From NCBI GenBank assembly GCA_023666425.1, contig JAMPCA010000001.1, positions 70,216-134,215 of the forward strand: DNA of 64,000 nt. Direction: 5' to 3'. Shown piece by piece: positions 1-64,000 of this stretch (positions are counted from its first letter, which is position 1; the number at the start of each line of letters is the position of its first letter). Below the pieces are notes generated by a model. That model had not been told where the DNA came from and made no database searches. It saw only the letters and a program-made list of their open reading frames with translations. The DNA is from Muribaculaceae bacterium. Its GTDB lineage: Bacteria > Bacillota > Clostridia > Lachnospirales > Lachnospiraceae. The translations under genes were made by a program, and so were the position numbers.

Positions 1-181
1 CCGGATCCTCCATATCCTCTGGATCGTACCGGAGCACAGAGGTGTACAAAACCGCCATGATATCAATCGCAGAATATCCTCCTCCAATGTGGGAATCGTT
101 TGTTTTATTTAATATTTTTGCAACATCTACTCTCACATTTTTTGCAAATTTTGCCGCTTCCTGTTCGTTAAATTTCCCCAT
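1..181 (-). CDS. Transketolase N-terminal subunit (3' part cut by window edge)
   Basis: Reverse-strand reading from the ATG at 181 begins [19 protein letters not shown] and contains SHIGGGYSAIDIMAVLY, which matches the start of split transketolase N-terminal (thiamine-diphosphate binding) subunits. About 60 residues are visible; the rest lies outside the window. The start overlaps the 3' end of rfbG by 14 bp, so it is the next cistron of the same operon. In sugar clusters such split transketolases move two-carbon or similar ketol units, so a role in building a branched or extended CDP-sugar is inferred rather than shown. It could also be an ordinary pentose-phosphate enzyme, but its operon partners argue for a dedicated glycan role. 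Confidence 0.8.
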   Translation of the reverse strand, partial: MGKFNEQEAAKFAKNVRVDVAKILNKTNDSHIGGGYSAIDIMAVLYTSVLRYDPEDMEDP

Positions 182-1229
182 ACAATCCCCCAAAATAGTC
201 AGAAATGTAATTCCTGCAGATTTCCTTCGCTGTCTGTCCGTTTGCATAGCGCTGTTCAAATTCTGCTGTCATTCGTATCGTTTCAGCAAAACAGTAACGC
301 GGCTTCCAGCCAAGAATCTCTTTCGCCCTGCCGCTGTCCAGCTTTAAAATGTTTGTCTCTTTCACTGTATTATTCCCCGAAACCTGATATCGTCCCTCCG
401 GGAAAATTTCACAGAGCATATCCGCTACCTCCTGCACAGTCACAAATCCGTCTGCGCCGGGGCCAAAGTTAAAGGCAGGCATTTCCCCTCCCTCAAGCTC
501 CCCATCGTAAAGGCACGTCACATAAAGCATATAGCCATATAGGACGTCCAATACATTCTGCCATGGACGGATGGCGTATGGATTGCGAATCTGTGCTGTC
601 TCTCCCTGCAGAAAAGAGGCAATCAGGCTCGGAAAAAGTCTTGTGCGGTTAAAGTCTCCGCCCCCGATTACATTGCTCGCTCTCGCTGTACCGATTTTCA
701 CATTACTGTCTCTAAAAAAACTGTTCCAGTAGCATTCACTGACCAACTCCTGAACAGCCTTGCTTGCAGAATAGGGATCCTGCGCGCCAAAGCCGCAATT
801 CTCGGTATAAGGCACATTTGTCTCTCTGTTGCGGTAACATTTATCGCTGGTTACAACCAAAACGGCACGCACGTCTTCCGTCCCGCGCACCGCCTCCAGC
901 AGATTCACGACTCCCATTCCATTTGTCTCAAAAATGTAATGTGTCAGCTCCTGCCCCTGATTTACGGTAGAATGGGAGGCCAGATGGATGATTATCTCCG
1001 GTCTGCATTTCTTTACCGCCTCTGCGATCGCAGAGCGCTCCCGTATGTCTCCCCAGAAGCTCCCGACCGGCGCATCTGCACTTCTCCAAAATTCTGTCCC
1101 GCTGTCCGGCAATGCAAAGCCATAAAGCCTTGCCCCGCAATAGGAGAGCATCTGGCACAGCCATGTCCCTTTAAAACCGGTATGGCCGGTAATCAATATC
1201 CGCTTTCCCTGAAAAAAAGATTTCATCAT
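168..1229 (-). CDS. rfbG: CDP-glucose 4,6-dehydratase
   Basis: Short-chain dehydrogenase/epimerase family enzyme that converts CDP-glucose to CDP-4-keto-6-deoxyglucose in the cytoplasm. The N-terminus has the NAD-binding motif [10 protein letters not shown]; the catalytic region shows TSDKCY followed by the [10 protein letters not shown] motif, and [15 protein letters not shown] is typical of RfbG. I chose the ATG at 1229 because it overlaps the rfbF stop as ATGA and has a GGAGGG ribosome site 7 bases upstream; the reading frame stays open further upstream but that part overlaps rfbF. The product is about 353 residues, the normal family length. It acts directly after RfbF and supplies the keto-sugar for later enzymes outside the window. 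Confidence 0.95.
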
Positions 1230-2011
1230 TCCCACACCCTCCATGGCGGGTTTGGCTGCTGCCACATATGCTCCAGAAGATTTTTATCCCGCAGGGTGTC
1301 CATCGGCTGCCAAAATCCACGATGCTGGTATGCGGTCAGCTGTCCGTCCGCCGCCAGAGAATGCATCGGTGCATATTCAAAAATAGTCTCGTCTTTTGGC
1401 TCTATATAATCAAATACCTTGTAATCCAGCACAAAAAAACCGCCACTGATCCAGTTTCCGTCCTCCTTCGGCTTCTCCTGAAAACTCAGCACGCTCTTGC
1501 TTTCCTCATCAATATCCATCACTCCGAAACGTCCCCCGGGCTGTACTGCCGTGACGGTTGCAAGTGTGCCATGTGCATAATGATAGTCCACCAGCTCCTG
1601 AATATTCACATCTGAAACGCCGTCCCCATATGTCATAAGGAAGGTCTCTCCCTCGGGAATATACTTTTGAATGCGCCGGATCCGCCCTCCCGTCATGGAT
1701 GCATCTCCAGTATCTACCAGCGTCACCCGCCATGGCTCCGCCACGTTATTGTGGATCTGCATAGCATTACCATTGCGAAAATCAAAGGTCACATCCGAAG
1801 AAAACAGGTAGTAATTTGCAAAATATTCTTTTATCATCTGTCCCTTATATCCACAGCATATAATAAAATCCTGATATCCATAATAAGAATACTGCTTCAT
1901 AATATGCCAGAGAATCGGCTTTCCGCCTATCTCCACCATGGGTTTCGGGCGAATCTGCGATTCCTCACTGATTCGTGTCCCAAGCCCTCCCGCCAATATC
2001 ACGACTTTCAT
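1226..2011 (-). CDS. rfbF: Glucose-1-phosphate cytidylyltransferase
   Basis: Makes CDP-glucose from glucose-1-phosphate and CTP, the first committed step of CDP-deoxysugar synthesis. The N-terminus [18 protein letters not shown] is the nucleotidyltransferase signature, followed by [18 protein letters not shown], both characteristic of RfbF. The 261-residue length is normal. It is translationally coupled to rfbG by a 4-bp overlap and lies 3 bp after the radical SAM gene, so these are one transcript. The pair rfbF-rfbG occurs in O-antigen and flagellar glycan clusters; the flagellin gene about 10 kb upstream on the same strand makes flagellin glycosylation the best guess. Confidence 0.96.
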
Positions 2012-2014
2012 AAC

Positions 2015-3124
2015 CTATTCCTCCGTATCCCATTCCGGCGAAAATTCCTCCCCCATTCGGATAAAAGACTCTCTTCGGTTCCAGTTACAATGGGAGGATT
2101 GATAGCACAGTCTGCAGGGCTCGTCCATTCGCTCCGATTCATTGACATTTTTTCTATATTCCTGAAAAACCGGAGCATTCCACATCTCCATAAACGGTTT
2201 TTCCTTATCGTAACGAAACAGCTTTACCGGGGTTGACATACAAGGCCTCACATAGCCGTCAGATCCAAGGAAAAAGTCTCTCCATGCTACATAACAGTCC
2301 TTATGCTCACGCTCCCCGGCCTCGTCCTCTCCCTGTATATGCGGAAGCTTCATCACGATTCCAAGCTCGTCCGCCACCTGGACTGCTTCCTCAAATACCG
2401 TGCACACAAGCTCCTGCTCATCCCACAGTGTCTCGTGAAGCAGCTCCTCCTGAAATACTGTCAGATAGACCACCTTCACTTCCTCAATGCCAATCTCCGC
2501 CGCCAGACGAACCAGATCCGGAAGCTCCCGGATATTTGACTTCATGGCACAGAACACAAAATTGATCCATGGATATGCCAGTCCCCGCTCCTTTTTTAGG
2601 CGCACTATGTCCTTTAAATCTTCTGCTATCTGTCCAATTTTAGACCCCCGGCGAATCCGGCTGTTTGTTGCATCTGTTGCACCGTCCAGTGACACCGCAA
2701 ATACATCCACCTGACAGTCAAAAACTGCATCCTTAATCTTTTTTAGGTTCATGCCGTTCGTGCAGAAATAGATTCTGGCATTATGCCGGTGAATGACCTC
2801 CATCATCTCATTAAAGTGTGGATGGATCGTCGGCTCTCCCCAGCCCATAAGCGTCACTTCCTCCACAGTATCCAAGAGTGGTTCGAGACTGTAGAAATTA
2901 TCCATAGAGAAAGAAATCGGCTTAAATTCCGCCGCATTTCTGCCGCACATGACGCAGTTTAAGTTACATGCGTTTGTAAGCTCCAGCACCAGCCTGCGGG
3001 GATAGGACTCTAAAACGGTCTTCCCCTCCTCAATCTCTGCCAGATTCTTTTCTGAATTTTTCTTTTGCTGCTCCGTCAATTCCCTTCCGGAAAATAAAGT
3101 TTTTCTCTTTGCCCTGACAATCAT
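2015..3124 (-). CDS. Radical SAM protein with SPASM-like C-terminus
   Basis: A 369-residue iron-sulfur enzyme. The radical SAM cluster motif is CNLNCVMC (Cys53, Cys57, Cys60; CX3CX2C), followed by MGWGEPTIHP, which binds SAM. The C-terminal third has extra cysteines (DCYVAWRDFF, GYVRPCMS, CRLCYQSSHC) as in SPASM domains that hold auxiliary clusters. Family members modify peptides, sugars or RNA. Because it sits between a GT2 enzyme and RfbF, I infer a sugar-modifying role, for example deoxygenation, epimerisation or a carbon-branching step on a CDP-sugar or finished glycan. Substrate cannot be read from sequence. It lies 16 bp after the GT2 gene in the same operon. Confidence 0.88.
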   Translation of the reverse strand: MIVRAKRKTLFSGRELTEQQKKNSEKNLAEIEEGKTVLESYPRRLVLELTNACNLNCVMCGRNAAEFKPISFSMDNFYSLEPLLDTVEEVTLMGWGEPTIHPHFNEMMEVIHRHNARIYFCTNGMNLKKIKDAVFDCQVDVFAVSLDGATDATNSRIRRGSKIGQIAEDLKDIVRLKKERGLAYPWINFVFCAMKSNIRELPDLVRLAAEIGIEEVKVVYLTVFQEELLHETLWDEQELVCTVFEEAVQVADELGIVMKLPHIQGEDEAGEREHKDCYVAWRDFFLGSDGYVRPCMSTPVKLFRYDKEKPFMEMWNAPVFQEYRKNVNESERMDEPCRLCYQSSHCNWNRRESFIRMGEEFSPEWDTEE

Positions 3125-3140
3125 TTGCTCCCCTCACTCA

Positions 3141-4166
3141 CTAATTACATATTTCCCTGCAAAATTTCTGCCGACACCGCCACGTTGTCCACCACATTTT
3201 CCACTGTAACGGCAGGCTCCACATTCCCTCTGATTTAATCGCCAGCTTTGCTCTGCGATAAAACCAAAACGGTAATTTCTTATACTCCCAACTCGCATAT
3301 TTCTTATCCGGTATACTATAGCGATGACAATGCAGGCATGATCTTATTATGCTGAAATATCCCGGCGAAACTGACTTCAAATTAGCTCTATATATTCCTA
3401 AAAGAATCCCTCTATCCACTGGTTTCATCTGTTTTTTCACGAAGCTTATGTAATTTTGAAATCGTATAAAGACGCTATCCTGATCAAAACCACTCCCACT
3501 TTTTACCACATCAATCTCCTTCGCATGTAAAAATATATGTGATCGTGATGAATGCATATATATATATTCTTTTTCCGCTTCTAGCACAATCGGATATTCA
3601 CGTTGCATGATCACAGCATAGTGCTTTAATATCATTAATCCGCAACATGCCGAATAGTATCCCTCCGACTTCATCCAATCGGTAATAGACATTTCCTGAA
3701 AAGCCTCTCTTAAAAACACATAAAAACTCGGATGTGGTGACTCCAATATCCAAAAAACAGCTTCCTCTGTCCGGTTCAAACTCCAATTATCACCTAATCC
3801 CGCATGAACATATAAATTTAGAATCACGCCTGCTGTTTGGGTCTCAAGCATATCAATATAAGCACTTAAATATTCTGTTTGAAGAATATCCCGATCTAAC
3901 AGCTGCATTAAATACTTTCCGTTTCCCCTTTCAAGTACACGCAACCCATTCTCTAAGGGACCTAAATTCTTTTCGTTGACATAGATTTGCAGGCGATTAT
4001 CCTGCATTTCTTGAAGGCTTTCTATTGCTCCGTCTGTAGAACCATTATCACAAATCACAAGCTCAAATCGTTGATCCTGCGAATGCAGTATTTTCTTAAT
4101 ATTGGCAATCAATCTATCGCCACCATTATAAACCGGCATACAAATACTAAGTATCAATTCCTTCAT
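3141..4166 (-). CDS. Family 2 glycosyltransferase
   Basis: 341 residues starting MKELILSICMPVYNGGDRL, the GT-A fold entry motif, then VICDNGSTDGA, a normal nucleotide-binding strand of GT2 enzymes, and LLDRD in the place of the metal-binding DxD. No membrane segment is evident, so a cytoplasmic enzyme is expected, in line with flagellin being glycosylated before export. The base composition of this gene and its upstream neighbour is clearly more AT-rich than rfbF/rfbG, which hints that this pair was acquired separately. Donor and acceptor are unknown; a sugar transferase using the product of the CDP pathway is plausible. Confidence 0.85.
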   Translation of the reverse strand: MKELILSICMPVYNGGDRLIANIKKILHSQDQRFELVICDNGSTDGAIESLQEMQDNRLQIYVNEKNLGPLENGLRVLERGNGKYLMQLLDRDILQTEYLSAYIDMLETQTAGVILNLYVHAGLGDNWSLNRTEEAVFWILESPHPSFYVFLREAFQEMSITDWMKSEGYYSACCGLMILKHYAVIMQREYPIVLEAEKEYIYMHSSRSHIFLHAKEIDVVKSGSGFDQDSVFIRFQNYISFVKKQMKPVDRGILLGIYRANLKSVSPGYFSIIRSCLHCHRYSIPDKKYASWEYKKLPFWFYRRAKLAIKSEGMWSLPLQWKMWWTTWRCRQKFCREICN

Positions 4167-4174
4167 ATGTCCCC

Positions 4175-4609
4175 CTACATATTCATAATAAGATTCTCTA
4201 ATGTCATCACCGGAATTTGATTCCCAATCATTTCTAAATCCTCTTGAATTTTATTCACCGCATTTGTAACAGCTATAATTATCAAATCAATATTGGGGCG
4301 TTTCGTTAAAGCATTCGGCTTAATAATTTCTATATCCTCTACTCCATAATGAGTTGCCATACTATATTTGTCAACAAAACAGTCCACCTCTATTGAGCTA
4401 TTCTGAAGCTTGCGGTAGAGAATCACTCCAAGCTCTGCCGCTCCATAAATCGCCACACGACGGATCCCCTGACTCTGCAGCACCTCCACAACACTCCGGC
4501 CATGGATATCGCAGAGCATCCATTTATAAAGTATATCATATTTACGTCTGTAATTACAGTATTGTATATAAAAATTGCTATCTCTTTTTCTCATAGCTCT
4601 CTTTCTCAT
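4175..4609 (-). CDS. Small Rossmann-like protein, unknown function
   Basis: 144 residues. After a basic N-terminus (MRKRAMRKRDSNFY) there is a predicted beta-alpha-beta unit, VAIYGAAELGVILYRKL, followed by IEVDCFVDKYSM and a second strand IDLIIIAVTNA. This resembles the single nucleotide-binding domains that accompany glycosyl- and methyltransferases in surface glycan clusters, but no catalytic motif can be named. It overlaps the 459-residue gene upstream by 4 bp and ends 8 bp before the GT2 gene, so all are co-translated. The gene is AT-rich compared with its neighbours. I would annotate it as hypothetical with a Rossmann-like fold. Confidence 0.75.
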   Translation of the reverse strand: MRKRAMRKRDSNFYIQYCNYRRKYDILYKWMLCDIHGRSVVEVLQSQGIRRVAIYGAAELGVILYRKLQNSSIEVDCFVDKYSMATHYGVEDIEIIKPNALTKRPNIDLIIIAVTNAVNKIQEDLEMIGNQIPVMTLENLIMNM

Positions 4610-5985
4610 ATGCTACTCCAATCGTGCAGAGCCGCCACACACTGAATCATCACAGGCTTACCCACCGCCTCAAACAGCTGCACCACCGAGCTGCCATCAC
4701 CATAATAAGCATCGCTTAATGCAATCGCCCTGTCCAAATCTGTGCTATCATCATAGATTCCCCACGCTTCTGCCTGATAGGCCGTCTCCATCTTCCTATA
4801 CCGCTTCCACAAATGAGACCGCATGGACTGTATGCTATTATGCATAAGGGGATGGGGTCTCCATAAAAATACTGCATCACTCCACTCCTCTCTCATATAA
4901 CGAAAGGTATCCTCCAGCTTATCCAGCCACTTCTCCCCGCCGTTCAACATCGCTGTAATACCGGTATTATAAAATATCACCTTTTTCCAGCTTCCGTCCG
5001 GCCTTTGAATCAATCTCAGCCACTCCTCCGGCACATCGAGCTTCTCCTTCTGTGTATTTAACACTTTATCAACCTTGGGCGATCCCAGCCCCAAAATCCG
5101 TTTTTCCTGATAGTTCCGGTCTAAATGCTTCCCGGTAAGTCCAAGGCTTTTTGCAAACTTTACATATTCATTGACATAAATCTGCTTCATCGCCTCCGAC
5201 TGAACGATAATTGTGTCCGCATATATCAGCCCTTTCGTCTGAACAAAATGGCTGATTTTTTCTACTGCCGCCTGATCCTTTGGATCCACCTCTTCCAGCA
5301 TAAAATAGGGAATATACACAAGCGAATCCGTACATAGCTTAAGTCTTTCCGAATAGTAATCCGGATGCACGCTTGTCACAGTATTATACTCATCATAGGG
5401 ATTGTGAATAAAGATCATATCCGGCTGCCTATCCTCTATCGAATACATCTGCCAGTCCGTAATTGGAACATCGGCCGGATATAAATCCCTCTCGTAATGC
5501 ATTTTACCAAAGCTGCCATTACTGTCCTTGTCGAAATATGGAATGGGAATTACAAAAGCGTCGCAATTCACGTCCTCGTCAGCCGCTCTCCACACACTCT
5601 CCAGACTGTCCCACATAGATGCCTTGTAAGGTAAAAATATAACTTCCTTTTTATCTGGAATCTCCCTTTTCAGTTCTTCCCGAACTATCTCCAGCTGTCC
5701 GGCAAGCGCCTGATAAGCGGTTCCCGTCTCCTCTTCCGCTGACACCAGCTCTCCCAGCCCATACACCAGCTCACAATATTTCTCCAGTTCCGATACAACG
5801 CTTGTCCCCATTCCCCGGAATGTTTCAATGCGTGTTCCCAGAGCAACTGCCAGATTCTGACAATCTGCCAAAAGCACAATTACCTCTTTCGTTCTCCCCT
5901 CACTCAATAATATCTCAATTTTTGAGGCTCCTTCCGCCAATAGCTCAACGCTGTGAAGTAAACGATTCCTATTTCTTCTACTCAT
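4606..5985 (-). CDS. GT-B-like transferase, CDP-glycerol glycerophosphotransferase-related
   Basis: 459 residues. The first 120 are helical and charged. From about residue 125 a GT-B-like fold begins (VIFLPYKASMWDSLESV), and the C-terminal part has VIFYNTGITAML, FLWRPHPLM and DAYYGDGSSVVQLFEAVGKP, which recall TagF/TagB-like CDP-glycerol glycerophosphotransferases. In this family the C-terminal region binds the nucleotide donor. It is the first gene of the glycan operon and lies just after the broken HI0074-type gene. Whether it transfers glycerol-phosphate or a sugar cannot be decided. A role in flagellar or surface glycan synthesis is inferred from context. Confidence 0.75.
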   Translation of the reverse strand: MSRRNRNRLLHSVELLAEGASKIEILLSEGRTKEVIVLLADCQNLAVALGTRIETFRGMGTSVVSELEKYCELVYGLGELVSAEEETGTAYQALAGQLEIVREELKREIPDKKEVIFLPYKASMWDSLESVWRAADEDVNCDAFVIPIPYFDKDSNGSFGKMHYERDLYPADVPITDWQMYSIEDRQPDMIFIHNPYDEYNTVTSVHPDYYSERLKLCTDSLVYIPYFMLEEVDPKDQAAVEKISHFVQTKGLIYADTIIVQSEAMKQIYVNEYVKFAKSLGLTGKHLDRNYQEKRILGLGSPKVDKVLNTQKEKLDVPEEWLRLIQRPDGSWKKVIFYNTGITAMLNGGEKWLDKLEDTFRYMREEWSDAVFLWRPHPLMHNSIQSMRSHLWKRYRKMETAYQAEAWGIYDDSTDLDRAIALSDAYYGDGSSVVQLFEAVGKPVMIQCVAALHDWSSI

Positions 5986-6031
5986 ACCAAACCTATCCTA
6001 TACGAAACAACAGCTTACATTTTATTGCCTT

Positions 6032-6310
6032 TTATTGTTTTTGTATCTTCTCCAGCATCTCCATCCAGATATCATTATCAATCAAATCCACGCTATGCGC
6101 CGCTCTCAGTACCTCTCGCGGCGAGCCTGCCGCAAAGTCGCTTTTCTTATGATATTTCACAATGATATCTTTCATCACCTTCCACGAGATATCAAATGTC
6201 AGATTGTATTTCTGCACAGTTCCACTCAACACAAAGGAATATGCCAAATCGCGCTGCCTTGCCTCCGAGAGACTATTCAGACAGTTACAAAAACTCTTGT
6301 AACGATTAAT
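6032..6310 (-). pseudogene. Truncated HI0074-type nucleotidyltransferase substrate-binding protein
   Basis: The reading frame from an ATT at 6310 gives INRYKSFCNCLNSLSEARQR, then LSGTVQKYNLTFDISWKVMK and AGSPREVLRAA, which are hallmarks of the HI0074 family of four-helix partners of minimal nucleotidyltransferases. Those proteins are usually about 130-145 residues; this one stops after about 92, right after MLEKIQKQ, so the last helix with its conserved histidine/tyrosine region is missing. No ATG start is present; a TTG at 6247 is the only other standard option. The first codons lie in a direct repeat also found at 11884-11929 beside an intact mntA gene. I read it as the stranded partner of that mntA. 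Confidence 0.75.
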
Positions 6311-6339
6311 CTATTCTCTTTGCATATCGGTCTATGTCC
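6294..6339. repeat. 46-bp direct repeat, copy A (mntA 3' end / HI0074 5' end junction)
   Basis: Aligns without gaps to 11884-11929 with 43 of 46 identities, same orientation. On the minus strand it encodes the last residues of a minimal nucleotidyltransferase (DIDRYAKRID, stop at 6306-6308) and runs into the start of the HI0074-type gene. Upstream of 6339 the similarity to mntA ends abruptly, so only a tail of mntA remains here. The two copies bracket the ssuABC-cysNC-cysD module. Confidence 0.85.
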
Positions 6340-6365
6340 CTGGTAAGAGTAATAGATGATATTAT

Positions 6366-7139
6366 CTATTTCAATCCTCTTTTTTTTAACAGATAATTTT
6401 CTACGTTTGAAAAAATCCCTTTATCTATTACAATACCAATCATAATGATTACAAGCATAACAGTCATAACCTGATTGATATCCGCCAAGTCACGTCCCAT
6501 CATAAGGGTATAGCCAAGTCCCAGCGACGCCGACATCACTTCGCCGGACATAAGTGCTCTCCATGCAAAAGACCATGCCTGCTTCAATCCTGCCACGAAA
6601 GACGGAAGTGCAGCCGGAAAAATTACCTTTGTATACATTTTATGGGAGGATACCCCCATAGTCTTTGCTGCTTTGATATAAATCGGCGGAACTTCCCTGA
6701 TGCCGCTTTCTACTGCAAGTGAAACACTGAACACTGAGCCCATGACAACGACAAAAATAATTGCGCTTTCCGTCAGTCCGAACCACAAGATTGCAAACGG
6801 TACCCAGCAGATGCTTGGTAATGTCTGTATCCCTAACAGCAGGGGCTTTAAGTTTCTGGCAAAATACTCCGACCGTATAATCAGAATTCCAAACAACACT
6901 CCCACAACAATGGAAATCAGAAAACCAGCAAATACACGCAGCATACTTTTCCCGACCGCGGCAAATAACGTTCCACTAATAAGCAATGTTTTTGCACTTT
7001 TCGCAACTCCTGCAGGATACGGGACGGCATAAGGCTTTACCCACGCAAGCCAGTCCGTTGCCGCCACATATAAAAGCTGCCAGAGTGCGATCAACCCGAT
7101 CAAAAAAAGGAGGCTTCCGGCTACCTTATATATCTTCAT
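6366..7139 (-). CDS. ssuC: ABC transporter permease, SsuC/TauC type
   Basis: 257 residues with about six hydrophobic segments and the BPD_transp_1 EAA-type loop around AAKTMGVSSHKMYTKVIFPAALPS (two parts: AAKTMGVSSHKM and VIFPAALPSFVAGL). This is the membrane subunit of importers for sulfonates, taurine, nitrate or sulfate-like anions. It overlaps the ATPase gene by 4 bp, and the two lie directly after the binding-protein gene, giving a complete A-B-C transporter. Linkage to cysD-cysNC makes an inorganic sulfate or organosulfonate substrate likely; the family alone does not tell which. It is the last gene of the module before repeat copy A. Confidence 0.88.
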   Translation of the reverse strand: MKIYKVAGSLLFLIGLIALWQLLYVAATDWLAWVKPYAVPYPAGVAKSAKTLLISGTLFAAVGKSMLRVFAGFLISIVVGVLFGILIIRSEYFARNLKPLLLGIQTLPSICWVPFAILWFGLTESAIIFVVVMGSVFSVSLAVESGIREVPPIYIKAAKTMGVSSHKMYTKVIFPAALPSFVAGLKQAWSFAWRALMSGEVMSASLGLGYTLMMGRDLADINQVMTVMLVIIMIGIVIDKGIFSNVENYLLKKRGLK

Positions 7140-7921
7140 GTTTGATTCACCTCCAAATCAAATTCATCTGCAATGCTTTTTCTGGCACTGAGGCTGACCT
7201 GATCAAGAATTTTTTTTCGCAGGGCAACAAACTCTGGAGCCTCAATATCCCGCGGGCGCGAAAACGGGATAGAGATGATTTCTTTGATACAGCCAGGATT
7301 TTCAGCCATGACAATTACACGATCCGCAAAATAAATGGCTTCTTCCACACTGTGAGTCACATATAGAATCGTCTTTTTCGTCTTTTCCCATATGGATTCC
7401 AACTCTGCACGCAAAATATTGATTGTCTGTTTGTCCAATGCAGAAAACGGTTCATCCATCAGAAGTACCTTGCTGTCCAATGCAAGTGCCCTTGCCAACG
7501 CTGTACGCTGTTTCATACCGCCCGAGATCTGGTGGATTGGATAATCCCTATAGTTCCACAGTTGTACCATTTTCAAATATTTTTCTGCAACTTCCATCCG
7601 ATTTTGCTTTGAATAGCCTGCAGCTTCAAGCCCAAACATAACGTTTTCAATCACATTCAACCATGGATACAACGCTGCTTCCTGAAACATGACAACCCGC
7701 TCTGCTCCCGGCCCGGTGACCAACTGGCCGTCCAGCAGAATCGTTCCGGTCGTAGGCGCATCAAGACCAGCCACAAGATTCAATAGGGTAGACTTGCCGC
7801 AGCCAGACGGTCCAACGATACAAATAAACTCTCCTTTTTCCACCTCCATGGAAATATTCTGCAAAGTCTCCTTTTTTGTTTCAGCAAAAGTCTTACTAAT
7901 TGAATTCAGTTGTAAATACAT
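7136..7921 (-). CDS. ssuB: ABC transporter ATP-binding protein, SsuB/TauB type
   Basis: Start set at the ATG at 7921 (MYLQLNSISKTF) because GGAGG lies 6 bases upstream; it overlaps the end of the binding-protein gene by 26 bp. The frame is open further upstream but without a ribosome site. The protein is about 261 residues with Walker A GPSGCGKST, signature ISGGMKQR and Walker B VLLMDEPFSALD, followed by the switch histidine in YVTHSVEEA. These are standard for the nitrate/sulfonate/taurine ATPase group. It energises the adjacent permease. Overlapping cistrons point to tight translational coupling across the transporter operon. Confidence 0.92.
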   Translation of the reverse strand: MYLQLNSISKTFAETKKETLQNISMEVEKGEFICIVGPSGCGKSTLLNLVAGLDAPTTGTILLDGQLVTGPGAERVVMFQEAALYPWLNVIENVMFGLEAAGYSKQNRMEVAEKYLKMVQLWNYRDYPIHQISGGMKQRTALARALALDSKVLLMDEPFSALDKQTINILRAELESIWEKTKKTILYVTHSVEEAIYFADRVIVMAENPGCIKEIISIPFSRPRDIEAPEFVALRKKILDQVSLSARKSIADEFDLEVNQT

Positions 7922-8909
7922 CGCTTTCCTCCGGCACTTCGCTGATAAATCCTTCTTTTTTGCTGATCTCGGCAAATTTCATAATTGCTTCTTTGTTCAG
8001 TGCCGTATCAACCGTCATTCTTGTAAAAGCATTTTTAAGCACATCTTCGTCGATTGCTTTTCCTGTCGCTGCTTTGATTTCTGTATTCACAATAGAACGT
8101 GCCTCATCAATATTTTCATTGATATAAAGAGTTGCTTCTTCATGGGCTTCCAGAAAATCTTTCACAAGATCCGGATTTTTTTCAATAAAATCCCTGCTTG
8201 CAACAACAACTGCCGTCGGATAATTCCCCTCCAAAAATACTTCGTTATATTCCAAGAGAATCTCTGCATTCCCGTTATTTTCAATTGTGGTTCCCCATGG
8301 CTCGGGAACAAGTGCTGCATCTACACTGCCATTATCGATCAAATTTAAAATATCTGCATTGGAACTGGCATTGATCGTCACATCCCCGCCAGCATCCACC
8401 GTTTTCAATCCCTGATCGGATAAAATGTTGAGCAGGCACAAATGCTGTGTATTTCCCATTTGCGGCACTGCAATTTTTTTCCCTGCAAGATCCGAAAGGG
8501 AATCAATACCGGAGTCCTTTCGCTTCAGCAAAACGGCTCCCGCATTTGTTGTATTGGAAATAATCTTTACATCGCCGTTCGATTTTACATTTGCACTGAG
8601 CGCTGGGACAGGGCCTATATAGCCCAGATCAATCTCCCCCGCAAAAATTGCCTCCATTTCCGCTGGCCCTGCATTGAAAGAAGTCCATGTAACTTTGCAA
8701 CGGTCTCCCCATTTCTTTTCCAGTGTTTTCTGGTTTTTCATAACCAATGCCTGCGTATGAGTAATATTTGGGAAATAAGCAATGCGCACATCTGTCTTCC
8801 TGGATACAGCATCTCTGCTGCTTTCATTTTGAGAACTGCATGCTATAGCAGATGTGCAGATAGATAACAGTAAAATACCTATTACTATTTTTTTTATTTG
8901 ATATCTCAT
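7896..8909 (-). CDS. ssuA: Substrate-binding lipoprotein, SsuA/NrtA-like
   Basis: 337 residues. The N-terminus is a lipoprotein signal: basic MRYQIKK, hydrophobic IVIGILLLS and lipobox SAIAC with the lipidated cysteine near residue 24. The mature part contains IAYFPNITHTQALVM, DLGYIGPVPALSANVKS, GKKIAVPQMGNTQH and LVPEPWGTTIE, as in sulfonate/nitrate type periplasmic-binding-protein-2 folds. It captures the anion outside the membrane for the SsuBC-like pair. The 142-bp gap in front of it holds a palindrome and an AT-rich promoter-like stretch, so it may have its own promoter in addition to read-through from cysNC. Natural substrate (sulfonate versus sulfate) is open. Confidence 0.88.
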   Translation of the reverse strand: MRYQIKKIVIGILLLSICTSAIACSSQNESSRDAVSRKTDVRIAYFPNITHTQALVMKNQKTLEKKWGDRCKVTWTSFNAGPAEMEAIFAGEIDLGYIGPVPALSANVKSNGDVKIISNTTNAGAVLLKRKDSGIDSLSDLAGKKIAVPQMGNTQHLCLLNILSDQGLKTVDAGGDVTINASSNADILNLIDNGSVDAALVPEPWGTTIENNGNAEILLEYNEVFLEGNYPTAVVVASRDFIEKNPDLVKDFLEAHEEATLYINENIDEARSIVNTEIKAATGKAIDEDVLKNAFTRMTVDTALNKEAIMKFAEISKKEGFISEVPEESDVFTTEFN

Positions 8910-8985
8910 ATGATAAAACCTCCAGATTTAAATAATTTAGTATTTATATTTTACCACAAAAAAGTTAGTATAGTTTTATTTATTC

Positions 8986-8999
8986 TGATAACGTTATCA
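8986..8999. promoter_or_regulatory. Palindrome in the ssuA upstream region (possible operator)
   Basis: TGATAACGTTATCA is a perfect 14-bp palindrome located about 77 bp upstream of the ssuA start, in the AT-rich gap after cysNC. Downstream on the minus strand there is GGTAAAATATAA, a possible -10 region, and the ribosome site GGAGG before the start codon. A transcription factor site for sulfur control is a guess; I do not recognise the motif as a named regulator box. Confidence 0.45.
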
Positions 9000-9051
9000 A
9001 AATGGAAAGTGCCTTACACAACTAACTCCCTAAATAAACTATTTTATAGTT

Positions 9052-10878
9052 TCATATATGCCCAAATACATGCTCCAGAATCAGATCCACACATTCTTCA
9101 ACAGACTTGTTTTCTGTCGATACAGTGATATCCGGATTCCCCGGTACTTCGTATGGGCTGGAAATTCCTGTAAAATTAGGAATTTCCTTCCTCCTTGCTT
9201 TTTGGTACAAGCCCTTTACATCCCGTTTCTCACACACTTCCAGAGATGTGTCAACATATATTTCAACAAAGCATTCTTTCCCAATAATATCCCTTGCATT
9301 CTGCCGATCGCTCTCATAAGGAGATATGAAAGCAGTAAGAACAATCAGTCCTGCATCGTTCATCAGCTTTGACACTTCCGCAATCCTGCGTATGTTCTCA
9401 ATACGGTCCTCAGGTTCAAACCCAAGGTTTCTGTTAAGCCCCATGCGCACATTGTCTCCATCCAGCAGCATAGTAAATTTTCCTTCTTCACACAACCTCT
9501 TCTCCAGTGCATTTGCTATGGTTGATTTTCCGGATCCTGAAAGCCCGGTAAACCACAATGTCATCGGCTTCTGATTCATTCGTTCTGCACGCAGCTTCCT
9601 TGTAATATCCATCTTCTGCCAGACCAGATTATCCGACCTCCGCAGAGAATGAAGAATCACTCCACATGCAGATGTCATATTTGTAATGCGATCCATCAAA
9701 ATAAAACTTCCCAAGGCACGGCAATTCCGAAACAAATCAAAGACAATCCTTTGTGAAGTAGCCATTTCACATACAGCAATTTCATTTTTGTACAATTTTG
9801 TTACGGCAATTTTTTCCCCGCTATTGATGTCAATCCGATATTTAATCTTCATCACAGACACTGGTATCAGTCTCGTTCCAAGTTTCAGCAGATAGCTTTT
9901 CCCTTGTGCCAGTTCACCGTCATCCATCCAGAGAATCTGTGCCAGAAACAGATTTCCAACCTGAAGATTCGTATCTTTCGTCAAGACGCATCCCCGTGAC
10001 ACATCCACCTCGCGATCCAGTCGAATCGTGACAGCATCCCCTTCCTGCGCTTCCTGAACCACAGTATCCGTCCGAATGACTTCTTTTACAAGTGCCTTTT
10101 CTCTACTTGGAAGAACGGTTACCTCATCTCCCTTATGGATGATCCCGGATTCTATCTGCCCCTGAAACCCGCGGAAAGTATAATCAGGTCTGCACACTCT
10201 CTGAATAGGCATAACAAACTCTTGTTTTTCTGTATCCGCTACAGCATCTACCTCCTCGAGATAACAGAGGAGCGTTTTTCCCTGATACCATGGCATCCGT
10301 CCCGAATGGTCTGTTATATTATCTCCCTCTGTCGCTGACACCGGAATTATTGTTAGATTTTGCAATTCTAAGTCAACAGCAAGCTTACGGATTTCTGTTT
10401 CTATCTTTCGGTATTCTGATTGCCGGTATTGCAGAAGATCCATTTTATTGACCACAAAGCAAAAATGCGAAATTCCCATAAGTGCACAGATTCTCGCATG
10501 TCGTCTCGTCTGTGTAAAAATTCCTTGTGAAGCATCCACTAATATAACGGCAAGATCAGCAAATGATGCTCCAACTGCCATATTTCTAGTATATTCTTCA
10601 TGGCCGGGTGTATCGGCAACGATAAAACTCCGCCTTTCCGTCGCAAAATACCGATATGCAACATCAATCGTTATGCCTTGCTCCCGCTCCGCCATCAGCC
10701 CATCCAGCAAAAGCGAATAATCAATTTCGCCTCCCCTGCTCCCAACCCTGCTCTCAAGCTCCAAAGCCTGCTCCTGGTCTGTAAATAAAAGTTTTGCATC
10801 ATAAAGCATATGCCCGATTAATGTTGATTTTCCGTCATCTACGCTTCCGCATGTAACAAACTTCAGAAGATCCTTCAT
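9052..10878 (-). CDS. cysN: Fused sulfate adenylyltransferase subunit 1 / adenylylsulfate kinase (CysN-CysC)
   Basis: About 608 residues from MKDLLKFVTCGSVDDGKST (start at 10878, with GGGAGGG upstream; overlaps nothing, the cysD stop is at 10880). The N-terminal GTPase half has P-loop GSVDDGKST, DTPGHEEYTRN and NKMD and drives APS formation together with CysD. From about residue 435 the APS kinase half follows, with P-loop GLSGSGKST, DGDNVRMGLNRNLGF and the kinase lid region. It therefore makes PAPS from ATP, GTP and sulfate. No APS or PAPS reductase gene lies in the window, so the end use (assimilation or sulfation) is not shown. It is followed by the ssuABC-like genes. Confidence 0.96.
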   Translation of the reverse strand: MKDLLKFVTCGSVDDGKSTLIGHMLYDAKLLFTDQEQALELESRVGSRGGEIDYSLLLDGLMAEREQGITIDVAYRYFATERRSFIVADTPGHEEYTRNMAVGASFADLAVILVDASQGIFTQTRRHARICALMGISHFCFVVNKMDLLQYRQSEYRKIETEIRKLAVDLELQNLTIIPVSATEGDNITDHSGRMPWYQGKTLLCYLEEVDAVADTEKQEFVMPIQRVCRPDYTFRGFQGQIESGIIHKGDEVTVLPSREKALVKEVIRTDTVVQEAQEGDAVTIRLDREVDVSRGCVLTKDTNLQVGNLFLAQILWMDDGELAQGKSYLLKLGTRLIPVSVMKIKYRIDINSGEKIAVTKLYKNEIAVCEMATSQRIVFDLFRNCRALGSFILMDRITNMTSACGVILHSLRRSDNLVWQKMDITRKLRAERMNQKPMTLWFTGLSGSGKSTIANALEKRLCEEGKFTMLLDGDNVRMGLNRNLGFEPEDRIENIRRIAEVSKLMNDAGLIVLTAFISPYESDRQNARDIIGKECFVEIYVDTSLEVCEKRDVKGLYQKARRKEIPNFTGISSPYEVPGNPDITVSTENKSVEECVDLILEHVFGHI

Positions 10879-10879
10879 A

Positions 10880-11776
10880 TTAAAAATATCCCTCCCTCTT
10901 TCGTTTTTCCATACTTGCAGAACCGCCGTCCTTATCAATCACCCTGCTTGTCCTTTCCGATGTGACCGCTCCAAGTGTCTCTGCCACAATTGCATCCAAT
11001 GTATCCGCCATAGAGATAACCCCGCCTGTCAGTGGATAACAGCCAAGCGTCCGGAAGCGCACACTTTCATACTGTACTTTTTCTCCCGGCAAAAGCTTCA
11101 TCCTATCATCATCGACCATAATAATCGTGCCATCCCGGTGTACGACTGGACGTTTTTTTGCAAAATATAATGGTACAATATCGATTTGTTCCCTTTGAAT
11201 ATACTGCCAGATGTCTTTTTCTGTCCAGTTAGAAAGTGGGAATACACGTATGCTTTCTCCCTTGTGAATCTGCGTATTGTATAACTTCCAAAGCTCCGGT
11301 CTCTGGTTTTTTGGATCCCATGCCTGTTCCTCATTTCGGAAGGAAAAGATTCGCTCCTTTGCGCGGGACTTCTCCTCATCCCGTCTTCCACCGCCGAAAG
11401 CCGCTGTAAAGCCATATTTTATAAGCGCCTGCTTGAGCGCCTCTGTTTTCATAATATCCGTATATGCCGCTCCATGGTCGAAAGGATTAATCCCATTTCT
11501 GACACCTTCCTCATTCGTATACACCAGCATCTGGATACCATATTTTTCAGCAACACGATCCCGGAATTCAATCATTTCGTGGAATTTCCAGGTGGTGTCA
11601 ATATGTAAAAATGGGAACGGCGGCTTCTCCGGATAAAACGCCTTTAAGGCAAGGTGAAGCATAACAGAACTGTCTTTGCCAATCGAATACAACATAACCG
11701 GTTTTTCACACTCTGCTGCCACTTCACGCATGATATAGATTGCTTCTGATTCAAGAACATCTAAATGGGTTTTCAT
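10880..11776 (-). CDS. cysD: Sulfate adenylyltransferase subunit 2
   Basis: 298 residues of the PAPS reductase-like ATP pyrophosphatase fold. Seen motifs are [20 protein letters not shown] (the SxGKDS PP-loop), [12 protein letters not shown] and [20 protein letters not shown], all diagnostic of CysD. With CysN it forms APS from sulfate and ATP. The start at 11776 has AAAGGG about 7 bases upstream. The C-terminus runs into the cysNC ribosome site. The 119 bp upstream include the tail of the second direct repeat, so the promoter of the module must lie in or near that junction or in mntA. Confidence 0.96.
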
Positions 11777-11883
11777 AGTACTTTCCCTTTCTGTCTTCTG
11801 TACTTATTTTCAAACTACAAGATTTCCTCCATATACCACTTTGCCTTATCGCAAAAATCCTCAAATACTCCAATATACTGTAG

Positions 11884-11929
11884 CTCTTGTAACGGTTAAT
11901 ATATTTTCTTTGCATATCGGTCTATGTCC
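11884..11929. repeat. 46-bp direct repeat, copy B (at the 3' end of intact mntA)
   Basis: Partner of 6294-6339 (43/46 identical, same orientation). On the minus strand it covers the last mntA codons (DIDRYAKKIY, stop 11896-11898) and the first codons expected of the HI0074 partner (INRYKS), after which the two copies diverge. Between this copy and cysD another frame could encode a short tail ending DKAKWYMEEIL before a stop; its origin is unknown. Confidence 0.85.
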
Positions 11930-12177
11930 TCCCTCAGACCCGGATTCCGACATTTGTCGTACTGAAACACGTCTATCTTCTTTAAGGTTTTGATTCTGTC
12001 AATCTGCTCCATGAGCTCCGGGATTCTCTGTCCGCCCTTTATCACAATGTCAATATCACTCGTCCTTGTCGCTTCTCCGGTCGCATAAGAGCCAAACAGA
12101 TACAAGTGCTCCACCTGAAATTCCTGACAGATGCGTTTGATCTCTTCCAGAATATCCGACAGTGGCATATTCGCCAT
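11896..12177 (-). CDS. Minimal nucleotidyltransferase (MntA-like)
   Basis: 93 residues with the nucleotidyltransferase core LFGSYATGEATRTSDIDIVI: the GSxxxG and SDID elements supply substrate and metal contacts. A third acidic residue is available in KIDVFQYD. Such proteins pair with HEPN or HI0074-type partners, where they act as AMP-transferring antitoxins or uncharacterised enzymes. Normally the partner gene follows directly; here cysD follows, and a truncated HI0074-type gene lies 5.6 kb away beyond the sulfur module. The orphan gene is intact, so it may still be expressed. It sits 130 bp downstream of the flagellin terminator. Confidence 0.88.
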   Translation of the reverse strand: MANMPLSDILEEIKRICQEFQVEHLYLFGSYATGEATRTSDIDIVIKGGQRIPELMEQIDRIKTLKKIDVFQYDKCRNPGLREDIDRYAKKIY

Positions 12178-12299
12178 AATCCATTCCCCTATCCTTTATG
12201 AAATATAGTCCTATTATACCATGAATTAAATGTTAATACTACTACCATGTTAAAATTTGAACTCCGCCCTGTTCAAATTTTAAGTCATCATCTTCCGTG

Positions 12300-12334
12300 T
12301 TAAAAAACAAGGGAGAGCCTGCGCTCTCCCTTGT
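12300..12334 (-). terminator. Flagellin rho-independent terminator
   Basis: Perfect 12-bp stem ACAAGGGAGAGC / GCTCTCCCTTGT (12307-12318 with 12323-12334) with a 4-base loop, followed on the minus strand by a T tract. It lies 55 bp after the flagellin stop and ends the highly expressed flagellin message. Confidence 0.92.
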
Positions 12335-12388
12335 CCGGTAGTAGTAGTAGTAATACAGCAATATGAATTTAATTTCTTTACGAGCTTA

Positions 12389-13816
12389 TTATCCGAGTAA
12401 TGAAAGCACGCCCTGATTAGACTGGTTAGCCTGAGCAAGCATTGACTGTCCTGCCTGAGCAAGAATGTTGTTCTTGCTGTAGTTAACCATCTCTTCAGCC
12501 ATGTCGGTATCACGGATCTGGGACTCAGCGCTTGTGGTGTTCTCAACAACGTTGTCCAAGTTAGCGATCGTATGCTCAAGTCTGTTCTGAACAGCACCAA
12601 GAGCGGATCTCTGAGCAGAAACCTTAGCTACTGCGTCAGCGATAGAATCGATAGCGTAAGTAGCCTTAGCGCCTGTGTTGTCAACGAGGTTCAGACCCTT
12701 AACTCCAAGACCTGCAGAATCCATGGTGTCGATCGTAGTCGCAATCTTGTTGGTCTCGTCAGCGTCAGCACCTACATGAAGTGTGAACTGTAAGCCCTGT
12801 GTAACGGTGCGGCTTCCCTCAGTAATCTTGAAGGATACCTGTGTGTTGTCGTCGGTGTAGTAATCTGCATCCGTTCCAGCAGATCCAGACGTGCCATACT
12901 TAGCTGCGTCTACACTGGACTCCTTGCCCGGGTCAGTACCGATGTTGCTTGCCTTGCGGAGCTCATCCTGAATCAGCTCGTAAGCCTTCTTCGCAGAGAT
13001 AACAGATGCATCGTTGTCGCCGATACCATCAGCAGTCTCTTCTGTCATAGCTACATAGGTCTGGGTTCCTGCGATAACGGTAGAGCCATCGCGAACGAGT
13101 GCCGTCAGGTTCTCCTTCGTGAGCTTGTTCTCGGTCTCATCCTCAGAATCAGAATCCTCTGCAATCTTGTACTCTGTACCGTCAATCGTAACTGACTCAT
13201 ACTTGTCGTCAAGATTTGTGATGGCATCACGTACGCTCTCAATTGTGTTACCAATGGTATAACCCTTGGAACCGATTGTGATGGTGTCGCCATTCTTAAG
13301 AGCCGTCATGGTAAATGTAACTGTACCGGTTCCAACGCCCTTAAGCTTACCCTCGATACCTGCATCCTTAGCACCAATCTTAACCTCAGAGGTCTTGCCG
13401 TTGCCCTTCAGCAGATAAGTCTCGTTGAACTTGGTGGTCTCAGCAACACGGTCAATCTCAGTCGTCAGCTGATCGATCTCGTTCTGGATAGAAGTACGAT
13501 CGGACTCGCTGTTCGTGCCGTTCGCTGCCTGAACTGCCAGCTCATTCATACGCTGTAACATAGAATGCACTTCTGTCAGGGCACCTTCAGCAGTCTGTAC
13601 TGCAGAGATACCGTCCTGTGCGTTGGTTGATGCGCGGTCCAGACCACGAATCTGCTTACGCATCTTCTCAGAAATGGAAAGACCAGCTGCATCATCGGCT
13701 GCACGGTTGATTTTATAACCTGAGGAAAGCTTCTCAGAAGACTTGGACTGTGCGCCTGTTGTAACATTGAGCATTCTGTTGGCATTCATTGCCTGCATGT
13801 TGTGTTGTACTACCAT
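12389..13816 (-). CDS. fliC: Flagellin
   Basis: 475 residues. The N-terminal D0/D1 part starts MVVQHNMQAMNANRM and contains SSGYKINRAADDAAGLSISE and GISAVQTAEGALTEVHSML; the C-terminal part has RLEHTIANLDNVVENTTSAE and ends LAQANQSNQGVLSLLG. These are the coiled-coil regions that polymerise into the filament and engage FliS and FliW. The centre (about residues 150-390) is a Thr/Asp/Gly-rich variable domain exposed on the filament surface, a likely target of O-linked glycosylation by the operon at 1-5985. It has its own sigma-D promoter, a roughly 140-nt leader with CsrA-type sites, and a strong terminator. Confidence 0.98.
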   Translation of the reverse strand: MVVQHNMQAMNANRMLNVTTGAQSKSSEKLSSGYKINRAADDAAGLSISEKMRKQIRGLDRASTNAQDGISAVQTAEGALTEVHSMLQRMNELAVQAANGTNSESDRTSIQNEIDQLTTEIDRVAETTKFNETYLLKGNGKTSEVKIGAKDAGIEGKLKGVGTGTVTFTMTALKNGDTITIGSKGYTIGNTIESVRDAITNLDDKYESVTIDGTEYKIAEDSDSEDETENKLTKENLTALVRDGSTVIAGTQTYVAMTEETADGIGDNDASVISAKKAYELIQDELRKASNIGTDPGKESSVDAAKYGTSGSAGTDADYYTDDNTQVSFKITEGSRTVTQGLQFTLHVGADADETNKIATTIDTMDSAGLGVKGLNLVDNTGAKATYAIDSIADAVAKVSAQRSALGAVQNRLEHTIANLDNVVENTTSAESQIRDTDMAEEMVNYSKNNILAQAGQSMLAQANQSNQGVLSLLG

Positions 13817-13820
13817 ATTT

Positions 13821-13853
13821 ATTCCTCCTTGAATATGAAATGCCGCATCCTTG
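13821..13853 (-). promoter_or_regulatory. Predicted CsrA-binding sites in the flagellin leader
   Basis: On the minus strand CGCAAGGATGCG (13842-13853) folds as a 4-bp stem presenting AGGA in the loop, the preferred CsrA site. The ribosome site AAGGAGGA at 13821-13828, 13 nt downstream, is the second GGA site. This two-site arrangement matches the known hag leader of Bacillus subtilis, where CsrA blocks ribosome binding. csrA and fliW are in the same cluster. Confidence 0.7.
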
Positions 13854-13962
13854 CGACAAGTTTGGTTGTGTGTGACCTCTGAACTTCTCCGGCCGTACGC
13901 TCCTTCAAAGCCTCCGTCACTGGTTCCGTAACCAAAGATGAGTTCTTTGTTACTTATTACTT

Positions 13963-13989
13963 ATATCGGAGGAAAACTCCGATACTTTA
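13963..13989 (-). promoter_or_regulatory. Sigma-D (sigma-28) promoter of flagellin
   Basis: Minus-strand -35 TAAAGTAT (13982-13989), 11-bp spacer, -10 TCCGATAT (13963-13970), a close match to the sigma-28 consensus TAAAGTTT-N11-GCCGATAA. The -10 is one arm of an inverted repeat TATCGGAG/CTCCGATA spanning 13964-13984. Transcription would start near 13955. Confidence 0.85.
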
Positions 13990-14034
13990 TAGCAACGGGA
14001 AAAATTTTTTAAAAAGTAAAAATCCCCCGGTTGA

Positions 14035-14511
14035 CTATCGCTTAGTCTCTAAAAACTGTGGATCCATATACCTGGTCCTGTCCATGGTGTTATAATAGCC
14101 GGTAATGGCCTTACTGTTCATCCGCACACTCTTCGCGCGCTCCTTCACCGTGGAAAACTTCTGCATCATCAGATTCTTATTCCGCGCTTCCTGCGCCTGG
14201 ATCATAACGCTCTTGTCTGTAAGCTTCCGGATCAGCTCCTGCATCTTACGGATTTCCTCCGCATACGCCTCCCGGTTGCTATCCAGCTCCTCCGCCACCT
14301 GTGCATAGAGCTTTTCAAAACCGTTATCCAGCTGCTCGAGCTGTTCAATCAGCCTCGACTTATCCTCCACCGTCGCATCGAACTTCTCAACCGGGCAGTT
14401 ATCGTCCGTAAGCTGCTCCTTCTGTATATCGTTCAGCCGTGCAATCTCTGTGAGAACAGCTTCCTTCCTGCCCAGACTCTGCAGCATAATTGCAATATAG
14501 GTCTCTGCCAT
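14035..14511 (-). CDS. FliT-like flagellar export chaperone (putative)
   Basis: Start placed at the ATG at 14511 (MAETYIAIMLQSLGRKE), which has GGGAG 5 bases upstream; the frame is open further upstream into fliS but without a ribosome site. The 158-residue product is almost entirely helical and charged, with long heptad-like stretches (KSRLIEQLEQLDNGFEKLYA, MQELIRKLTDK). That profile and the location directly after fliD-fliS fit FliT/FlgN-type chaperones that hold the cap or hook-associated proteins before export. No sequence motif proves it. It is the last gene before the flagellin promoter. Confidence 0.65.
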   Translation of the reverse strand: MAETYIAIMLQSLGRKEAVLTEIARLNDIQKEQLTDDNCPVEKFDATVEDKSRLIEQLEQLDNGFEKLYAQVAEELDSNREAYAEEIRKMQELIRKLTDKSVMIQAQEARNKNLMMQKFSTVKERAKSVRMNSKAITGYYNTMDRTRYMDPQFLETKR

Positions 14512-14540
14512 AATTTCTCCCATGATTTGTGGAAAAGCGC

Positions 14541-14942
14541 TTAAGACACAGCCATACTGGTCTTCGTCCCGTTCGCGGTCTTCTCCATGACCTCTTTCCA
14601 TGCGTCCCGCATCGTGCGCAGATGCTTCAAAACCTCTTTCACGATCTCCGGATCTTTTTTCAGATTCGCATCCCGAAGCCTGCGTATGAGATAAGTATAC
14701 ACCGCATCGAAATCTTTTGCAACCTCATATTTGTGATCCAGCGTGGACTGAAACTCAATGATGATGCGCTCTGTCTTCATAATATTCATGTGCGCTTTCT
14801 GTACATCACCTTTTTCAATGGCCACGATCGCAATATTGGCGAATTTAATAGCCCCGTCATAGAGCATTAGCGTCAGCTCCGCAGGTGTGGCTGTAAGTAT
14901 CTTACTATTGTTATATGCAGCATATGCATTCTTCTGAATCAT
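14541..14942 (-). CDS. fliS: Flagellar export chaperone FliS
   Basis: 133 residues starting MIQKNAYAAYNNSKILTATP, followed by ELTLMLYDGAIKF, which is the FliS family signature. FliS binds the C-terminal helices of flagellin in the cytoplasm, keeps it from polymerising and guides it to the export gate; in Gram-positives it also frees FliW to antagonise CsrA. The length is normal. It lies 38 bp after fliD in the flaG-fliD-fliS operon. Confidence 0.97.
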   Translation of the reverse strand: MIQKNAYAAYNNSKILTATPAELTLMLYDGAIKFANIAIVAIEKGDVQKAHMNIMKTERIIIEFQSTLDHKYEVAKDFDAVYTYLIRRLRDANLKKDPEIVKEVLKHLRTMRDAWKEVMEKTANGTKTSMAVS

Positions 14943-14980
14943 CCTGATTCCTCCTTATTTCACCCCAGAGCATACAGCTG

Positions 14981-17116
14981 TTAATTGCCCAGCATACCGG
15001 TCAAAGAGCTGGTCTGACTATTGAGCTTGGAAAGAGCGGTCTCCATCTGCGTGAACTTCTTGTAGTAGTAGTCCTCCTTGTCCTTTACCCTGTCCTCCCA
15101 GTCACTGATCAGCTTTGTGTAGTTCGCATACTGCGTATCCATCTCCTTGTCATTGTAGATCTTGTATCTTGACCGCAGGGAGCTGGACTGCATATTGTTG
15201 TCAATCGCATTGTACAGATTTGTAGTGAGCTGCTTCATAAACTCGATCACGGTATCCGGATCCTCAGTGATTGCCTTCATCAGCTTATCCTCGTTGCCCG
15301 AGGTATTCTCATCCTCAGAGTCACCGTCGATATGAAGGGCATTGTGCTCATTCTTCACCGCATTCAGGTAGCCAAGCGTCTGGATACCAAAGCTCGCCAG
15401 CGAATACTTCTGGCCATTGATGGTAACTGCCTGATTCATCGAATTGATCATCGAGGACATCAGGGAATCCAGTGAGGAGTCTCTGCGCAGAAGGGAATCC
15501 TTAATCTTTGTCTCCCACTTCTCAATCTCCGTATCGGACATCGCATCCCGCTCATCATCCGTCAGCGGATCGTAGCCGTATGCAGAATCCGCATTGTAAA
15601 GCTTCGTAATCTCGTTGATGATACTATTATACTGTGTCAGGAAATCCTTAATCTTGTCATAGAGTCCCTGCGTGTCTGTACTCGTTGTAATCGTAATGGT
15701 ATTGGCGGAACCTTTCAGGGAAGTCAGATCAATATTATCCAGATCCCACTCGCCGTTCTCGTCCTTATTGGTATAGTTGCTGATATCGTCTGTCACGCCG
15801 TTAGCCGTAATACTCAGCCCGTTGATACTAAAGTTGTTGGTGTTGCTCGTATATACGGCGCCGTTCAGCACGATCACCGCATCCTGCCCGTCGATCTTGA
15901 TGGCGCCCTTAGCGGTATCATTCTTAATGTTCGCGGTTCCATCCGCGTTCGTCAGACCCAGACGCTTCAGAATATCCTGACTCTTCGGATCCCTCTTGGG
16001 AGTTACGCCGTCGTCCTCCATCTCATATTCCCAGTCATCCCCATCGGGAATATAATTGCCATCCGCGTCCGTCTTCCGCAGAGCGGCCGCATTAAAGCTG
16101 ATCTCCTCCGCTCCCTCGAAAGTAAGCTTACCTGTAGCGCCGTCAAAATTCGCGTTGAGTCCCTGCGCCTTGAACTGTTCGATAATATCCTCAATCGTGG
16201 TGGTGTTACCAATATTAACGCCTGCCACAATCTCCTGCCCGTTGACCTTTGCGTGTGCAATAAACGTCGTGTTCCCATCGCCGTAGCCAAGGTTCGCCAT
16301 TGTGTTTTTGATATTCGCCGTCTTGCCCTGATTCGTGGTGATCGCACCTGCGGACAGATGGCTGCCCGTGCTCAGTCCCAGCGCGCCCAAAAGCCGGTTA
16401 GACGCCGCCTTCTCGCCCGCATTTGTCTCAATCTCCTCGAAAACGGCATTGCCATACTCATCCTTGACGATCTCGCCGTTCTCCATCTTCGGAATCGTCT
16501 TTGTGCTCGCCGCCTCAATGGAGAAATCACCCTCCGTACCGCTGTTCTTAGAGCTTATGTAGAAGCGGCCGTTGTTCGCATCAAAGCTGGCATTTAAGCC
16601 CGCTTTCGCAAGCTCGTTCGTCACTTCCTCAAGCGTGCTGTCCTTGGTGAGCTTAACGTCTGTGCTGACCTCGTTGCCGTCCTTATCGGTAGTCTTTACC
16701 CGCAGGGTAGCATCCTCTGTAAAGCCCAGATCCTTGAGCTTCGTCTCTGAGGTTGCCTTCTCGCCGGTCGTTGTAGTAATCTTGCCGCCCGTCAGATAAC
16801 CGGACTGGGCTGTCTGGAGCACATTGAGCTTCTGTGTGCCGTTCACAGCGCTTCCGGAGGCTGTCACGGATGCCTTGGTGGTATCCGAAGATGTAGTCTT
16901 CTTAATTGCATAGGCACTCGAATACCGCAGACTCGAAATGCTGGTGTATAAGCTATATACCTTAGAATTCAGGCTTTTCCAGATCTCCTGCTTCCAGGAA
17001 AGCTTTGTCTGCTCCTTCTCGTACTTCTCTGTCTTTTTACTGTATGCGGACACCAGTTCCTGCACGATCGCATCGGTGTCCAGACCAGAATTCAGGCCTG
17101 AAACTCGCATTGCCAT
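14981..17116 (-). CDS. fliD: Flagellar filament cap protein FliD
   Basis: 711 residues. The N-terminus has MRVSGLNSGLDTDAIVQELV, the FliD_N signature; the C-terminus has YTKLISDWEDRVKDKEDYYY and KKFTQMETALSKLNSQTSSL, the FliD_C coiled coil. FliD caps the growing filament tip and directs flagellin folding. At 711 residues it is longer than many FliD proteins (450-550), with a Thr/Asp-rich middle that includes two repeated alpha-beta units around DLGFTEDATLRV and NLGYGDGNTTFIAH, each followed by a TTIEDIIEQFKAQGLNA-like helix. The gene is 13 bp after flaG. Confidence 0.97.
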   Translation of the reverse strand: MAMRVSGLNSGLDTDAIVQELVSAYSKKTEKYEKEQTKLSWKQEIWKSLNSKVYSLYTSISSLRYSSAYAIKKTTSSDTTKASVTASGSAVNGTQKLNVLQTAQSGYLTGGKITTTTGEKATSETKLKDLGFTEDATLRVKTTDKDGNEVSTDVKLTKDSTLEEVTNELAKAGLNASFDANNGRFYISSKNSGTEGDFSIEAASTKTIPKMENGEIVKDEYGNAVFEEIETNAGEKAASNRLLGALGLSTGSHLSAGAITTNQGKTANIKNTMANLGYGDGNTTFIAHAKVNGQEIVAGVNIGNTTTIEDIIEQFKAQGLNANFDGATGKLTFEGAEEISFNAAALRKTDADGNYIPDGDDWEYEMEDDGVTPKRDPKSQDILKRLGLTNADGTANIKNDTAKGAIKIDGQDAVIVLNGAVYTSNTNNFSINGLSITANGVTDDISNYTNKDENGEWDLDNIDLTSLKGSANTITITTSTDTQGLYDKIKDFLTQYNSIINEITKLYNADSAYGYDPLTDDERDAMSDTEIEKWETKIKDSLLRRDSSLDSLMSSMINSMNQAVTINGQKYSLASFGIQTLGYLNAVKNEHNALHIDGDSEDENTSGNEDKLMKAITEDPDTVIEFMKQLTTNLYNAIDNNMQSSSLRSRYKIYNDKEMDTQYANYTKLISDWEDRVKDKEDYYYKKFTQMETALSKLNSQTSSLTGMLGN

Positions 17117-17129
17117 AACCGTTACCTCC

Positions 17130-17558
17130 TTATCTCTTCTCGTCTACCAAAAGACCTGCCATCTCCCACACCTTGGCAATCATGTCAAGGGTCTTTTCCG
17201 GGGGAAGCTCCTTAATGAGCTCCTTCGTGTCCTTGTCAATCAGCTTGATGGTCACGCGGTTTGTCTTCTCGTGAATCCCGAAGATTGCCTCTGAATTGTT
17301 CGCTCTCTTATTGATGTCCTCTACAGCCTTCTTAAGCTGTGCCGCCTGCTGCTCCGGGGTCATCTGCTGCTGTCCGCCGCCTGCTCCCTCGCCAGAGGCC
17401 TGTTTGGTGTCAAGTGCGGATGTATTTCTGGAAATGGATTCGGAAATGTTGATTACCTCTCCGGCCTCCACTTTCGGTTTTGCGATCTCTCTCACTTCTG
17501 CAGTTGACACACTTCCCTGATACGTCATTGCTGCGCCTTTAATTGCTTCAATTGCCAT
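17130..17558 (-). CDS. flaG: Flagellar protein FlaG
   Basis: Start at the ATG at 17558 (MAIEAIKGAAMTYQG), which has AGGAGG 8 bases upstream. The 142-residue product has a disordered Gln/Ala-rich middle and the FlaG core FGIHEKTNRVTIKLIDKD followed by LIKELPPEKTLDMIAKVWE. FlaG proteins affect filament length in other bacteria; mechanism unknown. It is the first gene after a sigma-D promoter and is followed by fliD. Confidence 0.93.
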   Translation of the reverse strand: MAIEAIKGAAMTYQGSVSTAEVREIAKPKVEAGEVINISESISRNTSALDTKQASGEGAGGGQQQMTPEQQAAQLKKAVEDINKRANNSEAIFGIHEKTNRVTIKLIDKDTKELIKELPPEKTLDMIAKVWEMAGLLVDEKR

Positions 17559-17632
17559 GATGATTACCTCCTGTACTCTCATGTTCTGCACGACAGTAGC
17601 TGCCAGTGCACCTTATAGTCTTCTATTTACAC

Positions 17633-17659
17633 TTATCGGAGGATATTAACGAAAAATTA
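17633..17659 (-). promoter_or_regulatory. Sigma-D promoter of flaG-fliD-fliS
   Basis: Minus-strand -35 TAATTTTT (17652-17659), 11-bp spacer, -10 TCCGATAA (17633-17640), matching sigma-28 consensus. ATCGGAGG and CCTCCGAT (17635-17642 and 17664-17671) form an inverted repeat around the -35. It separates csrA from flaG transcription. Confidence 0.8.
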
Positions 17660-17699
17660 ACACCCTCCGATGAATTTTTTTAAATTTATCAAATTTTAA

Positions 17700-17918
17700 C
17701 TATCCAATGATATCTTTCAGTGCATCCAGACTTGCCACATGGGACGCCTCCTGATTCTCCTTCTGAATCTGGAGATATACCTCCTTGCGGTACACCGGCA
17801 CGTCCTTCGGCGCCTGAATACCGATCTTAATCTGATCGCCGCGGATCTCCAGCACGGTGATCTCGATATTGTTGTTGATAACTAAGGCTTCGCCTTTTTT
17901 TCTGGTTAATGCCAGCAT
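17700..17918 (-). CDS. csrA: Carbon storage regulator / translational repressor CsrA
   Basis: 72 residues starting MLALTRKKGEALVINNNIEI, then VLEIRGDQIKIGIQAPKDVP and VYRKEVY, the complete CsrA beta-strand core with its RNA-binding edges; the last 20 residues are a helical tail. As a dimer it binds GGA sites and blocks translation, with flagellin mRNA the likely chief target here. It lies 3 bp after fliW, whose product sequesters CsrA. Confidence 0.98.
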   Translation of the reverse strand: MLALTRKKGEALVINNNIEITVLEIRGDQIKIGIQAPKDVPVYRKEVYLQIQKENQEASHVASLDALKDIIG

Positions 17919-17921
17919 ATC

Positions 17922-18386
17922 TTACTCACCTGCCTTTTCTTTTTTCGCCTTGAGAACCTCATACACCTTATACTTGACCGGATAATCATCCTCCACAATA
18001 AGCTGCAGCGCCTTACAGTTATCCATATTGATAACGATCGGAGCTTTCAGATTGACAGAGAAATCCTCCACCTGCTTCGGCACGGTCACCGTGACCAGAA
18101 TGTAGGTGTTGTCAAGCGTCAGCTCGCCCAGCGGGGCAATGATCTCGTCATTGACATTCGGATTGTAGTCCTCCATCACTGCCTTTGGATCCATCACCGG
18201 AAACGCAACATCCGGATCGTCCATGGACTGCAGCCACATGATGGACGTGGTCTTGCGCCCTTTTTCCTCGTCAAAGATCAGGGCAAAATTATTCAGCTCC
18301 GGAAATCCGATCATTCCCTTATCCATATGGATAATCTTGTCGTCTGCAACCTCAATCTCACCAAAAATTCTTGTTTTTGCCTTCAT
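17922..18386 (-). CDS. fliW: Flagellar assembly factor FliW
   Basis: 154 residues with DKIIHMDKGMIGFPELNNFA, SMDDPDVAFPVMDP and NLKAPIVINMDNCKALQLIV, all FliW hallmarks. FliW binds either free flagellin or CsrA: when flagellin has been exported, FliW sequesters CsrA and flagellin translation resumes. The linkage flgL-fliW-csrA is the standard Firmicutes order. It starts 13 bp after flgL. Confidence 0.97.
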   Translation of the reverse strand: MKAKTRIFGEIEVADDKIIHMDKGMIGFPELNNFALIFDEEKGRKTTSIMWLQSMDDPDVAFPVMDPKAVMEDYNPNVNDEIIAPLGELTLDNTYILVTVTVPKQVEDFSVNLKAPIVINMDNCKALQLIVEDDYPVKYKVYEVLKAKKEKAGE

Positions 18387-18399
18387 GGCCGTTCTCTCC

Positions 18400-20256
18400 T
18401 TATAGGTAATTTAGTAACGTCTGCTCGCCTACCTTTGCCGCCGCCATAAGGCTGGCTGTATATGCGTTATAAGACGCATAGTAGTCAATGATAATATCCG
18501 AAATACAACGGTCTTCGTTATCCGACTGTAAGCCTTCCACCGTCATTTTCTGGTTCTCGATTCTCGTTTTCGTCAGATCCAGTCTCTTCTCTAAGCTTCC
18601 CACATTCGTAATGCCAATATTCACCTTTTCCAGATAATTGTCAAAATTCGTGATATACTGGCTGTAAGTCCGGCGGAGATCGTTGTCCGCATAATCCGCC
18701 TCCTTCTTTGCCGCTGCGAGATAACCTTCCAGCACCTTCTGATCCTCCGGGCTGGCAAACTGGTCGCGCTTCATCATCTCTTCAATCCGGTCTACCTTAT
18801 CGTGCGCCGCAATCGCTTTATTTACAATATCAATCATCTCATCCACGTCCCTTGCGATACTGGTATCAAACACCTCGCTCGCCTGCGTGTTTGCCGGAAT
18901 CGTAATTCCGTTTGAGATGGTGAAGTTAATCTGCTGGTTCTCTTTCACATAGGTAACTTTTTCCGCGAGATCCGGTGAGCTCATTCTGCAGTCGTAGTAA
19001 TACTCCGGCCTCTCTTCTCCCTCGTCAAAGCCCGTCTTCGTATAGGTCACATCAACGGTAGCCTTATTCTGGGTAATTGTATGCGCGATGTCTTTACCGA
19101 AAACAAATTCCCCGGTAGAGCGAATATAGATAATCTCATTATCGCCAAGAGCCATGGGATCGTCCGCTGTATCCGCGCACCATTCCTCCTCGTTCTCATA
19201 GACCTTAATGTCTCCTTCGGCAGCATCCGCAGCCGCCACCATTTTCAGCTCTGTTGTAACATTCGAGCCCTTCGGCAGCGTGTTCGTCCCGGCCGGAAGC
19301 GTGGTAACGGTTCCATCCTCCTGTGTAACGGTACTTCCGGCAGGCAGCACGGTCGTAACACCGCCCGGCAAAGCCGCATAGGTTCCGGCCGGAAGCACTC
19401 CCGTGGAACCATCGGCATAGGTAATTGACGCAGCGTCCGCAAGCACTAAGGTACTATTATCTGTTACCTCAAATTCTGTTCCCCCGGATATATGAACCGT
19501 TGCGCCCTCCGGTATTGCAGAGGTGTATCCTTCCGGCAGCACATAGACCTGTTCATCTGCAACAGACGACGTGCCGTAAGTAAAAGAAAAAGAATACTCT
19601 GCCTGATTGCCAAGCTTATCGGTAGAATCCAGTGCATCCGTCTCGCCATATGCCAGACGCAGCCTGCTGTATGTCTGCGTGCCTATCTCCGTAGTGCAGG
19701 GGGTTCCTGCATCCGCGGGCACCTCGGCCTCCCCGTAATAATAGCGGTGGTCGTGCAGTTCTGTGTAGCTGAAAGACTGGTCAATGGCATAGGTAATGTC
19801 CTGCCTGTCTTCCATAAAGGTAAGCTGGGAGCCTGTGCGGTATCCGGTGAACACTGTCCGCCCCGCATAGTCCGCATTCCCCTCTGTATACACCTGGTCA
19901 GCCAGAGCCGACAAGGATTTTAATATGGTCTGTCTGTCATCCGCCGTGAGCGTGTCGGTAGAACCGTTGACACACTGGGTACGAATGTCAGTCAGAATAC
20001 TCTTCATATTTGTGAGCGCAGTCTCGGTCACATCCAGCCAGGCATTCACCTCGGCAATATTGTGGTCGAGATACTGTTCGATATGGCTCATGTTCGTCTG
20101 CATACGAAGCGCACGAATCGCGATGACCGGATTTTCAGAAGCCTTGGAAATCTTCTTCTGCGTCGTCATCTGCGTATTGTATTTATCCACGAGCACCTTG
20201 TTGGAATTGATGTTCGTCTTGGCGTTCGCAGTAATCATATTGTTGGTAACTCGCAT
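18400..20256 (-). CDS. flgL: Hook-filament junction protein FlgL, enlarged
   Basis: 618 residues, about twice the common FlgL length. The N-terminus MRVTNNMITANAKTNINSNK and C-terminus IIIDYYASYNAYTASLMAAA are the helical parts that join hook and filament. The extra length is an insertion; residues about 245-345 contain repeated beta-strand units with the pattern LPAG or LPEG (GVLPAGTYAALPGG, TVLPAGSTVTQEDG, TTLPAGTNTLPKG). A weaker version of this pattern occurs in the upstream FlgK. The insert is likely exposed at the junction. The gene sits 105 bp after flgK. Confidence 0.95.
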   Translation of the reverse strand: MRVTNNMITANAKTNINSNKVLVDKYNTQMTTQKKISKASENPVIAIRALRMQTNMSHIEQYLDHNIAEVNAWLDVTETALTNMKSILTDIRTQCVNGSTDTLTADDRQTILKSLSALADQVYTEGNADYAGRTVFTGYRTGSQLTFMEDRQDITYAIDQSFSYTELHDHRYYYGEAEVPADAGTPCTTEIGTQTYSRLRLAYGETDALDSTDKLGNQAEYSFSFTYGTSSVADEQVYVLPEGYTSAIPEGATVHISGGTEFEVTDNSTLVLADAASITYADGSTGVLPAGTYAALPGGVTTVLPAGSTVTQEDGTVTTLPAGTNTLPKGSNVTTELKMVAAADAAEGDIKVYENEEEWCADTADDPMALGDNEIIYIRSTGEFVFGKDIAHTITQNKATVDVTYTKTGFDEGEERPEYYYDCRMSSPDLAEKVTYVKENQQINFTISNGITIPANTQASEVFDTSIARDVDEMIDIVNKAIAAHDKVDRIEEMMKRDQFASPEDQKVLEGYLAAAKKEADYADNDLRRTYSQYITNFDNYLEKVNIGITNVGSLEKRLDLTKTRIENQKMTVEGLQSDNEDRCISDIIIDYYASYNAYTASLMAAAKVGEQTLLNYL

Positions 20257-20361
20257 ATGTATTCCCCCTGGTCTGATTCTAATTTTACGGGTTCTACATC
20301 CTTGTACTGAATTCCCGACATCTTATATATCGAACAGTTCCTTATAAAACATTACCCCGTT

Positions 20362-22251
20362 TTAGGTCACTCCGGTCTGGTTGATCAGTCTGTCGTATAG
20401 CTCCGCCATCACGGAAATCATCTTCGAAGCGAGGTTATAGGCATTCTGGTATTTTATCAGGTTCGCGCCCTCCTCGTCCTCATCTACTCCGGACACAGAA
20501 GTCCGCTGGCTTATGATCGTAGTGCACAGATTCCCGTAATTCTTTGCCTGAATCTCCACTTTATTGACGTCTACCGTAACATCCGAGAGCAGCTTCTCCA
20601 AAAACTTCTCCGCCGAATCGCCGCGGAACATTTTGACGTCCTTCTGCAGGGTCATCAGCTCCTCCGCGATATCGTATTTATCCACATTTCCCTCGGATTC
20701 AATGTTTTTATTGATCTCTGTCGCCGTCGAAAAGTAGGAAGCGTCCTGCATGGAACGGTCGTTGACCTTCACAGTAGACGCGGTAATCTGATAATAGCTG
20801 TCCATCGAGGAGGTCAGCGTGTACTGGTACGGAAGATTATTCTCTTTATCCTCCAGCGCCTGCTTAACTGCATCATCATATTCATCAACGTCAAACACTA
20901 TGCCCGTCTTGGTCTCGCCCACAAAAAAGCTGCCCATGGGCTCGTCGTCCAGTGTGTTGCCCTTCTTCTCTATGTCGTTAAATGCCTGCGTAAAATTCCG
21001 CAGAAACTCGTTAATCTGTCCCTGATAATAGGGGATTCCCATCGCATCCACGCTGGTTCCACAGCTGATGGATTTCCCAATCAGGCCGTCGTTATTTCCC
21101 TCAAGCGCATCGCTTAGATGGTAAGTGATAGAGGTCAGGCCGTTCTCGTCTACTTCGGCCTCCCATGAATCGTAATTGTAGCGTATATTGCCAATCTTGA
21201 CCTGTCCCTTCTCGGGAACAGTCATGGCATTGACGTCCTTCATGGAAAGGTTCTCCATCTTAATGTAGCCCTTGCCCGTATCCGCGTCATTGTCCATCTC
21301 GGAAACATAGCCCTTCATGTTTTCATTATTATTGCCGTCCCGCACCAAAAAGAGCGCGTTCAGGCTGCCCGCGCCAGCCATGGAAGCGAAATCCATCTGT
21401 GTGTCGCTCCAGACTACGGAATACAGGCCGTCCACATCCATCTGGTTCTGCTTATACTCGGAGGATACACAGTCCAGGGTGCGGTAGTCATTGCCGTCCA
21501 CCAGCATCTGGCCATTGATGACCACGCGGTAATTTGTTCCACCAAGATTTTCTCCATAGGTATTTTTGACCTCATACTCCTGCGTCTCCACGCTCACAAG
21601 GCCGGAGAGCTCATCCACAAGAAGCGCCCTCTGGTCGCGAAGCTCGTTCGCAAAGCCCCCGCGCACCTCGATCATATTGATCTGGCGGTTCAAAAGCGCG
21701 ATTTTCTCGGAGATGGAATTGATATTGCTCACGCTGCTGCGGATCTCCTCGTTACAGTCCTCCTGCATATCCTCCAGATCCTTATTCAGGGCATTAAAAT
21801 AAGTACACAGTGACTGTGCCTGATGAATGAACTGCTTGCGGACAGTCTCATCCCCGCCGTTTGTCTTTAGCGTGTCCATGGCATTGAACATCGTTGCAAA
21901 AATCGTGCTAAAGCCCTGCGCAGAGTTCTGGTCGTCCTTAAAAATCGTCTGCACCTGATCCAGATAATAGAGCTTCTGTTCAAAAAGCCCTCTGCTGGCG
22001 TTGTTCTGCCAGTATTTTGTATCGTAATACAGATTGCGCTCCTGCGTGATCCTGACTGCAGCCACACCGGTTCCAACGCTTCCGTAACGGCTGTATACCC
22101 GGATTGGCTCTGTAGACTCCAGAGTGGTGGTCTGTCTGGTATAGCCGGGCGTCTGCACATTCGACACATTGTTTGCAATTGTATTGATGGACGCCTGAAA
22201 CGCTGTCAGCCCACTCGCCGCAATATTGAGTCCAAAAAATGTGGATGGCAT
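20362..22251 (-). CDS. flgK: Hook-associated protein FlgK, second copy
   Basis: Start at the ATG at 22251 (MPSTFFGLNIAASGLTAF), with AGGAGG 7 bases upstream. About 629 residues. N-terminal ASINTIANNVSNVQTPGYTR is the rod/hook-family signature and the C-terminus NAYNLASKMISVMAELYDRL forms the D0 helix pair. It differs from the neighbouring FlgK at 22268-24064 in both termini and length, so the two are old paralogs and not a recent duplication. Which one sits next to the hook is unknown. The start lies 16 bp after the stop of the first copy. Confidence 0.93.
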   Translation of the reverse strand: MPSTFFGLNIAASGLTAFQASINTIANNVSNVQTPGYTRQTTTLESTEPIRVYSRYGSVGTGVAAVRITQERNLYYDTKYWQNNASRGLFEQKLYYLDQVQTIFKDDQNSAQGFSTIFATMFNAMDTLKTNGGDETVRKQFIHQAQSLCTYFNALNKDLEDMQEDCNEEIRSSVSNINSISEKIALLNRQINMIEVRGGFANELRDQRALLVDELSGLVSVETQEYEVKNTYGENLGGTNYRVVINGQMLVDGNDYRTLDCVSSEYKQNQMDVDGLYSVVWSDTQMDFASMAGAGSLNALFLVRDGNNNENMKGYVSEMDNDADTGKGYIKMENLSMKDVNAMTVPEKGQVKIGNIRYNYDSWEAEVDENGLTSITYHLSDALEGNNDGLIGKSISCGTSVDAMGIPYYQGQINEFLRNFTQAFNDIEKKGNTLDDEPMGSFFVGETKTGIVFDVDEYDDAVKQALEDKENNLPYQYTLTSSMDSYYQITASTVKVNDRSMQDASYFSTATEINKNIESEGNVDKYDIAEELMTLQKDVKMFRGDSAEKFLEKLLSDVTVDVNKVEIQAKNYGNLCTTIISQRTSVSGVDEDEEGANLIKYQNAYNLASKMISVMAELYDRLINQTGVT

Positions 22252-22267
22252 ATACAAACCTCCTTCT

Positions 22268-24064
22268 CTAAATCAGTCCGGTCACGATCAGCTCTGTCAT
22301 CTGGCTGATGACCGTCATAAACCGGCTGGCCGCATTGTAGGCCGACTGGTATTTAATCATCTGGGTCAGCTCCTCGTCAGAGGATACGCCCGTGACCATC
22401 TGCCGTTTATTGTCATAGGAGGCAACCGACGCCTCCATCGTTTCCATCACGGATTTGTAAGTGTTGCCCTCTACACCCAGCTCTGATAATACGCGGTCGT
22501 AGAAGTTTTCGAAGTTGCACGGCTTTTTGTCGTAAGGATTCAGATGCATCCCCTGATTCTCCCAGGCCGCTGATATCTTGTTTCCAAGATCGTGGTCTAC
22601 CGTCTCGAAAACGCCGTCGTTCTTGTATGCGGGCATCAGTGTAATCTGCTTTTCCAGCTCCTCATTGATGTGTACACTGCCGATATTGTAGCAGATGCCA
22701 GCCTTGTTGGCATCTTCCTCATTATATATATAGTAGGTTTTGCCATCGTCACCCGTCACCTCCGTGTAGCGCTCACAGTCGGAACGGACAAACAGCTCCC
22801 GGGGCGGCAGCTCGCCGTCCACGCCCACCGGACTGTTTTCCTCGTCCAGGATTTTCAGTGAACCCGCCTGTATCGTGGATCCCGCTGGTATCGTCTCTCC
22901 TGCGGCAATCACTGTACCGTCTGTCAGTGTCACATCTGCGGTCAAAACTGTATCATTCTGTAATGTCAGTTCAGAATCCAGCGTGGTATTCGGGCAGAAG
23001 AGGTCGTTCATCTCCTTCACAATGCTGCTAAACAGCGCATCAATCTGCGCCTCGACCTTCATAAGTGTACAAAACTCAATCTTGTCATAAGCTTCTTCGG
23101 TGGCCAGATCCCCGGCTCTTCCGTATCCGTCACCGCGAACCATCATCTTGGACTTGATCCCGCCGATATCAGAGCTGGTCTCTGCGTCAAAGCCTCCGGT
23201 CATCCGAAACACATCTACATAGATCGGATTCTTGGGGTCTGTGAGGTTGGAAAGCTGCGGCCAGTAAGGGGTAACAAAGCCCGTGCCGTCGTCCTTCAGT
23301 GTCTCCATCGTATAGCAGCGGTGCTCGTCGATAAAGCGAACACCCTCCAGATCCACGAAGACAAAGCCATACGCGTCCTCCGTGACGTCGATATTGGCGT
23401 ATGCGCTCAGCTTATCCAGAATGTAATCTCTCTCGTCCCTGAGCGTCATAGCTGTCTCAACGCCGCCCGCCTCTACCTTCTGAATCTCCAGATTCAGCTC
23501 ATAGATGCGCTCTCCCATCTCATTAACTGTATCTATATCGTCTTGAATTTGTTCGTTTATATTGGATTGATAGCTCTGAAGATTCGTATACAGATCCTGG
23601 CTCCGCTTCACCAGAAGCTCCGCTTTCTGCAGCACAAGATTCTGGGTAACCGAGTCTGACGGATTCGTGGCGAGCATCTGGTACGCGCTCCAGAGATCCT
23701 TTACGCTCTCTTTAAATTCCTCGCCGTCCAGCTCCTGCAGCAGATCCTCCACATAATCGGCGGTCTCGTAACGAACGGAATAGAACTCCCTGCGCCCGTT
23801 TTCCTGCCTGTAGACTTTATCTAAGAATATATCTCTTGCATGAACAACATCGCCAATGGATACTCCCAGCCCTGCCTGCTGGAGGTTCACATTGGCGCAG
23901 CTCAATCTTAATCTATTGTAATCCATATCAGCGAACCGTACCTGTTGCCGAACATACCCGGCAGTGTCCACATTGGACATGTTGTTCGCTGTCGTATTCA
24001 GTGCCGTCTGAGCATTCCTGAGTCCTGACGCACCGATAAACAAACTTCCAAATCCGTTGGCCAT
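22268..24064 (-). CDS. flgK: Hook-associated protein FlgK, first copy
   Basis: 598 residues: N-terminus MANGFGSLFIGASGLRNAQT then TTANNMSNVDTAGYVRQQV, C-terminus MIKYQSAYNAASRFMTVISQ, all FlgK-like. The middle carries a short insert near residues 365-405 with TVLTADVTLTDGTVI and GETIPAGSTIQAGS, related in style to the LPAG repeats of FlgL. Together with the second copy it suggests a heteromeric or two-layer hook-filament junction. Preceded by flgN with a 45-bp gap and a clear GGAG ribosome site. Confidence 0.95.
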   Translation of the reverse strand: MANGFGSLFIGASGLRNAQTALNTTANNMSNVDTAGYVRQQVRFADMDYNRLRLSCANVNLQQAGLGVSIGDVVHARDIFLDKVYRQENGRREFYSVRYETADYVEDLLQELDGEEFKESVKDLWSAYQMLATNPSDSVTQNLVLQKAELLVKRSQDLYTNLQSYQSNINEQIQDDIDTVNEMGERIYELNLEIQKVEAGGVETAMTLRDERDYILDKLSAYANIDVTEDAYGFVFVDLEGVRFIDEHRCYTMETLKDDGTGFVTPYWPQLSNLTDPKNPIYVDVFRMTGGFDAETSSDIGGIKSKMMVRGDGYGRAGDLATEEAYDKIEFCTLMKVEAQIDALFSSIVKEMNDLFCPNTTLDSELTLQNDTVLTADVTLTDGTVIAAGETIPAGSTIQAGSLKILDEENSPVGVDGELPPRELFVRSDCERYTEVTGDDGKTYYIYNEEDANKAGICYNIGSVHINEELEKQITLMPAYKNDGVFETVDHDLGNKISAAWENQGMHLNPYDKKPCNFENFYDRVLSELGVEGNTYKSVMETMEASVASYDNKRQMVTGVSSDEELTQMIKYQSAYNAASRFMTVISQMTELIVTGLI

Positions 24065-24109
24065 TCCCTTTTTCCTCCCTTATGGCAACCACACCACAGA
24101 TGGCGTATA

Positions 24110-24622
24110 TTATGACGTAACATCGAAGCCACTACCACCCAACAGAGCGCCGGTATTGCAAGCGCTGCTGTCATAGTTGGCAGTCTCAGGGGCCTGGCGC
24201 AAACTCTTGAATAAAGTGAGATCGAATTCATTTAATTCGATTGCCTGCTGGATAAGAAGGATATTCTCATCGTTGAGGCGTTTCAGCTCTCCCGCGGCCG
24301 CAATCAGACGATCCCTCGCTTCGGTCAGCTTTTGCTGTGCTTCCGGCTGGGAATCAAGGCTTTCAATGAGCCGGGTCACGGTCATTGTCTCCTGATTCAT
24401 GCCGAGAACCATCGCAACATCGTGCAATGTCTGAAGCTGCCGGTTGCTCAGGCTCATCAAATCATCGCTGGTAAGCTGCTCCTGCGCTGTAAGCTTTTCC
24501 AAAGCTGTAACATCTGCTGCAATCAACGCCTCGCGCTTTTCCTCGCCGCATACGATCAGCTTCTGATACATCTTTTCTTCCGCTTCGAGCACATTCACAA
24601 GCTCATCGACTAAACTGGCCAC
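24110..24622 (-). CDS. flgN: Flagellar export chaperone FlgN
   Basis: 170 residues, helical. MASLVDELVNVLEAEEKMYQ and ELTAQEQLTSDDLMSLSNRQ-like helices, with the end disordered (SSACNTGALLGG). FlgN holds FlgK and FlgL in the cytoplasm before export; the order flgM-flgN-flgK supports this call more than any single motif. It starts 41 bp after flgM. Confidence 0.85.
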   Translation of the reverse strand: MASLVDELVNVLEAEEKMYQKLIVCGEEKREALIAADVTALEKLTAQEQLTSDDLMSLSNRQLQTLHDVAMVLGMNQETMTVTRLIESLDSQPEAQQKLTEARDRLIAAAGELKRLNDENILLIQQAIELNEFDLTLFKSLRQAPETANYDSSACNTGALLGGSGFDVTS

Positions 24623-24663
24623 TACTGACTCCTCACTTCATGCAATGCTTTTACAAGCATTCT

Positions 24664-24945
24664 CTACACAATACTTCTATTGTATCTCTCCAGTAATTTG
24701 CTGGCAAAAGCTCCCGCATCCACCGAGTATGTCCCGGAGTCGATCTTAGACTTGAGCTGGGATACTTTGTCCGCCCTGATGTCAGAAGCTTGCGATACTG
24801 CAGCCTTTGCGACCTGATAATCGCGCCCTGTCTGTGAAATGGACAACTGGTCGCTAAGTCCGCTTGTGCTCTGTGGCTTTGCGGTCATGGCGGAATTCTG
24901 TGTCCCATAAACCTGTGCGATCTGGTTATATGCTTCTATACGCAT
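24664..24945 (-). CDS. flgM: Anti-sigma-28 factor FlgM
   Basis: 93 residues. MRIEAYNQIAQVYGTQ is a common clostridial FlgM start; the C-terminal half ADKVSQLKSKIDSGTYSVD and AGAFASKLLERY is the sigma-28 binding region. FlgM holds sigma-D inactive until the hook is complete and FlgM is exported. It is first in the long operon flgM-flgN-flgK-flgK-flgL-fliW-csrA and is itself behind a sigma-D promoter, giving feedback. Confidence 0.95.
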   Translation of the reverse strand: MRIEAYNQIAQVYGTQNSAMTAKPQSTSGLSDQLSISQTGRDYQVAKAAVSQASDIRADKVSQLKSKIDSGTYSVDAGAFASKLLERYNRSIV

Positions 24946-24989
24946 AACAGCATCTCCTTTCTTCCTTGAAAATAAGCTTTCTACATTCT

Positions 24990-25016
24990 TTATCGGATAT
25001 TCCTGACCAGACTTTA
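24990..25016 (-). promoter_or_regulatory. Sigma-D promoter of the flgM operon
   Basis: Minus-strand -35 TAAAGTCT (25009-25016), 11-bp spacer, -10 TCCGATAA (24990-24997). Near-perfect sigma-28 consensus about 45 bp upstream of the flgM start. Confidence 0.87.
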
Positions 25017-25180
25017 GGAAAATCCAAAAATTTTGTATTTTACTTATTTTTATCTCTTATATTATGTCCTTGTTGTATTTTATATCGTCTTTTGCAAAAA
25101 TTACTTTACCAGATTTTTTAAATTTTTCAAAAAATCTGCAGATTTTCCATGCCAATTCCATGCCACCTGGCAGAAAAGCC

Positions 25181-25210
25181 TTGACAACAGCGACTTTCAT
25201 GGCTTATACT
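25181..25210 (+). promoter_or_regulatory. Housekeeping promoter of the SRP RNA
   Basis: TTGACA (25181-25186), 18-bp spacer, TATACT (25205-25210). Strong sigma-A type promoter whose expected start (about 25216) coincides with the 5' end of the SRP RNA closing stem. Confidence 0.85.
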
Positions 25211-25212
25211 TA

Positions 25213-25484
25213 AGTCTCCGGGCAGCCGGGGCGGCAGCGGTGCCTTGTACCAACAATCCGCTATAGTTGGGGTGATGTCTCGTGGAGGGTCTTTTCTGGT
25301 GGAGCCGACCTTTGTAAGCGGCGTTGACGTTTGGGTCTTACGCAATGGGAATCTGTGAACCGGGTCAGGGTAGGAATACAGCAGCCCTAAGCAGAAGCTC
25401 TCATGTGCCGTGAGGGTGCCTGAGGGGAGCTGGCTGCAGGGGTAACGTCTGTTGGAGAGATTCGAAATGGGGCGCCCGGATTAA
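25213..25484 (+). ncRNA. ffs: Signal recognition particle RNA, large bacterial type
   Basis: About 270 nt. The Alu part has GGCAGCGGTGCCTTGTACC and CAATCCGCTATAG as in Bacillus scRNA; then GGCGTTGACGTTTGGGTC, GTGAACCGGGTCAGGGT and ACAGCAGCCCTAAG form the conserved S-domain hairpin that binds Ffh, and CTCATGTGCCGTGAGGGTGCC follows in short form as the return strand. The 5' TCCGGGC (25217-25223) pairs with 3' GCCCGGA (25474-25480) to close the molecule. The apical loop reads GGTCAGGGTAGGAATACAGC, where many species have GGTCCGGAAGGAAGCAGC, a variation worth noting. Confidence 0.95.
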
Positions 25485-25515
25485 AATCTTCATCAAATAC
25501 CATCACAATCAGTTT

Positions 25516-25749
25516 CTATGCTGCTTTTGAATAATCAATAACAGCAATTTCCTGCATAAGCTGTTTTGCCATGTCTACAAGGGTCTCCACTTGTTTTGCC
25601 ACTTGATTGGAATAATACTTCTCACCACATTGCTCACATTCTTCACAAGGTACATTTTTAATAATTATGATACTGTTTTTATAGTTTACTACATGGGTTG
25701 TCAAAGATGGCACTGTAGTTTTGCATTTACAATACATACACATGGTCAA
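25516..25749 (-). CDS. YgiT-type zinc finger protein (antitoxin-like)
   Basis: 77 residues with two CxxC pairs: CMYCKCKTT near the N-terminus and CEECEQCGEKYYSNQVAKQV in the middle, the YgiT/MqsA N-terminal zinc-binding pattern. The tail is a short helix (LVDMAKQLMQEIAVIDY). Proteins of this size follow DUF4258 genes and are thought to be antitoxins lacking the DNA-binding half. It overlaps the upstream DUF4258 gene by 4 bp, so the two are coupled. It faces the SRP RNA gene tail-to-tail. Confidence 0.88.
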   Translation of the reverse strand: MTMCMYCKCKTTVPSLTTHVVNYKNSIIIIKNVPCEECEQCGEKYYSNQVAKQVETLVDMAKQLMQEIAVIDYSKAA

Positions 25750-26063
25750 TCCCCCTTTCTGGTTTTCAAATCTGCTTCAAACCTGTCCGTGTCTGGATAG
25801 TAAGCAGTTATTAAAAATATAGTATTGCCATCTGAGCCGACAACAATATGCAATACTTTATGCTTCTTTGTATGTCCGAAAATAAGACAGCTGGGATGGG
25901 GAAAGTCATCCGGATAATCTTCTATAATTTCGCCTTCTTCCAGACAGGATTCTACATCATCTATGCTTATATCCCTCTCCTGCATCCGCTCTAAACAGTG
26001 TTTTGCCCATTTGATGTTAGATTCAGACGCATGGTATATGACTTGTAGCTGTTTTATATCCAT
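25746..26063 (-). CDS. DUF4258 protein (RelE-like toxin candidate)
   Basis: About 105 residues starting MDIKQLQVIYHASESN (ATG at 26063; a GTG at 26069 is an alternative with GAGGGG closer upstream). HCLERMQERDISIDDVESCL, GEIIEDYP and GHTKKHKVLHIVVG are the DUF4258 hallmarks; the fold is expected to be RelE/BrnT-like. With the downstream YgiT protein it forms a two-gene toxin-antitoxin-like unit, toxin first. Activity is unproven; RNA cleavage is the family-level guess. Confidence 0.85.
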   Translation of the reverse strand: MDIKQLQVIYHASESNIKWAKHCLERMQERDISIDDVESCLEEGEIIEDYPDDFPHPSCLIFGHTKKHKVLHIVVGSDGNTIFLITAYYPDTDRFEADLKTRKGD

Positions 26064-26174
26064 AACCACATTTCCCCTCTTCTGTTTCTGTAATAGTATA
26101 CACTATTTTTTTATAAATGGAAATGGATATTGATACATTTGAATCAATTAAAAATGCACGCAATCCGGTAAAAT

Positions 26175-26207
26175 AAAAGACGGCAGGGGGTAAATCCCTG
26201 CTGCCGC
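26175..26207 (-). terminator. Terminator after reverse rubrerythrin
   Basis: Minus strand GGCAGCAGGG-ATTTAC-CCCCTGCC forms a GC-rich hairpin with a small bulge, followed by GTCTTTTATTTT. It lies 50 bp after the rubrerythrin stop. Confidence 0.75.
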
Positions 26208-26256
26208 CTTACATATCACTTTTAATCCATTTCTATTTTAAAGTCATTCGTTCTGC

Positions 26257-26844
26257 TTAACCGAAGTATCTCTTAAGCATACCCTCAAAGGCTCTGCCAT
26301 GTCTTGCCTCGTCCTTTGCCATCTCGTGCACGGTATCGTGGATGGCATCCAGATTATTCTTCTTCGCGCACTTCGCAAGATCAAATTTGCCGGAGGTAGC
26401 GCCAAACTCACAGTCCACTCTCCACTTCAGGTTGTCCTTCGTGCTGGCCTTCATGTTCGGCTCAAGCTCCTCGCCGAGCATCTCTGCGAACTTCGCTGCG
26501 TGCTCTGCCTCCTCATATGCCGCCTTCTCCCAGTACAAGCCGATCTCCGGGTAGCCCTCACGGTGTGCGATTCTCGCCATGCAAAGATACATTCCCACCT
26601 CGGAGCACTCCCCCTCAAAGTTCGCTTTCAGCTGCTCAAAGATAAACTTCTTGTCGTCATCGCTGATCTCCGGGTTATCCTTTACGGTCTTCGCATAAAT
26701 TCCATACTCATGCTCTGCTGCCAGCGTAAGCTCTCCCTCAACCTTCTTGAACTTGTCGCTTCCCACATGACATACCGGACATTCAGCCGGAGCTGCGTCC
26801 CCTTCATACACATAACCACATACTGTACACACAAATTTTGCCAT
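26257..26844 (-). CDS. Reverse rubrerythrin (NADH peroxidase)
   Basis: 195 residues. An N-terminal rubredoxin domain (CTVCGYVY at 6-13, [11 protein letters not shown] at 22-32) precedes a ferritin-like diiron domain with [19 protein letters not shown] and [14 protein letters not shown] ligand helices. The rubredoxin-first order is that of reverse rubrerythrins, which reduce hydrogen peroxide with electrons from NADH via rubredoxin reductase, a main oxygen defence of clostridia. AGGAGG lies 7 bases upstream. A Fur/PerR C-terminal remnant and a strong promoter lie directly in front. Confidence 0.95.
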
Positions 26845-26859
26845 CTCAGATGTCCTCCT

Positions 26860-27024
26860 TTATAAATTAGATTGTTTTATATGCGAGCAGCCGGGGCACC
26901 GTCCGGTAAACCGAATCGTATGCGCTTCGATCGTACCGGGAAAAGCTTCCGCTGTCTGCTTATCTAAATCGTCCAGTGGCGCCACATTGCCGTCAAACCG
27001 TCCCTCCACGTCAATATAAGACAT
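26860..27024 (-). pseudogene. C-terminal remnant of a Fur/PerR-type repressor
   Basis: A 54-codon frame gives MSYIDVEGRFDGNVAPLDD and ends TIEAHTIRFTGRCPGCSH. This matches the dimerisation end of Fur/PerR proteins, where an IEGH-like histidine motif and a final CxxC are typical. The DNA-binding half and most metal ligands are missing. A sigma-A promoter at 27013-27041 overlaps the ATG, so the remnant is probably leader RNA of rubrerythrin now. An intact PerR-rubrerythrin pair is a known arrangement in clostridia; here it looks decayed. Confidence 0.6.
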
Positions 27025-27041
27025 TAGTACCAATTTGTCAA
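27013..27041 (-). promoter_or_regulatory. Promoter of rubrerythrin
   Basis: Minus-strand TTGACA (27036-27041), 17-bp spacer, TATATT (27013-27018). The predicted start lies about 160 bp upstream of the rubrerythrin ATG, inside the Fur-like remnant. Confidence 0.65.
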
Positions 27042-27131
27042 CCAGTTTTTTAATAATGATATTCTACCCCATTTGCACATAGAATATGAAGAAACATTCT
27101 ATTGAAACAATAGTTTAGGACAGGAGTTGCT

Positions 27132-28202
27132 ATGAATTTGAGACGATTTGTTACTTATATTTATCAGTATGATCAGGGAAAACGGGGGAAAAATGCAGGC
27201 TTTATCAAAGTGGATATCCGGGACAGCGGCTGCCGCATGGAACTACAGGTGCGCGGACTGGAAGGCTTTAAAGGGCGGGCAAAAATTTTTCTGATCGTTC
27301 CCGGTGAAAATCTGCCTGCCATTTATGCGGGAGAATTCCCAATTGGCCCGGGAGGTGGCCGCAGCAAGCTGTTCTTCCAGAGAAATCTGCTGGGGGACAG
27401 CGGCTACACGGTAGATCAGATTCAGGCCGTAGTTATTTGCTGCGGCGAGAACCGAATCCTCGTAAGCTGCTGGGCAGAGGAGGTGCCGGAGGCCGTTCTT
27501 CTTGGACAATTCCAGACCGCCACAGAGCAGCCGCCTGTAGAAGTTCCCCCTCAGACCGCACCGCCGCAGCCGGAGGAGATTCCCATTGCACGGGTGCCAG
27601 TCACGGATATGCCGGGGACAAGACGCGGAGCGCAGGACAATCCGCTGACAGCGCCTCCCGCATTCCTGGAAGCCCCTTCGGCAGAAACTCCAGCGGAGAC
27701 CCCTCTGACAGAAGCTCCGGCGGATATTCCCCAGACTGAGGCTCCGGCGGATATTCCCCAGACTGAAGCTCCGGCGGATATTCCCCAGACCGAAGCTCCG
27801 GCAGATATTCCCCAGACTGAGGCCTCACCGGACATTCCTCCTGCGGAAACGCCTGCGGGACTTTTGCAGACCGAAGAAGCAAAAAAATCCGTGGAGACCC
27901 CTCCTGCCCAGACGGATTTCCAGCGTATCGAAATTACGGATATCCGCAATCTGCCAAAACGCAACTGGCATTTATGCAGCAACAGCTTCCTCATTCACGG
28001 CTTTTTCAATTATCATTATCTGATTCTGAAAACAGAAGAGAAAAACGGAGAGAAGAACTGCTGGCTGGGCGTACCCGGTATCTACGAGCAGCCGGAGCGC
28101 ATGATGGCGCTCTTGTTCGGCTTCCCGGAATTTGAGCCGGCAAGAATGGAAAACGACGTCCCCGGAAACTTCGGCTACTGGATGTGCCCGCTGGAGCTGT
28201 GA
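27132..28202 (+). CDS. DUF6128 family protein with Pro/Glu repeat linker
   Basis: 356 residues. The N-terminal domain (MNLRRFVTYIYQYDQGKRG, residues 1-125) is beta-rich and reads like a ligand or protein-binding fold; a disordered linker (about 130-265) holds four copies of PADIPQTEA; the C-terminal domain has NWHLCSNSFLIHGFFNYHYL and GVPGIYEQPERMMALLFGFP, which I recognise as DUF6128 of Lachnospiraceae. No signal peptide or membrane segment. Function is unknown; the two-domain plus flexible linker build suggests a scaffold. AGGAG lies upstream of the ATG. Its end overlaps the convergent acetyltransferase gene by 28 bp. Confidence 0.88.
   Translation: MNLRRFVTYIYQYDQGKRGKNAGFIKVDIRDSGCRMELQVRGLEGFKGRAKIFLIVPGENLPAIYAGEFPIGPGGGRSKLFFQRNLLGDSGYTVDQIQAVVICCGENRILVSCWAEEVPEAVLLGQFQTATEQPPVEVPPQTAPPQPEEIPIARVPVTDMPGTRRGAQDNPLTAPPAFLEAPSAETPAETPLTEAPADIPQTEAPADIPQTEAPADIPQTEAPADIPQTEASPDIPPAETPAGLLQTEEAKKSVETPPAQTDFQRIEITDIRNLPKRNWHLCSNSFLIHGFFNYHYLILKTEEKNGEKNCWLGVPGIYEQPERMMALLFGFPEFEPARMENDVPGNFGYWMCPLEL
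27714..27830 (+). repeat. 27-bp tandem coding repeats in the DUF6128 linker
   Basis: Four consecutive units encode PADIPQTEA, with degenerate flanks (ETPLTEA before, PDIPPAETPAG after). The near-identity of units at DNA level points to recent slippage or recombination, so copy number may differ between strains. Confidence 0.9.
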
Positions 28203-28771
28203 GCACCTCCTGATGCTTTTGTCTGGTAATCCGGATTTATCATACTAAACTGTGCGTGATCTCTCCAGCGCCCCTGTATAAAAAGGAAGTCCCGGCTGAT
28301 ACCCTCGTAGGTAAAGCCTACCCTGGCCAGCAGCCGGGCACTTGCCACGTTGTCCGGCAAAGCCCACGCCATAATCCTGTGCAGCCCCAGCTCCCGGAAA
28401 ATCGCCTGCGTAATCGCACACAGCGCTTCGGTCGCATAGCCCTTATGATGATATTCGCTGGAAAACTTATAGCCAATCTCACAGCGGGAAGCGCCCTTTT
28501 GAATATCGTGGAAACAGATTGTACCGATAATCTGTTCCGCGTGACCCTTCCGGTATATATAAAAACGAAAAATATTGCCTTTTATTGCGGCATTATACTC
28601 TAAAGCGGTGAGCTGCCTTAGCTTTTCCACGGTATAAAAGCCGGGAATCCGCTCCGGCTCGTAACGTTCAAACAATTCCTTATCCCTGAGATAAAAATCC
28701 AGCACCTGCTCCGCCGCCTCCGGCCTCACAATTTTCAGGATCAGGCGTTCCGTCTTATATTCAAACTGCAT
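28175..28771 (-). CDS. GNAT N-acetyltransferase, RimJ/RimL type
   Basis: 198 residues starting MQFEYKTERLILKIVRPEAA, with EIGYKFSSEYHHKGYATEAL as the acetyl-CoA pyrophosphate-binding loop region and NVASARLLARVGFTYEG near the C-terminus, classic for the RimJ/RimL branch that acetylates protein N-termini or small amines. Cytoplasmic. Substrate cannot be assigned. It is convergent with, and overlaps, the DUF6128 gene. Confidence 0.92.
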   Translation of the reverse strand: MQFEYKTERLILKIVRPEAAEQVLDFYLRDKELFERYEPERIPGFYTVEKLRQLTALEYNAAIKGNIFRFYIYRKGHAEQIIGTICFHDIQKGASRCEIGYKFSSEYHHKGYATEALCAITQAIFRELGLHRIMAWALPDNVASARLLARVGFTYEGISRDFLFIQGRWRDHAQFSMINPDYQTKASGGAHSSSGHIQ

Positions 28772-28859
28772 CTATCTTTTTTCCCCACTTGCATTATGAT
28801 ATAATCTATATTATAATTCATCGGCGCATTTGTAAAGAGAAAGGAACAGAATTCAGAGC

Positions 28860-29321
28860 ATGACGGTAGATGAGAAATTTATGAAAGCGGCCATTGTCCA
28901 GGCAAAAAAGGCCTATGCCATCGACGAGGTGCCCATCGGCTGTGTAATTGTACGGGAAAACAAAATCATTGCCAGAGGCTATAACCGGCGAAATACCGAC
29001 AAGAATACTCTGGCGCACGCAGAGCTCACCGCTATCCGCCGCGCCAGCAAAAAGACCGGGGACTGGCGGCTTGAGGACTGTACCATGTATGTGACGCTGG
29101 AGCCTTGTCAGATGTGCGCAGGCGCCATCGTCCAGTCAAGGATGCAGCGGGTCGTGATTGCCTCCATGAATCCGAAAGCCGGCTGCGCAGGCTCTGTGTT
29201 AAACCTCCTGCAAATGCAGGAATTCAATCATCAGGTTGCCCTCACCCGGGGGGTACTGGGTGAGGAATGCTCCGCCATGCTCTCCCAGTATTTCCGGGAA
29301 CTGCGCGCCCGCAAAGAGTAA
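28860..29321 (+). CDS. tadA: tRNA-specific adenosine deaminase TadA
   Basis: 153 residues. The zinc/catalytic motifs are HAELTAIRRA (HAE, proton shuttle glutamate) and LEPCQMCAGAIVQSR (PCxxC). It converts A34 to inosine in the anticodon of tRNA-Arg(ACG). Length and start (MTVDEKFMKAAIVQAKKAY) are normal. The last codons with the stop (LRARKE-stop) are repeated twice more directly downstream (see repeat at 29301-29382). A -10 like TATAAT lies in the short AT-rich upstream gap. Confidence 0.97.
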   Translation: MTVDEKFMKAAIVQAKKAYAIDEVPIGCVIVRENKIIARGYNRRNTDKNTLAHAELTAIRRASKKTGDWRLEDCTMYVTLEPCQMCAGAIVQSRMQRVVIASMNPKAGCAGSVLNLLQMQEFNHQVALTRGVLGEECSAMLSQYFRELRARKE

Positions 29322-29382
29322 CTTCAAAAGCTGCGCGCCCGCAAAGAGTAACTTCAAAAGCTGCGCGCCCGCAAAGAGTAAC
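29301..29382 (+). repeat. Tandem repeat of the tadA 3' end including the stop codon
   Basis: Unit of 30 bp (CTGCGCGCCCGCAAAGAGTA + ACTTCAAAAG), two identical copies plus 22 bp of a third. Because 30 is a multiple of three, each copy places TAA in the tadA frame: stops at 29319, 29349 and 29379. The third copy runs into the terminator stem. Confidence 0.95.
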
Positions 29383-29409
29383 GGCTTCCGGTATCTCTGC
29401 CGGAAGCCG
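29382..29409. terminator. Bidirectional terminator between tadA and hsp20
   Basis: Perfect 10-bp stem CGGCTTCCGG / CCGGAAGCCG (29382-29391 with 29400-29409), 8-base loop, between convergent genes. No long T tract is visible, so strength is uncertain. Confidence 0.7.
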
Positions 29410-29415
29410 CCGCCC

Positions 29416-29853
29416 TTATCCCTCGATGGCAATGTATTGCTTCTTCTCCACCGCCGTCTTTTCATCATATTTCGGCACTCTGATTTTCAAAACTCCGTCC
29501 TCAAACTTTGCCTTGATATCCTCCTGCGTAACCTGGTCGCCCACATAAAAACTTCTGCTGCAGGAACCGCTGTAACGCTCTCTGCGGATATATTTTCCAG
29601 CCTCATCCTTTGTATCGCTGGACGAAGCGGTGACAGCATTGACGGTCAAATATCCATCCTTGAGTTCCGCCTGCACATCCTGCTTCTTAAAACCCGGAAG
29701 ATTCATATAAATCTCGTAGCCCCCGTCCACCTCTTTGACATCGGTGTGCATAATATTCTGCGGGCTGTTGCCAAAGCCCCTCAGTCTCGGAGCTGCAGAC
29801 ATCTCAAAAAAATCATCCAGTAAATTATCTCCAAATAAACTCGGCATCAACAT
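29416..29853 (-). CDS. Hsp20/alpha-crystallin small heat-shock protein
   Basis: 145 residues with YEIYMNLPGFKKQDVQAELK and GYLTVNA in the crystallin domain, RRERYSGSCSRSFYVG, FEDGVLKIRVPK and a short tail. It holds unfolding proteins in an ATP-independent way. Start at MLMPSLFGDNLLDDFFE with an AGGAGGAATG-like ribosome site. Single-gene unit ended by the hairpin shared with tadA. Confidence 0.95.
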   Translation of the reverse strand: MLMPSLFGDNLLDDFFEMSAAPRLRGFGNSPQNIMHTDVKEVDGGYEIYMNLPGFKKQDVQAELKDGYLTVNAVTASSSDTKDEAGKYIRRERYSGSCSRSFYVGDQVTQEDIKAKFEDGVLKIRVPKYDEKTAVEKKQYIAIEG

Positions 29854-30000
29854 AAGTCATTCCTCCTTTTACATTTTGATCCATGCTGCCCTGTCTCTAT
29901 GTTACTTCTTCGGAGGATGGGAACTTATCTGTTCTCACCTTCGTTATACATGTTATAGCCCTTTTCGCCAATCTCTATACGCCTTCCGGCTTATTTGTCT

Positions 30001-30387
30001 TTATTTTACAACTTCGCCCCGCAATATTTCGTCCCCGTCCATCGGCGCACCGCATTTTGGGCAAAAACGGGAGTCCCGCGGCACCATCATCCCGCAGCCT
30101 GCACATTTTGCCATATTTTTTAACTCCCCCAGATTATTTTTGTAACCCAGAAGCTTCTGCTCACTCGTCCTGATTGCACTGATATATCCCGCAAATATCT
30201 CCTCCGGGTCATCTTTATGCTGCGACATATACAGCCTGCCCAGCTGCGCGTACAGATGCTCCAGCTTTTTCTCCTCATCATTTATTGCGGCCTTGCACCT
30301 GGCAACATCCGCCACCTCGCGGCCTTTCTGCACCGCAGACTGGCTCACGTCCGAAACCTTCCTGCCAAAATCATCTAAAAACGACAT
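30001..30387 (-). CDS. Zinc-ribbon protein, unknown function
   Basis: 128 residues. An N-terminal amphipathic helix region (MSFLDDFGRKVSDVSQSAVQ), a coiled stretch (AAINDEEKKLEHLYAQLGRL) and a C-terminal zinc ribbon CAGCGMMVPRDSRFCPKCG with four cysteines. Similar small proteins are common in Lachnospiraceae; role unknown. It starts 17 bp downstream of the acylphosphatase stop, in the same direction. Confidence 0.8.
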   Translation of the reverse strand: MSFLDDFGRKVSDVSQSAVQKGREVADVARCKAAINDEEKKLEHLYAQLGRLYMSQHKDDPEEIFAGYISAIRTSEQKLLGYKNNLGELKNMAKCAGCGMMVPRDSRFCPKCGAPMDGDEILRGEVVK

Positions 30388-30404
30388 TTCTTACCCTTCC
30401 TTCC

Positions 30405-30689
30405 CTAATATAAAGTACTCTTCTCATAAAAGCCCTGCTCCTCCCTGAGTGGAAGCGTCTTTGTCTCTATATTTTCTATATAAATGTATGTCCGGTTCTC
30501 CAGAAAAAGAATCAGCTGGTCGATATCCTCCCCGCGCCCCTGCACCTCCATCTCCACAGTGCCGTCGCTCAGATTGCGAACCCAGCCCGTCAGGTCAAGC
30601 TGTCTGGCTTTATTCACCGAGTAATAGCGGAACCCGACGCCCTGTACACGGCCATAAAAAACAATGTGTCTGCGTATCTTTTCTTTCAT
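30405..30689 (-). CDS. Acylphosphatase
   Basis: 94 residues with the active-site loop GRVQGVGFRYYSV (catalytic arginine in GFRYY) and GWVRNLSDGTVEMEVQG, which includes the catalytic asparagine. It hydrolyses acyl phosphates such as acetyl- or carbamoyl-phosphate. Family-typical length. It begins 2 bp after the cupin gene stop, so the two are co-transcribed. Confidence 0.95.
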   Translation of the reverse strand: MKEKIRRHIVFYGRVQGVGFRYYSVNKARQLDLTGWVRNLSDGTVEMEVQGRGEDIDQLILFLENRTYIYIENIETKTLPLREEQGFYEKSTLY

Positions 30690-30691
30690 CT

Positions 30692-31021
30692 CTACTGCTC
30701 CGGCACGACCGCGAAAAATGTCAGCTCTTCCGCGCCGTCATTGATCAGGCTGTGCATATGTCCCTTTGGACAATAGTGACAGTCTCCGGCTGCCAGTCTC
30801 TCCTCTCCATCGTCATAGAGACATCTGCCCTCACCCTTTAAAATATAGATAATTTCGCTGCTGGTATCGTGTGTATGCAGGCCGATGGACGCTCCCGGCG
30901 CAAGTCCTGCCCGCATAATCTTACAATTCTCATCCACATACATCCGTGAAACAAAATCTCCACTTCCACCCTTGAAGCCGGAGATGGTCTTTTCTTCTAT
31001 TTCATCAAAGCTAAGCTTCAT
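30692..31021 (-). CDS. Cupin domain protein
   Basis: 109 residues forming one beta-barrel: GASIGLHTHDTSSEIIYILK (metal-binding HxH and glutamate) and CHYCPKGHMHSLIN (second histidine motif). Small single-domain cupins bind metals or sugars, and many are of unknown role. It is upstream of and coupled to the acylphosphatase. Confidence 0.9.
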   Translation of the reverse strand: MKLSFDEIEEKTISGFKGGSGDFVSRMYVDENCKIMRAGLAPGASIGLHTHDTSSEIIYILKGEGRCLYDDGEERLAAGDCHYCPKGHMHSLINDGAEELTFFAVVPEQ

Positions 31022-31036
31022 TTTCGACCTCCCATC

Positions 31037-31255
31037 CTATATCAAAACACGGTATGCGCCCTTCATGCAAAGGATGCCCAGTGGAATCAGAATAATTGTA
31101 CAGCACAGCACAAGTCCTATCAGAAACAAGATAAATGCAAACGGGATTTTCACACAGATCCACACGAAAGCCATAACTGCCGCCCACCCAAAAAGGAGTG
31201 CAAAACCGATCATTCCAAACCCGATTGTCAAGACCAAGAATAATAAAAACAACAT
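31037..31255 (-). CDS. Small two-helix membrane protein, unknown
   Basis: 72 residues, almost entirely hydrophobic: MLFLLFLVLTIGFGMIGF, then a second long segment FAFILFLIGLVLCCTIILIP, and a short end KGAYRVLI. A GGAGGGGG ribosome site precedes the ATG. No family recognised; expected in the cytoplasmic membrane. It lies 15 bp before the cupin gene in the same direction and may belong to that operon. Another frame over the same DNA gives a less protein-like product, so I prefer this one. Confidence 0.65.
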   Translation of the reverse strand: MLFLLFLVLTIGFGMIGFALLFGWAAVMAFVWICVKIPFAFILFLIGLVLCCTIILIPLGILCMKGAYRVLI

Positions 31256-31378
31256 ATCCGTATCCCCCTCCCTGTGTCATTCACGTTATATATTTCCAGT
31301 GTACGCCACAAACAGCAGATTGTAAACAACTGAATGTGCTGTTTAGAGGACGTTTATACGCCGTCTGCGCGAAATAAG

Positions 31379-31588
31379 CTAATATTCCTTTACCATCTCG
31401 CTTATCCCGTACATCTCCTTAAATGCCTCCAGCTCACGCTCGTTTCTTATCAGTGTGACCTCCTCGAATTTTCCGGTTCGAAGATCCTTAAAACCCGCCA
31501 CCTGCTCACCGTTGCAGATGCTGCAGCGAAGCACCGGGCGTTTATTCGTGGCATCATATGTTTTCTTTTTTGATTTACGCCCAAACAT
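31379..31588 (-). CDS. Small CxxC protein, unknown
   Basis: 69 residues: basic start MFGRKSKKKTYDATNKRP, then LRCSICNGEQVAGFKDLRTG with one CxxC, and a helical end ERELEAFKEMYGISEMV. It overlaps the end of the YunG-like gene by 14 bp, so translation is coupled. It looks like a small metal- or nucleic-acid-binding protein; I do not know its function. Confidence 0.75.
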   Translation of the reverse strand: MFGRKSKKKTYDATNKRPVLRCSICNGEQVAGFKDLRTGKFEEVTLIRNERELEAFKEMYGISEMVKEY

Positions 31589-32048
31589 CTGACCCCTCCT
31601 GCTTTTTCTTTAACTGTTCCTTTAGGTATTCATAGCGCAGGCGCTTTTCCTCCTTTGCAAAATGCATGGCGGATTCCCGGTCCTGCCGGGCATTCCCCTC
31701 GTACACAAGCGTACCGGCCTGCTCCCCGAACTGCTCGCTGGTAAGATCAAAGGTAATGCCGTCCACCACATTGTAGCAATGCACGCCGCCGTTCTCCGTC
31801 GGCATACCGCAGACCTCTCCGCCAAAGATATCCTGCGCCAGAAATGCGGTGATGGAGCACTGACCCTTTGTCTTATTTTCCGGCGACCACCCGTCGCGCA
31901 TTCTCGGCGCGCAGGTGTCTGCACACCAGATCTCTGAAAGCGCATCGTACAAGTCTGTGGGCGTTCCGATGCCGGGATACTGCGTGTTTTTTGCTTTTAC
32001 CCTGTCAGCCGTCTCATGGCCGTAAAAATTGTAGATTGTTTGTTCCAT
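31575..32048 (-). CDS. YunG-like protein
   Basis: 157 residues. DLYDALSEIWCADTCAPRM, WSPENKTKGQCSITAFLAQD and VHCYNVVDGITFDLTSEQFG match the Bacillus YunG family, including the conserved GQC and a histidine/aspartate pair that could form a catalytic dyad as in NlpC-like cysteine enzymes (inference). The C-terminal 40 residues are a charged helix. Function of the family is not established. It precedes the 69-residue gene. Confidence 0.8.
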   Translation of the reverse strand: MEQTIYNFYGHETADRVKAKNTQYPGIGTPTDLYDALSEIWCADTCAPRMRDGWSPENKTKGQCSITAFLAQDIFGGEVCGMPTENGGVHCYNVVDGITFDLTSEQFGEQAGTLVYEGNARQDRESAMHFAKEEKRLRYEYLKEQLKKKQEGSDVWA

Positions 32049-32065
32049 GGCTTACCCCTATAATA

Positions 32066-32587
32066 CTAAACCCTTACAATATAGCCTTCTTTTCTGGGTG
32101 CGGCTTCCCTTTTACCCTCTTCAAGCCCATAGCCCAGTATCACGTTGCCGATTCCCTCATAGTCGCCTTCCACGCCCCACTTTTTAAGAAGCTCTTTTCC
32201 CTGCACCGAGTCAAATACCTCCCTCGCGCGGTAGATATAGCAGGAATCCACGCCAACCGCGTGCGCCGCGTTCAGCAGATTGCCAATCACCAGATTGCCG
32301 TCGTCCACATGGGTACGGACGCTTCTGTCCGCCAGCACGACAAGCACGGTCGGCGCTCCGTAAAACGGGTCTGTATCCGCTCCCATTACTTCGGCGTTCA
32401 GCTTCGAGAGAAGATCCCTCGTCTCCTTGTCCGAAACCACAACAATCAGCGGGGACTGCTTCCCCATTCCGGTAGGCGCATAAATGCCCGCTTCAAGAAT
32501 GGCGTCCAGTGCCTCCTCTGCAACCGGCTCCGGCTTATACGCGCGGCAGCTCCTTCTTGTTTTCAGATCCACTAATGTCTCCTTCAT
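32066..32587 (-). CDS. Nitroreductase family protein
   Basis: About 173 residues from MKETLVDLKTRRSCRAYKPE (ATG at 32587, AGGAGAG 8 bases upstream). LKTRRSCRAY is the FMN-phosphate binding start, YAPTGMGKQSP the second FMN motif, and VILGYGLEEGKREAAPRKEG the conserved C-terminus. It reduces flavin-accessible substrates with NAD(P)H; physiological substrate unknown. Confidence 0.93.
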   Translation of the reverse strand: MKETLVDLKTRRSCRAYKPEPVAEEALDAILEAGIYAPTGMGKQSPLIVVVSDKETRDLLSKLNAEVMGADTDPFYGAPTVLVVLADRSVRTHVDDGNLVIGNLLNAAHAVGVDSCYIYRAREVFDSVQGKELLKKWGVEGDYEGIGNVILGYGLEEGKREAAPRKEGYIVRV

Positions 32588-32612
32588 AATAATAACTCTC
32601 CTTCCCACTATA

Positions 32613-33038
32613 TCAATCGCTGCCCAGTTCTGCCCGCAGGCGGTTTAAAATACTCTCTACCTGCCAGATTGCCGACGACACCTGATTTTTGGCTTCGTCG
32701 ATTTTCGACTGCACCAGCACATCTGCGATAAGTCCATCAAAGAAAAAATCCGCAAAGGTGAGAAAATCTCCCATCTGCACATCCGGTATACTCCCGCCCA
32801 CATCGTTCAGCTCCTGCCGGAAACGCCACAGATCCTGCCGGGCGCTTTCCATGCACTGCCGGGCATTGTTCAGCTTTGAGTGCTTGATAAAGCTTGTAAT
32901 CAGACCGCCGCCAAGTATATCCACAATCCCCCAGTTCCCGGCGCTGTTCAGATAATCGCCCGCCTCGCGCAGACTGTACAGGGACTGCTCTCCGGCAGCG
33001 ATTGCTTCACGGATTTCTATGTTGATGTCGTAGTTCAT
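32613..33038 (-). CDS. Hypothetical helical protein
   Basis: About 141 residues starting MNYDINIEIREAIAAGEQSL (ATG at 33038, GGAGGG 5 bases upstream). It has a glycine-rich hydrophobic stretch NWGIVDILGGGLITSFIKHS and a second one FLTFADFFFDGLIADVLVQS; the rest is helical (SKLNNARQCMESARQDLW). The glycine-rich segments may insert into membranes. I do not recognise a named domain. It lies between a metallopeptidase gene and the nitroreductase. Confidence 0.75.
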   Translation of the reverse strand: MNYDINIEIREAIAAGEQSLYSLREAGDYLNSAGNWGIVDILGGGLITSFIKHSKLNNARQCMESARQDLWRFRQELNDVGGSIPDVQMGDFLTFADFFFDGLIADVLVQSKIDEAKNQVSSAIWQVESILNRLRAELGSD

Positions 33039-33060
33039 ATTGCCCTCCATACATACAGAT

Positions 33061-33618
33061 TCATTGACCCCGGATGCGCCACATGATGCCGCCTCCATTC
33101 TCCTTTAGCCAGTCCCTTGCCTCCCGGTAGCCGGGACAGACCCGGGCGACCTCCGCCCAAAAGGCCGGGGAATGATTCATCTCAAGTCTGTGACAAAGCT
33201 CATGCACCACCACATAATCCACCACCTCGGGCTTTGTCAGCATCAGCAGACAGTTAAAGCTCAGATTGCCCGCCCGGCTGCAGCTTCCCCAGCGGGTGCG
33301 CTGGCACCGAATAGAAATCCGCCCGTAGTCAGTACCTACGAGCGGAGCATAGTGACAAACCCTCTCCGGGATATATTGCAGAGCCCGGTCTGTCAATGTC
33401 TTAACTTCTTCCGGCGTAAGCACTGGGCGGCTGTCCCTCTCCGCTTTTCGGTCGGCCATCTCCTGCCAGTGCTTTTCAATCCAGCTTTCCTTTTCTTTTA
33501 TAAATTTTCGAAGCTCCCGGTCAGATACCTGGTAGGGAGCGCGCAGAAGAACACGCAGATCCGGGTGTATCTCCAGACTGACGCTCTTTCTCCTGCTGCG
33601 TATGATCTCAATCTCCAT
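33061..33618 (-). CDS. YgjP-like zinc metallopeptidase domain protein (DUF45/M48)
   Basis: 185 residues. The zinc motif is VVHELCHRLEMNHSPAFW (HExxH plus downstream histidine), preceded by RWGSCSRAGNLSFN, the diagnostic WGS motif of YgjP/DUF45 proteins. The N-terminal part SRRKSVSLEIHPDLRVLLRA is also family-typical. Probably a cytoplasmic protease or peptidase; in other bacteria relatives are linked to restriction systems or stand alone, as here. Confidence 0.93.
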   Translation of the reverse strand: MEIEIIRSRRKSVSLEIHPDLRVLLRAPYQVSDRELRKFIKEKESWIEKHWQEMADRKAERDSRPVLTPEEVKTLTDRALQYIPERVCHYAPLVGTDYGRISIRCQRTRWGSCSRAGNLSFNCLLMLTKPEVVDYVVVHELCHRLEMNHSPAFWAEVARVCPGYREARDWLKENGGGIMWRIRGQ

Positions 33619-33627
33619 AAACCTATT

Positions 33628-34320
33628 TTACTTGTCTTCCACCTTTTGTGCAAGCTTTTTCCGCTGTCTTCTCTCATGTTCCAGACGCTCCTGGATTTCG
33701 TCCATTCTGCGGAAGATATCGGCGATTGCCTCCTCCTCATTCTGAGGCCTCTGGGGATTCTCCATCTGCCCTCTCGCCTTGATATCCTTTGCAAAAATCC
33801 GCTTGAACACGATTCTCACCACCGGCTGAATGAAAAACACCTGCGAGAAAAATGCAAAGGGAAAGTTGAAGCAGACAAGCTTAAGCCAGTTTGCAAGCAG
33901 AGTCCAGAAGTCGAAGCCCGCATAGTACGGATAGTAGAACCATGCGGCCAAAAAGCTCATGGCCGGACACATGATCAGCACTGTGCAGCTGATGATCACC
34001 GTCTCAAAAATCATCGGGTGGTTCCTTGCGGGGTCGAACATATTGCTCGCCATGCGGAAGGACAGGGGGCTTCCCATAAAAATCTCCAGTATGTAGGCAA
34101 AGCAGAATTCAATCAGCACTACCGCCCAGATGGGCAGATACCTCCCGAACATATACACACCGCCCTGCCTGTTAATCGCCTCGATCACGCCGGAAGCGTT
34201 GTTGATCTGCATGAGAAGGCTTCCGTTCACAACATACAGACTGTAGAAAATGTATCCATGTACTGTGATCACTACCGTGAGCAGCGCAAAGATCATTCTC
34301 TGAAATTGGTTTCTTGGCAT
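33628..34320 (-). CDS. DUF2798-like membrane protein
   Basis: About 230 residues from MPRNQFQRMIFALLTVVITV (ATG at 34320, AGAGG 8 bases upstream). Four to five hydrophobic segments, for example LPIWAVVLIEFCFAYILEIF and TVIISCTVLIMCPAMSFLAA, with NHPMIFETVIISC typical of the DUF2798 repeat. The last 60 residues are charged and helical (EEEAIADIFRRMDEIQERLE), forming a cytoplasmic coiled coil. Function unknown. Confidence 0.75.
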   Translation of the reverse strand: MPRNQFQRMIFALLTVVITVHGYIFYSLYVVNGSLLMQINNASGVIEAINRQGGVYMFGRYLPIWAVVLIEFCFAYILEIFMGSPLSFRMASNMFDPARNHPMIFETVIISCTVLIMCPAMSFLAAWFYYPYYAGFDFWTLLANWLKLVCFNFPFAFFSQVFFIQPVVRIVFKRIFAKDIKARGQMENPQRPQNEEEAIADIFRRMDEIQERLEHERRQRKKLAQKVEDK

Positions 34321-34571
34321 AACTTTTACCTCTACTTTCTTTTGATTTTGGGCACAAAAAAACACGGAACAGCCAGTCATGTTCCGTGATCAGATTTACG
34401 TGCCCTGCACTACATGTGTCGTCATGCTTAATACCCGCTCATTTTATCACAAAATCCAAAACCGGGCAAGCTTAAAATTTCGTACCACATTTTATATAAA
34501 TTTTATAGGAATTCCTCTATAAATATGTTAAAATGTACTGGAAAATCAAATTTACATATGGGAGGTTTATT

Positions 34572-35789
34572 ATGGCAAGGTTTACATTACCGAGAGACTT
34601 ATATCACGGAAAGGGCGCTCTGGAGGCCTTAAAGACACTGGAAGGCAAAAAAGCCATCATCTGTGTGGGCGGCGGCTCCATGAAGCGGTTCGGATTTTTA
34701 GACCGGGCGGTCAGCTATCTGCAGGAGGCCGGCATGGAGGTGAAGATCTTCGAGGGCATCGAGCCGGATCCGTCGGTGGATACCGTGATGAAGGGCGCGG
34801 CTGTCATGCAGGAGTTCGGGCCGGACTGGATCGTAGCCATGGGCGGCGGCTCTCCGATTGACGCTGCGAAAGCGATGTGGATCAAATACGAGTATCCTGA
34901 CAGCACTTTTGAAGATATGTGCAAGGTATTCGGTATTCCGAAATTGCGGCAAAAAGCTCATTTCTGCGCAATTTCCTCCACTTCCGGCACGGCTACGGAG
35001 GTGACTGCATTCTCGATCATTACCGACTACAATAAAGGTATCAAATACCCCATCGCCGACTTTGAGATTACGCCGGACGTGGCGATCGTTGACCCGGATC
35101 TGGCGGAGACTATGCCGCAAAAGCTGGTGGCGCACACCGGAATGGACGCTATGACACACTCGATTGAGGCCTATGTCTCTACTGCAAACTGCGACTACAG
35201 CGATGCACTGGCTCTGCACTCTATCAAGATGATCCAGCGCGATCTGGTCGGCTCCTACAACGGCGATATGGAAAAGCGCGCGAACATGCACAATGCCCAG
35301 TGTCTCGCCGGAATGGCATTCTCCAACGCTCTGCTGGGAATCGTACACTCCATGGCGCACAAGACGGGCGCGGCATTTGCGGACAAGGGTGCGCACATTA
35401 TCCACGGCGCCGCCAATGCTATGTATCTGCCGAAAGTGATCGCCTTTAACGCCAAGGATGAGACAGCGAAAAAGCGTTACGGCGAGATTGCAGACTTCAT
35501 GGAGCTTGGCGGTAACAGTCCGGACGAGAAGGTACAGCTTTTGATTGATGCTCTGCGGAAGATGAACGACGATCTGAATATCCCGCACTGCATCAAAAAT
35601 TATGGCGCAGACAGCTTCCCGACGGAGCAGGGCTTCGTGCCGGAGGATGTATTCCTTGACCGCCTGCCCGAGATTGCTGCCAACGCTTTACTTGACGCCT
35701 GCACCGGCTCTAACCCGCGCCAGCCGAGCCAGGAGGAGATGGAAAAGCTGTTAAAATGCTGCTACTATGACACAGAAGTCGATTTTTAA
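34572..35789 (+). CDS. Iron-containing alcohol dehydrogenase
   Basis: About 405 residues from MARFTLPRDLYHGKGALEAL (ATG at 34572, GGGAGG upstream). NAD-binding MGGGSPIDAAKAMW, and metal ligands in HTGMDAMTHSIEAYVS and GIVHSMAHKTGAAF plus IIHGAANAMYLP are those of group III Fe-dependent dehydrogenases such as butanol dehydrogenases. It likely reduces aldehydes to alcohols in fermentation. Its last ten codons with the stop are duplicated directly downstream. Confidence 0.96.
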   Translation: MARFTLPRDLYHGKGALEALKTLEGKKAIICVGGGSMKRFGFLDRAVSYLQEAGMEVKIFEGIEPDPSVDTVMKGAAVMQEFGPDWIVAMGGGSPIDAAKAMWIKYEYPDSTFEDMCKVFGIPKLRQKAHFCAISSTSGTATEVTAFSIITDYNKGIKYPIADFEITPDVAIVDPDLAETMPQKLVAHTGMDAMTHSIEAYVSTANCDYSDALALHSIKMIQRDLVGSYNGDMEKRANMHNAQCLAGMAFSNALLGIVHSMAHKTGAAFADKGAHIIHGAANAMYLPKVIAFNAKDETAKKRYGEIADFMELGGNSPDEKVQLLIDALRKMNDDLNIPHCIKNYGADSFPTEQGFVPEDVFLDRLPEIAANALLDACTGSNPRQPSQEEMEKLLKCCYYDTEVDF

Positions 35790-35820
35790 CTGCTACTGCG
35801 GCATAGACGTCGATTTTTAA
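35759..35820 (+). repeat. Duplicated 3' end of the alcohol dehydrogenase gene
   Basis: Two adjacent 31-bp copies (35759-35789 and 35790-35820) share CTGCTACT, a variable middle and GTCGATTTTTAA. The first ends with the gene's stop codon; the second is shifted by one base so its stop is out of frame with the gene. Confidence 0.88.
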
Positions 35821-35843
35821 CTGCCGAACCAAATATAAAAAGG

Positions 35844-35880
35844 CTGAGGGGGGAATCGTTTTCATCTCCCTCAGTCTTTT
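35844..35880. terminator. Terminator between alcohol dehydrogenase and methyltransferase
   Basis: Stem CTGAGGG / CCCTCAG (35844-35850 with 35868-35874) extended by GGGA/TCCC, followed by TCTTTTATTT. It serves the plus-strand gene and may also stop the convergent methyltransferase. Confidence 0.8.
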
Positions 35881-35887
35881 ATTTGTT

Positions 35888-36676
35888 TCAACACTTTTTT
35901 CTAAGCTCAGAGACGGCAATATAATGCATAATCTCAAATTCGTCGGGCGCGATATCCGCAAGAAGCTTTCGGTGCTCCTGCTCCCACATCGAAATTTCTT
36001 TGTCCGTAAGGGATGCGCCAATTCCGCGGCAGGCCTTCATTCTTCCATTCCAGCTGTCACGGGTAAAGGGCACCTTTATTGTAAATTCCTCATGGTACAC
36101 AGGCTCAAATTCTTCCTTATAACAATCCGGTATAGCTATTTGATGAACAGTTTCGCCTGCACCGCTCCATTTGGGACTGTATTTCAATACGAGCTTTTCA
36201 CTTGCAGCCGCAATTTCGTCCTCAAAAGGCAGCCACCCCATATATAAAACAAGGATTCTTCCCCCGGTTTTGAGCATACGGTGAAATCTGGGCATAACTG
36301 CCTTGTGGTCAAAATACCAAAAGCATTGGCAGGCCGTAATGACATCGAACGAATTGTCTGGAAAATCTATATCTTCTGTCGGTATCGCATAGTAATCTAT
36401 GTCCATGCCTTTTGAAAGCATTTTTGCCTGTTCAATCTGCTCCCCTGAAATATCCGCAGCCGTCCACTTTGCCCCAAATCTATACATATTTCTGGGAAGA
36501 ACTCCCGTCCCCGTTCCAACATCAAGAACAGACTGCCCATTGATACACAAACCTCTGTCAACAATTTTCCGGTAAAATACCTGCGGATAAATGTCACGGT
36601 ACTTTGCGTAATCCGAAGATACTCTCCCCCAGTCAAACGCTTTTCCGCCGTCTAAATCTTTGTCGGTGATTTCCAT
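35888..36676 (-). CDS. Class I SAM-dependent methyltransferase
   Basis: 262 residues. VLDVGTGTGVLPRNMYRFG is motif I (SAM binding), WTAADISGEQIEQAK motif II, and FDVITACQCFWYFDHKAVMP motif IV of Methyltransf_11/25 types. Soluble; substrate unknown. It stands alone between the dehydrogenase terminator and the Fic gene, on the opposite strand to both. Confidence 0.92.
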   Translation of the reverse strand: MEITDKDLDGGKAFDWGRVSSDYAKYRDIYPQVFYRKIVDRGLCINGQSVLDVGTGTGVLPRNMYRFGAKWTAADISGEQIEQAKMLSKGMDIDYYAIPTEDIDFPDNSFDVITACQCFWYFDHKAVMPRFHRMLKTGGRILVLYMGWLPFEDEIAAASEKLVLKYSPKWSGAGETVHQIAIPDCYKEEFEPVYHEEFTIKVPFTRDSWNGRMKACRGIGASLTDKEISMWEQEHRKLLADIAPDEFEIMHYIAVSELRKKC

Positions 36677-36969
36677 CGTGTAGCTCCTTTGTTTTAATAC
36701 TCAGGGCTGAGCAGAAAATCCGCTATGTGCATGGTCTTAATTCTCTCATAATTTCCACCTGCTAATCCATCCGCTCTGAGTTACGGTGGTGTTTACATAT
36801 CCGGCAATGAAGCACTTGAAAACCAGTCCCGAACCAGCCGCCCTGTTTTGACTTCTGCTTGTACAGTATAGCATTAAAAAGCTGAATTTTCAATCGTTCC
36901 GCTATTTTTATCCTCTTATCCGGGCAATACTATATAAATATGTATCGCAAGTGTCTTTCGTCCGCTTCA

Positions 36970-37008
36970 TTGACTTTTCGTCCATTATATGTCATAATAT
37001 GGACGAAA
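36970..37008 (+). promoter_or_regulatory. Fic gene promoter overlapped by a 33-bp palindrome
   Basis: TTGACT (36970-36975), 17-bp spacer, CATAAT (36993-36998). A near-perfect palindrome occupies 36976-37008: arms TTTCGTCCAT and ATGGACGAAA are perfect over 10 bp and the 13-bp centre has only two mismatched pairs. It covers the spacer, the -10 and the start site, so a bound dimer would block RNA polymerase. A further half site TTTCGTCC lies at about 36956. Confidence 0.8.
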
Positions 37009-37049
37009 GAAAGCAAAGATGGATGAACCTTTCAAGTAAGGATTTTCCC

Positions 37050-38117
37050 ATGAGAAATTTTGATTATACAAAACTGACAAATTATAAGTGGGACAGCGAG
37101 GTGCTTTCCTATGTTGCTAAAATACATGAATGCAAGGGCAGACAGGACTTGTTTGTGCGACAAAAGCCAATAGAGCTTAGCCGGCTGATTGAAGTCGCAA
37201 AAATCCAAAGTACCGAAGCGTCCAATAAAATTGAGGGTATCGTCACTACAAGTACCCGTATCCGGCAGTTAGTGGAAGAAAAAACCACACCGAGAAACCG
37301 GGACGAAAGCGAGATTTTAGGGTATCGGGATGTCCTGAACACCATTCACGAAAGCCATGACTATATTCCGGTAACACCGTCCTATATCCTTCAGCTTCAC
37401 AGAGATTTGTTAAAACACGCAGGTCTTTCCTATGGCGGTAATTTCAAGAATACGCAGAACTACATCAGCGAAACACGATCCGACGGAACGCAGATTGTAC
37501 GGTTTACCCCTCCTGCACCCTATGAAACGCCGGAGGCAGTCGAAAAAATCTGTAAAAGCTACAAACGGGCGGTGAACACGGAAGCGGTGGACGCTTTAAT
37601 TCTGATACCCGCCTTTATCTGTGATTTTCTCTGTATCCACCCCTTTAACAACGGCAACGGACGCATGAGCAGGCTTCTGACCTTGCTGCTGCTCTATCAG
37701 AACGGATATGAAGTCGGCAAGTATATCAGCATTGAGAAGCAGATTGAAAAAACAAAGGACGCCTATTACGATATGCTTGCACAGTCCGACATCGGCTGGC
37801 ATGAGGAAACCAACGAGCCAACACCGTTTATCAAGTATATGCTGCAAATGGTGCTTGCCTGCTATGTGGAATTTGAAGAGCGTGTCGGCATGATGAACGG
37901 GAAAGGTCGGGGAAGTACCGCCTATGATATAGTCAAAGCCTATATGATGGGCAGAATCGGAAAAATGACCGGAGCTGAAGTCATCGCAGCCTGTCCGAGC
38001 GTGGGACGAAGCGCAGCCCTCGGTGCGATCAAGAAACTGACCGAGGAGGGGCTTATCTTAAAATGCGGCTCAGGCAGAAGCACCTACTATGTCCGTGCCG
38101 ACGCTGTTGAGGAATAG
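37050..38117 (+). CDS. Fic family protein with C-terminal winged helix
   Basis: About 355 residues from MRNFDYTKLTNYKWDSEV (ATG at 37050, TAAGGA upstream; the frame is open further upstream). The catalytic motif HPFNNGNGRMSRL fits the active HPFx(D/N)GNGR pattern used to transfer AMP to target hydroxyls. An N-terminal inhibitory motif STEASNKIEG (S-xxx-E-G) marks it as a class II, self-inhibited Fic. The C-terminus (MTGAEVIAACPSVGRSAALG, IKKLTEEGLILKCGSGRST) reads as a winged helix. With the palindrome on its promoter, self-regulation is a reasonable inference. Targets unknown. Confidence 0.93.
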   Translation: MRNFDYTKLTNYKWDSEVLSYVAKIHECKGRQDLFVRQKPIELSRLIEVAKIQSTEASNKIEGIVTTSTRIRQLVEEKTTPRNRDESEILGYRDVLNTIHESHDYIPVTPSYILQLHRDLLKHAGLSYGGNFKNTQNYISETRSDGTQIVRFTPPAPYETPEAVEKICKSYKRAVNTEAVDALILIPAFICDFLCIHPFNNGNGRMSRLLTLLLLYQNGYEVGKYISIEKQIEKTKDAYYDMLAQSDIGWHEETNEPTPFIKYMLQMVLACYVEFEERVGMMNGKGRGSTAYDIVKAYMMGRIGKMTGAEVIAACPSVGRSAALGAIKKLTEEGLILKCGSGRSTYYVRADAVEE

Positions 38118-38608
38118 CAGACCTTTTCAACCATAATTCGGTAATTATTTCAGAAAAAGCTGTGCGAAACAATCATACCTTTTCAAAAATCCGCTCTATG
38201 TATGAATCCGTCAGATATATCATTCGCATAAAATACTGCTGCCGTCTTAAATGTAAACTATCCCGACACACAAAAAGACACCACTACTTATATCGCTATA
38301 AGCAATGATGTCTTATTTTTTTACTATATCAAAGCTCACCATTTGTCGTAACTCTGTCGTAAAACACAAATATAAACTTTCTAAACCGCTTGTAAATGCC
38401 CTATTTAAGCCATTTTACTTATCCAAGCTCTTCATCGTGGGGACGAAATCGGACAGATTGATATAGTTTACTAAAATGTCCCAATCTCTCGTATATTCTC
38501 CTTTTTTCACATTTCTCTACATCTAATTTTCCGCATTTGTCCGTACTGTTATGATGTAAATGATGTGGAATTTGATGTAGATGATGTAACTGCTTCTGTT
38601 TTCAAAAG
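38118..38608. other. Gene-free region downstream of fic
   Basis: No convincing coding frame. It is AT-rich and holds four TGATGT boxes at 38552, 38561, 38573 and 38582 (spacings 9, 12, 9). Two more TGATGTAA boxes occur near 40719 and 40730 on the far side of the integrase scar. It looks like decayed mobile-element DNA. Confidence 0.5.
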
Positions 38609-38649
38609 AGAAGTCCTGACATTCCCGATATGGGAACATCAGGACTTCT
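38609..38649. terminator. Long hairpin at the scar boundary
   Basis: Arms AGAAGTCCTGA and TCAGGACTTCT (38609-38619, 38639-38649) pair perfectly; inside, TTCCC and GGGAA pair again. T-rich bases follow on both strands, so it can end transcription either way, including from the PDDEXK gene. Confidence 0.7.
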
Positions 38650-38656
38650 TATGTTT

Positions 38657-38727
38657 TACTCATTTTTGAAATATAAGTCAAGACCTTCAAATTCGGAGCG
38701 TTTCAGCTCTTTTGTCACATCCGCATA
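38657..38727 (-). pseudogene. Detached 3' end of a tyrosine integrase (direct repeat, copy 1)
   Basis: 71 bp matching 40013-40083 at 69 positions, same orientation. On the minus strand it encodes ADVTKELKRSEFEGLDLYFK and the end of that protein, the last two dozen residues of an ICE/phage-type integrase, with nothing of the catalytic core upstream. It lies 21 bp after the PDDEXK gene stop. Confidence 0.88.
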
Positions 38728-38748
38728 TTACATATTGCTCTTTTTTAT

Positions 38749-39855
38749 TTATTCTTCATTTAATGCCCCTTTTCTCTCATTTTCCTGCTGTAAATAGAAC
38801 ATTGCTTTTTGTGTTTCAATTTCTGCCCTCAGTTCTTCATCCGTTGGCAGATAGAGTTTATATTTAGAAGCGAACAACTGCTCATTGCCATGAAGCACGG
38901 AATATCTCGCAATATCTTCATCCGTGTCGGAGCAGAGGACAATCCCGATTGTCGGATTATCTCCCTCGCTACGTTTCAGTTCGTCGTACATACGGATATA
39001 CATATCCATCTGTCCGACATCCTGATGAGAAATTTTTTCTGTTTTCAAATCAATCAGGACAAAGCATTTGAGGATATAGTTATAGAATACAAGGTCGATA
39101 TAATAATCTTGCTTTTCTGTGTGTATATGCTGCTGCCTTGCAACAAAAGCGTAGCCTTTGCCAAGCTCCATAAGAAACTTCTGTAAATTGGAAAGAATAC
39201 TTTTCTCAAGATCGCTCTCCGTAAAGTCAGTATTGGAGGATAGACCTAAGAACTCAGCAACAACCGGATTTTTAATAAATTCTAACTTATCTTCTTGATA
39301 TTCTGCCGTCAACTCCTGCATTTCCTGTTTGACAAGCTCTTTCTTCTGCGTCTGAAGCATACGGTAATAATACTGAGATGAAATATTCCTCTGTAATGTA
39401 CGCACACTCCAAGTCTGTTCCGAAGCTTCTCTCTCATACCATGCACGAGCTTGTTTGTCATTTACCTGCAAAAGAATACGATAATGCGTCCACGAAAGCA
39501 ACAGAGTTGATTTTCCACTCACTGAGTGGAAAATCTCAGGATACTCTTTATAGAACGAATAAAAGTTATACAAATTAGTTTTTGTATAGCCTTTTCCGTA
39601 CTCAGAAGTCAGTTCTTTAGCCAACTTGGCAATAATGTTTGCTCCATACTCTGCTCTGTCAGTCCCCTGAAATCCTTCCTCTGCAATACGATAACTAATA
39701 AGCCAGTTTCTCTGCACAAGCGCTGTATTAACTGCCTGATATGCCGCTTTTTGTGAGGACTCGATAATGGAACACATATCTTTAAGAATGTCATCGGTTT
39801 TTATAAAATTGCCCATAACATCATTTTGTCCTGAAGTAGTCAAGTTATTCTCCAT
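38749..39855 (-). CDS. PDDEXK nuclease domain protein (DUF1016, YhcG type)
   Basis: About 368 residues from MENNLTTSGQNDVMGNF (ATG at 39855, AAGGA upstream; an ATG at 39894 has no ribosome site). The N-terminal helical domain has YGKGYTKTNLYNFYSFYKEY and LLLSWTHYRILLQV, the DUF1016_N signature. The C-terminal nuclease domain has FVARQQHIHTEKQDYYIDLV and FVLIDLKTEKISHQD, giving the D-(E/D)xK acidic core. Such proteins are linked to restriction and mobile elements. It is flanked by 71-bp copies of an integrase end, so it was probably carried in. Confidence 0.93.
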   Translation of the reverse strand: MENNLTTSGQNDVMGNFIKTDDILKDMCSIIESSQKAAYQAVNTALVQRNWLISYRIAEEGFQGTDRAEYGANIIAKLAKELTSEYGKGYTKTNLYNFYSFYKEYPEIFHSVSGKSTLLLSWTHYRILLQVNDKQARAWYEREASEQTWSVRTLQRNISSQYYYRMLQTQKKELVKQEMQELTAEYQEDKLEFIKNPVVAEFLGLSSNTDFTESDLEKSILSNLQKFLMELGKGYAFVARQQHIHTEKQDYYIDLVFYNYILKCFVLIDLKTEKISHQDVGQMDMYIRMYDELKRSEGDNPTIGIVLCSDTDEDIARYSVLHGNEQLFASKYKLYLPTDEELRAEIETQKAMFYLQQENERKGALNEE

Positions 39856-40011
39856 AATCTGCTGATCCTTCCATATTATATTTTTCTTTAACATGCTAAT
39901 TTTAAACTCTGCGATTTATAAATACAAGACCAAATCCTTCAAAACAAACGGTACCTCCAAAATAATTTTTGGAAGTACCTTAATTAAATCATTTATTAAA
40001 TTTCAAATATT

Positions 40012-40215
40012 CTACTCATTTTTGAAATATAAGTCAAGACCTTCAAATTCGGAGCGTTTCAGCTCCTTTGTCACATCCGTATAGATATTGAGCGTGGTGG
40101 AAATGTCCTTATGCCCAAGAGCGTCCTGAATCACCTTCACATTCACTCCTGCCTCGCACATCCTTGTCGTGAAAGTATGGCGGAGCGAATGGCAGCTAAA
40201 ATGTGGAAGCAACAT
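40012..40215 (-). pseudogene. 5'-truncated tyrosine integrase, C-terminal part
   Basis: 67 codons: LPHFSCHSLRHTFTTRMCEA has the RHT box, LGHKDISTTLNIYTDVT the second histidine and the catalytic tyrosine (IYTDV), and the end is ELKRSEFEGLDLYFKNE. The N-terminal DNA-binding and first catalytic arginine regions are gone: at the 5' side it is joined in frame to the kinase-like gene at 40246. It cannot be an active recombinase as it stands. Confidence 0.9.
40013..40083. repeat. 71-bp direct repeat, copy 2
   Basis: Partner of 38657-38727 (69/71 identical). It is the natural 3' end of the integrase remnant. The two copies are 1356 bp apart and enclose only the PDDEXK gene. Confidence 0.9.
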
Positions 40216-40245
40216 AATTAGTACATGGTCATAATCTGATATTTC

Positions 40246-40608
40246 TTATAATGTTTCTACGGATATGTTTGTGTCAACAAATACCATTTTCCCTTTGGTA
40301 CTCAACGTTTTCAGAATTTGTAACTCCAATATTTCACATTCCTTTGATACTCCTCTTATCCATGTTTCATATTCATCTGGTGTTCGCCTGATGAAATCGT
40401 GCCAATCCTGCAAATCTCTTGTATAGGTCAAGCACGGAAACTTGTCCCTATCTAATTCAGGCAATAACGTATTATGATAATTTTCTTCACAAGCAATACC
40501 ATTATACTTTTCAGCAAGTCGTTTTACCATCGTAGATTTTCCGGCATATGCAGTTCCATTTATAAAAAATGTATTTTCAAATCTCATTCTCTCTATCTCC
40601 TCAAACAT
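40246..40608 (-). pseudogene. P-loop kinase/AAA protein, truncated, fused in frame to integrase remnant
   Basis: 120 codons: ENTFFINGTAYAGKSTMVKR carries Walker A (GTAYAGKST), and KGKMVFVDTNISVETL is followed by TAA at 40246. Beyond the stop the same frame continues EISDYDHVLIML and then directly LPHFSCHSLRHT of the integrase. So the normal protein probably went on past the stop, and its C-terminus was replaced. Related small P-loop proteins act as nucleoside or shikimate kinase-like enzymes; this copy is likely dead. Confidence 0.7.
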
Positions 40609-40793
40609 CGATTTGTTTCATCCATCATTTTTGAAAATAGGCAATCCCATTATGAGACTGCCCATTCATTTTTAGAAAATATGCGATTTTTCCACCTCTG
40701 CACAAAATCCTGCATCGTTTGATGTAAGGTTGATGTAAAGTTGTAAGGTTTCTTGATTTTACGGTTTCGCAAACCCGCATAAATACTGGGTTT

Positions 40794-42296
40794 TTAGCCC
40801 TTTTCGTTCGGGAGGGACTTCATCGTCGGGAACAGTAGCACATCGCGTATCGCCGCGGAATCCGTCAGCAGCATCACCAGACGGTCGATGCCATAGCCAA
40901 TGCCCCCAGTGGGAGGCATACCAATCTCCAGCGCATTCAAAAAGTCCTCGTCCGTGTGGTTGGCCTCCTCGTCGCCCGCGGCGAAAGCCGCATCCTGCGC
41001 GGCAAAGCGCTCGCGCTGGTCGATGGGGTCGTTGAGCTCGGAATAGGCGTTACACATCTCCCACGTGTTGACGAAGAGTTCAAAGCGCTCCACCTTCCCC
41101 GGGTCAGAGGGCTTCTTCTTCGTCAGCGGAGAAATCGCAAGCGGGTGATCCATGATAAAGGTTGGCTGCACCAGCTCCTTCTCACAGTACTCCTCGAAAA
41201 AGAGATTGATAATATCTCCCTTCGTGTGGCGCTCCTCGTACTCGATGTGACGCTCCTTTGCCAGAGCCTTGGCCGCATCGTCGTCCGCCACCGTGTCAAA
41301 ATCAATGCCCGCATACTTCTGAATCGCCTCATTCATCGTCATGCGCGCAAAGGGTCTGCCAAGGTCGATCTCGATGCCGTTGTAAGTGATTTTGCTGCTG
41401 CCGCAGACCTTTTCCGCCAGATAGCGGAACATGCTCTCCGTCAGCTCCATCATTCCCTCGTAATCCGTATACGCCTGATACAGCTCCATCAGGGTAAACT
41501 CCGGGTTATGGCGGGTATCTACACCCTCATTGCGGAATACCCTGCCAATCTCATATACGCGCTCGAGGCCGCCGACGATCAGACGCTTTAAGTATAACTC
41601 CAAAGAGATGCGAAGCTTCACATCCTCATTCAATGCATTGTAATGCGTGTCAAAGGGTCTCGCCGCCGCACCGCCCGCATTGCTGACCAGCATCGGCGTC
41701 TCCACCTCCATGAAGCCTCTCTCATCAAGGAAATTCCGAATCTCCCTGATAATCTGGGAGCGCTTAAGAAACGTATTCTTTACCTCCGGATTCATAATCA
41801 GATCGACATACCTCTGGCGGTAGCGGGTATCTGTGTCTGTGAGTCCGTGGAACTTCTCCGGCAGAATCTGCAGGCTCTTGGAGAGCATGACGACAGACTC
41901 CGCATGAATGGAAATCTCGTCGGTCTTTGTCTTAAACACAAAGCCCCTCACGCCAAAGATATCGCCTACATCTGCGCGTTTGAAGTCCTTGTACGCCTCC
42001 TCGCCCAGATCGTCCCTTGTCACATAGACCTGAATGCTTCCCTTTAAATCCTGAATATTGCAGAAAGAAGCTTTCCCCATCACGCGCTTGAACATCATGC
42101 GCCCCGCAACAGAGACCTCCTTTCCCTCCAGTTCCTCAAAGTGCTCCTTCACATCCACGCTGTGATGCGTTACATCATACTTAGTGATGACAAAGGGATC
42201 TTTTCCATTGTCCTGCAATTCCTTCAGCTTCTCCCGGCGCACCTTCAAAAGCTGGTTGATATCCTGCTGCTGTCCGCCATTATTCTGCTCTGCCAT
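40794..42296 (-). CDS. lysS: Lysyl-tRNA synthetase, class II
   Basis: 500 residues. The N-terminal OB fold ([20 protein letters not shown]) binds the anticodon. The class II motifs are [20 protein letters not shown] (motif 1), [20 protein letters not shown] (motif 2) and [20 protein letters not shown] (motif 3). It charges tRNA-Lys. It lies 13 bp after greA, the usual greA-lysS pair of Lachnospiraceae. The gene stands directly beside the mobile-element scar but is intact. Confidence 0.98.
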
Positions 42297-42309
42297 GTTC
42301 TAATCCTCT

Positions 42310-42798
42310 CTAACCCACGGTTGATCTCTGTATCTCCAGCAGCTTGTAAGATAACTCCCCCGCCTCGGTCTCCACGGTGACGGTGTCTCCCACCTTCTTG
42401 CCGAGAAGCGCCCGGCCTACCGGGGACTCATTGCTGATCTTGCCCTTTAAACTGTTGGCCTCTGTGGAGCCCACAATCTTGTACTCCAGCTCTTCGTCAT
42501 ATTCCATGTCGAGGATCTTCACCTTACAGCCGATGCCTACCTTCTCCAGATCCGCTTCCTCCTCGACAAAAACCTCTGCATTTTTCAGAATCTTCTCAAT
42601 CTCCTCAATCCGGGCCTCAATGTCGCGCTGCTCGTCCTTCGCCGCATCGTACTCTGCATTCTCGGACAGGTCTCCCTGCTCCCGGGCCTCCTTGATCTTC
42701 TGGGACACCTCCTTGCGCTTTACGACTTTTAAATCCTCCAGCTCGTCCTCCAGCTTCTTCAGTCCTTCATAAGTCAGAATATTCTTCTTCGTTTCCAT
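42310..42798 (-). CDS. greA: Transcription elongation factor GreA
   Basis: 162 residues. N-terminal coiled coil [18 protein letters not shown] with tip residues in [14 protein letters not shown], which enter the RNA polymerase channel to trigger cleavage of backtracked RNA; C-terminal domain [20 protein letters not shown] and [14 protein letters not shown]. Standard length. First gene of the greA-lysS unit. Confidence 0.98.
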
Positions 42799-42876
42799 TT
42801 GTCTACCCCGCTTTTCTTAAAATATACTCCTATGATAGAAATATTCTCCGAAAACAACTAACGTATTATATCGAAT

Positions 42877-43872
42877 TCACCGTGGCTTGTCAAGTATCTG
42901 ACATGCCTCAAACAGCTCCCGAAGCTCCCCGTAGGACTCCACCTGATTGACCGCCACCCGAAGCCTCGACGAGCCGGGATACCCGGCGGTGTACCATGCG
43001 GCGTGCTTGCGGATCTCCCGGATTCCCGTGTACTCTCCCTTGTAATCCAAAAGCATCCGGGCATGGCGCAAAACCATATCTGCCACCTCCCGCATATCTG
43101 GCTTTGGCAGCGTTTCCCCCGTCTCAAAAAAATGCAGAAGCTGCCGGAAAATCCATGGGTTGCCCTGCGCCCCCCGGGCAATCATAAATCCATCGCATCC
43201 CGTCTGTTCCTGCATGGCTGCCACGTCTTCCGCCGTCCTTATGTCGCCGTTGCCGATCACAGGGATCGACACCGCCTCTTTGACCTGACGGATAATATCC
43301 CAGTCTGCCCTGCCGGAATAGTACTGCTCTCTGGTTCTGCCGTGAACTGCCACCGCAGCCGCTCCCGCCTCCTCTGCGATTTTTGCCAGCTCCACCGCAT
43401 TGACGTTTTTCCCGTCAAAGCCCTTGCGGATTTTCACAGTGACAGGCTTTTTCGTGGCACGAACCATTTTCCGTATAATCTCTCCCGCAAGGCGCGGGTT
43501 CTTCATAAGCGCCGAACCCTCGCCGTTGTTCACGATCTTCGGCACGGGACAGCCCATATTGATATCGAGAATATCAAAAGGAAGCTCCCCCATCTGCTCC
43601 GCCACCTCCGCCATAATATCCGGGTCGGAGCCAAACAGCTGCAGGGACACCGGGTGCTCCTGCGGGTCTATGGTCAGAAGCTCCTGCGTATTGCGGTTCT
43701 TATAAAGAACCGCCTTGGCGCTGACCATCTCCATGCACAAAAGTCCCGCCCCCTGCTCGCGGCACAGTAAGCGAAATGGCAGGTCTGTCACGCCTGCCAT
43801 GGGAGCCAGTATAAGATTGTTCGGCAAAATTACATTCCCGATCGCCAGTCGTTTTATCTGCGTTGTTTCCAT
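42877..43872 (-). CDS. dusB: tRNA-dihydrouridine synthase
   Basis: 331 residues starting METTQIKRLAIGNVILPNNL. LAPMAGVTDLPFRLLCREQG binds FMN; DINMGCPVPKIVNNGEGSAL contains the catalytic cysteine; MIARGAQGNPWIF binds the FMN phosphate. It reduces uridine to dihydrouridine in tRNA D-loops. It starts 2 bp after coaX and ends the argF-birA-DUF6145-coaX-dusB series. Confidence 0.96.
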   Translation of the reverse strand: METTQIKRLAIGNVILPNNLILAPMAGVTDLPFRLLCREQGAGLLCMEMVSAKAVLYKNRNTQELLTIDPQEHPVSLQLFGSDPDIMAEVAEQMGELPFDILDINMGCPVPKIVNNGEGSALMKNPRLAGEIIRKMVRATKKPVTVKIRKGFDGKNVNAVELAKIAEEAGAAAVAVHGRTREQYYSGRADWDIIRQVKEAVSIPVIGNGDIRTAEDVAAMQEQTGCDGFMIARGAQGNPWIFRQLLHFFETGETLPKPDMREVADMVLRHARMLLDYKGEYTGIREIRKHAAWYTAGYPGSSRLRVAVNQVESYGELRELFEACQILDKPR

Positions 43873-43874
43873 AT

Positions 43875-44654
43875 CTATTTTATTTTACGGTTCTGCTTTT
43901 TATACACGAGCTGAATACCTTTTAGCGTGAGATTCGGATCGTAAACGTCGATTGCATTCGTCTCGTTGGCAATGATTCTTCCAAGTCCCCCGGTCACCAC
44001 GGTTTTCACATTCTCCTGCCCGACCTCCTCCTTCACCTTGCGGATGATGTATTCCAGCTGTCCAATCTGCCCATACACCAGGCCGGACTGCATACTGGTG
44101 ATGGTGTCCTTTCCGAGAATGCAGGGCGGTTTTTTAATCTCTATCTCCGGCAGCTTCGCTGCATCCTCCCAGAGCGCCCGGGCGGAAATGCGGATGCCCG
44201 GCGCGGTAATCCCGCCCAAAAATGCACCGCTCTCATCCACAAAATCATAGGTCGTGGCCGTCCCAAAGTCAATGACCAGCACCGGACCGCCATAGATTTC
44301 GTAAGCCCCCACTGCATCGGCAATCCGGTCTGCACCAATCTGCTGCGGATTCGGAGTCACAATGCGGATGCCCGTCTTAATTCCCGCCTCCACCACAATG
44401 GGCGTAATGTGAAAATACTTGACCAGCGCCCCTTCCAGGGAGTGCATGACATTTGGCACCACAGAGCAGATAATCGCGTCCTGAATGTCCGTGCCCTGAA
44501 TCTCATTTCTCTCGAGCAGATTTCCCAGCAGCATCCCGTACTCGTCCGAGGTGCGGGGCATTTTCGTCGTAATCCGAAAGCTGGCCGTAAGCGCGTCCTT
44601 GTCAAACACGCCGCAGGTAATATTCGTATTGCCCACATCAATCGTCAGTAACAT
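43875..44654 (-). CDS. coaX: Type III pantothenate kinase
   Basis: 259 residues. [18 protein letters not shown] is the ASKHA phosphate-binding start; [20 protein letters not shown] with [20 protein letters not shown] completes the active site. It phosphorylates pantothenate, first step of CoA synthesis, and like other type III enzymes needs a monovalent cation. It overlaps the DUF6145 gene by 10 bp. Confidence 0.97.
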
Positions 44655-44995
44655 TCTTCCTCCTCAAAGCCTTCCTCCATGAAAAAAATGCGGTAGTAAG
44701 TCTCCAGCGCCTCCATCAGCTCCCGTTTTTCACTCTGGTACTGCTTGATTTTCAGCACGCTTCCAATCTCGTCGTAAAAAAAGTCTCCCTCTTCGCTGCT
44801 TGTCCGGTATTCCAGGCTGCCCTCCTCGTCGAAGTACAGCTCCAGAATCCCGCCCACGTCCTCCGTATAGAGCACACACATAATCTTGAGCTCATCCCGG
44901 ATGGAGGAAGGAAGCCCCTCAAAATCCTCGTTCAGATAATATTTTTTCTGGTATGCATTTGACACGCAAAGGATCACACAGTCAGACATATCCAT
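44645..44995 (-). CDS. DUF6145 family protein
   Basis: 116 residues, acidic: [40 protein letters not shown] and [20 protein letters not shown] recognise this as the Lachnospiraceae family DUF6145, with no known function. It overlaps birA upstream by 14 bp and coaX downstream by 10 bp, so three proteins are made from a continuous coupled message. Its steady place between two cofactor genes (biotin and CoA) is the only functional clue. Confidence 0.85.
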
Positions 44996-45959
44996 ATATT
45001 CCTCTCACAGAAACTTCTCCCGAGGAGACCAGCTTGCGGGACTCCCATGTGTCCACGATAAGCTCGCCCCGCTTCGTGATTCCCATGGCTTTCCCCTCAA
45101 AAGGCTCCTTCGGGTCTAAGACTTTCACACCCATTTGAAGATTTACAAGCATGGCATTGTATTCCTTCTGCAGACCTTCAAGATCCTCTGTCTGCAGGAA
45201 AAGTCCATAATATTTTTCAAAATACTCCAGTACGCGCTCTATGATATCCGCCCGGTGCAGACGCCTGCCGCACTCTGTCCAAAGAGAACCCGCCATGTGT
45301 GCGATTTCCTCCGGAAAGCTTTCATTGTGCACATTGATGCCAATACCGATGACAATGTGATTGATATAGTCGAACTGGGCGCTCATCTCCGTCAGGATTC
45401 CGCACACTTTTTTCCCATGCATCACGATATCATTGGGCCACTTGATCCGGGCAGGCTCTCCCGCGACATCCGTAATCGCTTTGGCAACTGCCAGCGCCGC
45501 CACCAGCGTCAGCATGGAAGCGTTGTTCGGATTGATCTCCGGCCTTAGCATCAGCGTCATAAAAATCCCGGAACCGGCAGAAGACTCCCAGCCTCTGCCC
45601 CTGCGCCCCCTGCCGACGGTCTGCTGCTCTGCCACCACCAGCGTACCGCTGGGATGCCCCGCCTCCGCCAGTTCTTTCGCCTTGGTATTCGTGGAATCCA
45701 GACAGTTATAATAGAAGATTTCACAGCCCGCCCACCCGGTATTCCGCAGACTCGCAAGCTCTGCCTCATTTACCACATCCGGCGCATAACTCAAATGATA
45801 GCCCTTATTCTGCGCCGCTTCAATTCCGTACCCGGCCTCCTTGAGCTGGTTGACCGCCTTCCAGACCGCCGTCCGGGAAACCCCGAGTTTATTGCAAATC
45901 TCCTGCCCTGACACATAGTCCCCGGACTCTCTGAGCATTCTGAGTATCTCTGCTTTCAT
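44982..45959 (-). CDS. birA: Biotin protein ligase / biotin operon repressor BirA
   Basis: 325 residues. N-terminal winged helix (VSGQEICNKLGVSRTAVWKA) binds DNA; the catalytic centre has QTVGRGRRGRGWESSAGSGI (adenylate-binding loop) and IKWPNDIVMHGKKVCGILTE. It attaches biotin to carboxylases and can repress biotin genes. Starts 11 bp after argF. Confidence 0.97.
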   Translation of the reverse strand: MKAEILRMLRESGDYVSGQEICNKLGVSRTAVWKAVNQLKEAGYGIEAAQNKGYHLSYAPDVVNEAELASLRNTGWAGCEIFYYNCLDSTNTKAKELAEAGHPSGTLVVAEQQTVGRGRRGRGWESSAGSGIFMTLMLRPEINPNNASMLTLVAALAVAKAITDVAGEPARIKWPNDIVMHGKKVCGILTEMSAQFDYINHIVIGIGINVHNESFPEEIAHMAGSLWTECGRRLHRADIIERVLEYFEKYYGLFLQTEDLEGLQKEYNAMLVNLQMGVKVLDPKEPFEGKAMGITKRGELIVDTWESRKLVSSGEVSVRGIYGYV

Positions 45960-45970
45960 AGTATTCGCCT

Positions 45971-46960
45971 CTAATCGGACAAGGTTGCCTTCATAATCGC
46001 TTTGATGGAATGCATACGGTTCTCCGCCTCGTCAAAGACCACCGACCTCGCCCCCTCAAATACCTCGTCCGTCACCTCCAGCTCGGACATGCCAAATTTT
46101 TCGTATACCTGCCGCCCAATCGTCGTTTTTAAATCGTGAAACGCCGGGAGACAGTGCATAAAGATTGCGCTCTCCTTCGTATATTGAAAAACAGCGGTAT
46201 TGACCTGATAGGGTTTCAGATCCCTGATACGCTCCGCCCATGCCTCCTCCGGCTCGCCCATGGACACCCACACGTCTGTGTAGACCACATCTGCTCCGCC
46301 TGCGGCCTCTGCCACATTGTCCGTCAGCGTGATGGTCGCTCCCGTTCCCGAGGCTATGTCCACACAGTAATCCACCAGCTCTTTATCGGGGTAATATTTC
46401 GGATTGGTGCAGGCGACAAAATGCATACCCAGCTTTGCGCAGGTCACCATCAGGGAATTTCCCATATTATAGCGGGCATCCCCCATATACACAAGCTTTA
46501 CTCCCGAAAGTCTGCCCAGATGTTCGCGAATCGTCAGCATGTCCGCAATCATCTGTGTCGGGTGAAACTCGTTCGTGAGTCCGTTCCAGACCGGGACGCC
46601 TGCGTATTTTGCCAGCTCCTCCACAATCTCCTGCCCATAGCCGCGGTACTCGATGCCATCAAACATTCTGCCAAGCACCCGTGCCGTATCCGCAATGCTC
46701 TCCTTTTTGCCAATCTGGGAACCGGCCGGATCGAGGTAAGTTACATGCATACCCAGATCGTGAGCCGCCACTTCAAAGGAGCATCGGGTTCTGGTGCTTG
46801 TCTTTTCAAAAATCAGGGCGATATTCCTCCCCACCAGACTGTCGTGAATCACGCCCTGATGCTTTTTCTCCTTAAGCTCTGCTGACAAATCAATCAGATA
46901 CAGAATCTCCTCCGGAGAATAGTCCATAAGCTTTAAAAAACTGCGTCCCTTTAAAGTCAT
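45971..46960 (-). CDS. argF: Ornithine carbamoyltransferase
   Basis: 329 residues. Carbamoyl-phosphate site [15 protein letters not shown] (STRT motif), [11 protein letters not shown], and ornithine site MHCLPAFHD (HCLP). It makes citrulline from ornithine in arginine synthesis, or works in reverse in the deiminase pathway; no arcA or arcC is in view. Upstream lies the 322-bp inverted-repeat element. Confidence 0.97.
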
Positions 46961-47028
46961 TTTCTCCCGCCTCCTCGTGCATAGTGTTACATGGAAGCTA
47001 TTTTACTACTTTTTTGGGGATATTACAA

Positions 47029-47350
47029 GGATAAAGAAGGATTTGCCGCGGGAATCCCTTATACAGCGGGCGACGGCGAAGCGAGAGATGGATTTCAAAG
47101 CTATCTTTGTGACGGAAAATTGGATTTTCTTAATGTTCTGCGCAGAATCAGCGATTGCGGGACACGGATGTCCCGTAAAGTCCGCACTGAGCCACGACGG
47201 CGAATTGCGGGCGGTCGCGTCAAAGGATACAAGCTTTCCAGAACATTTAGAAAAACCATTTGACAGAACCGATAGCGTGAATCCACCTCGCGCTTCGCCG
47301 TCGCCCGCTGTATAAGGGATTCCCGCAGTAGCCGCCTTCTGATTTTATCC
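47029..47350. mobile_element. 322-bp inverted-repeat element, MITE- or REP-like
   Basis: A 36-bp perfect inverted repeat (47048-47083 against 47291-47326) begins GCGGGAATCCCTTATACAGC. Imperfect pairing extends outward to GGATAAA/TTTATCC at 47029 and 47344, and inward for another 50-60 bp. The centre has its own small hairpin CGGGACA/TGTCCCG near 47158. It fills the gap between argF and the SleB-like gene. Short frames on both strands share RESLIQRATAKRE because of the symmetry, and I do not consider them genes. Confidence 0.8.
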
Positions 47351-47365
47351 CCGCAAAAAACAAAC

Positions 47366-47394
47366 GGAGCCTCTGGCATAAAACCAGAAGCCCC
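47366..47394 (-). terminator. Terminator of the SleB-like hydrolase gene
   Basis: 11-bp stem on the minus strand, GGGGCTTCTGG / CCAGAGGCTCC with two wobble pairs, 7-base loop, followed by GTTTGTTTTTT. It lies 17 bp after the gene stop and just outside the inverted-repeat element. Confidence 0.85.
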
Positions 47395-47410
47395 GCTCAC
47401 ACTGCTTCTT

Positions 47411-48640
47411 TTAATAGAATACAATCGGTCCGATCACAACCCCGTCGTGTCCGCTGGAAGCAAGCTTGAAATACTTTGCTCCCCCGGTGGGGTCTGCCCC
47501 ATTTATGGCTGCCTGCGCCGCCTGCCTCGCGCTGGAGCTTACACCGGCTGCCAGCCGCTGCTCTAATCTGCCGGAGGACGCCGGCCCAAACTGGCCGCTC
47601 TGATATATCACACCATATATGCTGTTCGGGAAGTTTCCGCTCCGCACACGATTCAGAACTACCGCGCCAACGGCTGTCATGCACTCTGTACCGCAGCCGC
47701 CCGCCTCACACTGAACCAGCGCCGCCAGAAGCGTCACCTCATCTGCGCTTGCCGCTAAAGACGGCCCCTGCGTCGTTCCCGTACCTGATGTCTGTCCGCC
47801 GGAACCGGAGCCGGAGTTCGAAGACGCTGCTGCCTGAGCCGCCTGCGCCGCTGCCTCCTCCTCAAGAGTCACAGCCTTGCCCGTATCCAGCTTTACAGTT
47901 ACATACTCTGCGCTGACATAGCAGGTCCTGGAGTTCACCTTCACGGCTACCCAGCCCCTGACCTCGTCTGCTTTTTTATCTACAATCAGCTTATCTCCAG
48001 AAGCCAGTGCCTTAACGACGCTCGCGTTCTCATCTGCCTCACTGCGGACGCGGAGTCCGTTCGCCGTCGCCTTCGCCACGGTATCACAGTGCTTTTTTGC
48101 ATATTTAAGTGCGTCCTGCCCAAAGAGACAGTATTCATTCTTTACATAGCCCTTCACATTGCCGGAGGCAATCTTTGTCCAGGTATCGCCCTCCTTTTTT
48201 ATCACTGCACGGTCGCCCTTGTACATCTTGCCGACAATCTTAGAGTCCGCATCCGGCTTTTCCCGGACATACAGAAAATCCTTGACGTCCGCCATCAGCT
48301 TATCCTGCCATTCCTCTTCCTCTGAGGTAAGTTCCTCCTCTAAGGCGGGCTCTGTCTCCTCTGTGACGATGCTCTCCGGCACTGCCGCTTCCTCTCCGGA
48401 GGACGCTACCATTGTAAGCTCTTCTTTCTCAACATAGACTGCCAAATCCAGCTCGTCTGCTGCCTCCACCCCGTATGCATTGATGGCGGCTGCGATCCCT
48501 GCGACTCCGTTCTGCTCTAACTCGGTTGTATACTCACGCCCCACGGCGCTTTCGCCATTCGTAGTAATGGATGTGATTGTAAGTGCCGCCGCAAGTCCTG
48601 CCACTGCGATACCTTCTACCATCTTCTTACTTGCCTTCAT
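47411..48640 (-). CDS. Cell-wall hydrolase, SleB type, with SH3 domains
   Basis: 409 residues. Secretion signal MKASKKMVEGIAVAGLAAAL, an acidic linker (EEELTSEEEEWQDKL), two SH3b domains (VKDFLYVREKPDADSKIVGK and ATANGLRVRSEADENASVV), a Gly/Ser linker and a C-terminal Hydrolase_2 domain with LLAALVQCEAGGCGTECMTA and AVGAVVLNRVRSGNFPNSIY. The glutamate in QCEAGG is the expected catalytic residue. It cuts peptidoglycan, during growth or in spore cortex lysis. Confidence 0.95.
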   Translation of the reverse strand: MKASKKMVEGIAVAGLAAALTITSITTNGESAVGREYTTELEQNGVAGIAAAINAYGVEAADELDLAVYVEKEELTMVASSGEEAAVPESIVTEETEPALEEELTSEEEEWQDKLMADVKDFLYVREKPDADSKIVGKMYKGDRAVIKKEGDTWTKIASGNVKGYVKNEYCLFGQDALKYAKKHCDTVAKATANGLRVRSEADENASVVKALASGDKLIVDKKADEVRGWVAVKVNSRTCYVSAEYVTVKLDTGKAVTLEEEAAAQAAQAAASSNSGSGSGGQTSGTGTTQGPSLAASADEVTLLAALVQCEAGGCGTECMTAVGAVVLNRVRSGNFPNSIYGVIYQSGQFGPASSGRLEQRLAAGVSSSARQAAQAAINGADPTGGAKYFKLASSGHDGVVIGPIVFY

Positions 48641-49004
48641 GTCTGAACCTCCGCATTTTCTAGGTGCATTCTATGCAATAAATCTCACACATATGTCACC
48701 TTTTTAAACACTTTATTTCAAATATTACAACTTTGTTACGACGGCTATTGTAGCACAGAGAACGTGTCATGTCAATCATTTTGGCAAAAATTTGGTTTTT
48801 TCTCCCCACTTTTCCCCAAAATTTACGAAAAAAATGGGTACAAGCCTCATAAATACTCCCATTTTGCTATTTTTAAATATTGAAAATATGTTACAACGGC
48901 CACGCGTGGAAAGCCAGTTTACAGCAAATTGCGCATATTTCTTCCTTTTTCCATCTCCACATGTTATAATCTCCCTGACAGCAATTTGGAAAGGAGACAA
49001 CTCT
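48641..49004. other. AT-rich divergent intergenic region
   Basis: 364 bp without a convincing gene. Near 48965-48970 there is TATAAT, a -10 for the plus-strand isomerase gene, without a good -35. Two similar boxes, TTACGACGGC (about 48737) and TTACAACGGC (about 48891), occur 154 bp apart. The minus-strand side should hold the promoter of the SleB-like gene. Confidence 0.5.
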
Positions 49005-49796
49005 ATGGATTACGGAATGCCAACCCTGATAGAACTGGATTCTCTGGAGGAGACGGCAAGGCTCTGCCAGAATCTGGGACTTCAATTTATGGAACTGAAT
49101 ATGAATCTTCCCTCCTGCCAGCTTGAAAAACTGGAAGAAACAGATCTCCTGTCGGAGCTAAAAGCCAAATATGACATATATTTTACAATTCATCTGGACG
49201 AAAATCTGAATGTCTGCGATTTCAATAAACTGGTAGCAAAGGCCTACACGGACACTGTATTTCGAACGATTCAGGCCGCCAGAAGGCTCTCCGTTCCCAT
49301 TCTGAACCTGCATATGCACCCCGGCGTATACTTTACCCTTCCTGACAAAAAGGTATATCTTTTTGAAAAATATTCCGGCAGCTACCGCAAAGCCTGGCAG
49401 GAATTCCGGGATATGTGCGAGGATGCCATCGGCGGGCAAAATATTCGCATCTGTATCGAAAACACAGACGGATATCGGGAATTTGAGAAAAATGCCATCG
49501 ACATGCTGTTGGAAAGTCCCGCGTTTTATCTGACGTGGGATATCGGTCACTCCCACGCGGCAAACAATATCGACGAACCTTTTCTTATAGAACGCAAGCA
49601 AAAACTTACACATTTCCATATACATGACGGTCTTGGCAAAAAGAATCACCTGACGCTGGGAAGCGGAGACATTAATCTTAAGCAGAGACTTGAAATTGCA
49701 GAAACGTGTAACTGCAGATGTGTGGTCGAGACAAAAACCGTGGAAGCATTAAAACAGTCTGCATGCTGGCTGACAGAAAACGGATATTTAAAATAG
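49005..49796 (+). CDS. Sugar phosphate isomerase/epimerase (AP endonuclease 2 fold)
   Basis: 263 residues from MDYGMPTLIELDSLEETARL (ATG at 49005, AAGGAGA 8 bases upstream; the frame is open further upstream but AT-rich and non-protein-like). TIM-barrel features: LNLHMHPGVYF, ICIENTDGYREF, YLTWDIGHSHAANN and FHIHDGLGKKNHLTLGSGDI supply metal-binding His, Glu and Asp. Such enzymes isomerise sugars or inositols; exact substrate is unknown. Confidence 0.9.
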   Translation: MDYGMPTLIELDSLEETARLCQNLGLQFMELNMNLPSCQLEKLEETDLLSELKAKYDIYFTIHLDENLNVCDFNKLVAKAYTDTVFRTIQAARRLSVPILNLHMHPGVYFTLPDKKVYLFEKYSGSYRKAWQEFRDMCEDAIGGQNIRICIENTDGYREFEKNAIDMLLESPAFYLTWDIGHSHAANNIDEPFLIERKQKLTHFHIHDGLGKKNHLTLGSGDINLKQRLEIAETCNCRCVVETKTVEALKQSACWLTENGYLK

Positions 49797-49817
49797 GCGC
49801 ATAACGCGCCTATTTTT
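49791..49817 (+). terminator. Terminator of the isomerase gene
   Basis: 10-bp perfect stem AAATAGGCGC / GCGCCTATTT with loop ATAAC, followed by TT. It starts inside the last codons. Confidence 0.88.
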
Positions 49818-49832
49818 ATCTCTTATATGATA

Positions 49833-51176
49833 TTACAGCCTCTTAAGCAGGGACTCCCGCGCCTCCTCGTAGCCCGGCTTGCCCAAAAGTGCAAACATGT
49901 TCTTCTTGTAGCTCTCCACACCCGGCTGGTTGAAGGGATTCACTCCTAACAGATATCCGCTGACGCCCACCGCAAACTCAAAGAAATAGAAGAGCTCACC
50001 GAGATAGAATTCGTTCTGCTCCGGCACCCTGATCATCAGATTCGGAACATTTCCATCTGTGTGCGCCAAAATCGTACCATTCATGGCGCTCTTGTTGACA
50101 AAATCCATGTCCTTGCCCGCCAGATAGTTCAGGCCGTCCAGATCGACCGGCTCCTCCCCAAGCACCACCTTCTCGCGGGAAGTCTCCACATTCAGCACTG
50201 TCTCAAACATCAGCCGTGCGCCGTCCTGGATAAACTGTCCCATCGAGTGCAGATCCGTGGTCAGATCGACAGACGCCGGGAAAATACCCTTCTGATCCTT
50301 GCCCTCGCTCTCTCCGTAGAGCTGCTTCCACCACTCTGACACATAATGGCAGGAGGGCTCATAGTTCGCCAGCACCTCGATGCTCTTGCCTTTGCGGAGC
50401 AAAATATTGCGGACTGCCGCATACTGAAGCGCGTCATTGTCTGCAAAGGGCTGCTCTAACGCAAGCTTTCTTCCCTCTGCCGCGCCCTCCATCAGCTTAT
50501 CAATGTCCGCGCCGCTGACTGCAATCGGAAGCAGACCAACTGCCGTCAATACTGAGAAGCGGCCGCCCACATCATCGGGAACCACAAAGCTCTCGTAGCC
50601 CTCCTCATTGGCAAGGTTCTTGAGCGCTCCCTTCGCCTTGTCGGTGGTTGCATAGATACGGCTCGCCGCACCCTCCTTGCCGTACTTTTTCCCCAGCATC
50701 TCCTTAAACACGCGGAATGCGATCGCAGGCTCCGTGGTGGTACCGGACTTAGAGATAATATTCACGGAAAAATCCCGGTCTCCGATCACGTCCACAAGCC
50801 CCTTCAAATAGGTGCTGCTGATACTGTTTCCAGCGTAATAAATCTCCGGAGTTCCACGAACTTCCTTCGGCAGATTGTTATAGAATCCATGCCGCAAAAA
50901 TTCAATCGCCGCTCGCGCGCCGAGATAAGAACCGCCAATGCCAATCACTACCAGCACCTCGGAATCCGACTGAATCTTCGCAGCCGCCTTCTTAATGCGC
51001 GCAAACTCGTCCTTGTCATAATCGACGGGCAGATCAATCCACCCTAAAAAATCGTTGCCCGCTCCTGTCCTAGAAACTAACTGCTCCTTCGCATCAGCGG
51101 TGAGCTTTTCCATATAAGAGATTTCCTCCCTGCTGACAACCTCTGCCTTAGAATAATCAAATGTAACTTTGCTCAT
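49833..51176 (-). CDS. pgi: Glucose-6-phosphate isomerase
   Basis: About 447 residues from [20 protein letters not shown] (ATG at 51176, AGGAG 8 bases upstream). SIS-fold motifs: [54 protein letters not shown] and the end [19 protein letters not shown]. It interconverts glucose-6-phosphate and fructose-6-phosphate. The 450-residue size is the short form typical of Firmicutes. Confidence 0.97.
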
Positions 51177-51265
51177 ATTCCCCACTCCTTTTTCAAAAGG
51201 TTAAACTTATCTTACTTTATGTATTTTAGCAGAGTGCAGCTGGTTAATCAAGGAAAAAGCGGTGC

Positions 51266-51574
51266 TTACGGGAAAATTTCCTGCAGCATCGCAGAAATAA
51301 TGCGGCTGTTCTCCTCCTCGCTGCGGTCGGCTTCCGGTATTCCCTCTGTTACGGCCGGCCTCTGCTCCAGTCCCGCTCCCGGTTCCTCCGCCTCCATTAC
51401 CACCGCAAGATACTCCCTGACCTTCCCCACAATCCCGTCAAGGCTCTTCTGCAGCCTTTTCGTCCGGCGCAAAAGTCTGAGCTGGTTTACCAGAAGCACT
51501 AAGAGCGCCAGCCAGAAAATCCCCGTCAAAATCGTCTGACTGTAGGTCTGCACAAACAAAATCATCTCCGACAT
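51266..51574 (-). CDS. Small membrane-anchored protein, unknown
   Basis: 102 residues: one hydrophobic helix at the N-terminus (TILTGIFWLALLVLLVNQLR), then a basic stretch LLRRTKRLQKSLDGIVGKVR and an acidic, probably disordered tail (VMEAEEPGAGLEQRP). AGGAGG precedes the ATG. The shape suits a membrane anchor with a cytoplasmic coiled tail. No family recognised. Confidence 0.75.
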   Translation of the reverse strand: MSEMILFVQTYSQTILTGIFWLALLVLLVNQLRLLRRTKRLQKSLDGIVGKVREYLAVVMEAEEPGAGLEQRPAVTEGIPEADRSEEENSRIISAMLQEIFP

Positions 51575-51700
51575 ATGTATCCTCCTTGTCCCGTATCCTA
51601 TTACTCCGCCCGAGTAATAACAGAAAGCTTCTACGCATAATTATAGTAGATACGGCTCCCAAACAAAATACATAATCGACCGCAAGTTTCGACACCTGTA

Positions 51701-51870
51701 ATGCCTCCGCAGGAGGTATTACCTACGCCCCGCCTGCCGAACTTTGTTCGGCTCTCTTCTGGCGGCGGCTCCTTGTTGCCTCCGCAGGAGGTATTACCTA
51801 CGCCCCGCCTGCCGAACTTTGTTCGGCTCTCTTCTGGCGGCGGCTCCTTGTTGCCTCCGCAGGAGGTATT
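51701..51870. repeat. 75-bp tandem repeats after the Rpn-type gene
   Basis: Two full units (51701-51775, 51776-51850) and 20 bp of a third. Each unit contains the hairpins CCTCCGCAGGAGG and GCCGAACTTTGTTCGGC. On the minus strand each carries GTAGGTAATAC, the context of the upstream gene's stop, and because 75 is a multiple of three a TAA recurs in frame in every unit. Confidence 0.93.
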
Positions 51871-51877
51871 ACATGTA

Positions 51878-52658
51878 TTACCTACTGCTTCCAAGAAGCT
51901 CCTCTGCCTTCTGGAGTTCCTGCTCCGATGCATTCAAAAGAAGAATCGCCTGCGTCCGGTTTCCCCCATTTTTTAGAAATCCCGCAATGCAGGAGATACG
52001 TTCTTCCATTCTGCCCTGCTCTTTTCCTAACGCGATTCCCTGCTCTTTTCCCAGTGCGATTCCCTGCTCATATTTTTCCTGATAATTCATCTGCAACGTC
52101 ATATAATCCAATCTCCATTTTTCATTATTCCTGACAGACTGCACCGCCTCGTCCAGCTCCTTCGTGAAATCGTCTTCCGGCTCTTTGCCGTCAATGAAAT
52201 CAAGCAGCTTTTTCATTTCCGGCGTGACATCATTCATTGTCCCCCTGGTATTTAAAATAATTTTTACTGTATCATCGCCCAGGCCTAACCCCCAGATTCT
52301 GAATACAGCGGTTCTCGAAGGTATAGATATGTCTTCCCTCGCCGAACAGATCAAAGGTACATACAAAAATCACATAGCTCCGTTTTAAATTTTTGTAACT
52401 GTCCCCTTTCTCCAAAATGTTCAGGTCTATCATTCCCTGATAATACCTTGCCCTCCTGGGAAGGTTTCTATTCTCCGTTGTCTGCATCTCGATATTGTAA
52501 ACGGTATCTTTTCCGTCTTCCACATAGATATCCAGACGCACACTTTTCGCATCGGCAGAAATATCTATCGTCTCCTGAGATTTGGGGTATTCAATATGTG
52601 ATATCTTCAGGTTAAGTATCCTCTCTAAAAACGGCTTGCAAAACTTCGGATTTCGCAT
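51878..52658 (-). pseudogene. Rpn/PDDEXK family transposase-nuclease, frameshifted
   Basis: Two overlapping frames make one protein: 52272-52658 gives MRNPKFCKPFLERILNLKIS, VRLDIYVEDGKDTVYNIEMQ and RRARYYQGMIDLNILEKG, the nuclease core with D-(E/Q)xQ residues; the second frame continues LGLGDDTVKIILNTRGTMND and ends with EQGIALGKEQG repeats and a helix LLNASEQELQKAEELLGSSR. The switch falls at a run of five G near 52293. A TAG shortly upstream of MRNPK also removes the usual first 30-40 residues. Related proteins nick DNA and promote recombination. Confidence 0.8.
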
Positions 52659-52711
52659 TATAACGCCCGCGAAGTTCTCCTTGCCCTCCTATATCTTAAG
52701 AATCCTCTCCT

Positions 52712-53197
52712 TTACTCCCAATATTCTAACAGTTTTTCATCAATGGGGGCTATTTTTTCCTTTCCCCCTAATTCACTGTAAAATGCTAATTTTTCAATCT
52801 CTTCTTTATCTGTTCTGTATTTGTTTATATACTCCATATATTCAACAGGCAGACTGATTCCATAGAGTCCGCCATATTCATAATGCCATTCCGGATTAAA
52901 ATAGCCCGGCGCCATATAGTAGTGCATCAATCCGATATATGAAAAATTTACATCCCATAATCCCAATTCTTCACCGCATTCCCGCCTGATGCATTCTGTC
53001 AGTGTCTCATTTTTCTCCCGGCATCCTCCGAAAATTTCCCAATCCTGTCTGTACCTGTTCCAGCCAAGTAAATAATCAGCGCCCACTTTGACAATTGCGA
53101 GGCAATGATTGACCGGTTTATATTTTGTTTCTGCGGCTTCTTCTTCGACGCTGATAATTTCTAACAGTTCATTTCCTCTATCGTCTTTTACTATCAA
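52712..53197 (-). CDS. Nudix hydrolase
   Basis: About 161 residues if the TTG at 53197 is used (GGAGG 8 bases upstream); it begins MIVKDDRGNELLEIISVEEE. The frame is open for another 52 codons, but these overlap the upstream 2H gene. The Nudix box is GGCREKNETL followed by RRECGEELG, intact. The N-terminal pattern resembles isopentenyl-diphosphate isomerase-like and ADP-ribose hydrolase Nudix groups. It starts 50 bp after the 2H phosphoesterase gene. Confidence 0.85.
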   Translation of the reverse strand: MIVKDDRGNELLEIISVEEEAAETKYKPVNHCLAIVKVGADYLLGWNRYRQDWEIFGGCREKNETLTECIRRECGEELGLWDVNFSYIGLMHYYMAPGYFNPEWHYEYGGLYGISLPVEYMEYINKYRTDKEEIEKLAFYSELGGKEKIAPIDEKLLEYWE

Positions 53198-53246
53198 TGT
53201 AATATCCTCCACAAAATTCCGCTTGAAAACATTATCTGCTGTAGTA

Positions 53247-53813
53247 TTATATATCACAAACCTTATAACAAAAATATGTTCCCGGAGTAATATCATCATC
53301 GTCATAATATAATAAACCGAGTTTACCAAATGTAAATGTCTGATTATAATCACTCTTTATCAATTCATTATAAGCCCTTTGATATGATTCATAGTCTGCG
53401 CCACCAATGGCAAACGTCATATGGAAAACATAATCATCATCATGTTCTGCCGGACACGGTCCAAATATTTTACATAATTCTTCATTTAACCTTTTCTGCG
53501 CATCTACAAGCTGCGGCGTTTCTTTTACTTGCAAACTCATACATCCAGATTCGGCTCCACCTAATACATTAGATGGAACTATATCCATATCCACAAATTC
53601 AATATCAAATGGATCTAGTTCTTTTACGAATCTGTCAAAGAATCTTTCCATATCCTCTAAGCAGGGAATCACAAATGGCTGCTTTAAGGAAACATGCTGT
53701 GGCAGCCTTGCCATTTCAAACCCCGTTTTTCCATACCTATGTGCTTCCAGCATCAGTTTTCTGCCATAATTCTCTGCATCGTTATCTGCAATTAAAACTA
53801 TTGTTGCTTTCAT
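53247..53813 (-). CDS. 2H phosphoesterase / 2'-5' RNA ligase-like protein
   Basis: 188 residues starting MKATIVLIADNDAENYGRKL. The two His motifs are RLPQHVSLKQPF (HVS) and DYVFHMTFAIGG (HMT), spaced as in the 2H superfamily, which opens or closes 2',3'-cyclic phosphates and ADP-ribose 1'',2''-cyclic phosphate. The pair with the downstream Nudix gene is suggestive of nucleotide-sugar repair. Cytoplasmic. Confidence 0.88.
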   Translation of the reverse strand: MKATIVLIADNDAENYGRKLMLEAHRYGKTGFEMARLPQHVSLKQPFVIPCLEDMERFFDRFVKELDPFDIEFVDMDIVPSNVLGGAESGCMSLQVKETPQLVDAQKRLNEELCKIFGPCPAEHDDDYVFHMTFAIGGADYESYQRAYNELIKSDYNQTFTFGKLGLLYYDDDDITPGTYFCYKVCDI

Positions 53814-53922
53814 TCTGTTTCATCTCCCTCTTCTACAACTTCTCCATTTTTTCGCAGAGCCTTCATAATTTGCAGCTACTTTCTCTTTTTCGCTTTGACG
53901 ATTTGGCAGCACCATGTATTTT

Positions 53923-56900
53923 CTACACCGCCAGCAGCTCCATCAGCTCCTCCCGGCTCAGTGCCGCAAGACCTCCCATCTCGCCGCTTAAAATCTCGTC
54001 CGCGAGATCCGCCTTGCCCTCCTGCATCTTAAGAATCTTCTCCTCGATGGAATCCTTCACGATCAGCCGGTACACCGACACAATCTTTTCCTGTCCGATT
54101 CTGTGCGCCCGGTCCGTGGCCTGGTTCTGCACCGCCTGATTCCACCATGGATCATAGTGGATCACAATATCCGCCCCGGTCAGATTCAGTCCTGTCCCCC
54201 CCGCCTTTAGCGAAATCAAAAACACCGGCGTCTCATCTCCATTGAAAGCCTTGACCAGATGCATCCGCTCCTCCTTCGAGGTAGCGCCGGTAATCTTGTA
54301 GAATGCAATGTCCTTCTGCTTCAAATCCTGCTCCAGCAGCTCCAGCATGGTCGTGAACTGGGAGAACACCAGCATCTTGTGTCCGCCCTCCATGGCGCTC
54401 TCAATCAGCTCCAGGCACGCCAGCCGTTTCGCGGATTCCCCCGCGTAATCCTCAAACAAGAGCGACGGATCGCAGCAGATCTGCCGAAGCCTTGTAAGCT
54501 CCGCCAGCACCTGAATCTTGTTTTTCCGGTAATTCTCATCGCTCTCCGTCTCCAGCATCTGACGCATACGCACCACCTGACCGTCGTACACCTGGCGCTG
54601 CGTCTCCTCCATATGCGCGTACTGCACTTCCTCCAGCTTTTCCGGGAGATCTTTTAGCACGTCCTTTTTCAGCCTCCTTAGGATAAAGGGCGACACCATG
54701 CGCCTGAGCTGTACAGTTGCCTGTTCATCTTTACTTTTAGTGATCGGAGCCTCAAAATCCCTTCGGAAACTCTCATAGCTGTATAAAAAGCCCGGCATGA
54801 GAAAATCAAAAATGCTCCATAGCTCACTCAGGCGGTTCTCGATGGGCGTTCCGGTCAGCGCGTAGCGCACCCGGCTGTCCACCAGCTTGACCGCCTTTGC
54901 CGCCGCCGTGGTCTGGTTTTTGATATACTGGGCTTCATCAATAATATGATAGGAAAAGTGTTTCCCGTCATATATATCAATGTCCCTCTTCAAAAGGTCG
55001 TAGGAAGTCACCAGCACGTCCCAGTTCTCATATTCCCCGAGAAGCTCCATGCGCTCCTCCTTCTTCCCCGCCAGCACCGCCACCGCAAGCTCCGGGGCAA
55101 AACGCAGGAATTCCTCCCGCCAGTTGTATATCAGGGACGCCGGACACACCACGAGAGCCGTTCCACTGCCGCCGCTCTCTTTATCGGAAAGCAGCACAGA
55201 GATCACCTGCAGCGTCTTTCCCAGTCCCATATCGTCTGCCAGAATACCCCCGAAATGATTCTCCCGGAGAGTACACAGCCAGCGAAAGCCGTATTTCTGA
55301 TAATTGCGCATCGTGTCCTTGAGCTCCGCCGGAAGCTCATAATCCGAATCCTTAACCGTCTTGAATTCCTTCACCAGCTTTTTAAAATTCTTGTCCCGCT
55401 CCGCATAAATATCCTCGTTCTGCTCCAGCATCTTATCCAGATACAGCGCGCGGTAGAGGGGCAGATGCATTTTCCCTTTAACGAATTCCTTCGGGGAGAT
55501 GCGCAGAGCCTCCATCATTGCGGCCAGCTCCATAAGACTCTCATTCTCCAAATCCAGAAAATCGCCGTTTCGCAGACGGTAGTATTTTTTCTTTTTCTTA
55601 TAATGAAACAGGATATCCAGAAGCTCCTCCTGCGTCAAATCATCGGAAAGCACTTCCAGATCCATGATATCGCTGCGCACAGAGACTCCGACCGTTACCT
55701 TGGCATGGTCGCGGATCTTAAGCCGCCGGAAGCGGTCTGTCGTCTCCACCATCCCCAGCTCCATGAGCTGTGAAAGTCCGGTATTCAGAAAATGATAAAC
55801 GGCATCCGCGTCCTGTCCACAGTGAAAGCTCTTATTCTCCCAGTCCCTCTCGGGGAAAAGCGCCTCCACTGCCTCCAGCACCCCAATTTCCTCCTGCACG
55901 TCACGGACAGCCGCCTTCGGCAAGTCTGCAATGCGCCAGTCGATCAGGTCGAACTTCTCTTCCCCGTATGCCACCTTCGCCGTGCAGACCACATTGCCGT
56001 TCTCAGCGTCCAGATAGAAAACAAAGACCGCCTCCGGCGGAAGATAGCTCTCAATCGTCTGTTTCTTCTCTATACTGACGTCCGCCAGCTCTGACAGTCT
56101 CGGAAGCACACGGTAATAGAATTCCGACAGATTCCGTCTGCCGATCACCATGTTCAGCCTGCCCGTATACTCTGCAAGCTCCATCAGCGGCCGCAGCCCG
56201 CGCTCGCACTCTCCGGTGATTCTTATCAGCTTGTCCTCCCGGTACAGATAGGTGTGCTCCAGACCATACAGAATCTCCGGCATCCGTCCCGTCATTCGCA
56301 CACCGTGAAATACACCCCCCGCATCCTCCTCTGCGTCCACGGTGATGTTGGGCCGTACTGCTCCCTCCTCCAGTTTAAGCACCATATCCTTCTTCGCCGG
56401 ATGAAATTTATCGGAAAAGGGAATGGTATGCCCGCAATAAAGGGTGAAAAACTGGTCGAGCCTCCCGCCATAAAGCCCGATGCGGTTGACAATCTCGTCG
56501 CCTCCGCCAGCGTACCTGCCGCCAGTCTGGCTGTTGCGGTCCCTTGCCTCCTCCTCGCGGATCACCCGCCGGATAAACTGATACAGTTCCAGACTGTCCC
56601 TGTCAAATTCACACAGCGCAAAATCGAGCATCGAGCTTTTTCCCTGCGGCAGCGTACCCCGCTTCTCCACCGCTTCCACAAGCTCTGGAAAATTCTTGAC
56701 CACATACAGCTTTGAGGTTCCGCACCGCACAGACAATTGCAGCATGGAAAGCGACCACTCCAGTCTTGGCTCCAGCCTGACCCGCTCCGTCAGCGCCTGA
56801 TTTTCCTCCGCCACATTCGCCCGGCGCTCACTCTGGAACGCTTTCAGCAGACGGCGTGCCTCCAGATCCGTGGCGTCCCCAAGATGGTCTCTCTCTATGC

Positions 56901-57579
56901 GCTCCTGCACCAGTAAAAGCAATGCAATTGCATGGGGACAGAGCTTCTGCGGCCGGCTATATACCCCCCATCTGTTATCAAAATTGACCCGGCATCCCCC
57001 CACATAACACTGCATTTTGTGAATCTGCGCATGATCGAACAAAACGCCCACGCTGCCCCGGGACGGCGTAAGCTTACATTCCGCCTCCGCCTCCACGACC
57101 ATGCCCTCCGCGCGTATCTGTGGGATATAGCCCATTTGAAACTCCCGAAGCTCCGCCGCCCCGCTCTCAATCAGCTTCTGCGCGGCCTTATAATCCTTTT
57201 CCATAATCCGGTAGCCGTCTGTGATTTTGCCGAAATCAAAGTAGGAATACTCCTCCGGCTTCACAAAGGGATGAATCTGGCGGTTAATCGAAAGCTTTGA
57301 TCCAGAATCCTGTACAGGCGGCGCAAACTTCTCCTCCACCGCAAAAAGAAGCGCAGCCATATGCTTGCATCGCTTTCCATCCTGCGCATAGAGACAGTCG
57401 CAGCTTAAGGAGGGGCGCTTCCCGCTGGCAAAATCCGCCTCTACACAATAGGGCTTCGTCCCAACCACTTCTGCGGTGTATTTTGATCCCTCCTGCTGCA
57501 AATTCGTCACTCTTCCCTTTATATAGTACTGTCTGCCCCGACCCAGTATGTTCTGCGAAAACAGGTAACTCCATTCCAT
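53923..57579 (-). CDS. SNF2-family helicase with N-terminal SWIM zinc finger
   Basis: 1218 residues. SWIM motif CDCLYAQDGKRCKHMAALLF (residues about 59-78). A long middle part is the bacterial SNF2-associated region. The ATPase begins near residue 740 (MRNYQKYGFRWLCTLRENHF) with ADDMGLGKTLQVISVL about 782, DEAQYIKN about 880, MLVFSQFTTMLELLEQDL and DIVIHYDPWWNQAVQNQATD with DRAHRIGQ about 1150. These translocate on double-stranded DNA; the exact task in bacteria is unclear (RapA-like or defence). Single gene, divergent from murG. Confidence 0.97.
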   Translation of the reverse strand: MEWSYLFSQNILGRGRQYYIKGRVTNLQQEGSKYTAEVVGTKPYCVEADFASGKRPSLSCDCLYAQDGKRCKHMAALLFAVEEKFAPPVQDSGSKLSINRQIHPFVKPEEYSYFDFGKITDGYRIMEKDYKAAQKLIESGAAELREFQMGYIPQIRAEGMVVEAEAECKLTPSRGSVGVLFDHAQIHKMQCYVGGCRVNFDNRWGVYSRPQKLCPHAIALLLLVQERIERDHLGDATDLEARRLLKAFQSERRANVAEENQALTERVRLEPRLEWSLSMLQLSVRCGTSKLYVVKNFPELVEAVEKRGTLPQGKSSMLDFALCEFDRDSLELYQFIRRVIREEEARDRNSQTGGRYAGGGDEIVNRIGLYGGRLDQFFTLYCGHTIPFSDKFHPAKKDMVLKLEEGAVRPNITVDAEEDAGGVFHGVRMTGRMPEILYGLEHTYLYREDKLIRITGECERGLRPLMELAEYTGRLNMVIGRRNLSEFYYRVLPRLSELADVSIEKKQTIESYLPPEAVFVFYLDAENGNVVCTAKVAYGEEKFDLIDWRIADLPKAAVRDVQEEIGVLEAVEALFPERDWENKSFHCGQDADAVYHFLNTGLSQLMELGMVETTDRFRRLKIRDHAKVTVGVSVRSDIMDLEVLSDDLTQEELLDILFHYKKKKKYYRLRNGDFLDLENESLMELAAMMEALRISPKEFVKGKMHLPLYRALYLDKMLEQNEDIYAERDKNFKKLVKEFKTVKDSDYELPAELKDTMRNYQKYGFRWLCTLRENHFGGILADDMGLGKTLQVISVLLSDKESGGSGTALVVCPASLIYNWREEFLRFAPELAVAVLAGKKEERMELLGEYENWDVLVTSYDLLKRDIDIYDGKHFSYHIIDEAQYIKNQTTAAAKAVKLVDSRVRYALTGTPIENRLSELWSIFDFLMPGFLYSYESFRRDFEAPITKSKDEQATVQLRRMVSPFILRRLKKDVLKDLPEKLEEVQYAHMEETQRQVYDGQVVRMRQMLETESDENYRKNKIQVLAELTRLRQICCDPSLLFEDYAGESAKRLACLELIESAMEGGHKMLVFSQFTTMLELLEQDLKQKDIAFYKITGATSKEERMHLVKAFNGDETPVFLISLKAGGTGLNLTGADIVIHYDPWWNQAVQNQATDRAHRIGQEKIVSVYRLIVKDSIEEKILKMQEGKADLADEILSGEMGGLAALSREELMELLAV

Positions 57580-57747
57580 GGCTTTAGCGCTCCTTCTTCA
57601 ATTTCTGCATCCATCCGTATATTCTGTCTCAGTATAACATACATTCCCATAAAAATCTTGACTTTTTCTCCGGTCGTTGTAAGATTAGATAGGAAACAAA
57701 CGGCATAGAAAACATACCATATAGATAGAAAAGGGAAAGGAAAGGTC

Positions 57748-58821
57748 ATGGGAAACAAAAAAATCGTTATGACTGGAGGCGGCACGGCGGGACATGTGAC
57801 GCCAAATATTGCCCTCATGCCGGCATTACGGGAAGCCGGCTATGACATTACATACATCGGCTCCTACAGCGGGATGGAGAAGGATCTGATTGAGGCGCAG
57901 GGTATCCCCTACCGGGGAATTTCCTCCGGTAAGCTGCGCCGGTATTTTGACTGGAAAAATTTCTCCGACCCCTTTAAGGTACTAAAAGGATATGGGCAGG
58001 CCATCTCCATTTTAAAAAAGGAAAAGCCGGATATCGTATTCTCCAAGGGCGGCTTTGTGTCGGTTCCGGTAGTTCTCGCGGCAAGGCACTGCAAAATCCC
58101 TGCCATTATCCACGAATCCGACATTACGCCCGGACTTGCCAACCGCATCGCCGTAAAAGGTGCGAAAAAGGTATGCTGCAATTTCCCTGAAACCATGAAA
58201 TACCTGCCTGCGGACAAGGCGGTGCTGACCGGCTCGCCAATTCGCAGGGAGCTGTTTTTGGGCAGCGCCAGGGCGGCAGAAAAACTCTGCGGCTTCTCCG
58301 TCCAGACAAAGCCCGTTCTCCTCATTGTGGGGGGAAGCTCCGGCTCAAAGGCCATCAACGATGCGGTGCGCCATGTGCTGCCTGAGCTTCTGGAGGAATT
58401 CAACATTATCCACCTCTGTGGGAAGGGCAATCTGGACGACCAGCTTGCCGGGGTGATCGGCTACGCCCAGTTCGAATATGCCGGGTCGGAGCTTGCGGAT
58501 ATCTTTGCCCTCGCGGATCTCGCAATTTCCCGGGCGGGCGCCAATTCCATCTGCGAGCTTTTAGCCCTCCACAAACCGAACATCCTGATTCCCCTCTCTG
58601 CCTCTGCCAGCCGCGGGGATCAGATTCTGAACGCCAAATCCTTCAAAAAGCAGGGATTCTCCTATGTGCTGGAGGAGGAAGCACTAAACGACCAGACGTT
58701 GCTTGCCGCTGTGAGGGAAGTCTACCGCAATCGCGAACAGTATATCCGGGCAATGTCCGAAAGCGGACAGATGGATTCCATCGACGCTATTTTAAAACTC
58801 ATCCAGTCCCTGTCCAATTAA
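57748..58821 (+). CDS. murG: UDP-GlcNAc:lipid I N-acetylglucosaminyltransferase MurG
   Basis: 357 residues starting [20 protein letters not shown], the GGGTxGH donor/lipid loop of MurG. Also [40 protein letters not shown] and [20 protein letters not shown], all family hallmarks. It makes lipid II at the inner membrane face. It is outside the usual dcw cluster, as is the short form of some clostridia that carry a second MurG. Confidence 0.95.
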
Positions 58822-58825
58822 ATCA

Positions 58826-58868
58826 AAAGCCTGCGGCGCGGGATTCCCCGTACCGCAGGCTTTTTCAC
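58826..58868. terminator. Terminator between murG and the HIT gene
   Basis: 11-bp stem AAAGCCTGCGG / CCGCAGGCTTT (58826-58836 with 58853-58863), 16-base loop, then TTC. The symmetric A and T flanks let it work for both convergent genes. Confidence 0.9.
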
Positions 58869-58881
58869 ACCTGCATATATG

Positions 58882-59292
58882 CTACATCTGCATTTTCTCA
58901 CAGATCTCCTTCATCTCCTCATCTGAAAAGGTCTGGGACTTCCACATCAGCAGCTTCTCCTCCGCGGCATAGCGGGGAATCAGATGCATATGGAAATGAA
59001 ATATGGTCTGCCCTGCCGCCTCGCCATTGTTCTGCAGCATGTTGTAACCGTCGCAGCCCAGCGCCTCCTTCTCATGCGCAATTACCCGCTTTGCAAGCTT
59101 TGCCGCCCTCGCCAGCGTCTCTTCCTCCACCTCGTAAATGTCCGCATAGTGCTCCTTTGGCAAAATCAGTGCGTGTCCTTTAGCCGCGGGAGCCGCATCC
59201 AAAATCACCCGGAAATCCTCGTCCTCATACACAGTGTTCGTGGGAATCTCCCCATTTGCCAGCTTGCAAAAAATACAATTGTCGTCTCTCAT
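58882..59292 (-). CDS. HIT family nucleotide hydrolase
   Basis: 136 residues starting MRDDNCIFCKLANGEIPTN. The histidine triad is FHFHMHLIPRYA (HxHxH), preceded by NNGEAAGQTIFHF. Zinc-binding CIFC at the N-terminus is usual for the Hit-like/HINT branch, which removes groups from AMP (AMP-lysine, adenylated intermediates). It follows the flavodoxin/SCP2 gene with a 24-bp gap. Confidence 0.94.
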   Translation of the reverse strand: MRDDNCIFCKLANGEIPTNTVYEDEDFRVILDAAPAAKGHALILPKEHYADIYEVEEETLARAAKLAKRVIAHEKEALGCDGYNMLQNNGEAAGQTIFHFHMHLIPRYAAEEKLLMWKSQTFSDEEMKEICEKMQM

Positions 59293-59316
59293 TGCCTCCC
59301 TCTCCTTTCCTGTTCC

Positions 59317-60306
59317 CTAAAAATTGAAAACCTGATCCAGCATCCGCAGCGTCTTAAAGTTCCCCTTTGCCGTCATGTCCCCGGTCATAAAGGCACGCTG
59401 GAAGGTCATGCGCCCATCCACGATGGACTGCAGCACATCCTTGCTGAGCTTCGCGATCACATCCACATTTTCCTCCTCGGCATAGCGAATTGCCAGCTCG
59501 TCATTCTCCACAGACACATACAGCGGCGTTTTCATATCTTCTATAAGGAAGGAATAGCTGGCACTGAAATCCTCTGTCGGAATAAAGTGGGACTCCAGCT
59601 CCTGAATGTAGGGGCTTCCCTCCTCAGGCGCGGTCTTTTCCATCATGTCCTTGAACATCGTCGCCAGCTCTTCAATATCCTCCTTCTGTTTTTTTACATA
59701 AGTATCGTCCGATACATATTTTGAAAGCTGCTCGCTCTCCTGCGGCGTCAGATTCAGCTGCTGCGTCCGCAGCACACTCTGCTTCACCGCCTGATTGCTG
59801 GTGGGCAGGCTCTTGATTTTCTGCGATATCGTCCGGTAGAGATTCTCCGCCTTTTTTTCTATAATCACATTGTAGTCCTGGCTCATCTCAAAAGACACCA
59901 GATCCTCCACATAGCCGCAGAGCCCCTCACAGGGCAGGCCTCCCAGAAATTCCCAGGCATTTTCCAGCGCCAGTTCCCCCTCCCTCTCTCCGTAGGTGGT
60001 GGACATGACGATGGGCTGCATATAGGTAGAGTGAATCTTCTCCTTATTGCCGTAGAGCCAGCAGGCGTCCAGAAACTGCTGCATGTAGCCGCCGATCCCC
60101 AGCCATTCCACAGTAGTTGCCAGTATGATGCCATCTACCTCCTTAAAGGTCTGGGGCAGCGTCGCAATCTCATTTTTATGCTCATAGATATTGATGCGCT
60201 CCACATCGACCCGGAGCTCCCGCAGCACACCCTCCATTTTATTTAGAACATACAGCGTGGGATCGTCCAGCAGACCCCGGCCGCCATAATATACATTAAT
60301 TTTCAT
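59317..60306 (-). CDS. Flavodoxin-fold / SCP2 sterol-carrier domain protein
   Basis: 329 residues. The N-terminal half is an NADPH-dependent FMN reductase-like fold without the full flavodoxin loop (MKINVYYGGRGLLDDPTLYV, IILATTVEWLGIGGYMQQFL). The C-terminal third is an SCP2 domain (SVENDELAIRYAEEENVDVI, KLSKDVLQSIVDGRMTFQRA, GDMTAKGNFKTLRMLDQVF) that binds hydrophobic ligands. A flavin enzyme acting on a lipid-like substrate is inferred. It overlaps the rhomboid gene by 11 bp. Confidence 0.88.
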   Translation of the reverse strand: MKINVYYGGRGLLDDPTLYVLNKMEGVLRELRVDVERINIYEHKNEIATLPQTFKEVDGIILATTVEWLGIGGYMQQFLDACWLYGNKEKIHSTYMQPIVMSTTYGEREGELALENAWEFLGGLPCEGLCGYVEDLVSFEMSQDYNVIIEKKAENLYRTISQKIKSLPTSNQAVKQSVLRTQQLNLTPQESEQLSKYVSDDTYVKKQKEDIEELATMFKDMMEKTAPEEGSPYIQELESHFIPTEDFSASYSFLIEDMKTPLYVSVENDELAIRYAEEENVDVIAKLSKDVLQSIVDGRMTFQRAFMTGDMTAKGNFKTLRMLDQVFNF

Positions 60307-60904
60307 ATTCTTCTACTCCTTTCGGTTTTTTACTATATAAAAAGACGCTGAGCAGGTAACCCGTCAGAATCCCTCCGACATGTCCCCAGTTATCTACACC
60401 CTCCTCAGCGGCAATGCCGGTGTATATGATGTATACAAGCCCCAAAACGACTCTCCAGCTGGCCAGTTTCCCACGCAGCATCCGATCCAGAACCAAAACC
60501 CACAGCCACCCGGCAAGCACGCCGAAGATGGCGCCGGAAGCCCCCGCTGATACGGCATAGTGTCCGGAAATACGCATGTGCAGGTAGCTCACGATGCTGG
60601 AACCGACTGCAGAGCAGAGGTACAAAATGAAAAACCGGATATGTCCCAACACCGACTCCAGATACTTCCCGGCATAGACGAGGCACAGCATGTTCGCGAG
60701 GAGGTGACTGATGCCAAAGTGCAGAAAGGCCGAGGTCAAAAAACGCCAGTATTCCCAATTCTCCATGATCCGCTCCGGCCAGACTGCCCCCATTTCTATC
60801 ATAAATTCAGCATCATTTGTACTGCCTATCATTTCCAGCCAGAAAAACACCACATAATTGGCTGCCACAAACAAATAGGTAATATAAGGCTTATTGTCCC
60901 TCAT
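60296..60904 (-). CDS. Rhomboid family intramembrane serine protease, paralog 1
   Basis: 202 residues, six hydrophobic segments. FLHFGISHLLANMLCL is the HxxxN motif, VSAGASGAIFGVLAG holds the catalytic serine (GASG), and DNWGHVGGILTGY the catalytic histidine. It cuts single-pass membrane proteins within the bilayer. Strongly similar to the next gene upstream, with which it overlaps by 14 bp, so a tandem duplication. Confidence 0.95.
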   Translation of the reverse strand: MRDNKPYITYLFVAANYVVFFWLEMIGSTNDAEFMIEMGAVWPERIMENWEYWRFLTSAFLHFGISHLLANMLCLVYAGKYLESVLGHIRFFILYLCSAVGSSIVSYLHMRISGHYAVSAGASGAIFGVLAGWLWVLVLDRMLRGKLASWRVVLGLVYIIYTGIAAEEGVDNWGHVGGILTGYLLSVFLYSKKPKGVEEYEN

Positions 60905-61514
60905 GGCCTGCTTCTGCTCCTTTGACTCCTTTCGGCTTTTTCCTGTATAAAAAGACGCTGAGCAGGGAGCCTGTCAGAAGCCCTCCAATATGCCCCCAGT
61001 TATCCACACCTGCGGAAGTAATTCCAATGTACAGGCTGAGCACGATCATAAAAAGAATTCCCCAGTCTGTCAGCGTCTCATAATGTCCCCGGTTCTGCAC
61101 CACGACCCACAACAACCCGGCAATCACGCCGAAGATGGCGCCGGAGGCTCCCGCTGACACGGCATAGTCTCCCGTGTGCAGCATGTACAGACAGCTCAGG
61201 CCACAGCCCCCGACTGCGGCACAGAGATAGAGAATGAAATACCGGACATGCCCCATTGCCCTCTCCAGAATCGGCCCTGCGCAGAAGAGAAGCAGCATAT
61301 TGTTGAGGAGATGCCCAAAACCAAAGTGCAGAAAGGCCGCCGTCAAAAGTCTCCAGTATTCCCCCTTCTCCCTGATATTCTCCGGCCAGACAGCGCCCAT
61401 CCTAATCATAAATTCCATATCATATTCTGTGCTGCCCATTTTCTCCAGCACAAGAAATACCATAATATTGATACCGAAAAACAGATAGGTGACATAAGGC
61501 TTATCTTCCTTCAT
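60891..61514 (-). CDS. Rhomboid family intramembrane serine protease, paralog 2
   Basis: 207 residues with the same catalytic elements (FLHFGFGHLLNNMLLL, SAGASGAIFGVIAG, DNWGHIGGLLTGS) and very similar ends (KPYVTYLFFGINIMV, FLYRKKPKGVKG). Divergence from paralog 1 is spread evenly and includes all loops, so both copies appear to be under selection. First gene of the rhomboid pair; its ATG is 3 bp after the stop of the basic-tail protein gene. Confidence 0.95.
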   Translation of the reverse strand: MKEDKPYVTYLFFGINIMVFLVLEKMGSTEYDMEFMIRMGAVWPENIREKGEYWRLLTAAFLHFGFGHLLNNMLLLFCAGPILERAMGHVRYFILYLCAAVGGCGLSCLYMLHTGDYAVSAGASGAIFGVIAGLLWVVVQNRGHYETLTDWGILFMIVLSLYIGITSAGVDNWGHIGGLLTGSLLSVFLYRKKPKGVKGAEAGHEGQ

Positions 61515-61517
61515 CGC

Positions 61518-62063
61518 CTATTCCTGCCCGGTGTATTCGCGGTCACGGCGGCTTCTGTCGCCCCGGTTGCGGCGTCTGTCACGGCGAACCTCCCGGCTGC
61601 CGGACACCTCCCGCTCACGGTGCTCTCCACGCGCATTATCCCTGACCGGACGGCTTTTGCCGCGCTCTCTGTAATTTCTGTCCCCGCGGTTCTCCCCACG
61701 GTTCTCCCCGCTGTTGTCCCGGTTTCCCTGCGGGCTCCTGTGGCTCTGCTCCCTGCGGCTGTCCCAGCCCTCACGGCTGCTTCTGGCCGGACGGTCACTG
61801 CGCTCATTCCTGCGCTCATTTCCCTCTCCCGGCTCACTCCTGCGGCGCTCCTCCTGCACGGGACGCTCCTTTTTCCTTCCTATATATACATTCCACTTTG
61901 CGTAGGCTTCCTGCGCGTTTCTCGAGCGGTAGATGACCTCCCGCTCCTCACCCACGATATTCGTGATGCTGTACCAGCCCTTGTCGTAACCGAACTCGGC
62001 CTCTTTCCCCTCTACTTCCTTACTTCCCAGTACAAACTTATGTATTGCCTGCTGCTGCGCCAT
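61518..62063 (-). CDS. Protein with small N-terminal domain and long Arg/Glu/Asp-rich tail
   Basis: About 181 residues from MAQQQAIHKFVLGSKEVEGK (ATG at 62063, AGGAGG 7 bases upstream). Residues 1-65 form a compact domain (GYDKGWYSITNIVGEEREVI, RNAQEAYAKWNVYIGR). The last 115 are low-complexity and rich in Arg, Glu, Asp, Ser and Gly (NRGENRGDRNYRE-like), expected to be disordered and RNA- or DNA-interacting. It overlaps none but begins 3 bp before the CarD-like stop, so the two are coupled. Confidence 0.8.
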   Translation of the reverse strand: MAQQQAIHKFVLGSKEVEGKEAEFGYDKGWYSITNIVGEEREVIYRSRNAQEAYAKWNVYIGRKKERPVQEERRRSEPGEGNERRNERSDRPARSSREGWDSRREQSHRSPQGNRDNSGENRGENRGDRNYRERGKSRPVRDNARGEHREREVSGSREVRRDRRRNRGDRSRRDREYTGQE

Positions 62064-62065
62064 CG

Positions 62066-62356
62066 TCAATCCTCCTTATGTAACACATAATCTACGGCTT
62101 CCTTAAGCCTCTCATCCTTCGCGAGCGCCTCGCTGTCCTGCTCCAGTGCCCGGGCCTCCTCCTCGCTAAAGAGCTCCCGCAGCATGACCTGATGGTTGTC
62201 CACCGGAATGTATGCCACCTTCTCCTTGTCAAACACCGAGCGCAGCACATAGTAAGGCACCCCCGGCTCTCCCCGCGCGGCGGAGAGGGAGACGATATTA
62301 TCTACCCGGCATACGCCCTGCGTCTCGCTGTAAATCACCTGTTTTTTCTCAAACAT
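62066..62356 (-). CDS. CarD-like transcription regulator (RID domain only)
   Basis: 96 residues starting MFEKKQVIYSETQGVCRVDN. The first 60 residues follow the CarD/TRCF RNA-polymerase interacting domain (YYVLRSVFDKEKVAYIPVDN); the rest is a helix (LFSEEEARALEQDSEALA). It probably binds the RNA polymerase beta subunit, but the DNA-binding helical half of full CarD is short or absent. Co-translated with the basic-tail gene. Confidence 0.85.
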   Translation of the reverse strand: MFEKKQVIYSETQGVCRVDNIVSLSAARGEPGVPYYVLRSVFDKEKVAYIPVDNHQVMLRELFSEEEARALEQDSEALAKDERLKEAVDYVLHKED

Positions 62357-62550
62357 GCTTTCCCCCGTCTGTCAGACATTTCCTTTGTTCTGTGCAAGAT
62401 ACGCACTTTGTCCATATTGTATCATATTTATTCTCATTTTTCAAAAAATACTTTACATCCATCTGGTCATATAATTTTGTATCATTTTGGATATGTACAT
62501 AATGTCAGTTCGGGATATAATAATAAAAAAACGGGAAGGAGGTCTGTTCC

Positions 62551-63435
62551 ATGAAAAAAGCAGCGGTTATCAACGATCTGTCCGGCTTTGGGAAATGCTC
62601 TCTTACGGCTGCCCTGCCGGTGCTGTCCGCCCTCGGCGTACAGTGCTGTCCGCTGGCGACCGCCGTCCTCACCGGCCAGACCGGATATCCCCATTACCAC
62701 TGCACCGACCTGACGGATATGCTGCCCCGCTACACCAGCGTCTGGGAACAAAACGGCGCACATTTTGATTCCATCTACACCGGCTTTCTGACCGGCTCCG
62801 GGCAGATTTTCCATGTGCTGGATTTCCTCGCCCATTTCCGGGAAAACGGTACGCTTCTCCTTGTAGATCCGGTGATGGGAGACGACGGCAGGGTCTACGC
62901 CATGTACTCAGACGGACTGCTTGCCGGTATGAAGGAACTGTCACGGCAGGCGGATCTGATTACGCCGAATCTCACGGAGGCCTGCCTGCTGGCGGACATT
63001 CCTGTAGAAAGGATTCGTGAATGCAGGAGCGCGGAGCAGACTCTCGCCCTTGCGAAGGACGCCGCCGAAATCCTTCGTTCCATGGCGGCTGTGCCGCAGG
63101 ATGTGGTTGTCACCGGGATTACATGCCGCAGGCAGGGGCAGCCTTTGATTTACAATCTCTCCCTCACTCCGGACGGCACAACGCTCTGTCAGGCACATTT
63201 TTTCAATCGCAGCTTTTCCGGCACCGGAGATTTGTTTTCCTCTGTAATGTGCGGCTGCCGCACGCAGGGGATGTCTACAGCGGATGCGGTGGAGCTGGCC
63301 GCGAGCTTTCTCAGCCACAGCATCGAAGACACCATGGAGGAGTCCGCCGACCGCAACGACGGCGTAAATTTTGAGCTGCATTTGCTGGAACTGATTCAAG
63401 GAATCCGCGAGGCGCAGAAACAGAACGATAATTAA
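62551..63435 (+). CDS. Pyridoxamine/pyridoxal kinase
   Basis: 294 residues starting MKKAAVINDLSGFGKCSLTA, typical of clostridial pyridoxamine kinases (ribokinase fold). ALPVLSALGVQCCPLATAVL, LLVDPVMGDDGRVYAMYSDG and NRSFSGTGDLFSSVMCGCRT hold substrate and ATP sites; the aspartate in GTGD is the expected base. It phosphorylates vitamin B6 forms for PLP. It is 14 bp upstream of an ECF S component gene. Confidence 0.93.
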   Translation: MKKAAVINDLSGFGKCSLTAALPVLSALGVQCCPLATAVLTGQTGYPHYHCTDLTDMLPRYTSVWEQNGAHFDSIYTGFLTGSGQIFHVLDFLAHFRENGTLLLVDPVMGDDGRVYAMYSDGLLAGMKELSRQADLITPNLTEACLLADIPVERIRECRSAEQTLALAKDAAEILRSMAAVPQDVVVTGITCRRQGQPLIYNLSLTPDGTTLCQAHFFNRSFSGTGDLFSSVMCGCRTQGMSTADAVELAASFLSHSIEDTMEESADRNDGVNFELHLLELIQGIREAQKQNDN

Positions 63436-63449
63436 AGGAGGATTTAATT

Positions 63450-64000
63450 ATGAAAAACAGTGTCGAAAATCATGCCTTTGTCGGTGCAAAAAAGGACAGT
63501 CAGCAGATGCGCCTGCTGACCTCTGCCGCCATTTTTGCCGCCATGATCATGGTAATGACTGCCTATATCGGCCATGTTCCGGACGGGATCAACGGCGGCT
63601 ATATTCACTTCGGGGACAGCCTGATCTATGTGGCGGCATGTCTGCTCCCCACCCCTTACGCACTGGCTGCGGCCGCTATTGGCGGGGGTTTGGCGGATCT
63701 GCTCACCGCTCCGGTGTGGACACTGCCGACCATCATCATCAAAATGCTGATTGCGCTTCCCTTCACGAGCAGAAAGGGCAGGATTGTGAATGTACACAAC
63801 ATAGCAGCCGCAATCTTAGCATTTTTCATAAGTGGATTCGGTTATTATATCGCGAATGTATTTTTCATGGGTGGCTTTTCCGGTGGTCTGCTTGCCTATA
63901 TGCTCGGCGGAAGCCTGATTCAGAGCTGCGGAAGTGCAATTGTATTCGTGATTTTTGGACTATTTTTAGACAAGATGGGCTTTAAGAAAAAATTTTTGAA
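63450..64000 (+). CDS. ECF transporter S component-like membrane protein (cut by window end)
   Basis: 183 codons visible from the ATG at 63450 with GGAGG upstream. Five to six hydrophobic segments: LLTSAAIFAAMIMVMTAYIG, YIHFGDSLIYVAACLLPTP, ALAAAAIGGGLADLLTAPV, NIAAAILAFFISGFGYYIA and SAIVFVIFGLFLDKM. GYIHFGDSLI and the early AAMI segment match energy-coupling-factor S components of the TIGR04002 type. Adjacent pyridoxamine kinase suggests vitamin B6 as the cargo, which is inference. The frame is open at base 64000. Confidence 0.88.
   Translation, partial: MKNSVENHAFVGAKKDSQQMRLLTSAAIFAAMIMVMTAYIGHVPDGINGGYIHFGDSLIYVAACLLPTPYALAAAAIGGGLADLLTAPVWTLPTIIIKMLIALPFTSRKGRIVNVHNIAAAILAFFISGFGYYIANVFFMGGFSGGLLAYMLGGSLIQSCGSAIVFVIFGLFLDKMGFKKKFL

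Follow-up and report, generated by a model that had tools for sequence, protein, structure and literature searches.

The window, the whole stretch of 64,000 nucleotides that was analysed, contains an intact gene for a DUF1016/YhcG nuclease between two 71-bp direct copies of an integrase 3' end. With a probability of about two thirds, this layout arose from two related elements that inserted in tandem at the 3' end of lysS and were then cut down by deletions, without any insertion of cargo at integrase 3' ends. The arrangement itself had been described correctly in the sequence-only reading, since repeat search and BLAST both confirmed copies equal at 69 of 71 bases (two mismatches) at 38657-38727 and 40013-40083, which start 1356 bp apart and enclose one DUF1016 gene only (38749-39894, minus strand). 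The wider repeat family around the 71-bp core comprises 82 nt (38646-38727 and 40002-40083, 93%), BLAST aligns the two tail copies over 77 bp at 94.8% with an E-value of about 1e-28, and a search of the whole own genome returned the 71-bp tail at these two positions only. The features of the region are:

36951-38117, plus strand: gene for a SoFic-like Fic-domain protein, cargo adjoining the array (protein family searches)
38118-38403: end of a further accreted element beyond the att, with TGTCGTAA repeats at 38342-38363 (86% over 244 bp to L189)
38404-38443: att, where the lysS 3' end recurs, with the core at 38430-38443 (direct repeat and match to a congener)
38553-38589: repeated GATGTAA motifs resembling arm-type sites, as in relatives (TTACATCATTTACATCA in L004)
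38609-38649: hairpin 3' of the left tail, similar to an integrase terminator (inverted repeat)
38657-38727, minus strand: left tail copy, 71 bp, off the integrase coding sequence (native downstream context)
38749-39894, minus strand: DUF1016/YhcG PDDEXK nuclease gene, 381 aa, intact (PADLOC PDC-S02)
39950-39979, minus strand: terminator-like hairpin in the interval from the right tail to DUF1016 (hairpin search)
40013-40083, minus strand: right tail copy, part of the integrase remnant
40012-40215, minus strand: integrase remnant, last 67 codons (profile and DNA homology)
40246-40608, minus strand: P-loop-type ORF, 120 aa, with a GKS motif (ORF; no family match in the family searches)
40610-40793: lysS-side end of an integrative element, 73-78% to lysS-adjoining element ends of L159/L178, L011, L006 and L007
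about 40721-40744: arm-type repeats within this lysS-side end
40794-42296, minus strand: lysS, which provides the attachment site with its 3' end, the core being 40818-40831, CTTCATCGTCGGGA (congener comparison)

The protein encoded between the tails shares the full-length two-domain build of the DUF1016/YhcG PDDEXK nucleases (PF17761 and PF06250), as DUF1016_N and YhcG_C are found with 132.6 and 181.9 bits, respectively, both above the cut-off, and PADLOC assigns it to PDC-S02 with 4e-135. Compared with this family the protein is ordinary, and the interest is confined to its neighbourhood. As a PADLOC candidate (PDC), it is a probable phage-defence nuclease. DUF1016 and the tail did not occur together in phages or plasmids, where DNA matches reached 60-80% only, and the two viral contigs with DUF1016 both lack the integrase tail. 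In titles and abstracts on DUF1016, nothing on such insertions was found.

The ORF at 40012-40215 encodes the 67-aa C-terminus of a tyrosine integrase (Pfam Phage_integrase, 5e-16). Since the full relatives, the 432-aa integrases of L004 and L005, which have an excisionase-like gene upstream, match it at 82-83% DNA identity just up to about 40212, the integrase of the window is a remnant, of which 67 codons are left with the right copy and about 23 with the left copy. Detached or truncated integrase remnants are also present in L012 and L141, and such decay is therefore ordinary. Further detached or fused C-terminal remnants lie at L012:1501-1572 and L168:4793-5569, so that integrase tails often outlive their parent elements. 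The two tail copies are 97% identical, compared with about 86% for the next closest integrase over the same 71 bp, and they differ by one synonymous change and by IYADV in the left copy versus IYTDV; the former motif also occurs in the integrases of L141 and L189, the latter in that of L004. Such variation is natural among relatives, yet two changes are too few to decide the origin of the tails. The hairpins that follow the left and the right tail differ, which fits an origin from two elements. The integrase 3' end also contains an outward promoter-like sequence, at 40009-40037 (minus strand) in the window and at about 1678-1706 in L004, with the hexamers TTGACT-17-TAGAAT in the right copy and TTGACT..TATAAT in L004; going by these motifs, it could serve to express cargo located downstream or, once excision has occurred, genes on the other side of the att.

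Regarding the claim that one copy is the natural end of the integrase and the other is detached, the right copy is indeed attached to integrase coding sequence, but the native downstream context belongs to the detached left copy. In 23 relatives, 122-321 bp separate the integrase stop from the lysS core CCCGACGATGAAG (190 bp in L004 and L005), and in the window the left tail is about 214 bp away from the core 38430-38443, with the hairpin and the GATGTAA repeats between. The interval 3' of the left tail resembles the native sequence between integrase and att in L004, L011 and L189, whereas the sequence 3' of the right tail gave no such match to native integrase-end sequence. The lysS core is present exactly twice in the window, at 40818-40831 and 38430-38443, and over 30 bp the copy at 38404-38443 shares 93% identity with the lysS end of the congener G401. 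Judged from these comparisons, the left tail lies in a native element-end context at the native distance, and the lysS core is the true att. Comparison sites without the insertion, which the sequence-only reading had suggested looking for, were found in L004, L005 and L189, each consisting of an integrase stop, 190-321 bp and the att core without cargo. Among them L189 is the closest available empty comparison site for the window, as there the beyond-att sequence (38118-38445) follows the att 321 bp past a complete integrase, with no DUF1016 between. In most congeners, lysS is directly followed by an element end with repeated motifs, and the gene is thus a hot spot for elements in this Lachnospiraceae-type genus, with DUF1016 and Fic as cargo. 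The lysS gene of some relatives runs into a C-terminal tRNA-binding (EMAPII-like) domain (L005:1719-2381, L059:3973-5904, L068:2889-4823), and insertion at the lysS core cuts this domain off lysS in L005.

DUF1016 is found at lysS in other genomes as well. Among about 107 DUF1016 loci, lysS lies just upstream of DUF1016 in L059, L068 and L078, and in L086 integrase, lysS core and DUF1016 follow each other on one strand. At the DNA level, the DUF1016 gene of the window is also closest to those of L059 and L068 (81.6% and 79.6%, respectively). In the minimal locus L078, DUF1016 has arm-like repeats on either side and is enclosed by the att of a truncated lysS and a second att, with no integrase between the two att copies, and an integrase tail beside DUF1016 is absent at lysS in L078, L059 and L068. 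An element in L082, whose integrase is 82% identical to that of L004, carries DUF1016 at its far end about 4 kb upstream in the same orientation, together with LexA-like, ImmA-like, sigma-like and excisionase-like genes; the element of L189 has the same gene order, with DUF1016 not in view. Because it occurs in L059, L068, L078, L086 and L082, DUF1016 is a recurrent cargo of such elements and of the lysS hot spot. The proposed hot spot for defence-like genes is real in that DUF1016 is mobile cargo, but its site is the lysS 3' end and not the 3' ends of integrases.

Most likely, two related integrative elements inserted successively at the lysS 3' end, and the stretch from lysS to 38404 represents their decayed remains. 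Of the element adjoining lysS, the end that faces lysS and the 67 terminal codons of the integrase would be left, and of the second one DUF1016 and its integrase-side end, namely the last 71 bp of the integrase, the terminator, the arm-type repeats and the lysS att. In such elements DUF1016 would be carried close to the lysS-proximal end and in the orientation of the integrase, so that after tandem insertion it would lie shortly 3' of the integrase of the preceding element. The second element would then have lost the DNA that starts right behind DUF1016 and reaches into the final 71 bp of its own integrase; this deletion and the loss of the att between the two elements would account for the arrangement seen today, and DUF1016 was probably kept for its benefit as a defence nuclease. 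Several points count against this tandem origin. No att or arm repeats are recognisable in the 117 bp between the right tail and DUF1016, so that a further loss has to be assumed, and an intact tandem of two elements with DUF1016 between them was not found among the loci compared. Moreover, the 97% identity of the tails, compared with about 86% for the next integrase, would also fit a local duplication, and a similar layout recurs with a different integrase in L070.

In this locus of Claveliimonas monacensis, the integrase is intact (613 aa) and belongs to another subfamily, and DUF1016 begins 69 bp after it; the last 45 bp, around the stop codon of the integrase, have a second copy with 93% identity 166 bp beyond DUF1016, before an AbiEi-like gene. 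The detached tail encodes AKTMK, the family-typical end, and the attached one AKTLE. L070 was rejected as a clean target duplication around a single gene, since the 166 bp include coding sequence for the C-terminus of an AlbA_2-type protein, and the interval is, by its composition, best described as a mosaic of cargo remnants. The tails of L070 and the window share no sequence. Integrases related to that of L070 precede other cargo, which is Fic in L181 and L182 and other genes in L180. We compared about 146 tyrosine integrases, consisting of 79 random ones (up to 5 kb downstream) and 67 others: the random set gave one match, a tandem integrase, and among the others L070, a tandem integrase and a 20-bp match at chance level came up. 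L070 is therefore the only convincing non-tandem tail duplication among them, and a general hot spot at integrase 3' ends was discarded on this account. A degenerate protein-tail pattern recovered only known relatives in 397 genomes, and the Fic gene as cargo flanked by its own repeat was discarded too, with just a 19-bp match at chance level. The search for the tail duplicated around other genes, by which the first reading was to be judged, thus did yield a look-alike, so that the window does not stand without any other example, but the integrase of this look-alike is unrelated and its interval is a mosaic.

The sequence-only reading had assumed a single-gene cargo insertion that duplicates the integrase end, and it is indeed conceivable, but rather unlikely, that DUF1016 inserted alone just past the integrase stop and duplicated a 71-bp target, perhaps by staggered cuts of the nuclease itself. 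At a subset of loci DUF1016 lies between short duplications (40-114 bp) of neighbouring sequence, i.e., of a GTPase promoter in L069 (82 bp) and L074 (about 70 bp), of the 5' coding part of the same GTPase in L067 (41 bp), of the 3' region of a phosphotransferase in L117 (114 bp) and of the integrase 3' end in L070 (45 bp). Related genomes free of DUF1016 have one copy of the GTPase promoter, and flanking duplications accompany 7/63 DUF1016 genes versus 7/248 other ORFs. In addition, DUF1016 genes that are 96-97% alike lie in unrelated flanks with homology of only about 1.1 kb (L064/L061, L082/L075), and therefore the gene moves in very small pieces of about 1.1 kb. However, the ends of the shared piece vary from pair to pair, which argues against a defined element, the interval in L070 includes the AlbA_2-type fragment, and the DUF1016 genes of L067, L069 and L074 are related to each other and possibly not independent cases. 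As DUF1016 resides between lysS att sites without such duplications in L078, and at lysS without tails also in L059 and L068, two tandem elements with deletions explain the window better than an insertion at the integrase end.

The more general idea that DUF1016 spreads as a bare gene duplicating 40-114 bp of its target, possibly in a homing-like way via the nuclease, with the window as one case, appears improbable; nevertheless, the mobility of DUF1016 as single-gene pieces of about 1.1 kb, some with target duplications, deserves separate attention. In L069:5882-7138, L074:5786-7127 and L067:4277-5694, DUF1016 is located directly upstream of a TetM-like GTPase gene, which most of the sampled family carry, between copies of its promoter or 5' coding sequence. 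In L117:5121-7164, an HTH gene and DUF1016 are directly followed by a second copy of 114 bp from the 3' part of a phosphotransferase-like gene. A 100-bp repeat (87%) that looks like an element end surrounds peroxiredoxin-like and AAA ATPase genes just past DUF1016 in L080 (7139-7237 and 9183-9281). L066:5809-11253 is an accreted defence array, in which DUF1016, a gene of the SEFIR type, a pair resembling AbiEi/AbiEii and one more gene are separated by a repeat of roughly 128 bp that is present four times and starts with the 5' end of a gene for a low-molecular-weight phosphatase. At first look this array is cassette-like, but given that the repeats open with the phosphatase 5' end, att-like accretion is more likely.

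For the window, an improbable origin is also the capture of DUF1016 together with a homologous tail from a related element, by recombination in the tail and an illegitimate other joint or a circular intermediate. Natural allelic variation could explain the left tail, given the synonymous change and the IYADV variant known from L141 and L189, and the detached tail of L070 has the family-typical ..AKTMK end; however, two changes speak only faintly for capture, which moreover needs a donor joining DUF1016 to an integrase tail, and none was found. That the integrase 3' end is itself the site-specific att of a single-gene element, as had been suggested by analogy with gene 3' ends, is largely refuted and very improbable, since integrase 3' ends serve as flanking repeats in just two cases, the window and L070, whose tails are unrelated, the insert lacks a recombinase, no further non-tandem case exists among the about 146 integrases, and the att is the lysS core.

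With tandem insertion at lysS as the preferred explanation, the region can be compared with known classes of elements. Like IMEs and ICEs that target lysS, it has lysS-derived att sites on both sides and an integrase, here as remnants only, about 120-320 bp from the att; a functional integrase and mobilisation genes are absent from it, with no relaxase seen among the ORFs, and the region is a decayed, not an active, element. In Streptococcus, three ICEs are described in the 3' part of lysS (PMC4701971), which have the lysS target, short direct repeats in its 3' part and a tyrosine integrase in common with the window elements, whereas the latter are of the Lachnospiraceae type, decayed, and associated with DUF1016 and Fic cargo. 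As in CIMEs, att sites are present and recombination and conjugation modules are absent or broken, L078 being a cleaner example. For the window repeat, which is integrase coding sequence, membership among integron gene cassettes is not claimed, and the remnant is similar to ICE integrases. For ICEs and IMEs of Streptococcus, CIMEs and the accretion of integrative elements in tandem at a single att site have been described (e.g. PMC7563491, PMC5704250), and with these arrays the window shares att-flanked segments without a complete integrase, tandem arrangement at one gene and decay by deletion. The difference is that the window elements have each been cut to almost one gene, and the integrase tails mimic a designed duplication. 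Most likely, the window thus represents interesting gene traffic and no new insertion mechanism: tandem accretion and decay can leave a one-gene defence-type remnant between clean direct repeats, which is easily mistaken for a dedicated mechanism of cargo insertion.
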